Part shown: in pieces, positions 1 to 39,584 of the stretch | Layout: every line of letters starts with the position of its first letter | How positions within the stretch are numbered: position 1 is the stretch's first letter | DNA from: Jatrophihabitans sp. | Lineage (GTDB): Bacteria; Actinomycetota; Actinomycetes; Mycobacteriales; Jatrophihabitantaceae | Assembly: GCA_025927835.1 (NCBI GenBank) | Contig: JAICKR010000009.1 | Coordinates: 1 to 39,584 of the forward strand | DNA length: 39,584 nucleotides | Direction: 5' to 3' | Program-made: the position numbers and the translations under genes | The notes under the pieces: model-generated | Databases searched by the model: none | Told to the model about the DNA's origin: nothing | The model's input: the letters and a program-made list of their open reading frames with translations, nothing else

Positions 1-1
1 C

Positions 2-322
2 ATCGCCCGGCCGGAGCTCGCGTTCGTCAACGGCGACGACGGCGGCGTGAAGATCGTGGGCAGCGTGGAGGCGCTCGGGCGGCGCATCCCGATCACCGTC
101 TCGACGCGCGTCCGCACCGCCAAACGCAAGCTCGTCGTCTCGCCCGTGCGGCTCGAGGGACTGCCCCTCGTCGGCATGCTGCCGCAGCTGCCCGACCTCG
201 AGATCCCGGTGAACCTGCCGCTCGGGCTCGAGTTCACCGACGTCGCGACCGAGCCCGGCTACCTGGTGCTGACCTTCTCCGGCACCGAGATCAACTTCGT
301 CCCCGACTCCGAAGCGGACTGA
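2..322 (+). CDS. DUF2993 / LmeA-like phospholipid-binding protein, C-terminal part
   Basis: The reading frame is open from the window edge, so the N-terminus is missing; a GTG at 47 is internal. The 106 residues seen are beta-rich and end in a pattern (LPGLEIPVNLPLGLEFTDV-type strands, then LVLTFSG) that resembles the C-terminal end of DUF2993 proteins, an actinobacterial family of exported lipid-binding proteins that includes mycobacterial LmeA (mannan elongation in the envelope). The family call rests on pattern recognition only. The 3' end overlaps the convergent PAP2 gene by 64 bp. Confidence 0.6.
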   Translation: MARPELAFVNGDDGGVKIVGSVEALGRRIPITVSTRVRTAKRKLVVSPVRLEGLPLVGMLPQLPDLEIPVNLPLGLEFTDVATEPGYLVLTFSGTEINFVPDSEAD

Positions 323-1107
323 CGCCCGGCACGCATCGTGTGCCACGCCTGGCGCACGCCGTAGACCGCCCAGGCGACTCCGGTGAGAATCAGCACCGCC
401 ACGATCCCGTCCAGCCACCAGTGGTTCGCGGTCACCACGACGACCAGGATCGTGGTCACGGTGTGCGCCGGACCCAGCCAGCGCCACCGGCTCGGACTGA
501 TGCGCCAGGCGTAGTAGCCGACGATGACCGCCCAGGCGACGTGCACCGATGGCATCGCGGACAGCTGGTCGATCGCCAACCCGTGGCTGTAGACCGACTG
601 GTCGGTGAGCCGGCCGGTGTCCACGAAGCCGGACAGCATGCGGGGCGGCGCGACCGGGACGAGCTGCACGAGCAAGCAGCCCAACGTCGTCCACGCCATC
701 ACCTGCCGGACCGGGCGGTACTGGTCGCGATGCCGGACGAACAGCCAGATCAGGAACGTCAGCATCATCGTCATGTGCATCGCCGCGTAGTACAGGTTCG
801 CGGCCTGCATGACCGTACGGTGACCGAGGATGAGGTGCTGCATGCTGCGCTCGGAGGGCAGGGGTAGGAACCGCTCCGCGTGCTCGATCCAGCGAGCCCG
901 TCTGTAGGCGTCATCCGTGGACGCGCCGGACAGCTCCCCCGCGAGCCGCCACAGCCCGTACAGGACGCCGATCACCGCGGTCTCCCGCGCGAACGCCCCG
1001 ACGTTGCGGGCGAGCTTGTTCTTCGAGAGCGCGAGCAGCCCCCCACCCGCGGTGAGGACGGCGGCGACCTCGAAGGAGTGCTCCCAGGTGAGCCCGACCG
1101 TCTGCAC
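259..1107 (-). CDS. PAP2 superfamily (Aur1/Ipt1-like) membrane phosphatase or phosphotransferase
   Basis: An integral membrane protein of 282 residues with about six hydrophobic segments. The conserved elements are APPRML, the phosphatase motif MPSVHVAWA (catalytic-type His) and the last motif TANHWWLDGIVA (His and Asp). This is the inositolphosphotransferase/Aur1-like branch of PAP2, which transfers or removes lipid-linked phosphate groups at the outer face of the membrane; the substrate is unknown. A GTG at 1107 is preferred because CATAGT lies 6 nt upstream, matching other starts here; an ATG at 1149 would add 14 residues. It is a clear paralogue of the gene at 12337-13323 (shared APPRM and SVHV/SLHV regions). 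Its tail runs 64 bp into the convergent DUF2993 gene. Confidence 0.85.
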   Translation of the reverse strand: MQTVGLTWEHSFEVAAVLTAGGGLLALSKNKLARNVGAFARETAVIGVLYGLWRLAGELSGASTDDAYRRARWIEHAERFLPLPSERSMQHLILGHRTVMQAANLYYAAMHMTMMLTFLIWLFVRHRDQYRPVRQVMAWTTLGCLLVQLVPVAPPRMLSGFVDTGRLTDQSVYSHGLAIDQLSAMPSVHVAWAVIVGYYAWRISPSRWRWLGPAHTVTTILVVVVTANHWWLDGIVAVLILTGVAWAVYGVRQAWHTMRAGRQSASESGTKLISVPEKVSTR

Positions 1108-1113
1108 GTCACG

Positions 1114-1119
1114 ACTATG
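1114..1119 (-). promoter_or_regulatory. Putative -10 element for a leaderless PAP2 gene
   Basis: CATAGT on the minus strand, 6 nt before the GTG at 1107. It departs from TANNNT only at the first bases, so it is a weaker case than most others in the window. Confidence 0.4.
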
Positions 1120-1165
1120 CCCGGTGCCGCCGACCCGAGCCACTGACATGCGCGGTGCGAAATGC

Positions 1166-1171
1166 CAGGAT
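1166..1171 (+). promoter_or_regulatory. Putative -10 element for the leaderless GAF-PP2C gene
   Basis: CAGGAT lies 6 nt before the GTG at 1178. CTGACA at 1143-1148, 17 nt upstream, makes a good -35 partner. This decides the start in favour of GTG 1178 over ATG 1148. Confidence 0.5.
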
Positions 1172-1177
1172 GTGCGC

Positions 1178-2953
1178 GTGGCAGGCCGGGCCGGGTTCGC
1201 TGCGCCGCAGGACGAGAACGCCGCGCGGCTGCAGCAGCTTGCCCGGGTGACGAGCGAGCTCGGTGCGGCCGAAACCATCGACGCGGTGATCGAGGCGGCC
1301 GTGAAGCACCTGGCCGATGCGATCGGCGCGGCCGTCACAACCCTGATGCTGCGTGACGGGGACGAGCTGGTCCTGGTCGGCGGTCATGGGCTGCAGGACG
1401 GGATAGCCGAGCGCTGGCACTCGTTCCCGATCGCGCACGACAACCCGGCGAGCGAGGCGGCCCGCGAGGCGCGGCCGATCCTCGTCCGCGACCGGGACGA
1501 CATCGCCGCGCGCTATCCGGACATGGTCGACGACACCCCCGAGGGCCGATCCGTCGTGGGCCTGCCGCTGGGCGCGGTCGGCGTGCCGGTCGGCGTGGCC
1601 GGGCTGACCTTCGACGAGGGCTGGCTGCCCGGGCCGGGCGAGCTGGACCTGCTGATGACGTTCGCGGAGGCGTGCGGGCAGGCCATCCGCCGGGTAAGGG
1701 CGCGGGCCGAGGCCGAAGAGAGCGCCCGCCAGCTGCAGTTCCTCGCGGACGCGTCCGCGGAACTGGCGGGCAGCCTCGACTACCGATCGACGCTGGCGAA
1801 GGTCGCGGACCTCGTCGTGCCGGGGCTCGCCGACTGGTGCGCGGTCGACGTCCTGGAACGCGGCGAGCTCACTACGCTCGCCGTCGCCCACGCCGACCCG
1901 GAGAAGGTCGCCTGGGCGTGGGAGCTGCAGCGCCGCTATCCCCCGGACCGCGACGCGCCGACCGGGGCGCGGAACGTGGTGCGCACCGGTCAGAGCGAGC
2001 TCTACGAATCGATCACCGACGAGATGCTCGCCGCCGGCGCACGCGACGAGGAGCACCTGCGCCTGGCGCGCGAGCTGCACCTGCGCAGCGCCATCGTGGT
2101 GCCGCTGCGCGTGCACGACCGCACGTTCGGCGCGATCACGCTCATCCGGGCCGAGACGGCGCGTCGGTACGGCCCGGCCGACCTGGCGATGGCCGAGGAC
2201 CTGGGCCGGCGGGCCGCTACGGCGATCGAGAACGCGCAGCTGCACAGCGCGACGAGTGATGTCGCGCGCGAGCTGCAGCGCGCAGTGCTGCCCGCAGACC
2301 TGGACACGATCGCGGACTGGCAGGTCGCGGCGTACTCGCAACCCGGCGACGAGTCCGGCGTCGGCGGCGACTTCTACGACGCGGTGCCGCTGCCCGACGG
2401 CCGGCTCGCGGTGTTCATCGGTGACGTGATGGGCCACGGTGTGCAGGCCGCGGCGGCGATGGCGTCGCTGCGCGCCTCGGTACGCGCGTTCATGTCCGTC
2501 GATCCCGCACCGGCCGCGGTGCTCGACTACCTGCACAAGATGTTCGACCTGCTCGCGATCGCGCAGCTCGTCAGCCTCGTGTACGTCGTCATCGACCCGG
2601 ATACCGCGAGCCTCGATCTCGTGAACGCAGGCCATTACCCGCCGCTGATCGTCGGCAAGGACCGCACCGTCCGCTTCGCGAACACGCCACCGCGCCGGCC
2701 CCTCGGCATGGAGCGCGACGTGTGCCGCTCGGCGACCTTCCCGTTCGACGCCACCGACACGTTGCTGCTCTTCACGGACGGGCTCGTCGAGCGGCGCACC
2801 GAGAACATCGACGAGGGACTGGACCGGGTGCGGGACAAGGCCGAAGTGCTGACCGGCGCGGATCTGCAGGAAGGGCTGCGCCTACTCGTCGAGCGGGTTC
2901 AGCGCGAACGGGGCGACGACGACGTCACCGCGCTGGCGGTCCGCGGCGCCTGA
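1178..2953 (+). CDS. GAF-GAF-SpoIIE-type PP2C serine/threonine phosphatase
   Basis: A soluble protein of 591 residues. Two GAF-like sensor domains (about 15-175 and 185-345) precede a PPM/SpoIIE phosphatase domain (about 365-588). The metal-binding signatures are all visible: GGDFYDA, GDVMGHG, FTDGLVE and the final DDDVTAL aspartates, so the enzyme should be active. In actinobacteria such proteins dephosphorylate STAS anti-anti-sigma factors in partner-switching circuits. A STAS protein is encoded 33 bp downstream, which fits. No serine kinase (RsbW-like HATPase) domain is present here or nearby, so the opposing kinase must be elsewhere. The start is discussed under the -10 element; an ATG at 1148 would add 10 residues. 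Confidence 0.9.
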   Translation: MAGRAGFAAPQDENAARLQQLARVTSELGAAETIDAVIEAAVKHLADAIGAAVTTLMLRDGDELVLVGGHGLQDGIAERWHSFPIAHDNPASEAAREARPILVRDRDDIAARYPDMVDDTPEGRSVVGLPLGAVGVPVGVAGLTFDEGWLPGPGELDLLMTFAEACGQAIRRVRARAEAEESARQLQFLADASAELAGSLDYRSTLAKVADLVVPGLADWCAVDVLERGELTTLAVAHADPEKVAWAWELQRRYPPDRDAPTGARNVVRTGQSELYESITDEMLAAGARDEEHLRLARELHLRSAIVVPLRVHDRTFGAITLIRAETARRYGPADLAMAEDLGRRAATAIENAQLHSATSDVARELQRAVLPADLDTIADWQVAAYSQPGDESGVGGDFYDAVPLPDGRLAVFIGDVMGHGVQAAAAMASLRASVRAFMSVDPAPAAVLDYLHKMFDLLAIAQLVSLVYVVIDPDTASLDLVNAGHYPPLIVGKDRTVRFANTPPRRPLGMERDVCRSATFPFDATDTLLLFTDGLVERRTENIDEGLDRVRDKAEVLTGADLQEGLRLLVERVQRERGDDDVTALAVRGA

Positions 2954-2986
2954 CGTCGAGCGCGGGCGATATGGAAAAGTAGCCGC

Positions 2987-3319
2987 GTGGCCGGGCTCAG
3001 CGTCGAGGTGACCGCGGCGGGCGACCGCTCGCTGGTGCGGGTCGTCGGTGAGCTGGATCTCGACTCGGCGGCCATCCTGCGCCGGCCGGTCGAGGCGGAG
3101 CTGTCCGCCGAGCCGGCGCACGCCGTCACCCTCGATCTGGCCGAGTTGACCTTCGTCGACTCGAGCGGGCTCGCGCTGCTCGTCGAGCTGCGCCGGCTGG
3201 CGAGCGGTGCCGGCGTGCAGCTCGACATCGTCAACGTCCGGCCCGGACCGCAACGCGTCATCTCGATCGCCGGGCTGGCCGAGACACTCGGCGTGCCGCC
3301 CGCACCGCCGCATGAGTAG
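2987..3319 (+). CDS. STAS-domain anti-sigma factor antagonist
   Basis: A 110-residue single-domain STAS protein of normal family length. The motif [15 protein letters not shown] carries the conserved serine that is phosphorylated by anti-sigma kinases and released by PP2C phosphatases, so the phosphatase upstream is the obvious partner (inference from position and family). Its start is GTG with only a weak GGAAAAG purine stretch upstream. Its stop overlaps the start of cinA by 8 bp, so the two are probably translated together. Confidence 0.9.
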
Positions 3320-4586
3320 TCGTGCCGGAGTTGTCGTCACCGGCACCGAGGTCCTGACCGGCCGGGTCGTCGACCGCAACGGCCCGTGGCTCGCCGAACA
3401 GCTGCGGATGCTCGGTGTCGACATCGCGCACATCCTGGTCGTGGGCGACCGGCCCGCGGACCTGCGCGAGGCGCTGACCTTCCTCACGGGACTCGGTCTC
3501 GACCTCGTGTTGACCTCGGGCGGGCTGGGTCCCACTGCGGACGATCTGACCGCCGAGCTGGTCGGCGACTTCCAGGGGCGCCCGTCCGCCCTCGACACGG
3601 AACTCGAGGAGCACATCGGCGGCATCGTCGCGCGGTTCAGCGCCGGCCGCGGCTGGCGCCTCGACCCGGAGGCGACCGCCGCCGGCACCCGCAAGCAGGC
3701 ACGGGTGCCCGCCGGAGCGACGGTCATCGCCCCGGTGGGCACCGCACCCGGGCTCGTCGTCCCGCCGCCGCCCGATCGGGGCGGGCCGCCGATCGTGGTG
3801 CTGCCCGGTCCCCCGCGCGAGCTGCAGGGCATGTGGCCGACCGTCGTCGCCGACCCACTGGTGCAGGCGGCGCTGCGCGGCCGTACCGAGCTGCGGCAGC
3901 GCACGATCCGGCTGTGGGGCACCCCCGAGTCGGAACTCGCCGCGACGCTGCGGGCCCAGGGCGACCAGCTCGCCGGGCTGGAGATCACCACCTGCCTGCG
4001 CGACGGCGAGCTCGAGATCGTCACCCGGTTCGCGCCGCCCGCCCAGGATGCCTACGACGCCTTCGCCGGCGTACTCGGCTCGGTCTACGCCGAGACGATG
4101 TTCTCGCCGGACGGGCGCACGGTCGACGACGCCGTCGCCGCGGCGCTGCTCGCCGGCGGGTTGACGATCGCGACCGCCGAGTCGTGCACCGGCGTGCTGC
4201 TCGCGGCCCGGCTGACCGAGCGACCGGGCTCATCCGCGTACGTGGCCGGGGGCGTGGTGAGCTACTCGAACGAGGTGAAGGAACGCGAGCTCGGGGTGCC
4301 CGCCGAGCTCATCGAACGCGTCGGCGCGGTGAGCGAAGAGGTCGCCGAGGCGATGGCTGCCGGCGTGCGCAAGCGGCTCGGCACCGACGTCGGAGTCGGC
4401 ATCACCGGAATCGCCGGTCCGGACGGCGGCACCCGCGACAAGCCCGTCGGTCTCGTCCATCTCTGCGTGCAGGACGCGACGCACACGATCGCGCGGCGCA
4501 TCGTGCTGCCCGGCAATCGTGCCGACGTCCGCAAGCGCGCCGTGGTCGTCGCCATGCACCTGCTCCGCCAGCTTCTCGGCGGCTGA
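3312..4586 (+). CDS. cinA: CinA family protein: MoCF-like domain plus NMN deamidase domain
   Basis: A 424-residue full-length two-domain CinA. The N-terminal molybdopterin-binding-like (COG1058) domain shows [13 protein letters not shown] and [13 protein letters not shown]; family members hydrolyse ADP-ribose-type pyrophosphates. The C-terminal PncC domain (from about 270) shows [26 protein letters not shown] and [12 protein letters not shown], the nicotinamide mononucleotide deamidase core, which recycles NMN made by DNA ligase. After ESCTG the usual second glycine is valine (ESCTGV). ATG 3312 is chosen because it fits the conserved VVVTGTE start; longer frames run into the STAS gene. It lies in an operon-like order after the phosphatase and STAS genes. 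Confidence 0.93.
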
Positions 4587-4644
4587 CTCAACAGATCGCC
4601 GTCAAGGAGCGTGTACTGAGAGGCACCTCTGACGGGCGGTTGGC

Positions 4645-5151
4645 ATGACCTTCGACGAGTTCGCGCGGACGGACCTTCCCGGTCTGCTGCGCTTCGCGAA
4701 GGTGCTGTGCGTCGACCGCGGGACCGCCGAGGACGTGCTGCAAGAGGTACTGCTGCGGGCGCACGCCAAGTGGTCCGAGATCGGCGAGCTCGATCGGCCG
4801 GCCGCCTACGTGCGTCGGATGATCGTGAACGAGTACCTGTCCTGGCGCCGCAAGTGGTCCCGGATCATCCCGAGCGCCGCAGTCGGAGCCGAGATGTCGA
4901 CGCCGGACGTCGCCGCCGAGTTCGCCGACCGGGCGGAGTTGGTCGCCGAGATCGCCGAGCTGCCGCCGCGGCAACGGGCGGCGGTAGTACTGCGGTACTA
5001 CGCCGGCCTGAGCGACGCCGAGATCGCCGCCGACCTCGGCTGCAGTGCCGGAACAGCCCGCTCGCACCTGTCTCGTGGGCTCGCGACGTTGCGGGTGCGG
5101 ATGCTGGCTGCCGAAGAACCCGGTGAGGTCAATGAACGACTTGCGAACTGA
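4645..5151 (+). CDS. SigE-family ECF RNA polymerase sigma factor
   Basis: A 168-residue sigma-70 family protein. Region 2 begins FAKVLCVDRGTAEDVLQEVLLRAHAKW and region 4 shows LPPRQRAAVVLRYYAGLSDAEIAADLGCSAGTARSHLSRGL, the typical SigE-family (Streptomyces-type ECF) helix-turn-helix. It directs RNA polymerase to a small regulon. Its last 20 bp overlap the downstream membrane-protein gene, the usual layout for an ECF factor and its membrane partner. No clear Shine-Dalgarno sequence or -10 element precedes ATG 4645. Confidence 0.92.
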   Translation: MTFDEFARTDLPGLLRFAKVLCVDRGTAEDVLQEVLLRAHAKWSEIGELDRPAAYVRRMIVNEYLSWRRKWSRIIPSAAVGAEMSTPDVAAEFADRAELVAEIAELPPRQRAAVVLRYYAGLSDAEIAADLGCSAGTARSHLSRGLATLRVRMLAAEEPGEVNERLAN

Positions 5152-6130
5152 AGACGAGCTCCGCGCCGCGCTGGACGCGCTGAGCGACGGCGCACCTGAC
5201 AGTGCCGACGTGCTGCCTCGAGGCTCGGTGCGAGCCGCGCATCGCAGGCGCCGGTCGGTGTGGCTCGCGCCCGTCGCTGTCGCGCTTATCGTCGTCGGAC
5301 TGGCCATCGGACTTGCGCAGCGCGGTGATCACACCTCGCTGCCGAGCGGGGGCGGCGACCCGCGGGACCTCGTCGGCGTCACCTGGAAGGTCCTCACCAT
5401 TGACGGCCAGTCCCCTGACCAGTTCCTCGCGCTCAAGATCGAGCCGAACGGTCGGTTCTACCAAGGCGTCGGCTCCTGCGATGGACTGCAGGGCCGGCTT
5501 CGGCTCACCGAGACCGAACTGGTCACCACGTCACGGCGCCCGTCGTTCGGCCTCTGTCCGGTTCGACGCGGCGAGCCTGCGGCTGAACGACAGACCACTG
5601 CCACGCTCGGCAAGATCTTCCGAGGCAGCGCTTCCTGGTCCCTTCGCAACGGTCGACTCACCTTGAGTAGGAGCGGCGCGCCGACTGTCGTGTACGGCCA
5701 CAACGGACGCGCCACCGAACTCCGCCAGTGGACCTACCACGGCGTCGGGATCAGCGTGCCGGCCACGTGGCCGAAAAACGCCGAATTCTGTGACGCCGCG
5801 ACCGAGAACACTGTCATCTACCCGGACGCCGGGCACCTGCTGTGTGGGAAACAACGCGCACCGGGCGTCTCGTCGGTCGAATTCGCGGCGTACAACCCGC
5901 AGATTGACGACCACCTGCCACACGCCGGAGTGCCATCTACGGTGCTGATCGACGGTGTGGAAGCGCGCGAGGTCGTCGCGCCACCCTCGACACGTCCCGG
6001 CGGCAGATTCGCCAACGCATTCGTGATGAGCCTGGTGATTGCGTCCAGAGGCGTGACCGTGACGATTGCCGCCCCGTCCTCCGAAGCGGCAAGCAACCTC
6101 GAACAGCAGCTCTACCTCGTCCACCCATAG
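5132..6130 (+). CDS. Membrane-anchored META-domain protein, likely partner of the sigma factor
   Basis: A 332-residue protein with an acidic cytoplasmic N-terminus (1-35), an Arg-rich stretch, one membrane segment (about 45-63) and an extracytoplasmic part. Residues about 75-190 look like a META/HslJ-type lipocalin domain: VTWKVLTIDG, a strand with GRFYQGVGSCDGLQG, then CP. The last ~130 residues are unassigned and carry two or more cysteines. ATG 5132 lies inside the sigma gene, so translation is coupled. It probably senses an envelope signal and controls the sigma factor, but no zinc-type anti-sigma motif (HXXXCXXC) is visible, so this role is inferred from position only. Confidence 0.75.
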   Translation: MNDLRTEDELRAALDALSDGAPDSADVLPRGSVRAAHRRRRSVWLAPVAVALIVVGLAIGLAQRGDHTSLPSGGGDPRDLVGVTWKVLTIDGQSPDQFLALKIEPNGRFYQGVGSCDGLQGRLRLTETELVTTSRRPSFGLCPVRRGEPAAERQTTATLGKIFRGSASWSLRNGRLTLSRSGAPTVVYGHNGRATELRQWTYHGVGISVPATWPKNAEFCDAATENTVIYPDAGHLLCGKQRAPGVSSVEFAAYNPQIDDHLPHAGVPSTVLIDGVEAREVVAPPSTRPGGRFANAFVMSLVIASRGVTVTIAAPSSEAASNLEQQLYLVHP

Positions 6131-6132
6131 CG

Positions 6133-6180
6133 GATCTTCCTGCGCCTGGTAGGCCATAGCCCACCAGGCGCAGGAAGATC
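6133..6180. terminator. Strong hairpin between convergent genes, likely bidirectional terminator
   Basis: An 18-bp perfect inverted repeat (6133-6150 with 6163-6180, arm GATCTTCCTGCGCCTGGT) closes a 12-nt loop. It begins 2 nt after the stop of the META-domain gene and lies 15 nt beyond the stop of the convergent gene. There is no U-tract, as is common for high-GC actinobacterial terminators. Confidence 0.75.
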
Positions 6181-6195
6181 GCGGGCGAGGGGCGC

Positions 6196-7203
6196 TTACG
6201 CGCGGATGGGGATGCCGGCGGCGGTGTCGTCGGCCAGGATCTCGAACAGCGCGCGGTGCTGCGCGTGCAGCGTCTCGCTGCGGCCGCTGCGTCGGTCGCG
6301 CACGATGATTTCCGCCGTGCCGATCTTGCTGTTGATGCAGTACTTGTAGCCGCCCGGCGGGTTGCCGTAGCGCAGTCCGACGAAGTCGTCGCGGTCGGCA
6401 CTGATCCGTCCGGAGATGCGCACGGAGTCGTCGCCGGTCGCGAAGTCCCAGTGGAAGTAGCCGTAGCTCGCGCGCGCCCGCATGGCGCGCCGCATCGATA
6501 CGAGCGAGTACTCGCGCCCGCCGTGACGCAGCACGAGCGTGGTCACCCACGGCGTGACGAGCGGGCCGCCGAGGCGCGCCTTCGCGGTGGCCACCTCGAG
6601 GAAGCTGTCGGGTGCGTCGTCGAAGCCCGCGACCTGACCGAAGGCGTAGCGGTGCGTGTGCTGGCTGCCCCAGTTGTGGTTCTGACTGCCCACCCAGTCG
6701 GTGACGTCGACGACGCGGTCACCGACGGTGTACCGGCCGGAGAAGCGCGCCATCGGCAGCGGCACCAGGCTCTTCGCCTTGGGGAACCCGCCGGCATACA
6801 TCCGGTCGGGCAGCAGCAGCACGGGCGACTCATCACCCTGGTACCGGAGGTCCCAGCTGATCTCGCCGGCCGAGCCGGACAGCGCCCCGGGGCCGAGCCG
6901 GGCGTCGCCGACCTGCACGTCGAACTCGTCGCGGGCGAAGTGGCAGTCGGCTATCGGGAACTCGCGCTTGGCCACCGCGTGCTCGCCTGTCTCACCGTCG
7001 AATGCGACCGCCCACAGCTCGCCGACGGCCATCTCGGGTCGGGCGGCCGGCGCGAAGATCGTGTACCTGAGCCAGAACGCGAGCGGACGCTCCGGATGGT
7101 TGGCGCGCTGGTAGAAGCTCTCGTAGTGCCCGGCCCGCCCCGGCTCGTACACGGCCCGGTCGAGCAGCCAGCGGTCGCGATACACGCCCACACGCACGTC
7201 CAC
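6196..7203 (-). CDS. Lipocalin-like AttH/CrtC-type protein (hydratase or cyclase-like fold)
   Basis: A 335-residue soluble protein with no signal peptide. Strand-rich stretches with GGFPKAKSLVPLPMARFSG, DVTDWVGSQNHNWGSQHTHRYAFGQVAGF and the closing GGYKYCINSKIGTAEI recall the AttH / carotenoid 1,2-hydratase / tocopherol-cyclase-like group, in which an NHNWG-type motif sits in a lipocalin pair. The reaction is unknown. GTG 7203 is favoured by TATTGT 7 nt upstream. It is divergent from the AhpD-like gene. Confidence 0.6.
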   Translation of the reverse strand: MDVRVGVYRDRWLLDRAVYEPGRAGHYESFYQRANHPERPLAFWLRYTIFAPAARPEMAVGELWAVAFDGETGEHAVAKREFPIADCHFARDEFDVQVGDARLGPGALSGSAGEISWDLRYQGDESPVLLLPDRMYAGGFPKAKSLVPLPMARFSGRYTVGDRVVDVTDWVGSQNHNWGSQHTHRYAFGQVAGFDDAPDSFLEVATAKARLGGPLVTPWVTTLVLRHGGREYSLVSMRRAMRARASYGYFHWDFATGDDSVRISGRISADRDDFVGLRYGNPPGGYKYCINSKIGTAEIIVRDRRSGRSETLHAQHRALFEILADDTAAGIPIRA

Positions 7204-7210
7204 GGTGCAG

Positions 7211-7216
7211 ACAATA
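7211..7216 (-). promoter_or_regulatory. Putative -10 element for the leaderless AttH/CrtC-like gene
   Basis: TATTGT with 7 nt to GTG 7203. A CGGACA hexamer 18 nt further upstream could serve as -35. The same TATTGT-N7-GTG layout occurs at the PAP2 gene at 13323. Confidence 0.55.
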
Positions 7217-7229
7217 TTTGCCTCGCGCC

Positions 7230-7733
7230 ATGCTGTCCGGTCTGATGAGGGCCATGTTGGTGGACGTGCCGGACGGCAAGGACCCGATCACGTACGTATG
7301 GGGCGAACTGGTCCCCGGTATCGGGCCGGCTGCCGCCAGGTTCTCCGGTGCGGTCTACGACCGCACGACGCTCGGGCTGCGCGAGTTCGAGGCGGCCCGG
7401 CTGCGCATCGCGCAGATCAACGGCTGCGTCTTCTGCCTGGACTGGCGTACCGAACGCGACGGAGTGAAGGTCGAGGACGGGTTCGACGGCGCGGTGGCGA
7501 ACTGGGCGACCAGCGACGCGCTCGACGAGCGCGCGAAGCTCGCTGCCGAGTACGCCGAGCGCTACGCCGTCGACCACCACAACATCGACGACGCGTTCTG
7601 GCAGCGCATGCTCGCGCACTACTCGCAGGCCGAGGTGGTCGAGCTGTCGATGTGCATCGGCTGCTGGATCGGCTTCGGCCGGCTCAACCACGTGCTCGGG
7701 CTCGACACCGCCTGCGTGCTGCCCGCGCACTGA
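7230..7733 (+). CDS. Carboxymuconolactone decarboxylase / AhpD-like protein
   Basis: A helical protein of about 167 residues. RLRIAQINGCVFCLDWRTERDG contains the CXXC redox pair (GCVFC) typical of the AhpD/CMD family, and SMCIGCWIGFGRLNHVLGLD is the second conserved helix. Members reduce peroxides through the CXXC cysteines or decarboxylate gamma-carboxymuconolactone; the CXXC here favours the redox type. The start is uncertain among TTG 7218, ATG 7230, ATG 7245 and ATG 7254; none has a strong ribosome binding site. The stop lies 4 bp from the stop of the convergent SDR gene. Confidence 0.82.
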   Translation: MLSGLMRAMLVDVPDGKDPITYVWGELVPGIGPAAARFSGAVYDRTTLGLREFEAARLRIAQINGCVFCLDWRTERDGVKVEDGFDGAVANWATSDALDERAKLAAEYAERYAVDHHNIDDAFWQRMLAHYSQAEVVELSMCIGCWIGFGRLNHVLGLDTACVLPAH

Positions 7734-7737
7734 CCCG

Positions 7738-8577
7738 CTACGGCCGGCGCGGCACCCCGAGTGCCTTGCTGACGGTCGCGTCGAACACCGGACGCGGCGT
7801 CAATCGCGCCATGAGCGCCTGCGCCTTCGCGCTGGCGCCCGTGACGTAGCGCGCCCGCGGCCGGCGCGCGGTCAGCGCGCGCTCGATGGCGGCGGCGACG
7901 CCGTTCGGGTCGGCGAGCATCTTCTGCACCCGCGGGATGCTCTTGCGGGCGTTCGCGAGGTGCTTCGCGTACAGCTCGCGGTGCGCGGGGCCGACCATCG
8001 CCAGCGCCTCGTCGAAGGCGGTCTCCGCGTCGCGCCAGATGTCGGTGTCGGTCTGCGCCGGCTCGATGAGCGACACCTTGACACGCCAGGGCCGCAGCTC
8101 CATGCGCAGCGCGTCGGCCATGCCCTCGACCGCGTACTTGGACGAGTTGTACGCGCCGGTCATCGGGGTCGACACCCGTCCACTCAGCGACGATACGAAT
8201 ACGACCCGGCCACGCGTCTCGCGCAGCCGTGGCAGCACCGCCTGGGTGACTGCGATCTGACCGAACAGGTTGACCTCGAACTGCTGGCGCCACCCGTCGA
8301 TCGGCACCGCTTCCACCGGCCCGCCCAAAGCCCAGCCGGCGTTGTTCACCACGCCGTTGAGGTCCTGCGGCAGCACTGCGTCGAGTGCTGCGATGTCATC
8401 GGCCGACGTGACGTCCAGGTGGACGGGCGTGATGCGCCCCGGCGCCTCTGCGGTGAGCGCCGTCCCGTGCTCCGCGTTGCGGATGCCGGCGAACACGTCC
8501 CAGCCGGCACGAGCCAGACGCAGCGTCGTGACCCGTCCGATCCCGCGTCCGGCGCCGGTCACCAGTACCTTCGGCAT
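7738..8577 (-). CDS. Short-chain dehydrogenase/reductase (SDR)
   Basis: A 279-residue classical SDR. The NAD(P)-binding motif TGAGRGIG (7-14), NNAG (78-81), the serine of VSS (130) and YNSSK (Tyr143, Lys147) are all present, so the oxidoreductase should be active. The substrate is not predictable. ATG 8577 gives the usual start directly before the Rossmann motif and is supported by TAGGGT 7 nt upstream. Confidence 0.9.
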   Translation of the reverse strand: MPKVLVTGAGRGIGRVTTLRLARAGWDVFAGIRNAEHGTALTAEAPGRITPVHLDVTSADDIAALDAVLPQDLNGVVNNAGWALGGPVEAVPIDGWRQQFEVNLFGQIAVTQAVLPRLRETRGRVVFVSSLSGRVSTPMTGAYNSSKYAVEGMADALRMELRPWRVKVSLIEPAQTDTDIWRDAETAFDEALAMVGPAHRELYAKHLANARKSIPRVQKMLADPNGVAAAIERALTARRPRARYVTGASAKAQALMARLTPRPVFDATVSKALGVPRRP

Positions 8578-8584
8578 GCCCCGG

Positions 8585-8590
8585 ACCCTA
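8585..8590 (-). promoter_or_regulatory. Putative -10 element for the leaderless SDR gene
   Basis: TAGGGT lies 7 nt before ATG 8577. No convincing -35 is seen. Confidence 0.5.
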
Positions 8591-8657
8591 GACCGCTGTC
8601 GGCGTGCGCGCCTGGCGGGCAGGATTGGGCTCAACGACAACGAACCCGGAGGCATTC

Positions 8658-8870
8658 ATGGCTGACCACGTATATCGCGTCACCGAGATCGTCGGCAGTT
8701 CGCCGGAGAGTCTCCAGCAGGCCGTCCGCAACGGCGTCACGCGCGCAGGTCAGACACTGCGCAACGTCGAATGGTTCGAGGTGACCGAGATCCGCGGCCA
8801 GGTGGAGAACGGCGAGGTTGCGCACTTCCAGGTGGGCATGAAGGTCGGCTTCCGCCTCGACGACGCCTGA
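8658..8870 (+). CDS. Dodecin-family flavin-binding protein
   Basis: A 70-residue protein of normal dodecin length. VYRVTEIVGSSPESLQQAVRNGV and LRNVEWFEVTEIRGQVENG, with the flavin-stacking Trp, fit dodecin, which forms dodecameric shells that store FMN or lumichrome. A strong Shine-Dalgarno GGAGG lies 6 nt before ATG 8658, unlike the many leaderless genes around it. It stands alone between genes on the opposite strand. Confidence 0.92.
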   Translation: MADHVYRVTEIVGSSPESLQQAVRNGVTRAGQTLRNVEWFEVTEIRGQVENGEVAHFQVGMKVGFRLDDA

Positions 8871-8879
8871 GTCCCGCGC

Positions 8880-9326
8880 TCAGCTCGCTTCGATGGCGGC
8901 CTTGATGCGCTGCGCGAACGCGTCGGCGTCCTTTGCGGCGGCCTTTCGGGCCGGGCCGACGAACAGCTTGCCGAGGCCGTGGCCGGCGAAGGAGTTGAAG
9001 ACCGTCACGCGCGCCTGCGCATCGCCGACCCGTTCCAGGTCGTAGCCGCCCTCGGTCACGGTGACGAGATTCTTCGAGCGCTCGCTCCAGCGCAGCGTGG
9101 TCGGCGCGTCGAAGCCGGTGAGCTCGAAGCGCCGATCGGTCTTCATGCCGGCGTCCTTGACCTTGCTGACGAAGACCGTGCCGAGCCGCGACGGCCCCTC
9201 GGGTTCCTTCTGGATCTCGAGGACGCGCGGGCTGAACTTCGGGTCGTTCGTCCCCTCGGCGAGGAACGCGAAGACCTCGTCGATCGGCCGGTCGACCACC
9301 GCCGTGCCGCTGTACTGACCGGGCAT
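8880..9326 (-). CDS. SRPBCC / polyketide-cyclase-like small-molecule binding protein
   Basis: A 148-residue START-like protein: VDRPIDEVFAFLAEGTNDPKFSPRVLEIQK at the N-terminus, the central strand RRFELTGFDAPTTLRWSERS and the long C-terminal helix rich in Lys and Ala. Such proteins hold hydrophobic ligands in a helix-grip cavity; the ligand is unknown. GGAGG lies 6 nt before ATG 9326. It is 9 bp from the end of the dodecin gene and converges with it. Confidence 0.85.
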   Translation of the reverse strand: MPGQYSGTAVVDRPIDEVFAFLAEGTNDPKFSPRVLEIQKEPEGPSRLGTVFVSKVKDAGMKTDRRFELTGFDAPTTLRWSERSKNLVTVTEGGYDLERVGDAQARVTVFNSFAGHGLGKLFVGPARKAAAKDADAFAQRIKAAIEAS

Positions 9327-9384
9327 TGTTTGCCTCCAAGCGTGCGACTGCGCGACAGCGTAGCGCCGCCGGATGAACGTCGCG

Positions 9385-10545
9385 TCAGACCGAGACGGCG
9401 CTCGACTTCGGGTCGACGAGGATCTTCGCGTGCGTCTCGGGATCGCCGAGCGCGCTGAATGCGTTGTCGACGCCGGCCAGCCCGACGGTGCCGGTGACGA
9501 TCCGCGCCGGATCGACCTTTCCCTCGGCGAGCAGGTGCAGCGTGTCGCGGAACTCGGGCGGCGTGTACCCGAGGACGAAGCGCAGGTCGATCTCCTTGTT
9601 GATCGCCATCGACGGACGGAACCGGTCGGGCTCCATGCACACGCCGACGACCACGACGCGCGAGTAGAGCGGCGCGCTGGTGATGACGTCCTCGATCACG
9701 CCGGGCACGCCGACGCACTCGAAGACCACCGGGTGCTTCGGGGTGGCGAGGCCGACCGCCTCGGCCACCTGCCACACGCGATGCCACGGCAGCGGCAGCC
9801 GGCGCAGCTTGTCCATCGTCCCGACCGCGAGGTCGAAGATCTCCCCCGCGGTCGTGAGGTGGCCGTGCTCGCCCGCCGAGGCGTACGGCGACTCGACGCC
9901 GGGGTCGACGACGACGTCGGCGCCGCAGGCCTGCGCGAGCGCGCGCCGCCCGGGCGAGAAGTCGCTGGCGATCACGGTGCGCACGCCGCGCGCCTTGAGC
10001 ATGCAGACGACCGCGAGCCCGACCGGTCCGCAGCCGATGACGATGCCCACCTGATTCTTCGCGATCTCGCTGCGCCGCACCGCGTGCAGCCCCACCGCCA
10101 TCGGCTCGGTGAGCGTGGCGACGTCGGTGGCCAACCCGTTGGGCACCGCGAACGTCAGCGACTCCTGGACGAGCATCTGCTCGGCATAGCCACCGGGAGC
10201 GTGGACCGAAAGGCCGACCGCGTGGACGTCCTTGCCCTTGCGCAGCAGGGGCATCGACACCACGCGGGTGCCGGCGCGCAGGGAGCGCCGCGATCCCGGC
10301 CCGTGCTCGACGACCTCGCCGCAGTACTCGTGGCCGAGCACGACTTCCTGGTCGGAGCGCATCAAGCCGTCGTAGCCGACCTCGCGCGCGACGTCGGCGG
10401 CCTCGTCGGCGTGCAGGCGCGCATGCAGGTCGGAGCCGCAGATGCCGCAGCGCAGCACGTCGATCAGCAGCTGCCCGCGTCCTGGCGTGGGCGCCGGGAG
10501 CTCGGCGACCTCGAGCTTGCCGTTCTTGCAGGTAACTGCCTTCAT
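9385..10545 (-). CDS. Zinc-dependent medium-chain alcohol dehydrogenase family protein
   Basis: A 386-residue MDR protein. Catalytic zinc ligands appear as Cys36 (GICGSDLH), His72-Glu73 (GHEYCGE) and Glu147; the NAD(P)-binding motif is GCGPVG (171-176). The structural-zinc loop with four cysteines, normally near residues 95-115, is replaced by MPLLRKGKDVHAVG, so this form probably lacks the second zinc. The substrate is unknown. AGGAG lies 4 nt before ATG 10545. It is divergent from the VOC gene, with starts 20 bp apart. Confidence 0.9.
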   Translation of the reverse strand: MKAVTCKNGKLEVAELPAPTPGRGQLLIDVLRCGICGSDLHARLHADEAADVAREVGYDGLMRSDQEVVLGHEYCGEVVEHGPGSRRSLRAGTRVVSMPLLRKGKDVHAVGLSVHAPGGYAEQMLVQESLTFAVPNGLATDVATLTEPMAVGLHAVRRSEIAKNQVGIVIGCGPVGLAVVCMLKARGVRTVIASDFSPGRRALAQACGADVVVDPGVESPYASAGEHGHLTTAGEIFDLAVGTMDKLRRLPLPWHRVWQVAEAVGLATPKHPVVFECVGVPGVIEDVITSAPLYSRVVVVGVCMEPDRFRPSMAINKEIDLRFVLGYTPPEFRDTLHLLAEGKVDPARIVTGTVGLAGVDNAFSALGDPETHAKILVDPKSSAVSV

Positions 10546-10553
10546 GGCGCTCC

Positions 10554-10559
10554 TAGAGT
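10554..10559 (+). promoter_or_regulatory. Putative -10 element for the leaderless VOC gene
   Basis: TAGAGT with 6 nt to ATG 10566. It lies inside the very short divergent gap, so it overlaps the leader of the ADH gene. Confidence 0.55.
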
Positions 10560-10565
10560 CGGGTC

Positions 10566-10946
10566 ATGACCGCGGGCCGAGCCCTGAGTATCCGCCTGGC
10601 CGAAATCACCATCGACTGCGTCCAGCCACAGGTCGTGGCGGACTTCTGGGCCGCGCTGCTCGGCGGCACGCTGCACACGCCGCTGCCCGGCTGGCTGCGG
10701 CTGGGCACCGTCGGCGGGCCGACACCGGCGCTGAACTTCCAGCCGGTGCCCGAGCCGAAGGTCGGCAAGTCCCGCATCCACCTCGACCTGCTCGTCGACG
10801 ACATGGCGCAGGCCGTCGGCCGGGTCACCTCGCTCGGCGGGCGGTGGCTCGGCGAGCGGCACGACTACGACGAGGGGACGGTCTGGGTGCTCGCCGACCC
10901 GGAAGGCAACGAGTTCTGCATGGTGCAGTACTTCGCGCCTGCCTGA
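10566..10946 (+). CDS. VOC (glyoxalase-like) family protein
   Basis: A 126-residue protein with the two beta-alpha-beta-beta-beta units of a glyoxalase-like domain: ITIDCVQPQVVADFWAALLGG at the start, KSRIHLDLLVDDMAQAVGRVTSLGG in the middle and WVLADPEGNEFCMVQ at the end. His in HLDL and Glu in NEFC are at the usual metal-binding positions. The substrate is unknown. It converges on the CoA-transferase gene with 9 bp between stops. Confidence 0.88.
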   Translation: MTAGRALSIRLAEITIDCVQPQVVADFWAALLGGTLHTPLPGWLRLGTVGGPTPALNFQPVPEPKVGKSRIHLDLLVDDMAQAVGRVTSLGGRWLGERHDYDEGTVWVLADPEGNEFCMVQYFAPA

Positions 10947-10955
10947 GCGCGCGCG

Positions 10956-12296
10956 TCACCAGGCCGGCGGGTCGGCGCCGAGGGCGCGCGCCGGCACGGC
11001 CCAGTGCAGCGGCGCACCCGTGACGTGCAGCGGCGCGGCGACGCGGTGCACCGGCCCCCACGACGTCCGCTCGAGCTCGCCGTCGAGCACTGCCCCGGCC
11101 GGTTCGGGTGCGGCCTCGGCACGGCCCGCGTCGGCGAGCAGCGCAGCGGTGCGGGCGAGGGACAGCCGCCAGCGGCTGCCCCGGGCTTCGCAGCGGCGCA
11201 CCGCCAGACCCCGCAGCGCCGCCGCGGCCATCAGGTAGCCGGTCGCGTGGTCGAGCGCCTGCACCGGCAGCGGCGTCGGCCGGTCACGCCCGTACGCGCG
11301 CATGCCCTCGTGGGCGATGCCGGTGCTCATCTGCACCAGGCTGTCGAAACCGCGCCGGCGCGACCAGGGGCCCGTCCAGCCGTAGGCGTCGAGCGCGACG
11401 TCGACGAGTCCGGGACGGAGCCGCTCGCGCTCCCGCAACCCGAATCCGAGCCGGTCGAGGGCATCGCTGCGGTAGCCGTGCACCAGCACGTCGGCACCGG
11501 CGAGCAGTTCGCAGAACCGTTGGCGGTCGCGTTCGGCGTGCAGGTCGAGCCGCGTCGTGCGCTTGCCGCGCAGCACCTCGGGGATCACGCCGGGCTCGTC
11601 CCACTGCGGCGGGTCGACCCGCAGCACGTCGGCACCCCAGCCCGCGAGCAGTCGGGTGGCGACCGGGCCGGCCAGCACCCGGGTCAGGTCGAGCACCCGG
11701 ACGCCGCGCAGCGGCCGCTCGCCGGCCGCGCCCGCCAGGTCGAGCGTCTCGGCCGCATTCGTCTGCTCGAACGCGACCAGGGGTTCGGCCGCGACCGCGA
11801 GGCCCTGCGGATGCCGCAGCCACTGGTCGGCCGTGCGCATCGCCGCGGCCGCACCGCCGGCGGCCACGACGGCCCGCTCCAACTCCCCCGCAGACCAGCC
11901 GCGCACCGCCTCGTCGACCCGCGCCGGATGCGCCGGCACGTCCAGCACGTCGAGCGCGGCCGCGCGGTGGTGCGGCACGTTGGTGTGCAGCCGGATCCAG
12001 CCGTCGCCGGTGCGGTAGTCGCCGGCGATCGCGTCCCACATGTGTGGCAGCTGCCAACCGACGGGCCGGATCGTCATGCCGAACCAGTGCGAGACGAGGT
12101 CGCGGTCGACGGTGATCTCAGCGGGCTGCTCGTGCAGCAGTCCGTCCAGGCACACGCCGGCCGCCGCGACGGACGCGACGGCGAGCTCGGTGACGCGAAA
12201 GGCCGAGGGCAGCGAACCTGTGCCGGTCACGCGCACGTTGCCGGCCGCCCGGGCGCCCAAGGCGTCCAGGGTCGCCGAGATCAGGTCCGCACCCAC
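10956..12296 (-). CDS. Family III (CaiB/BaiF) CoA-transferase with permuted domain order
   Basis: A 446-residue protein. The usual N-terminal signature LRGVRVLDLTRVLAGPVATRL begins only at residue 197, followed by GADVLRVDPP, LVHGYRSDALDRLGFG and the catalytic-aspartate segment ALDHATGYLMAAAAL (Asp349). The first ~190 residues contain elements that normally end such proteins (DGWIRLHTNVPHHRAAAL and RTADQWLRHPQG). The order therefore looks circularly permuted, or like the second half of a tandem fusion. Family members move CoA between carboxylic acids or epimerise 2-methylacyl-CoA; the substrate is unknown. GTG 12296 has TAGCGT 6 nt upstream. Confidence 0.85.
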   Translation of the reverse strand: MGADLISATLDALGARAAGNVRVTGTGSLPSAFRVTELAVASVAAAGVCLDGLLHEQPAEITVDRDLVSHWFGMTIRPVGWQLPHMWDAIAGDYRTGDGWIRLHTNVPHHRAAALDVLDVPAHPARVDEAVRGWSAGELERAVVAAGGAAAAMRTADQWLRHPQGLAVAAEPLVAFEQTNAAETLDLAGAAGERPLRGVRVLDLTRVLAGPVATRLLAGWGADVLRVDPPQWDEPGVIPEVLRGKRTTRLDLHAERDRQRFCELLAGADVLVHGYRSDALDRLGFGLRERERLRPGLVDVALDAYGWTGPWSRRRGFDSLVQMSTGIAHEGMRAYGRDRPTPLPVQALDHATGYLMAAAALRGLAVRRCEARGSRWRLSLARTAALLADAGRAEAAPEPAGAVLDGELERTSWGPVHRVAAPLHVTGAPLHWAVPARALGADPPAW

Positions 12297-12302
12297 GACC
12301 CG

Positions 12303-12308
12303 ACGCTA
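12303..12308 (-). promoter_or_regulatory. Putative -10 element for the leaderless CoA-transferase gene
   Basis: TAGCGT lies 6 nt before GTG 12296. No good -35 is visible. Confidence 0.5.
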
Positions 12309-12336
12309 CGTGGCGGGTCCGCCCGAAATTCGCCGC

Positions 12337-13323
12337 TCAGCGGCTGGGGCTGCACAACCTCGAGTCGACGTTCTCGTCGCCGCCGGTGCTGACGTGGGCG
12401 GCCGGGAACTGCCGCCTGGTCGACGCCGCCGTGGACGCGGACGCCGCGGCCGCGGCGCGCACGGCCGTCATCGAGCGTCCCTCGACGACCTGGTCGAGGC
12501 TCTGTCGGGCCGGGGCGAGCGGTACCGGGGTGCGACGGCGCGTGAACGCCGCCGACAGCAGCGCACCGACACCCATGGTGAGCGCGCCGGCGACGGCGTC
12601 GAGCAGGTAGTGGTTGCCGGTCGCCATCACGACGACGGTCGTGGCGATCGGGTAGGCGATGCCGAGCGCCTTCACCCAGCGCCGGCGGGCGTACATCGCG
12701 ATGAGCACGCCGCACCAGATGGCCCAGCCGACGTGCAACGAGGGCATCGCGGCGAACTGGTTGGTCAACGCGCCGAGGCCGCGCGGCACGCTGCCCTCAC
12801 CGCCCCACCAGCCCCAGTCGCGGGTGGCGGCCAGCGTGTCCTGCAGCCCGGTGCCGGCGATCATTCGCGGCGGCGCCGTGGGCAGCAGCATGTAGCCGAG
12901 CAGGCCGAGCGTGGTGCTGAACGCGAGCGCGGTGCGTGCCGGCCCGTACTGCGGCCGGTGCTTGCGGTACATCCAGACGAGCACGACCGGCGTGACGATG
13001 TAGTGCATCACCGAGTAGAAGTACGAGGCGATCACCGCGAGGAAGGTCGCGTGCCCGAGCATCCCGTTCAGGAAGCGCTCGGGGTCGACGTGCCAGACCC
13101 GCTCGAGATGCATGATCGCGCGGCCGTTGGAGAACGCGGACGGGATGTCGACGTCGCCCATGCCGCGGACGAGTTCGTACGCGCCGTAGAGCACGCCGAT
13201 CAGCAGGAGTTCGCGCCACCAGCCACCTCGGCGACTCGGCGCGAGCCACTTGCGGACCGCTGCCAGGGTCGCGCGGATCCCCCCGGCCGACCGGCCAGGC
13301 GGGAGCACGATCATTGGCAGCAC
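12337..13323 (-). CDS. PAP2 superfamily (Aur1/Ipt1-like) membrane protein
   Basis: A 328-residue protein with about six membrane segments, APPRMIAG, MPSLHVGWAIW (catalytic-type His) and TGNHYLLDAVAG (His/Asp), and a low-complexity Ala/Arg-rich cytoplasmic tail of about 60 residues. It is homologous along its core to the protein at 259-1107, so the window holds two Aur1-like paralogues about 12 kb apart. A role in transferring phospho-head groups to membrane lipids is possible; the substrate is unknown. GTG 13323 is preferred because TATTGT lies 7 nt upstream; GTG 13332 would add three residues. Confidence 0.87.
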   Translation of the reverse strand: MLPMIVLPPGRSAGGIRATLAAVRKWLAPSRRGGWWRELLLIGVLYGAYELVRGMGDVDIPSAFSNGRAIMHLERVWHVDPERFLNGMLGHATFLAVIASYFYSVMHYIVTPVVLVWMYRKHRPQYGPARTALAFSTTLGLLGYMLLPTAPPRMIAGTGLQDTLAATRDWGWWGGEGSVPRGLGALTNQFAAMPSLHVGWAIWCGVLIAMYARRRWVKALGIAYPIATTVVVMATGNHYLLDAVAGALTMGVGALLSAAFTRRRTPVPLAPARQSLDQVVEGRSMTAVRAAAAASASTAASTRRQFPAAHVSTGGDENVDSRLCSPSR

Positions 13324-13330
13324 GTTAGGC

Positions 13331-13336
13331 ACAATA
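13331..13336 (-). promoter_or_regulatory. Putative -10 element for the leaderless PAP2 gene
   Basis: TATTGT with 7 nt to GTG 13323, the same hexamer and spacing as upstream of the gene starting at 7203. Confidence 0.55.
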
Positions 13337-13409
13337 TCTGTCGGCGCCAGTTATTCCCGGAACCATCCCGGCTTGTTCAGGGATGTAAAACCCGGGTGAG
13401 TGGGAGAGC

Positions 13410-14051
13410 TCACTCCACGGTGAATGAGCGCATGACAGCGAGACGATCCGTCGTGATGCCGTCCACCCCGAAGTGGCGCGCCTGCCGGGCGCGGCGCGGG
13501 TAGTTGATCGTCCACGCCACGACGGTCGGCACCCGCGTGTGCAGGGCCGCGACGACCTCGCCGGAGAGCAGCGATTGGCGCACCGACACCGCCTCGTCGG
13601 GCAGCGCCGGGCCGGCCAGCACGGCGTGCAGATCGGCCGCGTCGCCGACCGTGCGCCAGGTGCGAAAACCCGCCGCGCGCAGCGCGTCGAGATCGCCGGG
13701 CCGGCCGCCGCACGCGATGTATCGGGGCTGCCCGGTCAGCGCACCCGCGAGCGCCGCCACCAGCCGTGCACCCCGATCGGCGCTGCGCTCCTTGAGATCG
13801 AGCAGGACGTCGCACTGGTCGGGCACGCGGGCCACGACGTCGGCCAGCAGCGGGTCCCGAGAGCCTCGCGACCGCGCGCGCAGCCGCCAGTTGTCGCGTT
13901 GGAGCAGCGCGCCGAACGGCACGTAGTGCGAGACGAAAACACCGTCCTCGCCGGCGAGCTGCACGTCGACCTCGAACACTCGCGCGCCCGCGGCGGCGAA
14001 CCGCGCGCACCCGTCCCGGCTCGGCGGGGTGCGGTGCGCGACGAGGAGCAC
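13410..14051 (-). CDS. Glycerophosphodiester phosphodiesterase-like protein
   Basis: A 213-residue TIM-barrel-like GDPD protein, shorter than the usual 240-300. LLVAHRTPP carries the first catalytic His, FEVDVQLAGEDGVFVSHYV the metal-binding Glu/Asp and the second His, DVLLDLKE a further acidic strand, and GVDGITTDRLAVM the closing strand. It would cleave glycerophosphodiesters to glycerol-3-phosphate and an alcohol. No signal peptide is seen, so it is likely cytoplasmic. GTG 14051 starts directly at the conserved first strand. Confidence 0.85.
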   Translation of the reverse strand: MLLVAHRTPPSRDGCARFAAAGARVFEVDVQLAGEDGVFVSHYVPFGALLQRDNWRLRARSRGSRDPLLADVVARVPDQCDVLLDLKERSADRGARLVAALAGALTGQPRYIACGGRPGDLDALRAAGFRTWRTVGDAADLHAVLAGPALPDEAVSVRQSLLSGEVVAALHTRVPTVVAWTINYPRRARQARHFGVDGITTDRLAVMRSFTVE

Positions 14052-14057
14052 CGGCCC

Positions 14058-14063
14058 ACCCTA
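14058..14063 (-). promoter_or_regulatory. Putative -10 element for the leaderless GDPD gene
   Basis: TAGGGT lies 6 nt before GTG 14051. It sits between this gene and the stop of the DUF190 gene, so the phosphodiesterase has its own promoter despite being only 29 bp behind the fluoride operon. Confidence 0.5.
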
Positions 14064-14080
14064 CGGACGCGAGTCGCTCG

Positions 14081-15058
14081 TCACAGCACGCCGACGGGCG
14101 CCGCGGTCACCAGTCCGTGCTCGCCGGTGAGCGCGTCGATGATCTCGTACGAGCGCGCGATGCGCGCCGATTCGTCGATCACGATCGTGAGGGTCGGGAC
14201 GTGCCGCCCGAGCCGCAGCGGCCGGTCGCCGTGCGGCGCGTGCGGTAGGTGATAGCCCCAGATGCCGCGCAGCGTCGTGGCACCGCGCGCACCCGAGCCG
14301 CGCAACTGACGCGTGATCTCGCGCTGGATCGGCCGGCCGCGGTGCAACTGTGCCTCGGAGGTGAACACCGTCAGCTGCTGCCATCCGGCCGCGTCCGTCG
14401 GCGGCCCGTCGACGGTCACACCGTCGCGCTTGCACACCTGCACCGGTGCGAGCGTGACGAACGGGTCGGTGAGCAGCTCGCGCAGCTCGGCCAGCGCACC
14501 GGCGATCGAGTCGCGCGCGCCGACCGCCACCACCTGGACCGGCACGTCCGCGTTGCGCGCGAAGAACCGGGCGCGGTGCCGCGTGCCGCGCAATGTGCCG
14601 TCGACGCCGAGCAGTGCACTCGCACCGTCGACGCCGCGGCGGTGCAGCACGTCGCACACCGCGACGTGGGCGGGCCGGCCGGCGACGCGGTCCTGCCGGC
14701 GCAGGTAGACAGTCAGCCGCACCGCGGCGGCGTCGACCAGCCCCGCCGGGTCGGTCACCGCCGGTGCGATCGACACCAGCCCGCGCGGGACGAGCGTGCG
14801 CACCGTCGTGCGCAACTGCTCGATCCGGTACGCGGTGTCGATCGCGACGGCGACCGCGGGCAGGTCTTCGGACAGGCTCAGCGAGCTGTCCGTGCGCAGG
14901 TGGTGGCGCAACCCGAAGCCCTCGACGCCGCGCAGCAGCATGGAGGCGGCGATCTCGTGGCCACCGAAGACGTCGAGCAGCGTGTCGGCGAGCAGCGCAT
15001 CCGTGGCGCGCATCCGCTCACCGAAGAACGCGGTCAGGATGAGCAGGTCGTCGCTCAT
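14081..15058 (-). CDS. Protein with three tandem DUF190 (PII-like) domains
   Basis: A 325-residue soluble protein. Three segments look like DUF190/COG1993 units: about 5-100 (LLILTAFFGERMRATDALL), 113-210 (RLTVYLRRQDRVAGRP ... ASALLGVDG) and 227-322 (QLTVFTSEAQLHRGRP ... ATTLRGIWG). Each has the strand, a helix, the GA(S/T)xLRG-like strand start and a V-x-I/V final strand. Single DUF190 proteins have a PII-like fold and often accompany crcB. Three copies in one chain could form an intramolecular version of the PII trimer (inference). ATG 15058 overlaps the stop of the second crcB by 4 bp (ATGA). Confidence 0.8.
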   Translation of the reverse strand: MSDDLLILTAFFGERMRATDALLADTLLDVFGGHEIAASMLLRGVEGFGLRHHLRTDSSLSLSEDLPAVAVAIDTAYRIEQLRTTVRTLVPRGLVSIAPAVTDPAGLVDAAAVRLTVYLRRQDRVAGRPAHVAVCDVLHRRGVDGASALLGVDGTLRGTRHRARFFARNADVPVQVVAVGARDSIAGALAELRELLTDPFVTLAPVQVCKRDGVTVDGPPTDAAGWQQLTVFTSEAQLHRGRPIQREITRQLRGSGARGATTLRGIWGYHLPHAPHGDRPLRLGRHVPTLTIVIDESARIARSYEIIDALTGEHGLVTAAPVGVL

Positions 15059-15432
15059 GAGTGCGTCCCGATCCAGCGGCCGAGCGCGGCCGCGGCGACG
15101 CCGAACCCGACGCTGAGCACGATGTTGAGGGCGGCCGACACGTGCTGGCGTTCCTCGTCGAGGCGCTGGGTCTCGAACATCCAGGTCGAGAACGTCGTGT
15201 ACGAGCCGACTGCGGCGGTGCCGACGAGCAGCGATCTGTCGTGCGACAGGGTGAGCCCGGTGACCAGGCCGAGCAGTAGCGCACCGGTCAGGTTGACGAC
15301 GAGCGTGCCGTACGGGAACTCGCGTCCCATGCGCGAGACCACGGCGGTGTCGAGCATGAGTCTCGCCACTGCGCCGCACCCGCCGATCAGCACGACACCG
15401 ACCCAGAGCAGTGCGCTCACCGTGGCAGCCAT
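15055..15432 (-). CDS. crcB: CrcB/Fluc fluoride ion channel subunit (second of pair)
   Basis: A 125-residue four-helix membrane protein of normal Fluc size. [27 protein letters not shown] (pore Asn47) and [13 protein letters not shown] (TTFST, with the phenylalanine-box Phe) are the conserved marks. Fluc channels export fluoride as antiparallel dimers; with two unlike genes side by side a heterodimer is likely. ATG 15432 is inside the preceding crcB (16-bp overlap). Confidence 0.93.
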
Positions 15433-15809
15433 GCGCGGCGGACGGACACGGTCGCGATGTGCACGGCGAGATAGCCGGCCACCAGGCTCGCCGCCGCGTA
15501 GCTGACGACCATCCCCCACGCACGCGCGTCGATCATCTTCAGCAGTTCGAGCTGCATCGTCGAGAACGTGGACAGACCACCGCAGAACCCGGTGCCGAGG
15601 AGCGGACGCCGGTAGCTGGACGGGGGCAGCCGCTCCTGTAGGCGGGTGACCGCGTAGCCGAGCGCGAACGCCGCGATCACGTTCACGACGAACGTCGGCC
15701 ACGGGAACGACGTCGGGTGCTGCGGGTACGCGTCGGCGAGCGCCGCCCGCGCGAGGGTGCCGATCGCCCCGCCGACGAAAACTGCGGCAACCTCGCGGCG
15801 ATCGAGCAC
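15417..15809 (-). CDS. crcB: CrcB/Fluc fluoride ion channel subunit (first of pair)
   Basis: A 130-residue protein with four membrane segments. [30 protein letters not shown] (Asn43) and [15 protein letters not shown] (STFST) match the family. It opens the operon crcB-crcB-DUF190, all with overlapping ends. GTG 15809 is chosen because TAGGTT is 7 nt upstream and the residues before it are poorly hydrophobic; this leaves no leader, hence no room for a fluoride riboswitch. Confidence 0.93.
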
Positions 15810-15816
15810 GAGTGGC

Positions 15817-15822
15817 AACCTA
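15817..15822 (-). promoter_or_regulatory. Putative -10 element for the leaderless crcB-crcB-DUF190 operon
   Basis: TAGGTT lies 7 nt before GTG 15809. The gap to the divergent LLM gene is only 61 bp, so both promoters share it. Confidence 0.55.
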
Positions 15823-15848
15823 CCGAGCCGGGCGCTTGCGGTCAGAAC

Positions 15849-15862
15849 GAGAACACGTTCTA
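15849..15862. promoter_or_regulatory. KstR-like palindrome upstream of the LLM oxidoreductase
   Basis: GAGAACACGTTCTA matches the KstR-type consensus TnnAACnnGTTnnA at every fixed position but the first (G for T). KstR is the TetR-type repressor of sterol catabolism in mycolic actinomycetes. The site ends 8 nt before GTG 15871, where it would cover the promoter. One site alone is weak proof; another TetR-type regulator could use it. Confidence 0.4.
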
Positions 15863-15870
15863 CTTTGCTC

Positions 15871-16746
15871 GTGCGATTCACCTACGCCGAAGCAATGACC
15901 GACTCGAGCTTCTACCTGCCGCTGGCGCAGGCGGCCGAGGCGGCCGGGTACTCGAGCATCACCGTCGCCGACAGCCTCGCGTACCCGAAGGAATCGGACA
16001 GCACGTACCCGTACACCGGTGACGGCAGCCGCACCTTCCTCGAGGACAAGGAGTTCATCGAGACGTTCGTGCTGTGCGCGGCGATGGGCGCGGTGACCAG
16101 CACCTTGCGCTTCACCCCGTTCGTGCTGAAACTCCCGGTGCGTCCGCCGGTGCTCGTCGCCAAGCAGGCGGCCTCGGTCGCCGCACTCACGAACAACCGG
16201 CTGGCGCTGGGTGTGGGCATCAGCCCGTGGGCGGAGGACTTCGAGATCATGGGCGTGCCGTTCGCGAAGCGCGGCAGGCGCATGGACGAGTGCATGGAGA
16301 TCGTGCGCGGCCTGACCGCCGGCGGCTACTTCGAGTTCCACGGCGAGTTCTACGACATCCCGGCGATCAAGATCTCCCCGACTCCGACCGAGCCGATCCC
16401 GCTGCTCGTCGGCGGGCACGCGGACGCCGCGCTCCGCCGCGCGGCCGTGCGTGCGGACGGCTGGATGCACGGCGGCGGTCCGAACGAGCAGCTCGACGAC
16501 CTGCTCGACCGCATCGCCGCGATCCGCAAGGCCGAGGGCGTGGACGGCACGCCGTTCGAGGTCCACGTGATCTCGCTGGACGCGTACAGCGTGGACGGGA
16601 TCAAGCGCCTCGAGGATCGCGGCGTCACCGACGTCATCGTGGGATTCCGCATCCCCTACATCGTCGGTCCCGACCCGGAGCCGCTGGCGAAGAAGATCGA
16701 ACACCTCAACCGCTTCGCGGAGACCGTCATCGCGAAGGTCACCTGA
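15871..16746 (+). CDS. LLM-class F420-dependent oxidoreductase
   Basis: A 291-residue luciferase-like monooxygenase fold protein. [12 protein letters not shown] near the N-terminus, [17 protein letters not shown]-type segment ([19 protein letters not shown]), [29 protein letters not shown] and [18 protein letters not shown] are typical for actinobacterial F420 (or FMN) dependent members. The substrate is unknown. GTG 15871 is the likeliest start; the frame upstream is low-quality and overlaps the crcB promoter. A TACTTT hexamer lies only 4 nt before it, an atypical spacing. Confidence 0.88.
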
Positions 16747-16799
16747 CCGCTTTCTGTGGGCCTGCCGTGGAGCAGCCGCCGCATGGCACGGTCTCGACG

Positions 16800-16805
16800 T
16801 AACGT
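16800..16805 (+). promoter_or_regulatory. Putative -10 element for the leaderless PAP2 gene at 16812
   Basis: TAACGT lies 6 nt before ATG 16812. The same hexamer and spacing occur before the gene at 23353. Confidence 0.5.
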
Positions 16806-16811
16806 GCCGGG

Positions 16812-17582
16812 ATGCCGTCGTCCCCGGGTGTCGCTGATTCCGCTCCGGTGCCCGCCGCGCCGGCGGATTGGCTGCGCGGCATCATCATCCGCCTTGCGGT
16901 GATCGGTTTCGGCCTGCTTGTTCTCGGGGTGGTGCTGGGCGTCGCGCTCGTCGGCCGACACGGCGGCGGCCCGTTGCAGAGCTGGGACAGCACCGTCGAG
17001 CGTTGGTACATCGTCCATCGCGACGGACTGGTCGGCGTCTCGAAGGTGGTCGCCACGTGGGGCGACGCGGCCCTGTTGGGCGTGATCGCGGTCGCGCTGA
17101 CCGTCGTCTGGCTCGTCGCGGCCCGCTCGCTGCGCGGCCTGGTGCCGATCGTGGCGTACCTCGGCGGCGAGGGTCTGGTGTTCCTGATCCGCACGATCAT
17201 TCATCGGCACCGCCCGCTGACGGCCGACTACCCGGCGCCGCACGCGCTCGCTGGCGTGCACGAGACGAGTTACTCGTTTCCTTCCGGCCATGCCGTCGCC
17301 GTGACCGCATTGCTGTTCGCGGTATTGGGCACCGTCGCGCTGGTCCGGCACTGGCCGTGGATGTGGCTCGTCGCGCTGCTGACGTCCTGCTTCGTCGCCG
17401 ACACGCGCCTGGTGCTGGGCGTGCATTGGTTCAGCGACGTCGCGATCGGCATCCTGCTCGGTCTCGGTTGGGGTGTGGCCGTTGCCTCGATTGCACTGCG
17501 ACTACCGGGACTACCGGCCTCGGACCGGCAGGTATCACACGCCCGCGGCCGTGACGACCGCGTCGGTGATGAAGCCGGCTAG
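16812..17582 (+). CDS. PAP2 family phosphatase (classical type)
   Basis: A 256-residue membrane protein with about six helices. All three phosphatase motifs are present: IRTIIHRHRP, YSFPSGHAVAVT and DTRLVLGVHWFSDV. It should dephosphorylate a lipid pyrophosphate or phosphate such as undecaprenyl pyrophosphate or phosphatidic acid at the membrane surface. It is only distantly related to the two Aur1-like PAP2 proteins in this window. The last 48 bp overlap the convergent ZIP gene and encode a polar tail of no recognisable family. Confidence 0.92.
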   Translation: MPSSPGVADSAPVPAAPADWLRGIIIRLAVIGFGLLVLGVVLGVALVGRHGGGPLQSWDSTVERWYIVHRDGLVGVSKVVATWGDAALLGVIAVALTVVWLVAARSLRGLVPIVAYLGGEGLVFLIRTIIHRHRPLTADYPAPHALAGVHETSYSFPSGHAVAVTALLFAVLGTVALVRHWPWMWLVALLTSCFVADTRLVLGVHWFSDVAIGILLGLGWGVAVASIALRLPGLPASDRQVSHARGRDDRVGDEAG

Positions 17583-18437
17583 CACGCCGATCAGCAGGCC
17601 GTAGGCGAGCAGGTCGTTGCGGCGCGCCTTGGCCGCGACCCCGATGAGTTGGATGACGACGTAAATGATCGAGCCGGCGGCCAGCGTCAGGAACACCACG
17701 CTGACCTGGTCACTGGTGAAGCCGTGCCCGACCCAGGTGCCGATGAACGTCGGGCCGCCGCCGATCGCGGCGAGCCCGAGCAGGTAGCCCCACGACGGGC
17801 GGCGGACGGCTCCGGTCTCGTCGACGTCGCCGGCGAGGGGCGCGACGATGCCGAAGCCCTCGGTCGCGTTGTGCAGCGCGAAGCCGATGACCAGCATGGT
17901 GGCGAGCCCGATCTCGTTGCTGGCCGCCGACTGCCCGATGGCCAGGCCCTCGGCGAAGTTGTGCAGCCCGATGCCGACGGCGATGAGCAGTGCGAGGGTG
18001 CGCGCGCTCGACGCGTGCTCGGCGATGAAGGTCGTGGTCCGGGTGGCGGTGATGACGGTGCCGCTGCCCTGCTCGACGGCGGTCACCGCTTCGGCCGCCG
18101 CGGCCGTCGTGTTCCTGCGCGCACGGGCGCCGAGGTAGCGCTCCCACGCGACGAGCCCGAGCAGGCCGACCGCGAGGCCGCTGATGAACAGGGCGCCGAA
18201 CCCGATCGCGCCGGCGAGCCCGCCGTCGTGCTCGTGCACCTTCGTGAGATCGGCGTCGATCGGCTCCCACGCGGCGGAGAGCACGTCCCACACCAGGAAG
18301 ATCAGCACGCCGACGGCCACGCTGTTGAGCAGGATGCGCATGGTCGGCGCGGAGCGCTTCATCCGCCCCAGCGGCATGCCGAGCAGGATCGTCACGCCGG
18401 CGATGAAGCCCAGCAGCAGCGTCTCTCCGAGACCCAC
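17535..18437 (-). CDS. ZIP-family metal transporter
   Basis: A 300-residue protein with about eight membrane helices. HNFAEGLAIG and HNATEGFGIV are the paired metal-binding motifs of ZIP helices 4 and 5. ZIP proteins import divalent zinc, iron or manganese. A cytoplasmic loop at about 105-145 is Ala/Thr-rich and lacks the usual His cluster (only VHEHDGG earlier). GTG 18437 has GGAGGGG 7 nt upstream, which decides it over TTG 18443. An iron box lies 26 nt upstream, so iron or manganese repression is likely. Confidence 0.9.
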   Translation of the reverse strand: MGLGETLLLGFIAGVTILLGMPLGRMKRSAPTMRILLNSVAVGVLIFLVWDVLSAAWEPIDADLTKVHEHDGGLAGAIGFGALFISGLAVGLLGLVAWERYLGARARRNTTAAAAEAVTAVEQGSGTVITATRTTTFIAEHASSARTLALLIAVGIGLHNFAEGLAIGQSAASNEIGLATMLVIGFALHNATEGFGIVAPLAGDVDETGAVRRPSWGYLLGLAAIGGGPTFIGTWVGHGFTSDQVSVVFLTLAAGSIIYVVIQLIGVAAKARRNDLLAYGLLIGVLAGFITDAVVTAAGV

Positions 18438-18462
18438 GAGCAATCCCCTCCGAGGACGTCAG

Positions 18463-18481
18463 TTAGGCAAGGCTAACCTAG
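18463..18481. promoter_or_regulatory. DtxR/IdeR-type iron box upstream of the ZIP transporter
   Basis: TTAGGCAAGGCTAACCTAG matches the 19-bp consensus TTAGGTTAGCCTAACCTAA at 15 of 19 positions, with both outer half-sites nearly intact. It lies 25 bp before the ZIP start and 33 bp before the divergent GNAT start, so a bound repressor would cover the ZIP promoter region. The metal could be iron (DtxR/IdeR) or manganese (MntR-like). Confidence 0.8.
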
Positions 18482-18514
18482 GCGGGCTGAGTAGCTACCT
18501 GCAACCATTCCCCG

Positions 18515-19006
18515 ATGATGCAGATCGCTCCCATGCAGGACCGACACGCGGACGCGGTGCTGCGGATCTACCGGTCCGGCATCGACGAGGGCGACGCGAC
18601 GTTCGAGACGGCAGCGCCGTCCTGGGCCGCGTTCGACGCGGGCAGGCTCGCCGCGCACCGCTTCGTCGCCCTCGACGGCGACCGGGTGCTCGGCTGGGTG
18701 GCCGCGAGTGCCACGTCGACCCGACCGGTCTACGCCGGCGTCATCGAGCACTCGGTGTACGTGGCGCCCGACGCGCGCGGCCGCGGCGTCGGTCGCGCAC
18801 TGCTCGACGCGCTCATCGCCTCCACCGAGGCAGCCGGCGTCTGGACGATCGAGTCGGGCATCTTCCCGGAGAACGAGGCGAGCCTGGCGCTGCATCTCGG
18901 GGCCGGGTTCCGTGAGGTCGGGCTGCGCGAGCGGATCGGCGCACATCACGGCGTATGGCGCGACGTCGTGCTGATCGAACGGCGTAGCGCGATCACTGGT
19001 AGGTGA
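18515..19006 (+). CDS. GNAT acetyltransferase, phosphinothricin-acetyltransferase-like
   Basis: A 163-residue GNAT. FVALDGDRVLGWVAAS, YVAPDARGRGVGRALLDALI (acetyl-CoA loop RGRGVG) and the ending NEASLALHLGAGFREVGLRERIG resemble the Pat/YncA group, whose members acetylate amino groups of methionine derivatives or phosphinothricin. The real substrate is unknown. ATG 18515 or ATG 18518 could start it. Its start lies close to the iron box of the divergent ZIP gene, but no hint of iron-related function is seen. Confidence 0.87.
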   Translation: MMQIAPMQDRHADAVLRIYRSGIDEGDATFETAAPSWAAFDAGRLAAHRFVALDGDRVLGWVAASATSTRPVYAGVIEHSVYVAPDARGRGVGRALLDALIASTEAAGVWTIESGIFPENEASLALHLGAGFREVGLRERIGAHHGVWRDVVLIERRSAITGR

Positions 19007-19042
19007 TGCCGCTCCGCTAATGGTTCGCTCCGCAAGCGTCGC

Positions 19043-20524
19043 TCATGCGTACGCGTAGTCGTCGACCGGGAAGCTGCCGGCTTCGCGGAACGCGTTGATC
19101 GTCGAGGTCGGGCGCAGGATCGCGGCCTCGCCGTGCTGGTTGAAGTAGTAGCTGCGCGCCGTCGAGCACGCCCCGAGGGAGAACACCGAGTCGCCGAGCT
19201 TGTCGGTGACCCACTCGAGGAACTTCGCATTCGCGTCGTCTCGCACCTCGAACGTCGTCGCACCGCGCTTGTCCAGTTCGCCGAAGAGGCGCTGCATGTG
19301 CCGCATCTGCGCCTCGATGGTCGTGAAGTACGACAGCCCGCTGTACGAGTACGGGCTGGCCAGCGACAGGTAGTTCGGGAAGGCCGGGATCGCGATGCCT
19401 TCGTAGGCCTGGAAGCGGTTCTCCCGCCACCACTTGCCGAGGTTGCGCCCGTCCCGGCCGATGATCTCCAGCGCCGGGAAGTTGGTGTCCCAGATGTTGA
19501 AGCCGGTCGCCAGGATCAGCGTGTCGATCTCGGTCTTCGCGCCGTCGGTCGTGACGATGCCGTCCGCTTCGACGTGGTCGATCGGCGTGGTCTCGAGGCG
19601 CACGTTCGGCCGGTTGAACGTCGGGTAGTACGTGTTCGAGAACGTCGGCCGCTTGCAGCCGAAGTCGTAGTCCGGCGTCAGCTTGCGGCGCAGCTCCGGA
19701 TCCTTGATCTGCCGGTGCAGATGACTCTTCGCCATCCGGGCCGCGGCGCGGTTGAGCACCTGCGCCTGCCGGAAGTGCAGCACCGCGCTGATCATCAGCA
19801 GCTCGAGCACGCTCGAGTTGGCGAGCCGCGCGACCCGCTGGGTGATCGGCAGCCGGGCGAAGACCCGCTGCACGGCGTTGGGGATGTCGCCGTCCACCTT
19901 CGGCGTCACCCAGATCGGGGTGCGTTGGTAGACCGTGAGCTCGTCGAGCACCCGCGCGACCTCGGGGATCAGCTGCACCGCGGTGGCACCGGTGCCGATG
20001 ATCGCGGCGCGCTTGCCGCGCAGGTCGTACGCGTCGTCCCAGGCAGCGGTGTGGATCACCTTGCCGGCGAACGACTCGATGCCGGCGATGTCGGGCGTGT
20101 TCGGCTGGGAGAGGAAGCCGGTCGCGGTGAGCAGGTAGCGCGCGGCCACGGTCTCGCCGTCGCGTAGCTGCACCACCCAGTGCGCCGCATCCGCGTCCCA
20201 CTGCGCGTTGTCGACCGTCGCGCCGAAACGCATGTAGCGGCGCAGCTCGTACTTGTCCGCCACATGCTCGGCGTAGCGCTTGAGCTCGGCACCTGGGGCG
20301 AACAGCCGCGACCAGTACGGGTTCGGCTCGAACGAGTACGAGTACGTGACCGAGGCGATGTCGACGGCCAGGCCGGGGTAGCGGTTGACGTGCCAGGTGC
20401 CGCCGAGGTCGTCCTCGCGTTCGAGGATGACCAGGTCGTCGATGCCCATCCGGTTGAGCTGGATCGCCGCACCCATGCCGCCGAAGCCGGCGCCGACGAT
20501 CACCGCGTCGTGGACGTGTTGCAT
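19043..20524 (-). CDS. Flavin monooxygenase of the Baeyer-Villiger type
   Basis: A 493-residue class B flavoprotein monooxygenase. FAD-binding GAGFGG (11-16), GGTWHVNRYPG (41-51), the Baeyer-Villiger fingerprint FAGKVIHTAAWD (152-163, FXGXXXHXXXW[P/D]), NADPH-binding GTGATA (177-182) and ATGF near 355 are all visible. It should insert oxygen next to ketones or oxidise heteroatoms; the substrate is unknown. GAGGAG 6 nt before ATG 20524 decides the start. It follows the two-component genes on the same strand after 50 bp. Confidence 0.92.
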   Translation of the reverse strand: MQHVHDAVIVGAGFGGMGAAIQLNRMGIDDLVILEREDDLGGTWHVNRYPGLAVDIASVTYSYSFEPNPYWSRLFAPGAELKRYAEHVADKYELRRYMRFGATVDNAQWDADAAHWVVQLRDGETVAARYLLTATGFLSQPNTPDIAGIESFAGKVIHTAAWDDAYDLRGKRAAIIGTGATAVQLIPEVARVLDELTVYQRTPIWVTPKVDGDIPNAVQRVFARLPITQRVARLANSSVLELLMISAVLHFRQAQVLNRAAARMAKSHLHRQIKDPELRRKLTPDYDFGCKRPTFSNTYYPTFNRPNVRLETTPIDHVEADGIVTTDGAKTEIDTLILATGFNIWDTNFPALEIIGRDGRNLGKWWRENRFQAYEGIAIPAFPNYLSLASPYSYSGLSYFTTIEAQMRHMQRLFGELDKRGATTFEVRDDANAKFLEWVTDKLGDSVFSLGACSTARSYYFNQHGEAAILRPTSTINAFREAGSFPVDDYAYA

Positions 20525-20574
20525 GCGCATCTCCTCGCGTCTCCGCGGGTACCTGCGACGCACCGTATCAGTAA

Positions 20575-21213
20575 TCAGCCGGTCGGCGGTGTGAGCCCTC
20601 TCGCGCGCAGCGCCGCCTGGGTACGGTCGGCCGCCTGCAACTTGTCGAGGATGCGCGAGACGTGGTTCTGCACGGTCTTGAGCGAGACGTCCAGCTGCCT
20701 TGCGATGTTTTTGTTGGACATGCCGTCGGCGAGCAGCGCGAGCACCTCGCGCTCGCGCGGCGTCAACTCGTCCTCCCCCGCGGCGACCTGCGGCGGCGCC
20801 GTGGGCGGAGCGGCTAGCCGCTGCGCGATGCCTGCGCCGAACACTGCTCCGCCGGCGGCGACCGTGCGGATGGCCGCACTGATCTCGTCCGACGGCGCGC
20901 CCTTGAGCACGTAGCCGCGAGCCCCGGCGCGCAGCGCGGCGAGCACCGCATCGTCGTCGTCGACCATCGTGACCACGAGGACGGCGGTCGCCGGCGCGAT
21001 CTCGAGCACCTGCCGGGTCCCCTCGACACCGGACGCGCCCGGGAGGTTCAGGTCCATCAACACCACGTCGGGCGGGTCGGCGCGCACCGCCGCCAACCCG
21101 TCCTCCGCGGTACCGACCGAAGCGACGAGCTCGACGTCGGGCAGCGTGCCGAGCAGGCCCGCCAATCCGTCCCGGAAAAGCGGGTGGTCGTCGACGACGA
21201 GGACGCGGGTCAT
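20575..21213 (-). CDS. NarL/LuxR-family response regulator
   Basis: A 212-residue two-domain regulator. The receiver domain has DDH near the start, VLMDLNLPG with phospho-acceptor Asp54, and VLKGAP with the conserved Lys. The C-terminal LuxR helix-turn-helix (about 145-205) reads LTPREREVLALLADGMSNKNIARQLDVSLKTVQNHVSRIL. Its ATG overlaps the stop of the kinase gene by 4 bp, marking them as a pair. Confidence 0.95.
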   Translation of the reverse strand: MTRVLVVDDHPLFRDGLAGLLGTLPDVELVASVGTAEDGLAAVRADPPDVVLMDLNLPGASGVEGTRQVLEIAPATAVLVVTMVDDDDAVLAALRAGARGYVLKGAPSDEISAAIRTVAAGGAVFGAGIAQRLAAPPTAPPQVAAGEDELTPREREVLALLADGMSNKNIARQLDVSLKTVQNHVSRILDKLQAADRTQAALRARGLTPPTG

Positions 21214-23237
21214 GGCGCCTGCCTTCCTGCGACCAGCGGCCGCGTCGGCAGCCGCGCGGTCACCTGCACACCGCGCCGGGTCGCGGTGACCGTGAGCGAC
21301 CCGCCGAGTTCCTCCGCACGTTCGCGCATGGTCGCGAGCCCGTTGCCGGTACCGGCCGTGTCGAGCAGACCGGTGCCGTCGTCGGTCACCTCGACCCCGA
21401 GCTCGCCGTCACCGACGGTCAGCGACACGCAGCACTGCCGGGCTGCTGCGTGCTTGATGACGTTCGTGACGGCTTCGAGCACGATCCGGAAGGCGGCCAC
21501 CTCGACCGCGGCGGGCAGCCCATTGAGGTCGCCGGTGACCTGGACGTCGGGCGTGACACCCGCCGCCCGGGTGAGCCGGTCGACCGCCTGCCGGCAGGCA
21601 CCCTCGAGACCCAGCTCGTCCAACGCGGGCGGGCGCAGGCCCTCGACGATCCGGCGCACGTCGACGACGGTGGCGCGGATCTCGTCGCTGAGCTCGTGCA
21701 GCTGCGCGGCCGCCGTGTCCGCGCCCTCGGGCAGCAGCGTCCGCGCCGTCTCGGTCTTGAGCGTCAGCCCGGCCAGCGCGGGGCCGATGCCGTCGTGCAG
21801 GTCGCGGCGCAGCCGGCGGCGCTCCTCCTCGCGCGCGACGACGAGCTTCTCGCGTGCGTGTTGCAGGTCGTGGGCCAGCGCCCGTGCGTGCACGGTCGCC
21901 CCGAGCTGCCGGGCGAGGTCGTGCACGAGCCGCTGCTCGGACTCGGCGAGCTGACGACCGGGGAGCTCATAACCCAGCTCGCCGACGACGACGCCGTAGG
22001 CGAGCAGTGGCGTCGACTGGGTGGCCCGCTCCGGCGTCCCGGCCAGCACGGTGCCGTCGAGGTCACGGACGCTGATGGCGCGCAGATCGAGTTCGCGAGC
22101 GAGCTCGGCGACCGCCGCGTCCAGCAGCTTGTCGACGTCGGCGGCGGCGGCGAGCTGGGCGGCGAGGCCGGTGAGCACCTCGTACGGTTCGTGCCAGCGT
22201 CCGTAGACCACCCGGCGCACGAGTCGCTGCATCCGGTCGCGCAGCGGCACGAGCACGAGCGCGGCCACCGCCGCGGCGATCGCCGGCGGCCACCAGTCAC
22301 GCCGGTCCGGGCTCAGCGCCGCCGCGGCCAACACCACGACGACGTAGACGGCAACGGTGCTCACCGTCATGAGCACCAGCAGGATCGTCCGGTTCGCGGC
22401 GCGGCGCAGGTCGTACAGGCCGTGGTTGAGGGTGGCCACGGCGACCGCGAACGGCACCGGCATCGCCGCGAAGCCGAACAGCCATCGCGGCGGGCCGCTG
22501 CCGGCGACGGCGATCACCCAGATCAGCGTGCCGACGAGGAAGAGCACGGTGACGATGGCCGCGCACGCGAACAGCAGCAGTTGCTGGCGCACGATCGGGC
22601 CGCCGCGCCGCCACCGACTCACCAGACCGGCGAGGGCACCGAGCCCGGCCACCGCGATGAGCAGCGTGCCGAAGATGTCGAGCGCCTGCAGGTTGTCGCC
22701 GAGCGAGCCGTCCGGGGTGAACGGCCCGTGCCACTGCTCCCCGAGTCGCGTCTCGATCGGCGCGACGAGCCCACCGGCGACGTTCACCGCGACTGCGGCG
22801 AGCAGCGTCCATTTCAGCCAGTGCCACCGCGGACCGGGCAACGCGCCGTCCGGGTAGTAGGCCGGCACGGCCGCATAGCCGACGAGCGCGCCCAGAGTGC
22901 GTGCGGTGACGCCGAACGTGACCAGGTACGGCGCGGCGCCGTTCGTGGCGATGGTGTGGACGCCGGCTTCGGTGAGCGGCTCGGCCACTCCGCTGATTGC
23001 GGCGCCACCGAGGACGAGCCAGCCGAGCAGGTTCGCCGGGCCGGCGAGCGTGATCACCGCGCCGATCACTGCCGCGATGCCGATGACGACGGCCGTCGCC
23101 ACCTCGTCGCTGTACTGGCCGCCGTGCCCGTGATCGACGGCGGCTGCGGCGACCGAGCCGGCGATCGCGAGGGCGCCGAGCACAGCGACCGCCGCCGTGC
23201 GATACGCACCGCGGCGGCCGTCCCTCCCGGGCTGCAT
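21210..23237 (-). CDS. NarX/LiaS-type membrane sensor histidine kinase
   Basis: A 675-residue kinase. About nine hydrophobic segments fill residues 15-330; a GAF-like region (about 350-450) follows; then a HisKA_3 dimerisation domain with EEERRRLRRDLHDGIGPALAGL (phospho-His near 475); then HATPase with EAVTNVIKHA, DDGTG and GNGLATMRERAEELGG. The long multi-helix sensor suggests a membrane or lipid-soluble signal. It acts on the response regulator that overlaps its end. ATG 23237 is chosen since the frame before it is neither hydrophobic nor typical. Confidence 0.93.
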   Translation of the reverse strand: MQPGRDGRRGAYRTAAVAVLGALAIAGSVAAAAVDHGHGGQYSDEVATAVVIGIAAVIGAVITLAGPANLLGWLVLGGAAISGVAEPLTEAGVHTIATNGAAPYLVTFGVTARTLGALVGYAAVPAYYPDGALPGPRWHWLKWTLLAAVAVNVAGGLVAPIETRLGEQWHGPFTPDGSLGDNLQALDIFGTLLIAVAGLGALAGLVSRWRRGGPIVRQQLLLFACAAIVTVLFLVGTLIWVIAVAGSGPPRWLFGFAAMPVPFAVAVATLNHGLYDLRRAANRTILLVLMTVSTVAVYVVVVLAAAALSPDRRDWWPPAIAAAVAALVLVPLRDRMQRLVRRVVYGRWHEPYEVLTGLAAQLAAAADVDKLLDAAVAELARELDLRAISVRDLDGTVLAGTPERATQSTPLLAYGVVVGELGYELPGRQLAESEQRLVHDLARQLGATVHARALAHDLQHAREKLVVAREEERRRLRRDLHDGIGPALAGLTLKTETARTLLPEGADTAAAQLHELSDEIRATVVDVRRIVEGLRPPALDELGLEGACRQAVDRLTRAAGVTPDVQVTGDLNGLPAAVEVAAFRIVLEAVTNVIKHAAARQCCVSLTVGDGELGVEVTDDGTGLLDTAGTGNGLATMRERAEELGGSLTVTATRRGVQVTARLPTRPLVAGRQAP

Positions 23238-23319
23238 CGGGCAATGATCACCCCGAAACCGGCCGTGCAGAAGAGGCCGTTTCCCACAGCGTCCGGGAAG
23301 ATTTCCCGCCACGATTGCT

Positions 23320-23346
23320 TGACACGAAGTGATCTTGGATTAACGT
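23320..23346 (+). promoter_or_regulatory. Putative promoter of the small unknown gene at 23353
   Basis: TTGACA (23320-23325) and TAACGT (23341-23346) are 15 nt apart, slightly short, and TAACGT is 6 nt before GTG 23353. It is one of the few sites in the window with a consensus -35. Confidence 0.5.
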
Positions 23347-23352
23347 CGGGTG

Positions 23353-23802
23353 GTGATCGTTTCGAACCGGCGGCGATTGCTGTACTACTTCGCGCCGCGG
23401 GCCGGGCTGGCCGAGCTGGTCGCGAGCGAACGGCTGCCCGTCGACTCGCCGATCCCGAGATCATGGCCCGCGCGCTTGGTGCGCAAGCCGATCACCGTCG
23501 TCTGGCTGAGCGATCTCGGCGAACTCACGCCGGAACAGGCCGCGGGTGCGGCCATGGTGCGACCCGGAGTCACCGGAACGGCCGCCACGCTCGCCCGGAT
23601 CACCGTGTCGGTGCCGGACGCGCAGTACTGGACACGCTGGGCCGAATGGCACGCGATCAGCCGGCACTGGCAGGAAGAACTCGACTCCGACGCAGGCGGG
23701 TTGAGCGGGCGCTGGTGGGTGGTATCGCGGCCGATCCCGGCGTCGCAGTGGGTCAAGGTCGAGCCGCGACCCGCCGGTCAGTCGGCGAACGCCCGGGCAT
23801 AG
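23353..23802 (+). CDS. Small protein of unknown function, possible ADP-ribosyltransferase-like fold
   Basis: About 149 residues, soluble. I do not recognise a named family with certainty. The layout LLYYFAPRAGLAELVASERL ... ITVVWLSDLGELT recalls YHFT...L-I-G...VWLS proteins related to the KptA/ADP-ribosyltransferase fold, but no catalytic set can be confirmed. The rest is Trp-rich (ARITVSVPDAQYWTRWAEWH, RWWVVSRPIPASQWVKVE). The upstream promoter-like sequence and good codon use support a real gene. Its end overlaps the convergent SRPBCC gene by 25 bp. Confidence 0.6.
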   Translation: MIVSNRRRLLYYFAPRAGLAELVASERLPVDSPIPRSWPARLVRKPITVVWLSDLGELTPEQAAGAAMVRPGVTGTAATLARITVSVPDAQYWTRWAEWHAISRHWQEELDSDAGGLSGRWWVVSRPIPASQWVKVEPRPAGQSANARA

Positions 23803-24257
23803 GCAGCCAGGCAGAAGTCCCACCCGCCAGGCGAATCGACGGTTCCGCGCACCGCCGGTGCGTCCGTGCCGTGCGCCTGGAAGCCGCGGTGTTCGAGCAC
23901 GACCTCGGTGCCGCCCGCTACCGCGGCAAAGCGCACCTCGACCTCGCTCGCGTGCTCGGGATCGGGGTCGAACTGCCAATTCGCGGTGAGGTGCCACGCA
24001 AGCACGAGGCGGTGCGGCGGTTCGTAGGCGAGTACCCGCCCGGTGTCGCACTGCGCGCCGTCGACGCCGATCTCGTACCAGCGGCCGCCGGCACGCGGCT
24101 CGACCACGAAGTCGGCCATGTCCGACTCGCCGATGCTGTACTCCTTCGGCCACCACGAGCCGATGCGGTCGGCAAACACCTGGAACGCACGCTCCGGCGC
24201 TGCCGGCACCGTGATCACGCGGCGCACCACGTCCAACGTCTCAACGGGTTCTGCCAT
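23778..24257 (-). CDS. AHSA1/SRPBCC-family protein paired with ArsR regulator
   Basis: A 159-residue START-like protein: RRVITVPAAPERAFQVFADRIGSWWPKEYSIG, EPRAGGRWYEIGVDGAQCDTGRVLAYEPPHRLVLAWHL and the strand VRFAAVAGGTEVVLEHRGF are typical AHSA1 features. Such proteins often follow an ArsR gene and probably bind a small hydrophobic ligand. ATG 24257 overlaps the ArsR 3' end by 17 bp, so the two are translated together; GTG 24266 is an alternative with a weaker position. Confidence 0.9.
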   Translation of the reverse strand: MAEPVETLDVVRRVITVPAAPERAFQVFADRIGSWWPKEYSIGESDMADFVVEPRAGGRWYEIGVDGAQCDTGRVLAYEPPHRLVLAWHLTANWQFDPDPEHASEVEVRFAAVAGGTEVVLEHRGFQAHGTDAPAVRGTVDSPGGWDFCLAAYARAFAD

Positions 24258-24597
24258 TGTCGTCACCTTTCGTCTCGTCCTCGCCCGGCTCGTCGAAGAC
24301 CGCGGCGTACGCGGACAGCGCCCGATCCCACATCAGGTCGAGGTATTCGCGGATCGCGCGCACCGCGTCCGGGACGACGCGGTACACACGGCGGGTGCCG
24401 ATCGCCTCGTCGGTCACCAGCCCGGAGCCCTTGAGCAACTTGAGGTGCTGCGAGACCGCGGGCCGGCTGATCGGCAGGGTGGCGGCCAACTCACCGACCG
24501 CCTGCGGCTTGCGCGCGAGGCTCTCCACGATTGCCCTGCGCGACGGGTCCCCCAGCGCGTCCAGTGCGAGCGCACCGCGGCTTTGGTAAGTAGCCAC
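24241..24597 (-). CDS. ArsR-family transcriptional regulator
   Basis: A 118-residue winged-helix protein: ALDALGDPSRRAIVESLARKPQAVGELAATLPISRPAVSQHLKLLKGSGLVTDEAIGTRRVYRV. It lacks the CXC metal site of arsenic sensors, as expected for the ArsR type linked to AHSA1 proteins. Its GTG start lies 7 nt from TAGCTT, which is inside a palindrome, so the gene is probably autoregulated and leaderless. Confidence 0.93.
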   Translation of the reverse strand: MATYQSRGALALDALGDPSRRAIVESLARKPQAVGELAATLPISRPAVSQHLKLLKGSGLVTDEAIGTRRVYRVVPDAVRAIREYLDLMWDRALSAYAAVFDEPGEDETKGDDNGRTR

Positions 24598-24621
24598 GAA
24601 CGGTAAGCTAGCACTTACCAA
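24583..24621. promoter_or_regulatory. Likely ArsR operator over the arsR promoter
   Basis: Three copies of the half-site GGTAAG/CTTACC occur: 24585-24590, 24602-24607 and, inverted, 24614-24619. The last two form an 18-bp palindrome with a 6-bp centre. The longer inverted match TTGGTAAG/CTTACCAA joins the outer two. The minus-strand -10 TAGCTT (24605-24610, 7 nt before GTG 24597) lies within the palindrome, and the first half-site is within the first codons, so a bound dimer would block transcription. Confidence 0.7.
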
Positions 24622-24642
24622 GCGTCTCCGCCACCGCGAGTT

Positions 24643-24682
24643 GTCCGCCCCTAGGTATGCGTGGGCGTGCCTAGGGGCGGAC
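24643..24682. terminator. Hairpin after the adhesin-like gene, likely terminator
   Basis: A 13-bp perfect inverted repeat (24643-24655 with 24670-24682, arm GTCCGCCCCTAGG) encloses a 14-nt loop. It lies 19 nt downstream of the adhesin stop and separates that gene from the arsR promoter on the same strand. No U-tract follows. Confidence 0.65.
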
Positions 24683-24701
24683 GACTCGGAGGGGGCGGGA
24701 A

Positions 24702-27700
24702 TCAGCTGCCGAGCTTGCCGTTCCCGGTCGCGGCGAAGTAGTTCACCGTCGCTGCCGTCGACGCGGTGTAGGCGTGTCCCGGGCTCAGGAAGAGCAGGAA
24801 GTAGCTCGACGAGCACGTCGCGACACCGCTCGCGTTCGTGAGCGCCGCGCACGTGGCCCGGAACGTGCCGTTGAACGCCACCAGCACGCTCACCTTGATG
24901 CCGGCCACGGGCAGGTTGTTCGCCGTGTTCGTCACCGTGGTGGTGAACGTGTACTTGTGCAGGTGGTTCGCGTCGGCGGTCGTGTTCGTGTGCGTGTCGA
25001 TGGCGAGCGTCGCCTTCGTGACCGTGAACGGCCCGTTGGCATAGACGACCCGGTAGTTGCTCGCGCCGGTGCCCGCCAGCGACAGCCCGCTGCACGTCTT
25101 CGCGTCGATCGTGTACGTGTTGGCCGCCAGCGACGCGCTGATCGCGACGTTGCCGGTCAGCTTCGTGCAGCTCAATGTCCCGGCGAACGACAACCCGCTG
25201 GGCAGCGTCGCCTGCGGCGTGAACGTCGGCGTGCCGCCGTAGGCCGCGGTGCCGGTCGCGGTCACGGTGACCGGCTTCGGCGTCACGGTGAAGGGACCGT
25301 TGGCGTACAGGATCTGGTAGCCGAAGGCCTGCGTCCCGGTCAGGGTCAGCCCGCTGCACGTCGACGTGTCGACGATGTAGGAACCGACCGGCAGGTTGGC
25401 GTCGATCGGGCTCGGGCCATTCACCTGCGTGCACGTCAGCGTCCCCGTGACGCTCACGTTCGGCGGCGGGGTCGAGATCGGCGTGAAGGTGGGGGTGCCC
25501 TGGTACACCTGGGTGCCCGTCGCCTGCACCTGCAGGTCGGCCTTCGACACGGTGAACGAGCCGCCGCCGAGGACGAGGTGGTAGCTGCTCGCGTTCGGCC
25601 CGGTCACGACGATGCCACCGCAGGTGAGCGGGTCGATCGTGTAGCTGCCCGGCGCCAGCGACGGCTTGATCAGCACGTTGCCCGCGAGGTAGGTGCAGCT
25701 CATCGTCCCCGACAGCGTCACGCCGGCCGGCAGGCTCACCGACGCCACGAACGACGGCGCGCCGCCGAACGTCTGGCTGCCCGAGGCCGTGACGGTGAGG
25801 ACGCCCACCTTCACCTGGAACGTACGCTGCGCCTGCGGCGCCGGCAGGAAGTTGGCGTTGCCGGGCTGGTTCGCGTTCACCGTGCACGCGCCGGCCGCCA
25901 CGATGTGGATCGTGTTCCCGGAGATCGTGCACACCGACGGCGGACCTGCCGAGTAGGTGACGGGCAGGCCGGACGAGGCGGTCGCGGAGATGTTGAAGTC
26001 GGGCGCGCCGAAGGTCTGGTCGCCGATGATCGGGAACGTGATCGTCTGCGGCACCCGGTAGTGCGCGAACAACGTCGTGGTCGTCGGGCCGGGAGCGAGC
26101 AGCGCGGACAGGTCCGTCGACGTGGTCACCTGGGTGCCGCCGGAGGCCGCCGTGTACCAGCCGAGGAAGATTCCGCCGGTCGGCGGGTTCACGATCGGGA
26201 ACGTGGCGCCGGAAGCCAGCGCGGTCGACGCGTACACGTGCACGGGTGCCGGGTTCGGGTCCGGGCCGCCGTTCGTGTCGAAGACCAGCTTGTAGTTGTG
26301 GTGGGACACCGTGACGATGCCGGCCCCGCCGTCGCCGCCGCCCTGGATCGTGCCGCCGCTGCTGAGGAAGATCACGCCGTCGTTCTGCAGCGTCCCGGCG
26401 GTGGCCCCCGCGGTGATCGTGCCCTTGTCGAGGATCGAGCCGGTGCTCGTGTTCGTCGCGGTAGCGCCGGCCGGAATGCGCAGCGTCGCGCCGGACGGAA
26501 TGGTCAGGCCGCCACCGTTGCTCAGCGTGCCGAAGGCGCCACCGGCGCCGCCGGCACCCACGGCACTGGCGCCGCCACCGCCGTCCGCGGCGCTGACCGC
26601 GCCCGGCGAAGCGGTGATCAGCGCGCCCCCCGAGCCGTTACTGCCGCCGCCGATGCCGGCGCCGCTGGAGCCGCCGGCCGCGACGAGCGCGCCACCCGTG
26701 ACGCTGACCGTGCCGCCGCTGCCGCTGCTGTCGCCGCCACCGACGCCGGCCGCGTTGGCGCCGCCGGTGGCCTGCACCGCTCCGCCCGTGACGGACAGGG
26801 AGCCGCCGTTGCTGATTCCGCCGCCGCCGATACCGGACCCGCCGAATCCGCCCTGCGCCACAAGGACCGTCGGCGCGGTCGTCGGATCGGGATCGCCGGA
26901 CACGGTGACGTTGCCGCCGGGTCCGAGATCACCGCCGCCGACACCAGCCCCTTCATGCCCGCCGGTGGCGGTCGTGAGGCCGCCCGAGAAGGTCTCGTTG
27001 CCGCCACCGCCACCGTCGCCGCCGCCGATACCGGACCCGCCGTCGCCGCCGGTAGCCGTCACGTGGCCACCACTCACCGACGTCGTACCGCCGATCCCGG
27101 CCGAGCCGCCGCCGATTCCGGCGCCGGAGGCGCCGCCGGTGGCGGTGATCGAGCCACCCGAGTAATCCTGCGTGCCGCCGGCACCACCCGGCGTCGAGCC
27201 GTTGTTGCCCCCGCCGCCGATACCTGCCGCGTTCGAACCGCCGTGGGCGGTGACCGAGCCGCTGATCACAGAGATCGACGCGGCGTCCTCGGTCTGGTTG
27301 CCGCCGATGCCGGCACCGTTGTCACCGCCGGTGGCATCGAGCGAGCCGAGGCCGGTGGTGTCCTCGACCGTCAGCGACGCTGCGCCCGCGACGCGAATGC
27401 CGGCGAGGTTGGCGTTCACGTTGTTGATGGTGAGCGTCTGGCCGTGCAGGTCCAACGTCTTCGCCAACGTCTGCGAAACATCCGGGTGCGTGCCGTCGCC
27501 GATCGTGACGTTCGCGCCGAGCACGACCGTGTCGTTCGTGCCGTCGGCGAGCGCGGTCTTCAACTGCGCCGCCGTCGTGACGGTCGTCGACACCGCCCCG
27601 GCCGACGGTGCGGCGATGAAGGCGAGCCCGGCGCAGAGCGCGAGCGCCCCGGTCGCGGAGATCCACCGCATGGTGTTGTGGCGAGCGTCGTCACGCGCAA

Positions 27701-27719
27701 CAAGACGATGCTTCGACAT
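24702..27719 (-). CDS. Large secreted adhesin-like protein with Gly-rich, InlB-type and Ig-like repeats
   Basis: 1005 residues. A signal peptide covers about 1-42 (hydrophobic core ALALCAGLAFIAAPSAGA, cleavage near AVS). Residues about 45-125 look like the start of a beta-helix. Residues 130-360 hold eight GAGIGGG-like repeats. A B-repeat of the InlB kind spans about 470-555 (LVFDTNGG ... FLGWYTAASGG). A further Ig-like module spans 557-637, and three MBG-like repeats of about 88 residues (640-903), each with a Cys pair, precede a C-terminal module. No LPXTG or membrane anchor is seen, so it is probably released or held non-covalently. Such parts occur in bacterial adhesins; the ligand is unknown. 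ATG 27719 follows GGGGGCAG. Confidence 0.85.
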   Translation of the reverse strand: MSKHRLVARDDARHNTMRWISATGALALCAGLAFIAAPSAGAVSTTVTTAAQLKTALADGTNDTVVLGANVTIGDGTHPDVSQTLAKTLDLHGQTLTINNVNANLAGIRVAGAASLTVEDTTGLGSLDATGGDNGAGIGGNQTEDAASISVISGSVTAHGGSNAAGIGGGGNNGSTPGGAGGTQDYSGGSITATGGASGAGIGGGSAGIGGTTSVSGGHVTATGGDGGSGIGGGDGGGGGNETFSGGLTTATGGHEGAGVGGGDLGPGGNVTVSGDPDPTTAPTVLVAQGGFGGSGIGGGGISNGGSLSVTGGAVQATGGANAAGVGGGDSSGSGGTVSVTGGALVAAGGSSGAGIGGGSNGSGGALITASPGAVSAADGGGGASAVGAGGAGGAFGTLSNGGGLTIPSGATLRIPAGATATNTSTGSILDKGTITAGATAGTLQNDGVIFLSSGGTIQGGGDGGAGIVTVSHHNYKLVFDTNGGPDPNPAPVHVYASTALASGATFPIVNPPTGGIFLGWYTAASGGTQVTTSTDLSALLAPGPTTTTLFAHYRVPQTITFPIIGDQTFGAPDFNISATASSGLPVTYSAGPPSVCTISGNTIHIVAAGACTVNANQPGNANFLPAPQAQRTFQVKVGVLTVTASGSQTFGGAPSFVASVSLPAGVTLSGTMSCTYLAGNVLIKPSLAPGSYTIDPLTCGGIVVTGPNASSYHLVLGGGSFTVSKADLQVQATGTQVYQGTPTFTPISTPPPNVSVTGTLTCTQVNGPSPIDANLPVGSYIVDTSTCSGLTLTGTQAFGYQILYANGPFTVTPKPVTVTATGTAAYGGTPTFTPQATLPSGLSFAGTLSCTKLTGNVAISASLAANTYTIDAKTCSGLSLAGTGASNYRVVYANGPFTVTKATLAIDTHTNTTADANHLHKYTFTTTVTNTANNLPVAGIKVSVLVAFNGTFRATCAALTNASGVATCSSSYFLLFLSPGHAYTASTAATVNYFAATGNGKLGS
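25011..25802 (-). repeat. Three Ig-like (MBG-type) repeats in the adhesin gene
   Basis: Encodes residues 640-903 as three units of about 88 residues. Each has T-A-x-G-x-Q/A-x-F/Y-x-G-x-P-x-F at its start, S/T-C-T in the middle, a second Cys about 20 residues later (PLTCGG, TSTCSG, AKTCSG) and a closing G-(P/S)-FTV. The two Cys per unit suggest one disulfide each, fitting an exported protein. Confidence 0.8.
26640..27332 (-). repeat. Gly-rich GAGIGGG repeats in the adhesin gene
   Basis: Encodes residues about 130-360. The core A/S-G-I/V-G-G-G recurs near 136, 165, 200, 229, 258, 295, 324 and 354, a period of about 29-30 residues with one 37-residue gap. Between cores runs a T-A-T-G-G turn and a V-S-V-T/S-G-G strand. 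A right-handed beta-helix or a similar solenoid is likely. The repeat gives open frames on the other strand as well. Confidence 0.85.
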
Positions 27720-27935
27720 GTGCTGCCCCCTAGAGCCGGACGAATCCGTGCTGCACCAAATCGAGTCAGTGCACTCTAGGAATCCGACGAAGAACGCGCA
27801 ATTCGTGAATGGCACGCGACGGAATTGTCCGGGTGTAAATGGACGGTGAGTCCGAAACCGCTCGACTTGCCAACTTGGCGCACTTACCCGAATATCGGGC
27901 ATCGGATTTTTCCGGTTGCGCGTTTTGGGGGGTCC
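27720..27935. promoter_or_regulatory. Divergent promoter region between the two giant surface-protein genes
   Basis: The longest gap in the window (216 bp) and less GC-rich than its surroundings. Two short palindromes lie near the + gene: GCCAAcTTGGC (27869-27879) and CCCGAATATCGGG (27887-27899), 7 nt apart, which could be operators. Each gene has a G-rich stretch before its ATG (GGGGGCAG on the minus strand; GGGGGGT on the plus strand) acting as a ribosome binding site. No confident -10/-35 pair was found on either strand. Confidence 0.45.
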
Positions 27936-30900
27936 ATGAAGCGCAAAGCGCTGGTGTCGCTTGTCCTGATCAGCTCGCTCACCGCGTGGGGGCTCAGTTT
28001 CGCGAGCCCGGCATCGGCCAGTGACAGCAGCGGGACACCGCTGACGCCACCGTCCGCGTGCGCGTCTCCCCCGTCGAGCACCGACGCGACACCGGAGAAC
28101 CGCGATCGGTTCGTTCAGCTCTGGACGCCACGCGTCGAGGACAAGTCCTGGTTCAGCCACTTCGTCGGCCTGACGAGTGTGCCGGACGACATCAAGGCCG
28201 AGGGCTTCAACGACATGGACTCCGCGACGCAGGGTTGGCTTGTCGCCTGCCTCGTCGACAAGCTCGTCTCCGACTCGAGCACGTCGTCCAGCCAGACCGA
28301 CATCGCGAACTACCAACTCGCGCTGGACTCGGTGATCTTCGGCAAGAGCGCGCTCGACGAGCTCAAGCACAAGCTCAACGAGGTCCCGCCGACACCGCCG
28401 GGAAGCCCCGGCCCCGATCTGACCAAGGCCGCACTCAACGGCCTGGTCTCGCGGCTCTCCTCGCAGCCGGGCGTGACCTCGGCGTCGCTGCCGCACACCG
28501 ACACGACCCTTGCCGGGCCCACGCTTTCGAGCACGCCGGCGCCCAACCCGGCCGGCACGCAGGCCGGCGGGCGCATCGGTGCGGTGCCGACCCTCGCCCA
28601 CGCGAACGGCCCGCAGCCGCTCGCGCTCGCCAACAGCCTGCAATCGATCATCAACGCCCCGCTCATCCAGCTGGTGCTCACCGCACTCGCCGACCTCGAG
28701 CAACTGATCGCCAACATCCAGGCCAAGCTGTTCACGCTGCCGGTGCTGAACCTGCTGAGCACGCTGTTCTACAAGGTCTGCGCGGAGTCGGCGACGCAGC
28801 CGCTCGCGTGCAGCGTGTCGCTGCCGGTCGGCATCCCGGTGCCGGTCGACGTCAACGGTGACCACTTCCCCGACGTGCTGGCCGACCTCGCGCCGACCGT
28901 TCCGACGGGGCTCGACTTCGGCGTGCAGTTCAACGTGACGCGCCTCGGCGGCACGGGCCCGCTGCCCGCACACATCTTCTTCGTCTATGACATCCCCTTC
29001 GCGAACAAGCGCCTCGAGTTCGGCTACGACGGCCGCGCATCGTCACTCGCCAACGTCACGACGGCGCAGGTCACCGTGAAGAACGTCTTCCAGGCGCTCA
29101 CCGGCGACGTCAACGTGCAGGCGAAGATCAACAGCAACAAGCCGGGTGCGGTCGAGGCACTGACCTTCGCGATCAAGGACCTGGTCGGAGGCTCGGCGGG
29201 ACACCCGCCGACAGAAGCGAACCCGGTCGCGGGCGCGGTGCAGTTCAGCCCGATGCCGACCGCGCTCACCATGGGCGCGCACCTGATCCACAACATCTCG
29301 GACGAGGACATCTTCACCGTCGGGTCGAGCACCCCGTCCACAGTGAGCGCGGTGATCGACCAGGACACCACGACGACGTCACCGCAGAGCCATCGTGAAT
29401 TCACCGCGCTCGTCGACCAGCTGCCGACCTCGGTCAGCGTCGACGTGACGCACGACGGCAAGACGCAGAACATCAGCTACAACGCCAGCGCGCCGATCAA
29501 CCACGTGCAGGCCACCGACACGGCCGTCGGTGACATCAACCATCCCGGCTCGTACACGAGAAGCGTGTACGACGTGCAGGGCGTGCCGAGCTCGGTGAAC
29601 GTCACGCTGAGCGGCGCGCAGGACATCCTGTACTCGGCCAACGCTGTGATCCCGCAGGTCACGTTCTCGACGCAGACCTACCTGGAGTCCGTCCTGCAGC
29701 AGGAGATCACCGCGCAGGCACAAGGCGTGCCGGCCCAGATGCACGTCACGGACGTCACCGGCGATACGTCGACGATCACCTATGACGCTAGTTCGGTGCT
29801 CACCAGCGTCGCGCTGTCGATGTACGACCTGACAATGGACCAGACGAACCTGACCGCGACCGCGACCGGCATCCCGAAGCACATCCAGTTCTTCATGGTG
29901 AAGAGCACCGGTCTGTACGACCTCACAACCGACACCGGAATCTCGCTCATCACCGCGACGCTGACCCGCGGAGGCCCGCCCGGCACGGTGACGATCCTGC
30001 CGGACCCCGGCGTCGATCACGCCACGATCTACAAGCGCGGTACCGAGATCGGCGTCGACTTCCAGCTGTCCGGGTTCACGTCCGCGCACTTCCAGAACAC
30101 CGACGACAAGATGGTCGTCGGGCTCGGGCTGAACCCGGGCGGGCAGGCGTTCGACGCGATCGCCGACCTGGACAGCCCGAACGTGTACGCGACCGCGCAC
30201 ATCACCCAGCTGCCCTCGTCGATCTCGATCACCGACGACGCGAGCACGTCGACGTACACATACAGCGCATCGAGCCCGATCAACGCCGGAATCCCGGGCA
30301 CCCCGGACGTGGCGGCCAGCATCACGCTGCGCCCCGGCACCGACACCACGCTCGATCCCAGTGACGACAACCTGTCCGCCGGCATCACGAACATCCCGGC
30401 GACGATCGCGCTGCAACTCGATTCGGACCACTCGAAGATCGACTGGAACGCGTCCGACGACACCGGCAAGGTCGAGGTGTCCGCGCACCTCAGCGCGGCC
30501 ACGCTCGGCCTGGACCGCGGCATCGACGCAGGGCTGACGATCACCGACATCCCGGCGACGTGGAGCGCGACGTACGGCGACGGCAACGTCGACTTCAACG
30601 CGCCGACTCCCGGCATCGGCAGCATCGACGCATGGGTCACCAACCACGGCACGCCCGAGACGGATACCGGCGACTTCCTCGGCGCGTTCTTCGACGAGCC
30701 GAGCGGCGACCTCGATGCCGCGCTGCACATCAGCAACCTGCAGCGGGCGCACTTCGAGAAGATCACCGACGTGCACGGCGGCGGGTTCACCGCCGACCTG
30801 GACATGGGCAACCACAGCAACTTCGACTTCTTCGCGACGGTCAATCTCGGTTCGCCGACCGTCACGACGAAGCTCACCGCCACGGGCAGCCTTGACCCGC

Positions 30901-32489
30901 TGCCGGCGTCGATCCACCTCCAGAGCGACGGCGGGCGGATCCGCTACACCGGCGACACCAACCCGACGCTGACCCTGTCGGTCGGCGCGGGTGACCCGGC
31001 TGCACTCGCCGGCATCGGCCCGCTCGCGATGCCGGTCCAGGGCGTGATCCTTCGGGACGGTGGCAGCAGCTCCGCACCGGCGGTCGCCGCCACGTTGAAG
31101 CTGACCGGACTGCCCGACTCGCTCGACCTCAACACGCCGGCCGGCACCTACACCGTGGGCAACTTCGCCCCGACCACGCCGGTCATCACGGTCGACGCCG
31201 TCCTGAACACCATCGCGGCGCAACCGCTAAGCATCGCGTTGAGCCAGGACACGAGCAACCCGAGCGGCCCCAACACCCCGATCTCGTTCGTGTTCGGTCC
31301 GTTCGTCTCCTCGACCGACGGCGACGGCACGCACCACATGGGCGTCAACTACACCGCGAGCCGGGACATGAACGCGTTCGACGCAGAGGTCACCTACGGC
31401 CACAGCGACGACGCGATGCTGCACATCAGCAACATCCCGGGCGGGGCCGCGCCGTCGATCAGTGTCAACACCGCGTTCGGCGACACCGACACGGTCGACG
31501 TCGACATGACGCGCGGCATCGCACAGATCACGGCGTCCTACCGGCACGTCGGCGACACGACGTTCGGCGGCTCCGTCGATCTGACGAACGTGCCGAGTTC
31601 GGTGCACCTGAAGTTGGGCAGCCAGACGAACAGCACGACGGACTCCGACGGCACCAAGGGCGCGACCGCCCCTGAGTTCACGTTCACCGCCAGTGCGCCG
31701 CACATGAACATCGACGCGTTCGCGAACGCGAGCATCGTCAACGCCAGCGCGGCCGTCACGTTGAAGATCGAGGACATGGGCTCGACGATCACCGGTGACC
31801 TCCAGGGCACGACGTTGAACATCACATCGACGCCCAACACCGGGCTGTTCATGATCGACGCCACGGCGAAGGTGCACATCGACGTCGACCTCGGCTTCAG
31901 CTTCGGGCCGTTCGTCAACACCGGCACGCTCGGCATCGATATCGACGTCCGGGACATCACCGTCAAGTTCACGGACTTCAGCTCGATCGGGCTGGCGCTC
32001 GGCGTCACCACGGGATTGACGGGTCACTTCGCCACGTTCACCTTCGGGCTCGACCTGAACATCACGCTGAGCATCCTCGACAACCTGGACTTCGACTTCT
32101 CGTTGCCGATCATCGGCGACGAGAGCTTCAACCTGGTGTCGCTGCACGACCCGAGCGACGACAGCAGGCCGTTGGTCATTCCGTTCGACGACGTGGTCCC
32201 GAGCTGGCACATCCAGACGAACACGTTCGACACCATCTTCAGCCTGCCGGTGTTCGAGATCCCGTTCATCATCGAGTGCCACGTGGGCGTCAAGACCCGG
32301 CCGGGCCCCGGCCACGACGTGGGATCACCGTTCACGCTGACCGGGCCGCCGCCGTCGGACGGGAACGACCCGCCGGCCTACCTGATCACGCCGGGCGTGT
32401 TCGGCCTCTCCGGCTTCATCATGGACATAATCGGCTTCTTCGAGTCGCCTTACGGCAACGACATCGAGCCGGACATCGGCTGCAGCTGA
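27936..32489 (+). CDS. Giant secreted protein made of a degenerate beta repeat, function unknown
   Basis: 1517 residues. Signal peptide 1-29 (MKRK then a hydrophobic core, ASPASAS|D). Residues 30-200 form a helical, Ser/Pro-rich region. Residues 235-275 are hydrophobic and amphipathic. Residues 300-330 contain DVNGDHFPDVLADL, a calcium-type DxNxDxxxD loop. From about 436 to 1280 a degenerate unit of 48-70 residues recurs, centred on (L/I/V)P(S/A)(S/T)(I/V) and, about 20-25 residues later, Y-x-A-S. The end (1300-1517) is beta-rich with alternate polar and hydrophobic residues, and has two Cys. No anchor motif or named domain is recognised. It is divergent from the adhesin gene and converges on a lipoprotein gene with a 3-bp gap, so a role at the cell surface is likely. 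Confidence 0.8.
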   Translation: MKRKALVSLVLISSLTAWGLSFASPASASDSSGTPLTPPSACASPPSSTDATPENRDRFVQLWTPRVEDKSWFSHFVGLTSVPDDIKAEGFNDMDSATQGWLVACLVDKLVSDSSTSSSQTDIANYQLALDSVIFGKSALDELKHKLNEVPPTPPGSPGPDLTKAALNGLVSRLSSQPGVTSASLPHTDTTLAGPTLSSTPAPNPAGTQAGGRIGAVPTLAHANGPQPLALANSLQSIINAPLIQLVLTALADLEQLIANIQAKLFTLPVLNLLSTLFYKVCAESATQPLACSVSLPVGIPVPVDVNGDHFPDVLADLAPTVPTGLDFGVQFNVTRLGGTGPLPAHIFFVYDIPFANKRLEFGYDGRASSLANVTTAQVTVKNVFQALTGDVNVQAKINSNKPGAVEALTFAIKDLVGGSAGHPPTEANPVAGAVQFSPMPTALTMGAHLIHNISDEDIFTVGSSTPSTVSAVIDQDTTTTSPQSHREFTALVDQLPTSVSVDVTHDGKTQNISYNASAPINHVQATDTAVGDINHPGSYTRSVYDVQGVPSSVNVTLSGAQDILYSANAVIPQVTFSTQTYLESVLQQEITAQAQGVPAQMHVTDVTGDTSTITYDASSVLTSVALSMYDLTMDQTNLTATATGIPKHIQFFMVKSTGLYDLTTDTGISLITATLTRGGPPGTVTILPDPGVDHATIYKRGTEIGVDFQLSGFTSAHFQNTDDKMVVGLGLNPGGQAFDAIADLDSPNVYATAHITQLPSSISITDDASTSTYTYSASSPINAGIPGTPDVAASITLRPGTDTTLDPSDDNLSAGITNIPATIALQLDSDHSKIDWNASDDTGKVEVSAHLSAATLGLDRGIDAGLTITDIPATWSATYGDGNVDFNAPTPGIGSIDAWVTNHGTPETDTGDFLGAFFDEPSGDLDAALHISNLQRAHFEKITDVHGGGFTADLDMGNHSNFDFFATVNLGSPTVTTKLTATGSLDPLPASIHLQSDGGRIRYTGDTNPTLTLSVGAGDPAALAGIGPLAMPVQGVILRDGGSSSAPAVAATLKLTGLPDSLDLNTPAGTYTVGNFAPTTPVITVDAVLNTIAAQPLSIALSQDTSNPSGPNTPISFVFGPFVSSTDGDGTHHMGVNYTASRDMNAFDAEVTYGHSDDAMLHISNIPGGAAPSISVNTAFGDTDTVDVDMTRGIAQITASYRHVGDTTFGGSVDLTNVPSSVHLKLGSQTNSTTDSDGTKGATAPEFTFTASAPHMNIDAFANASIVNASAAVTLKIEDMGSTITGDLQGTTLNITSTPNTGLFMIDATAKVHIDVDLGFSFGPFVNTGTLGIDIDVRDITVKFTDFSSIGLALGVTTGLTGHFATFTFGLDLNITLSILDNLDFDFSLPIIGDESFNLVSLHDPSDDSRPLVIPFDDVVPSWHIQTNTFDTIFSLPVFEIPFIIECHVGVKTRPGPGHDVGSPFTLTGPPPSDGNDPPAYLITPGVFGLSGFIMDIIGFFESPYGNDIEPDIGCS
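29403..31760 (+). repeat. Array of degenerate LPSSI-type beta repeats in the giant protein
   Basis: Encodes residues about 490-1275. The anchor (L/I/V)P(S/A/T)(S/T)(I/V/L) is seen at residues 496, 550, 759, 820, 872, 989, 1059 and 1219, and weaker forms at 598 (VPAQM) and 646 (IPKHI). Units at about 712 (FTSAHF) and 935 (LQRAHF) have lost the motif but keep the spacing. The nucleotide sequences are not alike, so the repeats are old or strongly diverged. Confidence 0.7.
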
Positions 32490-32492
32490 GCG

Positions 32493-33614
32493 CTACCAGA
32501 CGGAGACCTCGGCGAGCAGGCTCTCGTCCAGTCCGCCCGGTGACCGCACCCGCACGTAGCGGGCCTGCGGCTCCCCGGGCGGGCTGAGGGCGATGGTCGG
32601 GCCCGTCGCGGTGGCGACCCGCGTCCAGGTGTGGCTGTCCGCCGAGATCTCGATGACCACCGTGCCGGCGACGCCGCGCACCACGATGAGCGAGACGCGG
32701 CGCGCCTGACCGACCAGATCGACGAGCACCCCGGTGACGACCTTGCCGTTGCCGGCGACGAGGTGGGACGGCGACTCGAGATCACCGTCGGTGGCGACGC
32801 ACACGGTCTGCCGGAACCGCTCCAGCGGCGGTGCCGCGCCGGTGAGCGCGTAGCAGGGCCGCTGCCGCGACGGCGGGGTCCCGGCCGTCGGCCGCAGCGC
32901 CCGGCGCGAGGACAGGTAGACCGCGTGCACGCCGTGCCCGAGATCGCTGCGCGCAGTCACCGCAGCCTGGGCGGCGTGGTCCTCGAGAACGCGAGCATCG
33001 ACCTGCGTGTGGGTGCCGGCCGCGGACTGCGTCCAGAGCGAGGCGCCGCGTGCGCTGTCGAGCAGTTGCGCGGAGTAGTCGGTATCGGCACCGCGCAGCG
33101 CACGCCACGACATGCGGAAGCGGGGCGGTCCGGACGTCGTCGGGGCGACCTGCAGGCCCGCGTCCCACAGCCGCGCGGCGGGAAGCCGCACGGTGTTCTG
33201 CTGCACCTTGAACCGCAGCGTCGTGCTGGCGGCGGCGTGGGCGCCCTTCGGGTCGGCGAACACGACGTCGATCGTGTCGGCGTTGCCGGCGATGCCCTGC
33301 GTGTCGGAGCCCTTGATGCGGAACCGGAAGGTGCCGTTGCCATCGGTGGTCGCCGTGAAGCCCTTGCGGCAGATGGCCGGCGCGGCGGGGAACAGGCAGA
33401 CGCCGCCGAGCGTGCCCAGCGTGAGCGCGGAGCCGACGAGGAACTCGCCGAAGTCGGCCTCCTTGTACAGGTGCACCTGCACCTTGCTCAGCGGGGCACC
33501 GGTCGCGCTGAGCGCGCGTCCGGTGATCACCACCGCCGCCCCCGGCTTCACATGACTGACGTCGCAGCCGGCCGCGACGAGCATGGCGACCAGGACGAGT
33601 GCCCACCTCCGCAT
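32493..33614 (-). CDS. Lipoprotein with carboxypeptidase-regulatory-like and F5/8-like domains
   Basis: A 373-residue exported protein. MRRWALVLVAMLVAAGCD has a clear lipobox (LVAAGC), so it is probably lipid-anchored. Residues 30-145 resemble a carboxypeptidase-regulatory/transthyretin-like fold (VVITGRALSATGAPLSKVQVHLY ... TATTDGNGTFRFRIKG) with an inserted Cys pair. A middle region of unknown type follows. The last ~100 residues resemble a discoidin/F5/8 type C fold (VIEISADSHTWTRVATATG ... ARYVRVRSPGG), which binds sugars or membranes. The closing convergent gap to the giant protein is 3 bp. ATG 33614 is supported by TATCCT 6 nt upstream. Confidence 0.8.
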   Translation of the reverse strand: MRRWALVLVAMLVAAGCDVSHVKPGAAVVITGRALSATGAPLSKVQVHLYKEADFGEFLVGSALTLGTLGGVCLFPAAPAICRKGFTATTDGNGTFRFRIKGSDTQGIAGNADTIDVVFADPKGAHAAASTTLRFKVQQNTVRLPAARLWDAGLQVAPTTSGPPRFRMSWRALRGADTDYSAQLLDSARGASLWTQSAAGTHTQVDARVLEDHAAQAAVTARSDLGHGVHAVYLSSRRALRPTAGTPPSRQRPCYALTGAAPPLERFRQTVCVATDGDLESPSHLVAGNGKVVTGVLVDLVGQARRVSLIVVRGVAGTVVIEISADSHTWTRVATATGPTIALSPPGEPQARYVRVRSPGGLDESLLAEVSVW

Positions 33615-33620
33615 GCGAGA

Positions 33621-33626
33621 AGGATA
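33621..33626 (-). promoter_or_regulatory. Putative -10 element for the leaderless lipoprotein gene
   Basis: TATCCT with 6 nt to ATG 33614, close to the TATAAT consensus. The divergent amidase start is 56 bp away. Confidence 0.6.
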
Positions 33627-33656
33627 GGTGCGCAGCACTCTTGCGACGGTGAGCGT

Positions 33657-33662
33657 TACGGT
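33657..33662 (+). promoter_or_regulatory. Putative -10 element for the leaderless amidase gene
   Basis: TACGGT lies 7 nt before ATG 33670. Confidence 0.5.
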
Positions 33663-33669
33663 TCAGGCG

Positions 33670-35097
33670 ATGACACCGCTCACGCACCGATCCGCCACCG
33701 AGCTCGCAGCGCTTATCCGTTCCGGCGAGACGACGTCGGCCGAGATCGTCGAGGCGCACATCGAGGTGCTCGAACGCATCCGCGAGCTGAACGCGCTGGC
33801 GGTCGACCGCTTCGACCTCGCCCGCGAGGAGGCGCAGGCCGCGGACGAACGCGTCGCGTCCGGCGAGAGTGACCTGCCGCCGTTGCTCGGCGTCCCGATG
33901 ACAGTCAAGGAGATGCTCGGCGTCGACGGCATGCCGCAGACCGGCGGCTATCCGCACCGCCGCAACTTCCGGCAGACCCGCGACGCGCCGGTGGTCGAAC
34001 GCCTGCGCGACGCCGGTGCGGTCATCCTCGGGCTCGGCAACACGTGTGGCTTCCTCATCTGGATCGAGTCGAACAACCCGATCTACGGACGGGTGTCGTG
34101 CGCCTACGACAGCACCCGCACCGCGGGCGGGTCGTCCGGCGGCGACGGCGCGATCGTCGGCTCGGGAGGCGCGCCTATCGCGCTGGGCTCCGACCTCGGC
34201 GGCTCCATCCGCATCCCCGCGTTCTTCAACGGCGTGTTCGGGCACCTGCCCACGCCCGGGCTCGTCCCGCTCACCGGCCACTTCCCGATGCCCGACGGTG
34301 AGTTGCGCCGCCGGCTCTCCCCGGGCCCGCTCACCCGCCGCGCCGCCGATCTCATGCCGGTGTTGCGGCTGATCGCCGGCCCGGACGGCGTCGACCCGAA
34401 CATCACCGAACAGCCGCTCGGCGACCCGGCCGACGTCAAGCTCACCGGATTGCCGGTCGTGGTCGCGACACACTCCTCCACCGTGCCGCTGCGCCCGGTG
34501 TTGCGCGCGGCAATCGATGACGCGGCGCAGCGGCTCGCCGAGCGCGGCGCGGACGTGCGCGAAGCACCGTTGAAGGAGATGCGCTGGGCGCTGGCGCAGT
34601 TCGGTGCGACCGCCGCCGCGGAGATCGATCTGCTGAACTCGTGGGAGAAGATCACCGCCTCGACCCGGCCGGGCCGCTCGCGGCGCGCCCCGCTTGCGGT
34701 GCGCGGGCCGGCCGCCGTGCTCAAGGTGGTCGACTCCGCGCCACTGCGGGCTGTGCGCACGCAAGCAGCGCGCCGCCTGATCGACTCCGCGCAGCGCGCC
34801 AACGACAGCCTGATCGAGAGCATCGGCGACGGCGTGCTGCTCTACCCGCCGTTCCCCCGGCTGGTGCCCAAGCACCGGCACACATTGGCCCAGCCGTGGC
34901 TGGCGACCAACACTGCGATCTTCAACCTGTACGGCCTACCCGCCACCCAGGTCCCGCTCGGGCTCGGCGAGCGGGGGCTGCCACTGGGTGTGCAGGTCGT
35001 CGCCCGGCCCGGCGGCGACCATGTCTGCTTCGCCGTCGCGCTCGAACTCGAGGACGCGTGCGGCGGCTGGGTCGATCCGGCGACCCGTCAGGCGTAG
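33670..35097 (+). CDS. Amidase-signature hydrolase
   Basis: A 475-residue amidase of normal length. The Ser-cisSer-Lys triad is intact: Lys80 in VPMTVKEM, Ser155 in TAGGSSGGDG and nucleophile Ser179 in SDLGGSIRIPA, with the spacing 75 and 24 residues known from FAAH. It hydrolyses an amide bond, but the substrate is not predictable. The C-terminus (LPLGVQVVARPGGD ... GGWVDP) is typical, so the frame is right to its end. Its last 162 bp overlap the convergent membrane-protein gene. Confidence 0.92.
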   Translation: MTPLTHRSATELAALIRSGETTSAEIVEAHIEVLERIRELNALAVDRFDLAREEAQAADERVASGESDLPPLLGVPMTVKEMLGVDGMPQTGGYPHRRNFRQTRDAPVVERLRDAGAVILGLGNTCGFLIWIESNNPIYGRVSCAYDSTRTAGGSSGGDGAIVGSGGAPIALGSDLGGSIRIPAFFNGVFGHLPTPGLVPLTGHFPMPDGELRRRLSPGPLTRRAADLMPVLRLIAGPDGVDPNITEQPLGDPADVKLTGLPVVVATHSSTVPLRPVLRAAIDDAAQRLAERGADVREAPLKEMRWALAQFGATAAAEIDLLNSWEKITASTRPGRSRRAPLAVRGPAAVLKVVDSAPLRAVRTQAARRLIDSAQRANDSLIESIGDGVLLYPPFPRLVPKHRHTLAQPWLATNTAIFNLYGLPATQVPLGLGERGLPLGVQVVARPGGDHVCFAVALELEDACGGWVDPATRQA

Positions 35098-35652
35098 GCC
35101 GGACAGGGTGAGCGGCAGCCCGATCGCCAGCAGTACCGAGGCCAGCACGAGCCACACGCCCGACCAGTCGTAGCCCGCGTCGTCGGCATTGTCGACGAAC
35201 ACGACGCCGATGCCTGCGCACTCGACCTTCACCCGGCCCTTGACGCCGGAGACGAACGAGCCGATGCGATCGGTCGCCTTGGTGTCCTGCGCCTCGGCGT
35301 TCACCTGCAGCGGCTTGGCCGCCTGCCCGGCTTTCGTCGTGGTGCACTGCAACGTGCCCGGTACGAGGCCGAGCGCGACCTCGCGCGCGACACCGCCGTC
35401 GATCGCGATGCCGTAGGTGTGGCCCGCGGTCAGCTGCACGGTGGCAGGCGGCGCCTGGCCGCCGTGGCTGTAGGAGTGCGCCTCGGAGTTGGACTGCAGC
35501 ACGTACAACGCCCAGGACACCAGCGCGGCGAGCACGACGACCGTGCCGGCGATCAGCGCGCGCGACAGCTTCGGCCTCGCCGCGGGCGGGTCGGGCTCGT
35601 AGGCGGGCTCGTAACCGGGCTCGTGGCCGCGCTCGAGGTCGGGCTCGCTCAT
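34936..35652 (-). CDS. Small two-segment membrane protein of unknown function
   Basis: 238 residues. An acidic N-terminus with three EPxYEP-like units (about 10-20) precedes a membrane segment (about 31-51), an extracytoplasmic part (52-165, with two Cys) and a second segment (about 166-188). About 50 C-terminal residues are read antisense to the amidase gene and look like shadow coding, but no earlier stop exists. Its ATG overlaps the stop of the enoyl-CoA hydratase by 4 bp (ATGA), so they are co-transcribed. I do not recognise the family. Confidence 0.7.
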   Translation of the reverse strand: MSEPDLERGHEPGYEPAYEPDPPAARPKLSRALIAGTVVVLAALVSWALYVLQSNSEAHSYSHGGQAPPATVQLTAGHTYGIAIDGGVAREVALGLVPGTLQCTTTKAGQAAKPLQVNAEAQDTKATDRIGSFVSGVKGRVKVECAGIGVVFVDNADDAGYDWSGVWLVLASVLLAIGLPLTLSGLRLTGRRIDPAAARVLEFERDGEADMVAAGPGDDLHTQWQPPLAEPERDLGGG

Positions 35653-36419
35653 CGGAAGACGGCTTTGCCCGGACCGTTCTCGATGAAGGACGCGATGCCG
35701 ATGCGGCTGTCCTCGGTCGCGAACACGGCGCCGAACAGGTGCGACTCGAGCCGCAGGCCGGTCGCCAGGTCGACGTCCAGACCCTCGTCGATCGCTGCCT
35801 TGGCGGCGGCGAGCGCGAGCGCGGGACCCTTCGCGAGCTTCTGTGCCATCGCCACCGCTGCGCGGTAGACCTCGTCGGCCGGCACGACGGCGTCGACGAG
35901 GCCGATCTCGAGCGCCTCCTGCGCGTCGATGAAGCGTCCGGTGAAGATCAGGTCCTTCGCCTTGGCCGGGCCGACGAGGCGCGGCAGGCGCTGCGTGCCG
36001 CCCATGCCCGGGATGATGCCGAGCAGGATCTCCGGCTGGCCGAGCTTCGCGTTGTCGGCGGCGATGCGGAAGTCGGCTGCCAGTGCGAGTTCGCAGCCAC
36101 CGCCGAGCGCGTACCCGGTCACCGCCGCGATCACCGGCTTCGGGATCCGCGCGATCGAGTCGATCGAGGAGATCACCCGCGCCGCGTCCCGCGCCAGGTA
36201 CTCGTGGTCCTGTCCGCCGAACTCCTTCACGTCCGCGCCCGCGGCGAACACCTTCTCACCGCCGTACACGACGACCGCGCGGACGTCCGCGTTCTTGGTG
36301 ACCTCGTCAGCCGCGGCGCGCAATCCTTCCTGCACGTCGGAGTTGATCGCATTCATCGGCGGCCGGTCGAGCCGTATCGTCGCCACCCGGTCGTCGACCT
36401 CGACCGACACCTTCGCCAT
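35649..36419 (-). CDS. Enoyl-CoA hydratase/isomerase family protein
   Basis: A 256-residue crotonase-fold enzyme. The oxyanion-hole segments AAGADVKEF (59-67) and GYALGGGCELALAAD (102-116), and both catalytic glutamates (Glu110 and Glu130 in GQPEILLG), are present, so it should hydrate 2-enoyl-CoA in beta-oxidation. GGAGG lies 9 nt before ATG 36419. It is divergent from the nitroreductase gene and heads a two-gene operon. Confidence 0.93.
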   Translation of the reverse strand: MAKVSVEVDDRVATIRLDRPPMNAINSDVQEGLRAAADEVTKNADVRAVVVYGGEKVFAAGADVKEFGGQDHEYLARDAARVISSIDSIARIPKPVIAAVTGYALGGGCELALAADFRIAADNAKLGQPEILLGIIPGMGGTQRLPRLVGPAKAKDLIFTGRFIDAQEALEIGLVDAVVPADEVYRAAVAMAQKLAKGPALALAAAKAAIDEGLDVDLATGLRLESHLFGAVFATEDSRIGIASFIENGPGKAVFR

Positions 36420-36460
36420 CGGGGACTACCTCCAACTCGACGGTTCGTTTCGGCGCAGCC

Positions 36461-36466
36461 TACGTT
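36461..36466 (+). promoter_or_regulatory. Putative -10 element for the leaderless nitroreductase-family gene
   Basis: TACGTT lies 7 nt before GTG 36474 and decides that start. Confidence 0.55.
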
Positions 36467-36473
36467 GTGTCCT

Positions 36474-36941
36474 GTGAACCTCGGGAAGCTGGAGACGGTG
36501 CCGATCGTGCAGAAGTTCGGCGTGCAGGCGCTGCGCGTGCATCAGTTCATCTACGAGCGCAGTGGCGGGCGCATCGGGCACCGCCTGGTCGGCAGCGGCA
36601 CGAAGACCCTGCTGCTGCACACGGTCGGCGCGAAGACCGGGCAGCCGCGCACGAACGCGCTCACCTACGTGCGGGACGGGTCCGACTACATCGTCGTCGG
36701 GTCGATGGGTGGCGCGCCGCGCTCACCCGGCTGGTACCACAACCTGCGCGCACAGCCCAGCGCCGAGATCAACGTCGGGCCGCGCCGCATCCCGGTGACC
36801 TCGCGCGCCGTGCTGCCCGGCGACCCGGACCGCGACCGGCTGTGGAAGCTGGCCGACGACAACAACGGCCATCGCTACCGGAACTATCAGAAGCTGACCG
36901 ACCGGCAGATCCCGGTGGTCGTGCTCAGCCCGCGAACCTGA
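36474..36941 (+). CDS. Deazaflavin (F420)-dependent nitroreductase family protein
   Basis: A 155-residue split-beta-barrel protein: LLLHTVGAKTGQPRTNALTYVRDGSDYIVVGSMGGAPRSPGWYHNLRAQPSAEI is the family core seen in Ddn-like proteins of mycobacteria, which use reduced F420 to reduce quinones or nitro compounds. The substrate is unknown. Its stop TGA is directly followed by the stop of the ABC ATPase gene on the other strand, giving the palindrome TGATCA. Confidence 0.9.
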   Translation: MNLGKLETVPIVQKFGVQALRVHQFIYERSGGRIGHRLVGSGTKTLLLHTVGAKTGQPRTNALTYVRDGSDYIVVGSMGGAPRSPGWYHNLRAQPSAEINVGPRRIPVTSRAVLPGDPDRDRLWKLADDNNGHRYRNYQKLTDRQIPVVVLSPRT

Positions 36942-37760
36942 TCACCCGGTAGCGCGCGCGTACCAGCGCCCGTTCGTGCGCTCGACCGCGAGCGGCAGCT
37001 CGAAGGTCGCCGACAGGTTCTCGGCGGTGAGCACGTCACGCACCAGCCCGGCCGCGACGACCGCACCCTTGCGCAGCAGCAGCGCATGCGTGATGCCGCG
37101 TGGCAGCTCCTCGACGTGGTGCGTGACGAGGACGGACGCGGGCGCGTCCGGATCGTCGGCGAGGCGCGTGAGCCTGCGTAGCAGGTCCTCGCGGCCGCCG
37201 AGGTCCATTCCCGCTGCGGGCTCGTCGAGCAGCAGCAGCTCGGGGTCGGTCATCAACGCGCGGGCGATCTGCACGCGCGCCTTCTCGCCCTGGCTGAGCG
37301 TGCCGAACGTCCGCTCGGCGAGCGCGCCCACACCCATCCGCTCGAGCAGGGCGACCGCGCGGCGCACGTCCATGCGCCCGTACGCCTCGCGCCACCGGCC
37401 GAGCACCGAGTAACCGGCGCTGACCACGACGTCGCGGACGAGTTCGGTGCCGGGGATCCGCTCGGCGAGGAACGAGCTGGCCAGCCCGATGCGCGGCCGC
37501 AGCTCGAAGACGTCGACACGTCCGAGCTTCTCGCCGAGGACGTAGGCGGTGCCGCTGGACGGATGCATGACCGCGGACGCGATCTGCAGCAGCGTCGTCT
37601 TGCCCGCGCCGTTCGGGCCGAGCACGGCCCAGCGCTCGTCCTCCTCGACCGTCCAGTTGATGCCGTCGAGCAGCGTCGCCGTGCCGCGCCGCACCGTCAC
37701 GTCGACGAATTCGAGAACCGCATCAGGATTGGACTCTGATCTGTCCAGCGCGATCCCCAC
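36942..37760 (-). CDS. ABC transporter ATP-binding protein
   Basis: A 272-residue ATPase. Walker A GPNGAGKT (48-55), signature LSQGEK (155-160), Walker B LLLLDEP (175-181) and the His-switch VTHH (near 213) are intact. No permease or binding protein is nearby, so its partner and substrate are unknown; the order of motifs is similar to the standalone YfmF/ModF-like single-ATPase proteins. It follows the HtrA-like gene after 46 bp on the same strand. GTG 37760 has a weak GAAAG ribosome site. Confidence 0.9.
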   Translation of the reverse strand: MGIALDRSESNPDAVLEFVDVTVRRGTATLLDGINWTVEEDERWAVLGPNGAGKTTLLQIASAVMHPSSGTAYVLGEKLGRVDVFELRPRIGLASSFLAERIPGTELVRDVVVSAGYSVLGRWREAYGRMDVRRAVALLERMGVGALAERTFGTLSQGEKARVQIARALMTDPELLLLDEPAAGMDLGGREDLLRRLTRLADDPDAPASVLVTHHVEELPRGITHALLLRKGAVVAAGLVRDVLTAENLSATFELPLAVERTNGRWYARATG

Positions 37761-37806
37761 GCTTTCATCAAAGCAGGGGCCGCCTCTGTGCCGGGGAGGT
37801 CGGGGG

Positions 37807-39018
37807 TCAGTCGGCGGGTCCGGTCGCGAGCGTCACCGTCGCGGTGTGCGTCGAGCCGGAGGCGTCGGTCCAGGTGATGGAGACCTTGTCGCCGGGCTGG
37901 TACTTCTGCAGGGTCGCCTTCAGCGAGGCAGCGGTGCCGATGCGCGTGCCGTCGACCGCGGTGATGACCGAGCCGCTGGTGATGCCGGCGCGGGCGGCCG
38001 GACCGCCGCCGAGCGGCGAGCTGACGAGCGCGCGGCTGGTGGTCTGCGGGTCGAGGCCGACGCCGAGGAAGGCCGGCAGCCCGATGTGGATCGTGGACGT
38101 CTCGGTGCCGGACTCGATCCGGTCGGCGATGCCGACGGCCTTGTTGATCGGGATCGCGTAGGCCGATTCGGTGGTGGCGGTGCGGTTGAGCGAGGCGGCG
38201 GTGTCGACGCCGATGACCTCGCCGGCGGAGTTGTACAGCGGGCCGCCGGAGTCGCCGGAGATGATCTGCGCGTCGGTCTGGATCAGGCCGGTGAGCTTCT
38301 CCGGGTCCTGCCCGTCGTTGTCGGTGGCGGTGATGGACTGGCCCAGGGCGGTGACCTTGCCGCTCGAGGCACGCAGCGTGCCGGTGCCGCCGGCGTTGCC
38401 GACCCCGGTCACCGCGTCGCCGACCGAGACGTCGGACGAGTCGCCGAGGTTGGCGGTCGTCAGCCCGGAGGCGTCGCGCAGCTGCAGCACCGCGATGTCG
38501 TCGGACGGGTCGGTGCCGACCACGTCGGCGCGGTAGGACTTGCCGGTCGAGGCGATGGAGACGGTGATGCTCGTCGCGCCGTTGATCACGTGGTTGTTGG
38601 TGAGCACCTCACCGTCGGAACTGAGCACGAGACCGGTGCCCGCACTCTCCGCGTTCTGGTACTGCAGCACCGACACGATCGTGACGATGCCCTTCTTCTG
38701 CGCGGCGGTGGCGATCGAGGCGCTCGAGGTGTTGCTGTTGCCGTTGCTGCCCGGGATCAGCTCGCCGGGGTTGAGCGGGTTCTGGGCGCCGCCGTTCTGG
38801 CTGCCCGGGTTGGCGGGCGCGAACTCGCCGAGCGCCCCGGTGCCCGAGACGGTGTTCGACCCCTGCGCGGCGACCAGCCCGCCCACGAGGCCAGCGACCG
38901 CGAGCGCGGTCAGGCCGCCGGTGAGCAGCGCGCGCCGCCTCGTCCGGCGCGGTGCCGGAGCCGGCGGCGGTGGCGCGTAACCGGCGTAGGGGTCGTAGTA
39001 CGGGTAGTTCGCTGTCAT
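37807..39018 (-). CDS. HtrA-like trypsin-type serine protease with PDZ domain
   Basis: A 403-residue membrane-bound protease. A Tyr/Pro-rich cytoplasmic tail (1-28), one membrane segment (about 30-51), a Gly/Asn-rich linker (53-100), a trypsin-like domain with His143 (NNHVI), Asp174 (SDDIAVLQL) and Ser257 (SGDSGGP), and a PDZ domain (about 310-400). It should degrade or process misfolded envelope proteins. ATG 39018 begins the conserved YPYYDPY tail; AGGAC lies close upstream. Confidence 0.93.
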   Translation of the reverse strand: MTANYPYYDPYAGYAPPPPAPAPRRTRRRALLTGGLTALAVAGLVGGLVAAQGSNTVSGTGALGEFAPANPGSQNGGAQNPLNPGELIPGSNGNSNTSSASIATAAQKKGIVTIVSVLQYQNAESAGTGLVLSSDGEVLTNNHVINGATSITVSIASTGKSYRADVVGTDPSDDIAVLQLRDASGLTTANLGDSSDVSVGDAVTGVGNAGGTGTLRASSGKVTALGQSITATDNDGQDPEKLTGLIQTDAQIISGDSGGPLYNSAGEVIGVDTAASLNRTATTESAYAIPINKAVGIADRIESGTETSTIHIGLPAFLGVGLDPQTTSRALVSSPLGGGPAARAGITSGSVITAVDGTRIGTAASLKATLQKYQPGDKVSITWTDASGSTHTATVTLATGPAD

Positions 39019-39094
39019 GTCCTATACGTAACCGTCCCGAACCAATCGCTCACTGAGCAGTGTCCATGAGAAAGCTGGGAATCCCGAGATCCAT

Positions 39095-39100
39095 TAGGGT
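39095..39100 (+). promoter_or_regulatory. Putative -10 element for the leaderless GlgX-like gene
   Basis: TAGGGT with 6 nt to GTG 39107. No strong -35 is seen. Confidence 0.55.
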
Positions 39101-39106
39101 CCGGTC

Positions 39107-39584
39107 GTGCTCCCCGATCAGCTGAGCGCGGCGCTTGCGAAGCGCCTCGACCGTGCCTGGCCCGGGGCGCCGTTCCCGCTCGGCGCGCAGTGGGACGGGG
39201 AGGGCACGAACTTCGCCCTGTGGTCGACAACAGCGACCGCGGTCTCGGTATGCCTGTTCGACACGAACGGCATCGAGACCCGCATCCCGCTCGGCGATCA
39301 GACCTATCACGTCTGGCACGGCTACGTGCCAGGCGTCGGCCCGGGCCAGCGCTACGGCTTCCGGGTCGACGGACCGTTCGACCCGGCGAAGGGGCTGTTC
39401 CACAACCCGAACAAGCTGCTGCTCGACCCGTACGCCCGCGCGATCGAGGGCGACTTCGTCGACGACCCGTCCGTGTACCCGGGCAGCGGCGCAGACTCGG
39501 CGCCGTGCGTGCCGCGCTCGGTGATCGTCCAGGACGGCTTCCCGTGGGGCGACGACAAGCACCCGCGGGTGCCGTGGGACGACA
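39107..39584 (+). CDS. glgX: Glycogen debranching enzyme (GlgX-type isoamylase), N-terminal part
   Basis: The first 159 residues; the catalytic barrel lies beyond the window. PGAPFPLGAQWDGEGTNFALWS, VSVCLFD, YHVWHGYVPGVGPGQRYGFRVDGPFD and the NPNKLLLDPYARAIEG motif are the N-terminal carbohydrate-binding (CBM48) and linker region of GlgX/TreX proteins. These hydrolyse alpha-1,6 branches of glycogen. TreX-type enzymes of trehalose synthesis share this region and cannot be excluded. Confidence 0.92.
   Translation, partial: MLPDQLSAALAKRLDRAWPGAPFPLGAQWDGEGTNFALWSTTATAVSVCLFDTNGIETRIPLGDQTYHVWHGYVPGVGPGQRYGFRVDGPFDPAKGLFHNPNKLLLDPYARAIEGDFVDDPSVYPGSGADSAPCVPRSVIVQDGFPWGDDKHPRVPWDD

Follow-up and report, generated by a model that had tools for sequence, protein, structure and literature searches.

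A giant secreted protein and a convergent lipoprotein in Jatrophihabitans sp.: a gene pair that recurs in closer actinobacterial relatives

Three genes for exported proteins lie next to one another in a contig of Jatrophihabitans sp. (GCA_025927835.1, JAICKR010000009.1), and the question they raise is which of them belong together, and for what purpose. The whole stretch of 39,584 nt that was analysed is referred to here as the window; the source genome is 76% complete. An initial annotation placed two giant secreted proteins and a lipoprotein, packed together, in positions 24702-33614, i.e., from the stop of an adhesin-like gene to the ATG of a lipoprotein gene. All three genes are real, and around them in the window are genes for an amidase, an enoyl-CoA hydratase, an ABC ATPase and an ArsR-type regulator. 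The features are as follows.

24643..24682, minus strand: terminator-like hairpin 3′ of the adhesin-like gene (folding against shuffles)
24702..27719, minus strand: adhesin-like secreted protein, 1005 aa, a neighbour outside the conserved pair
27936..32489, plus strand: giant secreted protein of 1517 aa with relatives by HMM; opens at the ATG at 27936 with a signal-peptide-like sequence
27936..28019, plus strand: putative signal peptide of the giant, read by eye, cleavage site approximate
28848..28874, plus strand: single DVNGDHFPD loop of the giant, residues 305-313 (motif search; consensus DxTGDxxPD, FG-GAP/Ca-loop-like)
29406..31700, plus strand: repeat region of the giant, residues 491-1255, 10 detectable copies of a unit of about 33 columns (iterated HMM, domain E<0.05)
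32277..32486, plus strand: C-terminal segment of the giant: Cys1448, then a moderately hydrophobic stretch (1483-1501), then Cys1516 close to the end
32493..33614, minus strand: lipoprotein, 373 aa, convergent with the giant, 3-bp gap
32496..32792, minus strand: C-terminal F5/8 type C / CBM32-like domain of the lipoprotein (Foldseek, PF00754)
33165..33563, minus strand: N-terminal mature domain of the lipoprotein, transthyretin/Ig-like (CarboxypepD_reg-like; PF13620, hhalign)
33564..33575, minus strand: lipobox AAGC of the lipoprotein, residues 14-17 (by eye, and scored by the lipobox rule)

The close packing applies in part. The adhesin-like gene and the giant gene are divergent, with 216 bp between their starts, and the giant and lipoprotein genes are 3 bp apart but convergent; gene orientation rules out a single three-gene operon. 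Hairpins or tiny gaps had also been described at the gene ends. The gap is the 3-bp one, and a hairpin of −45 kcal/mol (z −6.7, 0 of 200 shuffles as good) does follow the adhesin-like gene, where it is the sole exact copy in the 76%-complete genome, but the giant/lipoprotein junction has no hairpin (z −0.12). The proposed export of all three proteins agrees with a by-eye reading of the translations, in which each N-terminus looks like an export signal: MRWISATGALALCAGLAFIAAPSAGA in the adhesin-like protein (or a start at MSKHRL upstream), MKRKALVSLVLISSLTAWGLSFASPASA in the giant, which reads as a cleavable signal peptide, and MRRWALVLVAMLVAAGC in the lipoprotein, which includes the lipobox. 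As had been noted, LPxTG is found in none of the three.

The adhesin-like protein resembles PF20585 (pectate-lyase-like adhesin; 20.7 bits, cut-off 24.3, E 4.8e-4) and PF09479 (E 5.9e-5, below cut-off). The view taken in the initial annotation, a single adhesion locus of three genes, draws on the export of all three products and on their adjacency here. However, a BLAST search of the 225 genes called at 17 other giant loci detected no relative of the adhesin-like protein (E up to 1e-3), and the gene is divergent from the giant gene and has its own terminator-like hairpin. Its relatives do turn up where no giant was detected, for example in a 98% complete genome of the same genus (G001). On its neighbourhoods this gene is rejected as a part of the module; it seems to be simply a neighbour of the other two, and a three-gene adhesion locus is highly improbable. 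The giant and lipoprotein genes, on the other hand, remain paired across three genera (g1, g7 and g146) of two families.

In all seven loci where a giant and an F5/8-type lipoprotein were both found, the two genes are convergent, with gaps of 3-84 bp. These loci are the window, another genus of the same family (G008), and five species of genus g146, which belongs to another family. A comparison of the window with eight such neighbourhoods revealed no other strongly similar gene in common. By a home-made lipobox rule applied to home-made gene calls, the gene 3′ of a close giant encodes a lipoprotein at 13 loci of 16, the window among them, and in 6 of 9 genera, as against 18 of 216 other genes; the binomial P is 2e-5 by genus, some of these loci having also prompted the hypothesis. 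G222, Thermocatellispora (L045) and Nonomuraea (L186) lack a 3′ lipoprotein. Identity matrices of giants and lipoproteins correlate (r 0.78, 21 pairs of 7), which mostly reflects the split between the two families. Conservation of the side-by-side pair in closer relatives suggests two surface proteins with a joint function. Among the literature matches listed, titles and abstract starts contained nothing that describes this pair.

A second branch of giants has a different partner. In six of six loci (G260, G531, G532, G1059, G1066 and G1068, four of them of one genus) an Ig-like lipoprotein gene directly follows the giant gene, co-directional and at −7 to +17 bp. A third, small lipoprotein family adjoins the giant in G008, G143 and three of five g146 genomes, and was not found in the window's own genome, as far as its 76% completeness goes.

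These arrangements bear on whether the partners act together at all. The giant, as an exoprotein, and an unrelated wall-binding lipoprotein might act separately; common regulation of the converging transcripts, or transfer of both genes together, would then keep the pair. Strict convergence in all seven loci, with no operon, would fit this, as would the patchy occurrence of the giant (3 of the 101 nearest genomes; 5 of 298 genomes of the order) and the distant giants that lack a lipoprotein. Among 14 distant giants a 3′ lipobox was scored once, in a membrane-protein-like product 536 bp away that is probably a false positive. Lipoprotein relatives are also present without a detected giant (G026, G053 and G055). 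However, a different type of lipoprotein directly behind the giants of the other branch, on the same strand, is hard to explain without a function, and separate action is considered unlikely.

The window's lipoprotein had been credited with a possible sugar-binding C-terminus. This stands as a fold: Foldseek on the lipoprotein model returned CBM32, factor VIII C2 and other F5/8-type domains with probability 1.00 and E about 1e-3. The model is poor overall (pLDDT 41.1), with residues 281-357 at block pLDDT 62-82. PF00754 matches seven of eight family members at E up to 0.1 (best E 2.7e-6), but the window protein, at 13.8 bits, is under the Pfam gathering cut-off of 28.2. On this partly confident model the C-terminus is a discoidin jelly-roll (F5/8) fold as in discoidin and CBM32 domains, and the family alignment shows an ending of the DL(G)...AR(Y/F)(V/L)R(V/L)...SVW type; here the domain belongs to a lipoprotein in which no catalytic domain is recognised. 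Sugar binding, or binding of phospholipid as the alternative ligand of such domains, is possible.

The N-terminal mature domain is like CarboxypepD_reg, Big_1 and transthyretin-like domains in both main kinds of lipoprotein. The matches are weak (PF13620 in five of eight family members at E up to 0.1, best E 2.2e-4), and the window-type lipoprotein has a large insertion with two extra cysteines. An hhalign comparison of the mature domains of window-type and second-branch Ig-like lipoproteins gave a probability of 47.6% and E 1.9e-4, against 1.0% and E 0.052 for the control half. Eight against six full-length lipoproteins gave 90.2% and E 1.5e-6, signal peptides included, and three sequences per kind gave no significant match (0.7%, E 0.082). 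Thus the two main kinds possibly have a domain in common. A PDB match to Spc34 (E 7.7e-4), obtained with the first lipoprotein profile, was absent with a deeper profile and is taken as chance.

The giant has no weighty family match in Pfam, NCBIfam or PHROG and nothing meaningful among PDB sequences. By profile comparison it is a member of an unnamed family in Actinomycetota, whose proteins range from about 760 to over 3,870 residues; 18 close giants were identified. Relatives are present in isolate-type genomes. The repeat unit has the consensus ATVDDLPSSVDVTLDTAKGTVTYTASAPIGSID; hydropathy along the chain shows a beta-type periodicity 8 sd over shuffles, with strong hydrophobicity on one face. 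The DxTGDxxPD motif is present in 15 of 16 other close giants, the exception (G260) beginning at a contig end. The window's loop matches Pfam FG-GAP at E=0.43 only, and may bind a metal. Of 30 giants, 25 have a Cys among their final 10 residues, where 6% would be expected, and the C-terminal cysteines may form disulphides.

Like the LPXTG/sortase surface adhesins, the giant is a large exported repeat protein; the difference is that an LPxTG tail is found in 0 of 32 giants, two of the 32 being cut at the end. The window giant could have an anchor of its own. Its residues 1483-1501, with no preceding LPxTG and no basic tail after, have a Kyte-Doolittle mean of 1.68 (1.32-1.58 in relatives that have F5/8-type lipoproteins). 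The limit for a membrane span is about 1.6, and this stretch may thus serve as an anchor.

The preferred explanation, tentative and at just under an even chance, is that the giant and the lipoprotein form a single two-part surface module, with the lipoprotein as the docking site of the giant. The initial annotation had suggested that the lipoprotein anchors one of its neighbours; genomic support for this exists for the giant only, in closer family branches. The lipoprotein would be held by its lipid at the outer face of the cytoplasmic membrane, its transthyretin/Ig-like N-terminal domain would dock the giant by putative direct binding, and its F5/8-type domain would bind wall or envelope glycan. 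The giant would be a long rod of beta-rich repeats reaching out through the wall, with one metal-loop motif where the repeat part begins and cystines at the ends, and would serve as a scaffold or stalk at the surface. In the G531/G532/G260 branch the smaller, Ig-like-only lipoprotein, encoded on the same strand after the giant, would do the docking. Against the module, the convergent order gives no co-transcription; the unpaired distant giants and the hydrophobic stretch near the giant's end weaken docking and raise the case for separate action.

A role in lipid transport should also be considered, in which the giant, a secreted beta-groove protein, would carry lipids or other hydrophobic compounds through the wall, with the lipoprotein as its docking or hand-off partner at the membrane end; it would act in the manner of the TamB/VPS13 bridges without being one of them. 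An AlphaFold model of residues 300-1499, from an alignment of four sequences, is poor (pLDDT 50.9, pTM 0.39) but nearly all-beta; in model residues 92-356 the strands recur at intervals of about 13 residues. The top Foldseek rows contain ApoB100, LptD and the LPD-3 lipid bridge; however, teneurin, EMC1 and siderophore receptors rank alongside, at TM-scores of 0.25 or less, most about 0.1 or below. VIA-align ranks porins and OspA equal to ApoB, with Z of 8.0 and less, a level its notes call common; it picks out no single fold, and a family's absence there excludes nothing. The AsmA/TamB/chorein Pfam families gave no match at E up to 1 with the window giant, or at E up to 0.1 with one further close and two distant giants. 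TamB/AsmA (PMC6791001) and the eukaryotic RBG bridges (VPS13, BLTP) resemble the giant, to the extent that its poor model can be read, in being long and nearly all-beta, with one hydrophobic face per strand. The giant differs in its signal-peptide-like start and in having no Pfam match, and its poorly modelled strands were not seen to form the five-strand units of RBG bridges (PMC7613979).

One hydrophobic face is equally expected of beta-sandwiches. Some gene neighbours would suit a carrier: FadD8, EchA19, ChsH2-like and thiolase genes surround the G143 giant, the G002 giant is near an acyl-CoA synthetase-like gene (best model below cut-off), and the giants of G222 and Nonomuraea, which lack the lipoprotein, follow a phospholipid/isoprenylcysteine methyltransferase-like gene. 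Elsewhere, the window included, the neighbours differ. A carrier is judged improbable. The bolder proposal, doubtful indeed, is that secreted giants of repeating beta-meander units on a dedicated lipoprotein act outside the cytoplasmic membrane as bridge-like groove transporters for lipids or steroids, an independent invention of the TamB/VPS13 role; if true, this would be bridge-like transport beyond the cytoplasmic membrane in single-membrane actinobacteria.

The analysis outlines an unnamed secreted family in Actinomycetota; its closer members are accompanied by partner genes for lipoproteins, of which there are two kinds and perhaps a third. The recurring giant/lipoprotein pair offers a handle on how giant proteins may be retained at a surface that has no outer membrane.

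The three genes that the initial annotation had joined into one surface locus are real, and lie in the window (contig 12 of a draft genome of 255 contigs and 3.3 Mb, 76% complete) as follows:

24702-27719, - strand, adhesin-like gene (start at 27719 or 27671)
27936-32489, + strand, giant gene (1517 aa)
32493-33614, - strand, lipoprotein gene (373 aa)

The adhesin-like and giant genes are transcribed divergently and are separated by 216 bp; the giant and lipoprotein genes converge with a gap of 3 bp. Hairpins had been proposed at the gene ends. A strong one is found 3′ of the adhesin-like gene, its sequence occurring exactly only this once in the 76% complete genome, and none is present at the giant/lipoprotein junction. 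GC content over the giant gene (window 28000-32000) is ~66.5-67%, against mostly 69-74% elsewhere, and AT skew there reaches 0.22.

Genes in the neighbourhoods of related giants were called with an in-house codon-based caller. The gene 3′ of the giant carries a lipobox in 13 of 16 close (high-scoring) loci, representing 6 of 9 genera, against 18 of 216 for other genes there (binomial P 2.3e-5, to be read with reserve because part of this set had prompted the hypothesis). G002 was dropped from this count, as its contig ends, and Nonomuraea, found later and negative, stands outside it. The G143 locus was counted as negative, yet the 3′ gene overlapping its giant shares 42% identity with a lipobox-bearing gene of G008. 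Among distant (low-scoring) giants the lipobox rule was passed by 1 of 14 neighbours, a likely membrane protein 536 bp away; lipoprotein pairing thus characterizes the close branches of giants.

The pairing takes three forms. In (i), a lipoprotein of the F5/8 type is always convergent with the giant at a gap of 3-84 bp (the window, G008 and all five genomes of genus g146 that have a close giant). In (ii), an Ig-like lipoprotein of 135-163 aa lies on the same strand as the giant at -7 to +17 bp (G532, G260, and G531, G1059, G1066 and G1068, the last four of one genus). In (iii), the small lipoprotein belongs to a further, Ala-rich family, A6; it lies near the pair in G008 and in 3 of the 5 g146 genomes and immediately follows the giant in G143 (loci L171, L173, L174, L037 and L088), and no member was found in the window's genome (76% complete). 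None of the three arrangements is seen with the giants of G222, Thermocatellispora and Nonomuraea.

All called window genes were compared by BLAST with eight neighbourhoods (L037, L038, L088 and L171-L175). The only strong shared genes are the giant (40-50% identity; 26% in G002) and the lipoprotein (43-53%), and five other matches, at 27-34%, belong to common enzyme families. Flanking genes are shared among the g146 genomes, as expected in one genus. The G002 locus (L038) includes a cut 66-aa frame that resembles the ChsH2-like protein of the G143 locus by eye and has no Pfam match.

The adhesin-like gene is not part of the giant/lipoprotein pair, and the three-gene framing was to this extent wrong. 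The 225 genes called at 17 other giant loci include no relative of it at an E-value of 1e-3 or better, the G008 contig showing only 2.9 kb upstream of its giant. Adhesin relatives occur in 9 of the 101 near genomes, window counted; that of G008 is on a different contig from the giant, and G001, of the window's genus and 98% complete, has a relative while a giant was not found. The adhesin-like protein itself has Gly-rich repeats and weak matches to Flg_new and Pectate_lyase_5.

The giant family is wide yet patchy. The nearest named relatives are in Pseudonocardiales MAG RYN_117 (G008 locus) and Jatrophihabitans MAG RYN_142 (G002 locus), from which the window probably comes from a Jatrophihabitantaceae-like actinobacterium. 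Close giants are found in G008 and G002 in the window's family (3 of the 101 nearest genomes, window counted); in G531 and G532 at order level (which together with the window, G002 and G008 makes 5 of 298); in G143, G222 and G260 at class level (6 of 394, a figure that includes the window and two weak hits); in five g146 species (12 of 130 in G143's family, counting G143 and six weak ones); in G1059, G1066 and G1068 (4 of 16 in G531's genus, G531 counted); and in Thermocatellispora and Nonomuraea. Distant giants occur in 5 of 346 genomes at phylum level, window counted, as well as in G143's family and on contig 49 of the window's own genome (>3,872 aa). A score gap separates the two groups, at least 796 against at most 253 bits in one comparison and at least 839 against at most 154 in another.

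The contig 49 paralogue (L094 2-11617, - strand) is cut by the fetched stretch; 13 bp upstream is a 340-aa secreted-looking companion gene with no Pfam match, and a like two-gene order is found in G762 (L120). In L117, L118 and L119 (G659, G687), distant giants are preceded by secreted-looking proteins with an 'HPG...NDGSETW'-like N-terminal region. A scan of one of these proteins (L117 7512-9053) showed NHL repeats, and the others look alike by eye. A broken second giant copy lies in G1066 (contig 1, 7401570-7405110), at the opposite end of the 7.4-Mb contig from the intact gene.

The window giant could not be placed in a Pfam family (FG-GAP came nearest, at E 0.43), and searches of NCBIfam (best E 0.11), PHROG and PDB sequences gave no match of weight. 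Its N-terminus resembles a signal peptide, hydropathy favours helix at residues 101-200, a DVNGDHFPD loop is at residue 305, and ten repeat copies were found by iterated HMM. The protein is acidic (D+E 10.2%, K+R 3.8%), with a beta-type periodicity of 1.10 against 0.82 (sd 0.03) in shuffles. An AlphaFold model of residues 300-1499, built from four sequences, consists almost exclusively of strands at a mean pLDDT of 50.9, the best part being ~residues 520-650 (block pLDDT 58-78). Foldseek ranks ApoB100, teneurin, EMC1, the LPD-3 lipid bridge and LptD first, at TM-scores of ~0.1 or lower, and porins, ApoB and OspA come up in VIA-align with Z of at most 8, a level termed common in its notes. Since pLDDT is low and these matches are weak and mixed, the claim is for a predicted beta-rich architecture and not for any particular fold.

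The giant has no LPxTG tail, in keeping with the earlier view that it lacks a sortase motif. With a Kyte-Doolittle mean of 1.68, residues 1483-1501 are moderately hydrophobic; the equivalent stretch scores 1.32-1.58 in seven close relatives (G008, G143, g146), and the same position 0.37-1.37 in the other eight giants measured. It is possible that this stretch just before the end is a docking or membrane-contact segment, and because of its hydrophobicity the C-terminus may make weak membrane contact. This stretch (window 32382-32438), PDF.LDII..F.SPYGN-like in sequence, is shared by the giants with F5/8-type lipoproteins and that of G143, and its hydrophobicity is lower in most giants of the other branch. 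A Cys is found among the last ten residues in 25 of 30 giants, against 6% expected (G002 and contig 49 proteins, cut by contig or stretch ends, were left out). It is often the very last residue, also in some distant giants, with the endings GYVC or IHFC; in the window giant it lies one residue before the end.

The lipoprotein consists of a lipobox, a CarboxypepD_reg-like domain, a region without a match and an F5/8 type C domain. Of eight family members, five match CarboxypepD_reg (lowest E 2.2e-4) and seven match F5/8 type C (lowest E 2.7e-6), all counted to E 0.1. Its AlphaFold model is poor overall (41.1), and the last 77 residues (block pLDDT 62-82) match CBM32, fucosidase and factor VIII C2 domains at probability 1.00. 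When the mature N-terminal domain of kind (i) is compared with that of kind (ii) by hhalign, the probability is 47.6% (E 1.9e-4); the remainder of kind (i) against kind (ii) gives 1.0% (E 0.052). Shared ancestry of the N-terminal domains is plausible from these profiles. Family members without a detected giant are present in G026, G053 and G055. That of G055 (L091 8652-10319) carries an extended proline-rich tail together with a hydrophobic segment at its C-terminus, and perhaps uses another way of anchoring.

The evidence favours a two-part module of giant and lipoprotein. We infer both that the lipoprotein would tether the giant and which domain would be responsible. The giant itself may be a scaffold or stalk, a reading ranked first because fewest assumptions are needed. 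A bolder reading, a lipid-carrying groove, draws on scattered hints among neighbouring genes: FadD8, EchA19, ChsH2-like and thiolase genes around the G143 giant (L088), an acyl-CoA synthetase-like gene near that of G002 (L038), and a PEMT/ICMT-like methyltransferase gene preceding those of G222 (L089 6814-7320) and Nonomuraea (L186 3929-4435). However, neighbours differ at other giant loci, the giant model is poor and the fold matches are mixed. The giants form a protein family as yet without a name, in which a lipoprotein partner recurs among the closer members.

Follow-up and report, generated by a model that had tools for sequence, protein, structure and literature searches.

The window analysed here, 39,584 bases in length, is a whole contig of a MAG (G000, 76% complete) from a soil-type actinobacterium, and at 27936-32489 on its plus strand lies the gene of a 1517-aa secreted beta-repeat protein. 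The frame, opened by an ATG at 27936 and closed by a stop codon that ends at 32489, runs uninterrupted for 1517 codons, is directly preceded by a G-rich, ribosome-binding-like GGGGGG, and has an orthologue in the MAG RYN_117. As read from the sequence, the N-terminus of the protein (MKRKALVSLVLISSLTAWGLSFASPASA-SD) is a textbook signal peptide of residues ~1-29 (27936-28022, +) with n-, h- and c-regions and a cleavage-like ASA-SD site, which confirmed the initial annotation of a 1517-residue secreted protein with a clear signal peptide. A surface location, also proposed there, is an inference, as the protein has this signal but neither an LPxTG motif nor a membrane anchor was found in it. No promoter was found in a sigma-70 promoter scan and Rfam gave no match. 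The two palindromes pointed out upstream proved to be trivial 6-bp self-complementary words, and the upstream DNA has no visible conservation against the orthologues.

Both adjoining genes are on the minus strand. Convergent with the repeat gene is a lipoprotein-like gene (32496-33638, -), a possible partner whose 52%-identity homologue is likewise convergent with the RYN_117 orthologue (locus L006); the window copy had no Pfam match, and the RYN_117 copy gave weak TTR-like and lipoprotein-site matches. The divergent upstream gene (24702-27719, -) is an open frame for a 1005-aa secreted protein with weak matches to pectate-lyase-like adhesive and Listeria-Bacteroides repeat domains. Glycine-rich repeats, and three MBG-like repeats near the C-terminus, were also seen in this protein. 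The long plus-strand frame at 24774-27779 was rejected as a gene, being the antisense shadow of this real minus-strand gene.

The initial annotation had described a degenerate repeat in which (L/I/V)P(S/A)(S/T)(I/V) is followed by YxAS. This motif is real: the strict pattern occurred 6 times, whereas shuffled copies contained it 0.35 times on average. An iterated 49-column repeat profile located nine units within residues 485-1267, in agreement with the claim of at least eight clear copies between residues 490 and 1280, and the same profile found 84 units in ten family proteins and 0 in 200 shuffled proteins. Units 1-4 stand in tandem (residues 485-533, 539-582, 587-633 and 635-681; 29388-29978, +) and, like units 5-7 (748-801, 809-855 and 861-906; 30177-30653, +), were recognized by the profile and in both structural models described below, while unit 8 (978-1021; 30867-30998, +) and unit 9 (1208-1267; 31557-31736, +), the latter with a long B-C loop, were recognized by the profile. 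In the consensus, xLxAxAxLTGLPAxVDVxLD...GxVDYTASAPIGSIDAAVTN, the turns between strands A and B (GLP) and between C and D (ASxPIG) are conserved and the B-C and D-A loops are variable. The core of the unit has 49 residues, and the length of 48-70 residues given earlier is a product of the variable loops. For a non-circular check of the repeats, a hold-out profile was trained on distant relatives only (Thermocatellispora, G164, G165, G790, G408, G515 and G902). It matched the window protein as a whole at E=3e-37 and found 8 of the 9 units individually (E 1e-9 to 1e-3, all <2e-3), with 0 hits at E<0.1 in shuffled sequences and 1 at E<0.01 in reversed sequences across six proteins.

AlphaFold2 models were obtained for residues 430-910 (481 aa; pLDDT 88.9, pTM 0.81, five models all at 85-89) and, from an alignment with eight homologues, for residues 262-1461. 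The latter, of 1200 residues, was all beta with a mean pLDDT of 80 and a pTM of 0.58, and was poor only at its start and beyond residue ~1356. Both models place four antiparallel strands in each unit at a regular period, with lengths of ~11 (A), ~8 (B), ~7 (C) and ~10 (D) residues. All four strands are amphipathic, hydrophobic on one face and polar on the other: the inward positions are 52% VILM, 14% FYW, 24% A/G and <4% charged, and the outward positions are 40% STNQ and 35% charged. The predicted fold of the repeat protein is well supported by these models. A rod, a solenoid or a groove had been suggested for it earlier; the repeated beta fold was recovered, and a solenoid (parallel beta helix) is disfavoured, because the strand alternation and turns of the model look like those of an antiparallel meander and every weak Foldseek match is antiparallel.

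Three further domains surround the repeats. An N-terminal Cys-containing domain (residues ~42-151; 28059-28388, +), probably helical judging from its sequence, is conserved only in the near relatives RYN_117, G722 and, weakly, RYN_142, and the 63-residue spacing of C42 and C105 is kept in RYN_117 and G722. A head domain (residues ~274-483; 28755-29385, +), whose profile, A5, recovers members throughout the phylum, carries C282 and C292, then the calcium-loop-like motif DVNGDHFPDV (305-314) and then FGYDG. Among the six nearer members, D305, G308, D309 and D313 as well as C282 and C292, 10 residues apart, are invariant, and the loop is recognizable but degenerate in more distant members. The C-terminal cap (residues ~1356-1517; 32001-32486, +), modelled at low pLDDT, contains C1448 and C1516 and ends in a conserved Cys; this pair, with 68-72-residue spacing, occurs in the window protein, RYN_117, G722, Thermocatellispora and G790. 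The spacings kept at 42/105, 282/292 and 1448/1516 would fit three disulfides in an exported protein. Family-wide, the shared features are the head domain (a D-x-x-G-D...D loop, then G-(Y/F)-D) and the repeats, and conserved cysteine pairs are a feature of the nearer relatives.

Searches of Pfam, NCBIfam, PHROGs and the PDB by sequence returned nothing significant for the 1517-aa protein. Foldseek against the PDB gave no match at E<=0.001 for the 481-residue model and no solved structure of matching shape (best TM 0.16), which is not proof of a new fold, since Foldseek is poor on very long flexible sheets. Its weak matches were antiparallel sheets and barrels, including ApoB100, vitellogenin, hollow barrels and teneurin shells, and not adhesin stalks, with ApoB100 and teneurin matching the long model at TM <0.1; BFVD gave one weak phage tail-fibre match and some MORN proteins. 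The initial annotation, which recognized no named family and would have fallen with a profile match along the repeats or a model with no repeated fold, held on each of these points, as neither sequence nor fold searches gave anything convincing, no profile matched along the repeats and the model shows a repeated fold. Because no curated family or solved structure covers the protein, it represents a new, unnamed family, for which it had been proposed as a candidate, of a known broad kind, that of large secreted beta-repeat proteins. Actinobacteria commonly have large secreted repeat proteins. A new repeat fold is a possibility raised by the models.

The nearest named relatives come from two MAGs, RYN_117 (Pseudonocardiales bacterium), with a full-length orthologue of 57% identity, and RYN_142 (Jatrophihabitans sp.), with a partial orthologue of 29% identity; G722 encodes a compact orthologue. 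More distant members were found in Thermocatellispora tengchongensis, Nonomuraea gerenzanensis, G164, G165, G790 and G825, and the A5 profile added members elsewhere in the phylum (G408, G437, G515, G678 and G1099). A search of genome contigs found no relative with the single protein as query and three with the alignment as query. Counting the window's own genome, 6 of 396 genomes were positive in the sampling of Actinomycetota and 3 of 24 in the bacterial-family sampling, indicating a patchy presence. Members thus occur sporadically across the phylum, a wider range than the initial annotation could see, and a genome that has one often has several paralogues. The own genome holds at least two copies, G408 and G437 at least three each, and G515 at least two giants; copy and member counts are lower bounds, because in each genome only a few candidates are scored by the first-look search. 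The second copy of the own genome, on contig 49 (L030 3546-15758, -), is a giant paralogue of 4071 aa that has the head and the repeats in common with the window protein and carries bacterial Ig-like domains at its C-terminus. A giant similar to it was seen in G515 as a 3164-aa frame. The weak genome matches G333, G669 and G082 were left out of the family, and that in G826, which is without repeats, looks spurious.

At the other loci, the lipoprotein neighbours are not the same from lineage to lineage. The RYN_117 and G722 loci have in common another, different small lipoprotein. The stop codon of the family gene is overlapped or abutted, in both G164 and G165, by a small gene for a secreted or lipoprotein-like product (L025 4784-5272, -; L026 13746-14180, +); these two genes are homologous to each other, have weak Ig-like matches and may encode a partner of the family protein. 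In G437, two members lie within a same-strand run of genes for signal-peptide, NHL and Ig-like proteins. A secreted protein of this cluster (L084 8831-9826) resembles by eye the N-terminus of the G902 member (L054 3911-4400) in xxGxTVSGxVxIxExRGGQ, a likeness that suggests another shared extracellular domain. A PEMT (phospholipid methyltransferase) gene was observed just upstream in Nonomuraea (L077 4929-5432) and G790 (L052 3790-4317), whose loci are syntenic in general, beyond this gene. Taken together, these neighbours point to the outside of the cell but not to a particular function.

As to the function of the 1517-aa protein, we infer, with a probability of roughly 0.45, that it serves outside the cell as an elongated scaffold, part of the surface or of the matrix, such as a spacer or an adhesive rod. 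The repeat, the family, the secretion signal, the conserved Cys pairs and the beta topology are supported by prediction and alignment. On such a scaffold, the head domain, whose calcium-loop-like motif may bind calcium, would start the meander, the bulk of the protein would be one very long antiparallel beta meander of 49-residue, four-strand repeats, and the Cys-paired cap would end it. With one hydrophobic and one polar face on each strand, the sheet would be expected to curl up so that the hydrophobic residues lie inside a trough, tube or rod. The secreted protein would probably be stabilised by disulfides, and the neighbouring lipoproteins perhaps hold the rod. An extracellular rod with a structural or adhesive role is favoured by the secretion signal, the paired cysteines, the Ig-domain giants and the neighbours of extracellular type, and the patchy presence fits an accessory surface trait. 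Against the scaffold, a strictly one-sided hydrophobic face is also what one would expect of a groove for lipid or hydrophobic cargo. The structures ranked highest by Foldseek, all of them weakly matched, are lipid carriers, hollow barrels and teneurin shells, and the lipoprotein neighbours vary between lineages.

The main rival, kept in play by the hydrophobic side of the sheet, is a carrier of lipids or other hydrophobic ligands. Here the amphipathic sheet would make up a long and open groove in which lipids are held or conducted outside the membrane, as in bridge-like (repeating beta-groove) proteins or the beta sheets of ApoB and vitellogenin. We regard this carrier as rather unlikely. Each of the four strands is amphipathic, and charge is almost absent from the inner face; this strongly hydrophobic face could belong to an open groove or to a closed shape. 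Nearly a quarter of the inner residues are Ala or Gly, suggesting close packing. ApoB100 was the top weak PDB match of the long model and vitellogenin a lower one of the shorter model, whereas VPS13, ATG2 and TamB structures were absent among the matches listed, and no chorein or AsmA/TamB-type domain was matched in Pfam up to E=5. The upstream PEMT gene in Nonomuraea and G790 is consistent with lipid carriage, though these loci are syntenic anyway; several relatives, for example in Streptosporangiales, belong to lineages in which no second membrane is known to which they could bridge. In the repeating beta-groove unit, an unstructured loop comes after five antiparallel strands (PMC12066543), whereas both models show four strands per 49-aa unit. 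The protein may still work like beta-groove proteins. Somewhat less probable again is an undescribed repeat fold in which secreted four-strand units would build a single-layer, amphipathic trough or tube of beta sheet, holding or conducting lipids or other hydrophobic molecules outside the actinobacterial membrane. If true, such a lipid trough would be the bacterial, extracellular equivalent of the bridge-like or ApoB-type lipid proteins, and would be new for actinobacteria.

Two readings are less likely than lipid carriage. Tandem independent small beta domains, Ig-like or YbbR-like, would make an ordinary adhesin stalk of divergent sequence, but the YbbR-type matches that suggest it are very weak (Pfam E=3.9, below the cut-off; PDB 5hqh E=0.45), no Ig-like or YbbR structure was among the best 50 Foldseek matches in either search, the fold matches are long single-chain meanders, and a pTM of 0.81 over 481 residues is unlike a flexible bead chain; we consider such a chain improbable. 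Least likely is a teneurin/RHS YD-repeat-like shell, in which the meander would spiral into a hollow cocoon enclosing a cargo domain. Teneurin headed the weak matches of the 481-residue model and ranked near the top for the long one, and neighbours show weak TTR-like and NHL domains, both of them present in teneurins too. However, the Foldseek probability was 0.07-0.08 with TM 0.03-0.08, neither a YD consensus, an RHS/YD match in Pfam nor a variable C-terminal effector was found, and the C-terminus, which closes with a paired Cys, is conserved.

The 1517-aa protein defines an unnamed family spread over the phylum, and no solved structure matched its confidently predicted architecture. With VPS13, ATG2 and TamB/AsmA it shares a long run of amphipathic antiparallel strands, a hydrophobic face and many repeats per chain, and differs in its four strands, its lack of a unit-ending loop and of chorein/AsmA domains, and its secretion. 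The ApoB100 and vitellogenin sheets are likewise extended, antiparallel and one-sided and headed the weak fold matches of the long model, but at TM 0.03-0.11 and without sequence similarity. Teneurin/RHS shells resemble it in a weak fold match and hairpin-based antiparallel repeats, and differ in having the YD motif and effector domain, the Foldseek probability being negligible. The likeness to the extracellular repeats of YbbR/CdaR is a faint sequence match at residues 540-604, not significant (E=0.45 to 3.9) and with a different repeat length. Compared with fibrillar adhesins with repeat stalks (PMC9210967), it has no known stalk or adhesive domain (no Pfam match above threshold) and no LPxTG wall anchor, and forms a continuous meander instead of bead-like domains; like them, it is a large secreted repetitive beta protein with a patchy distribution and extracellular neighbours.
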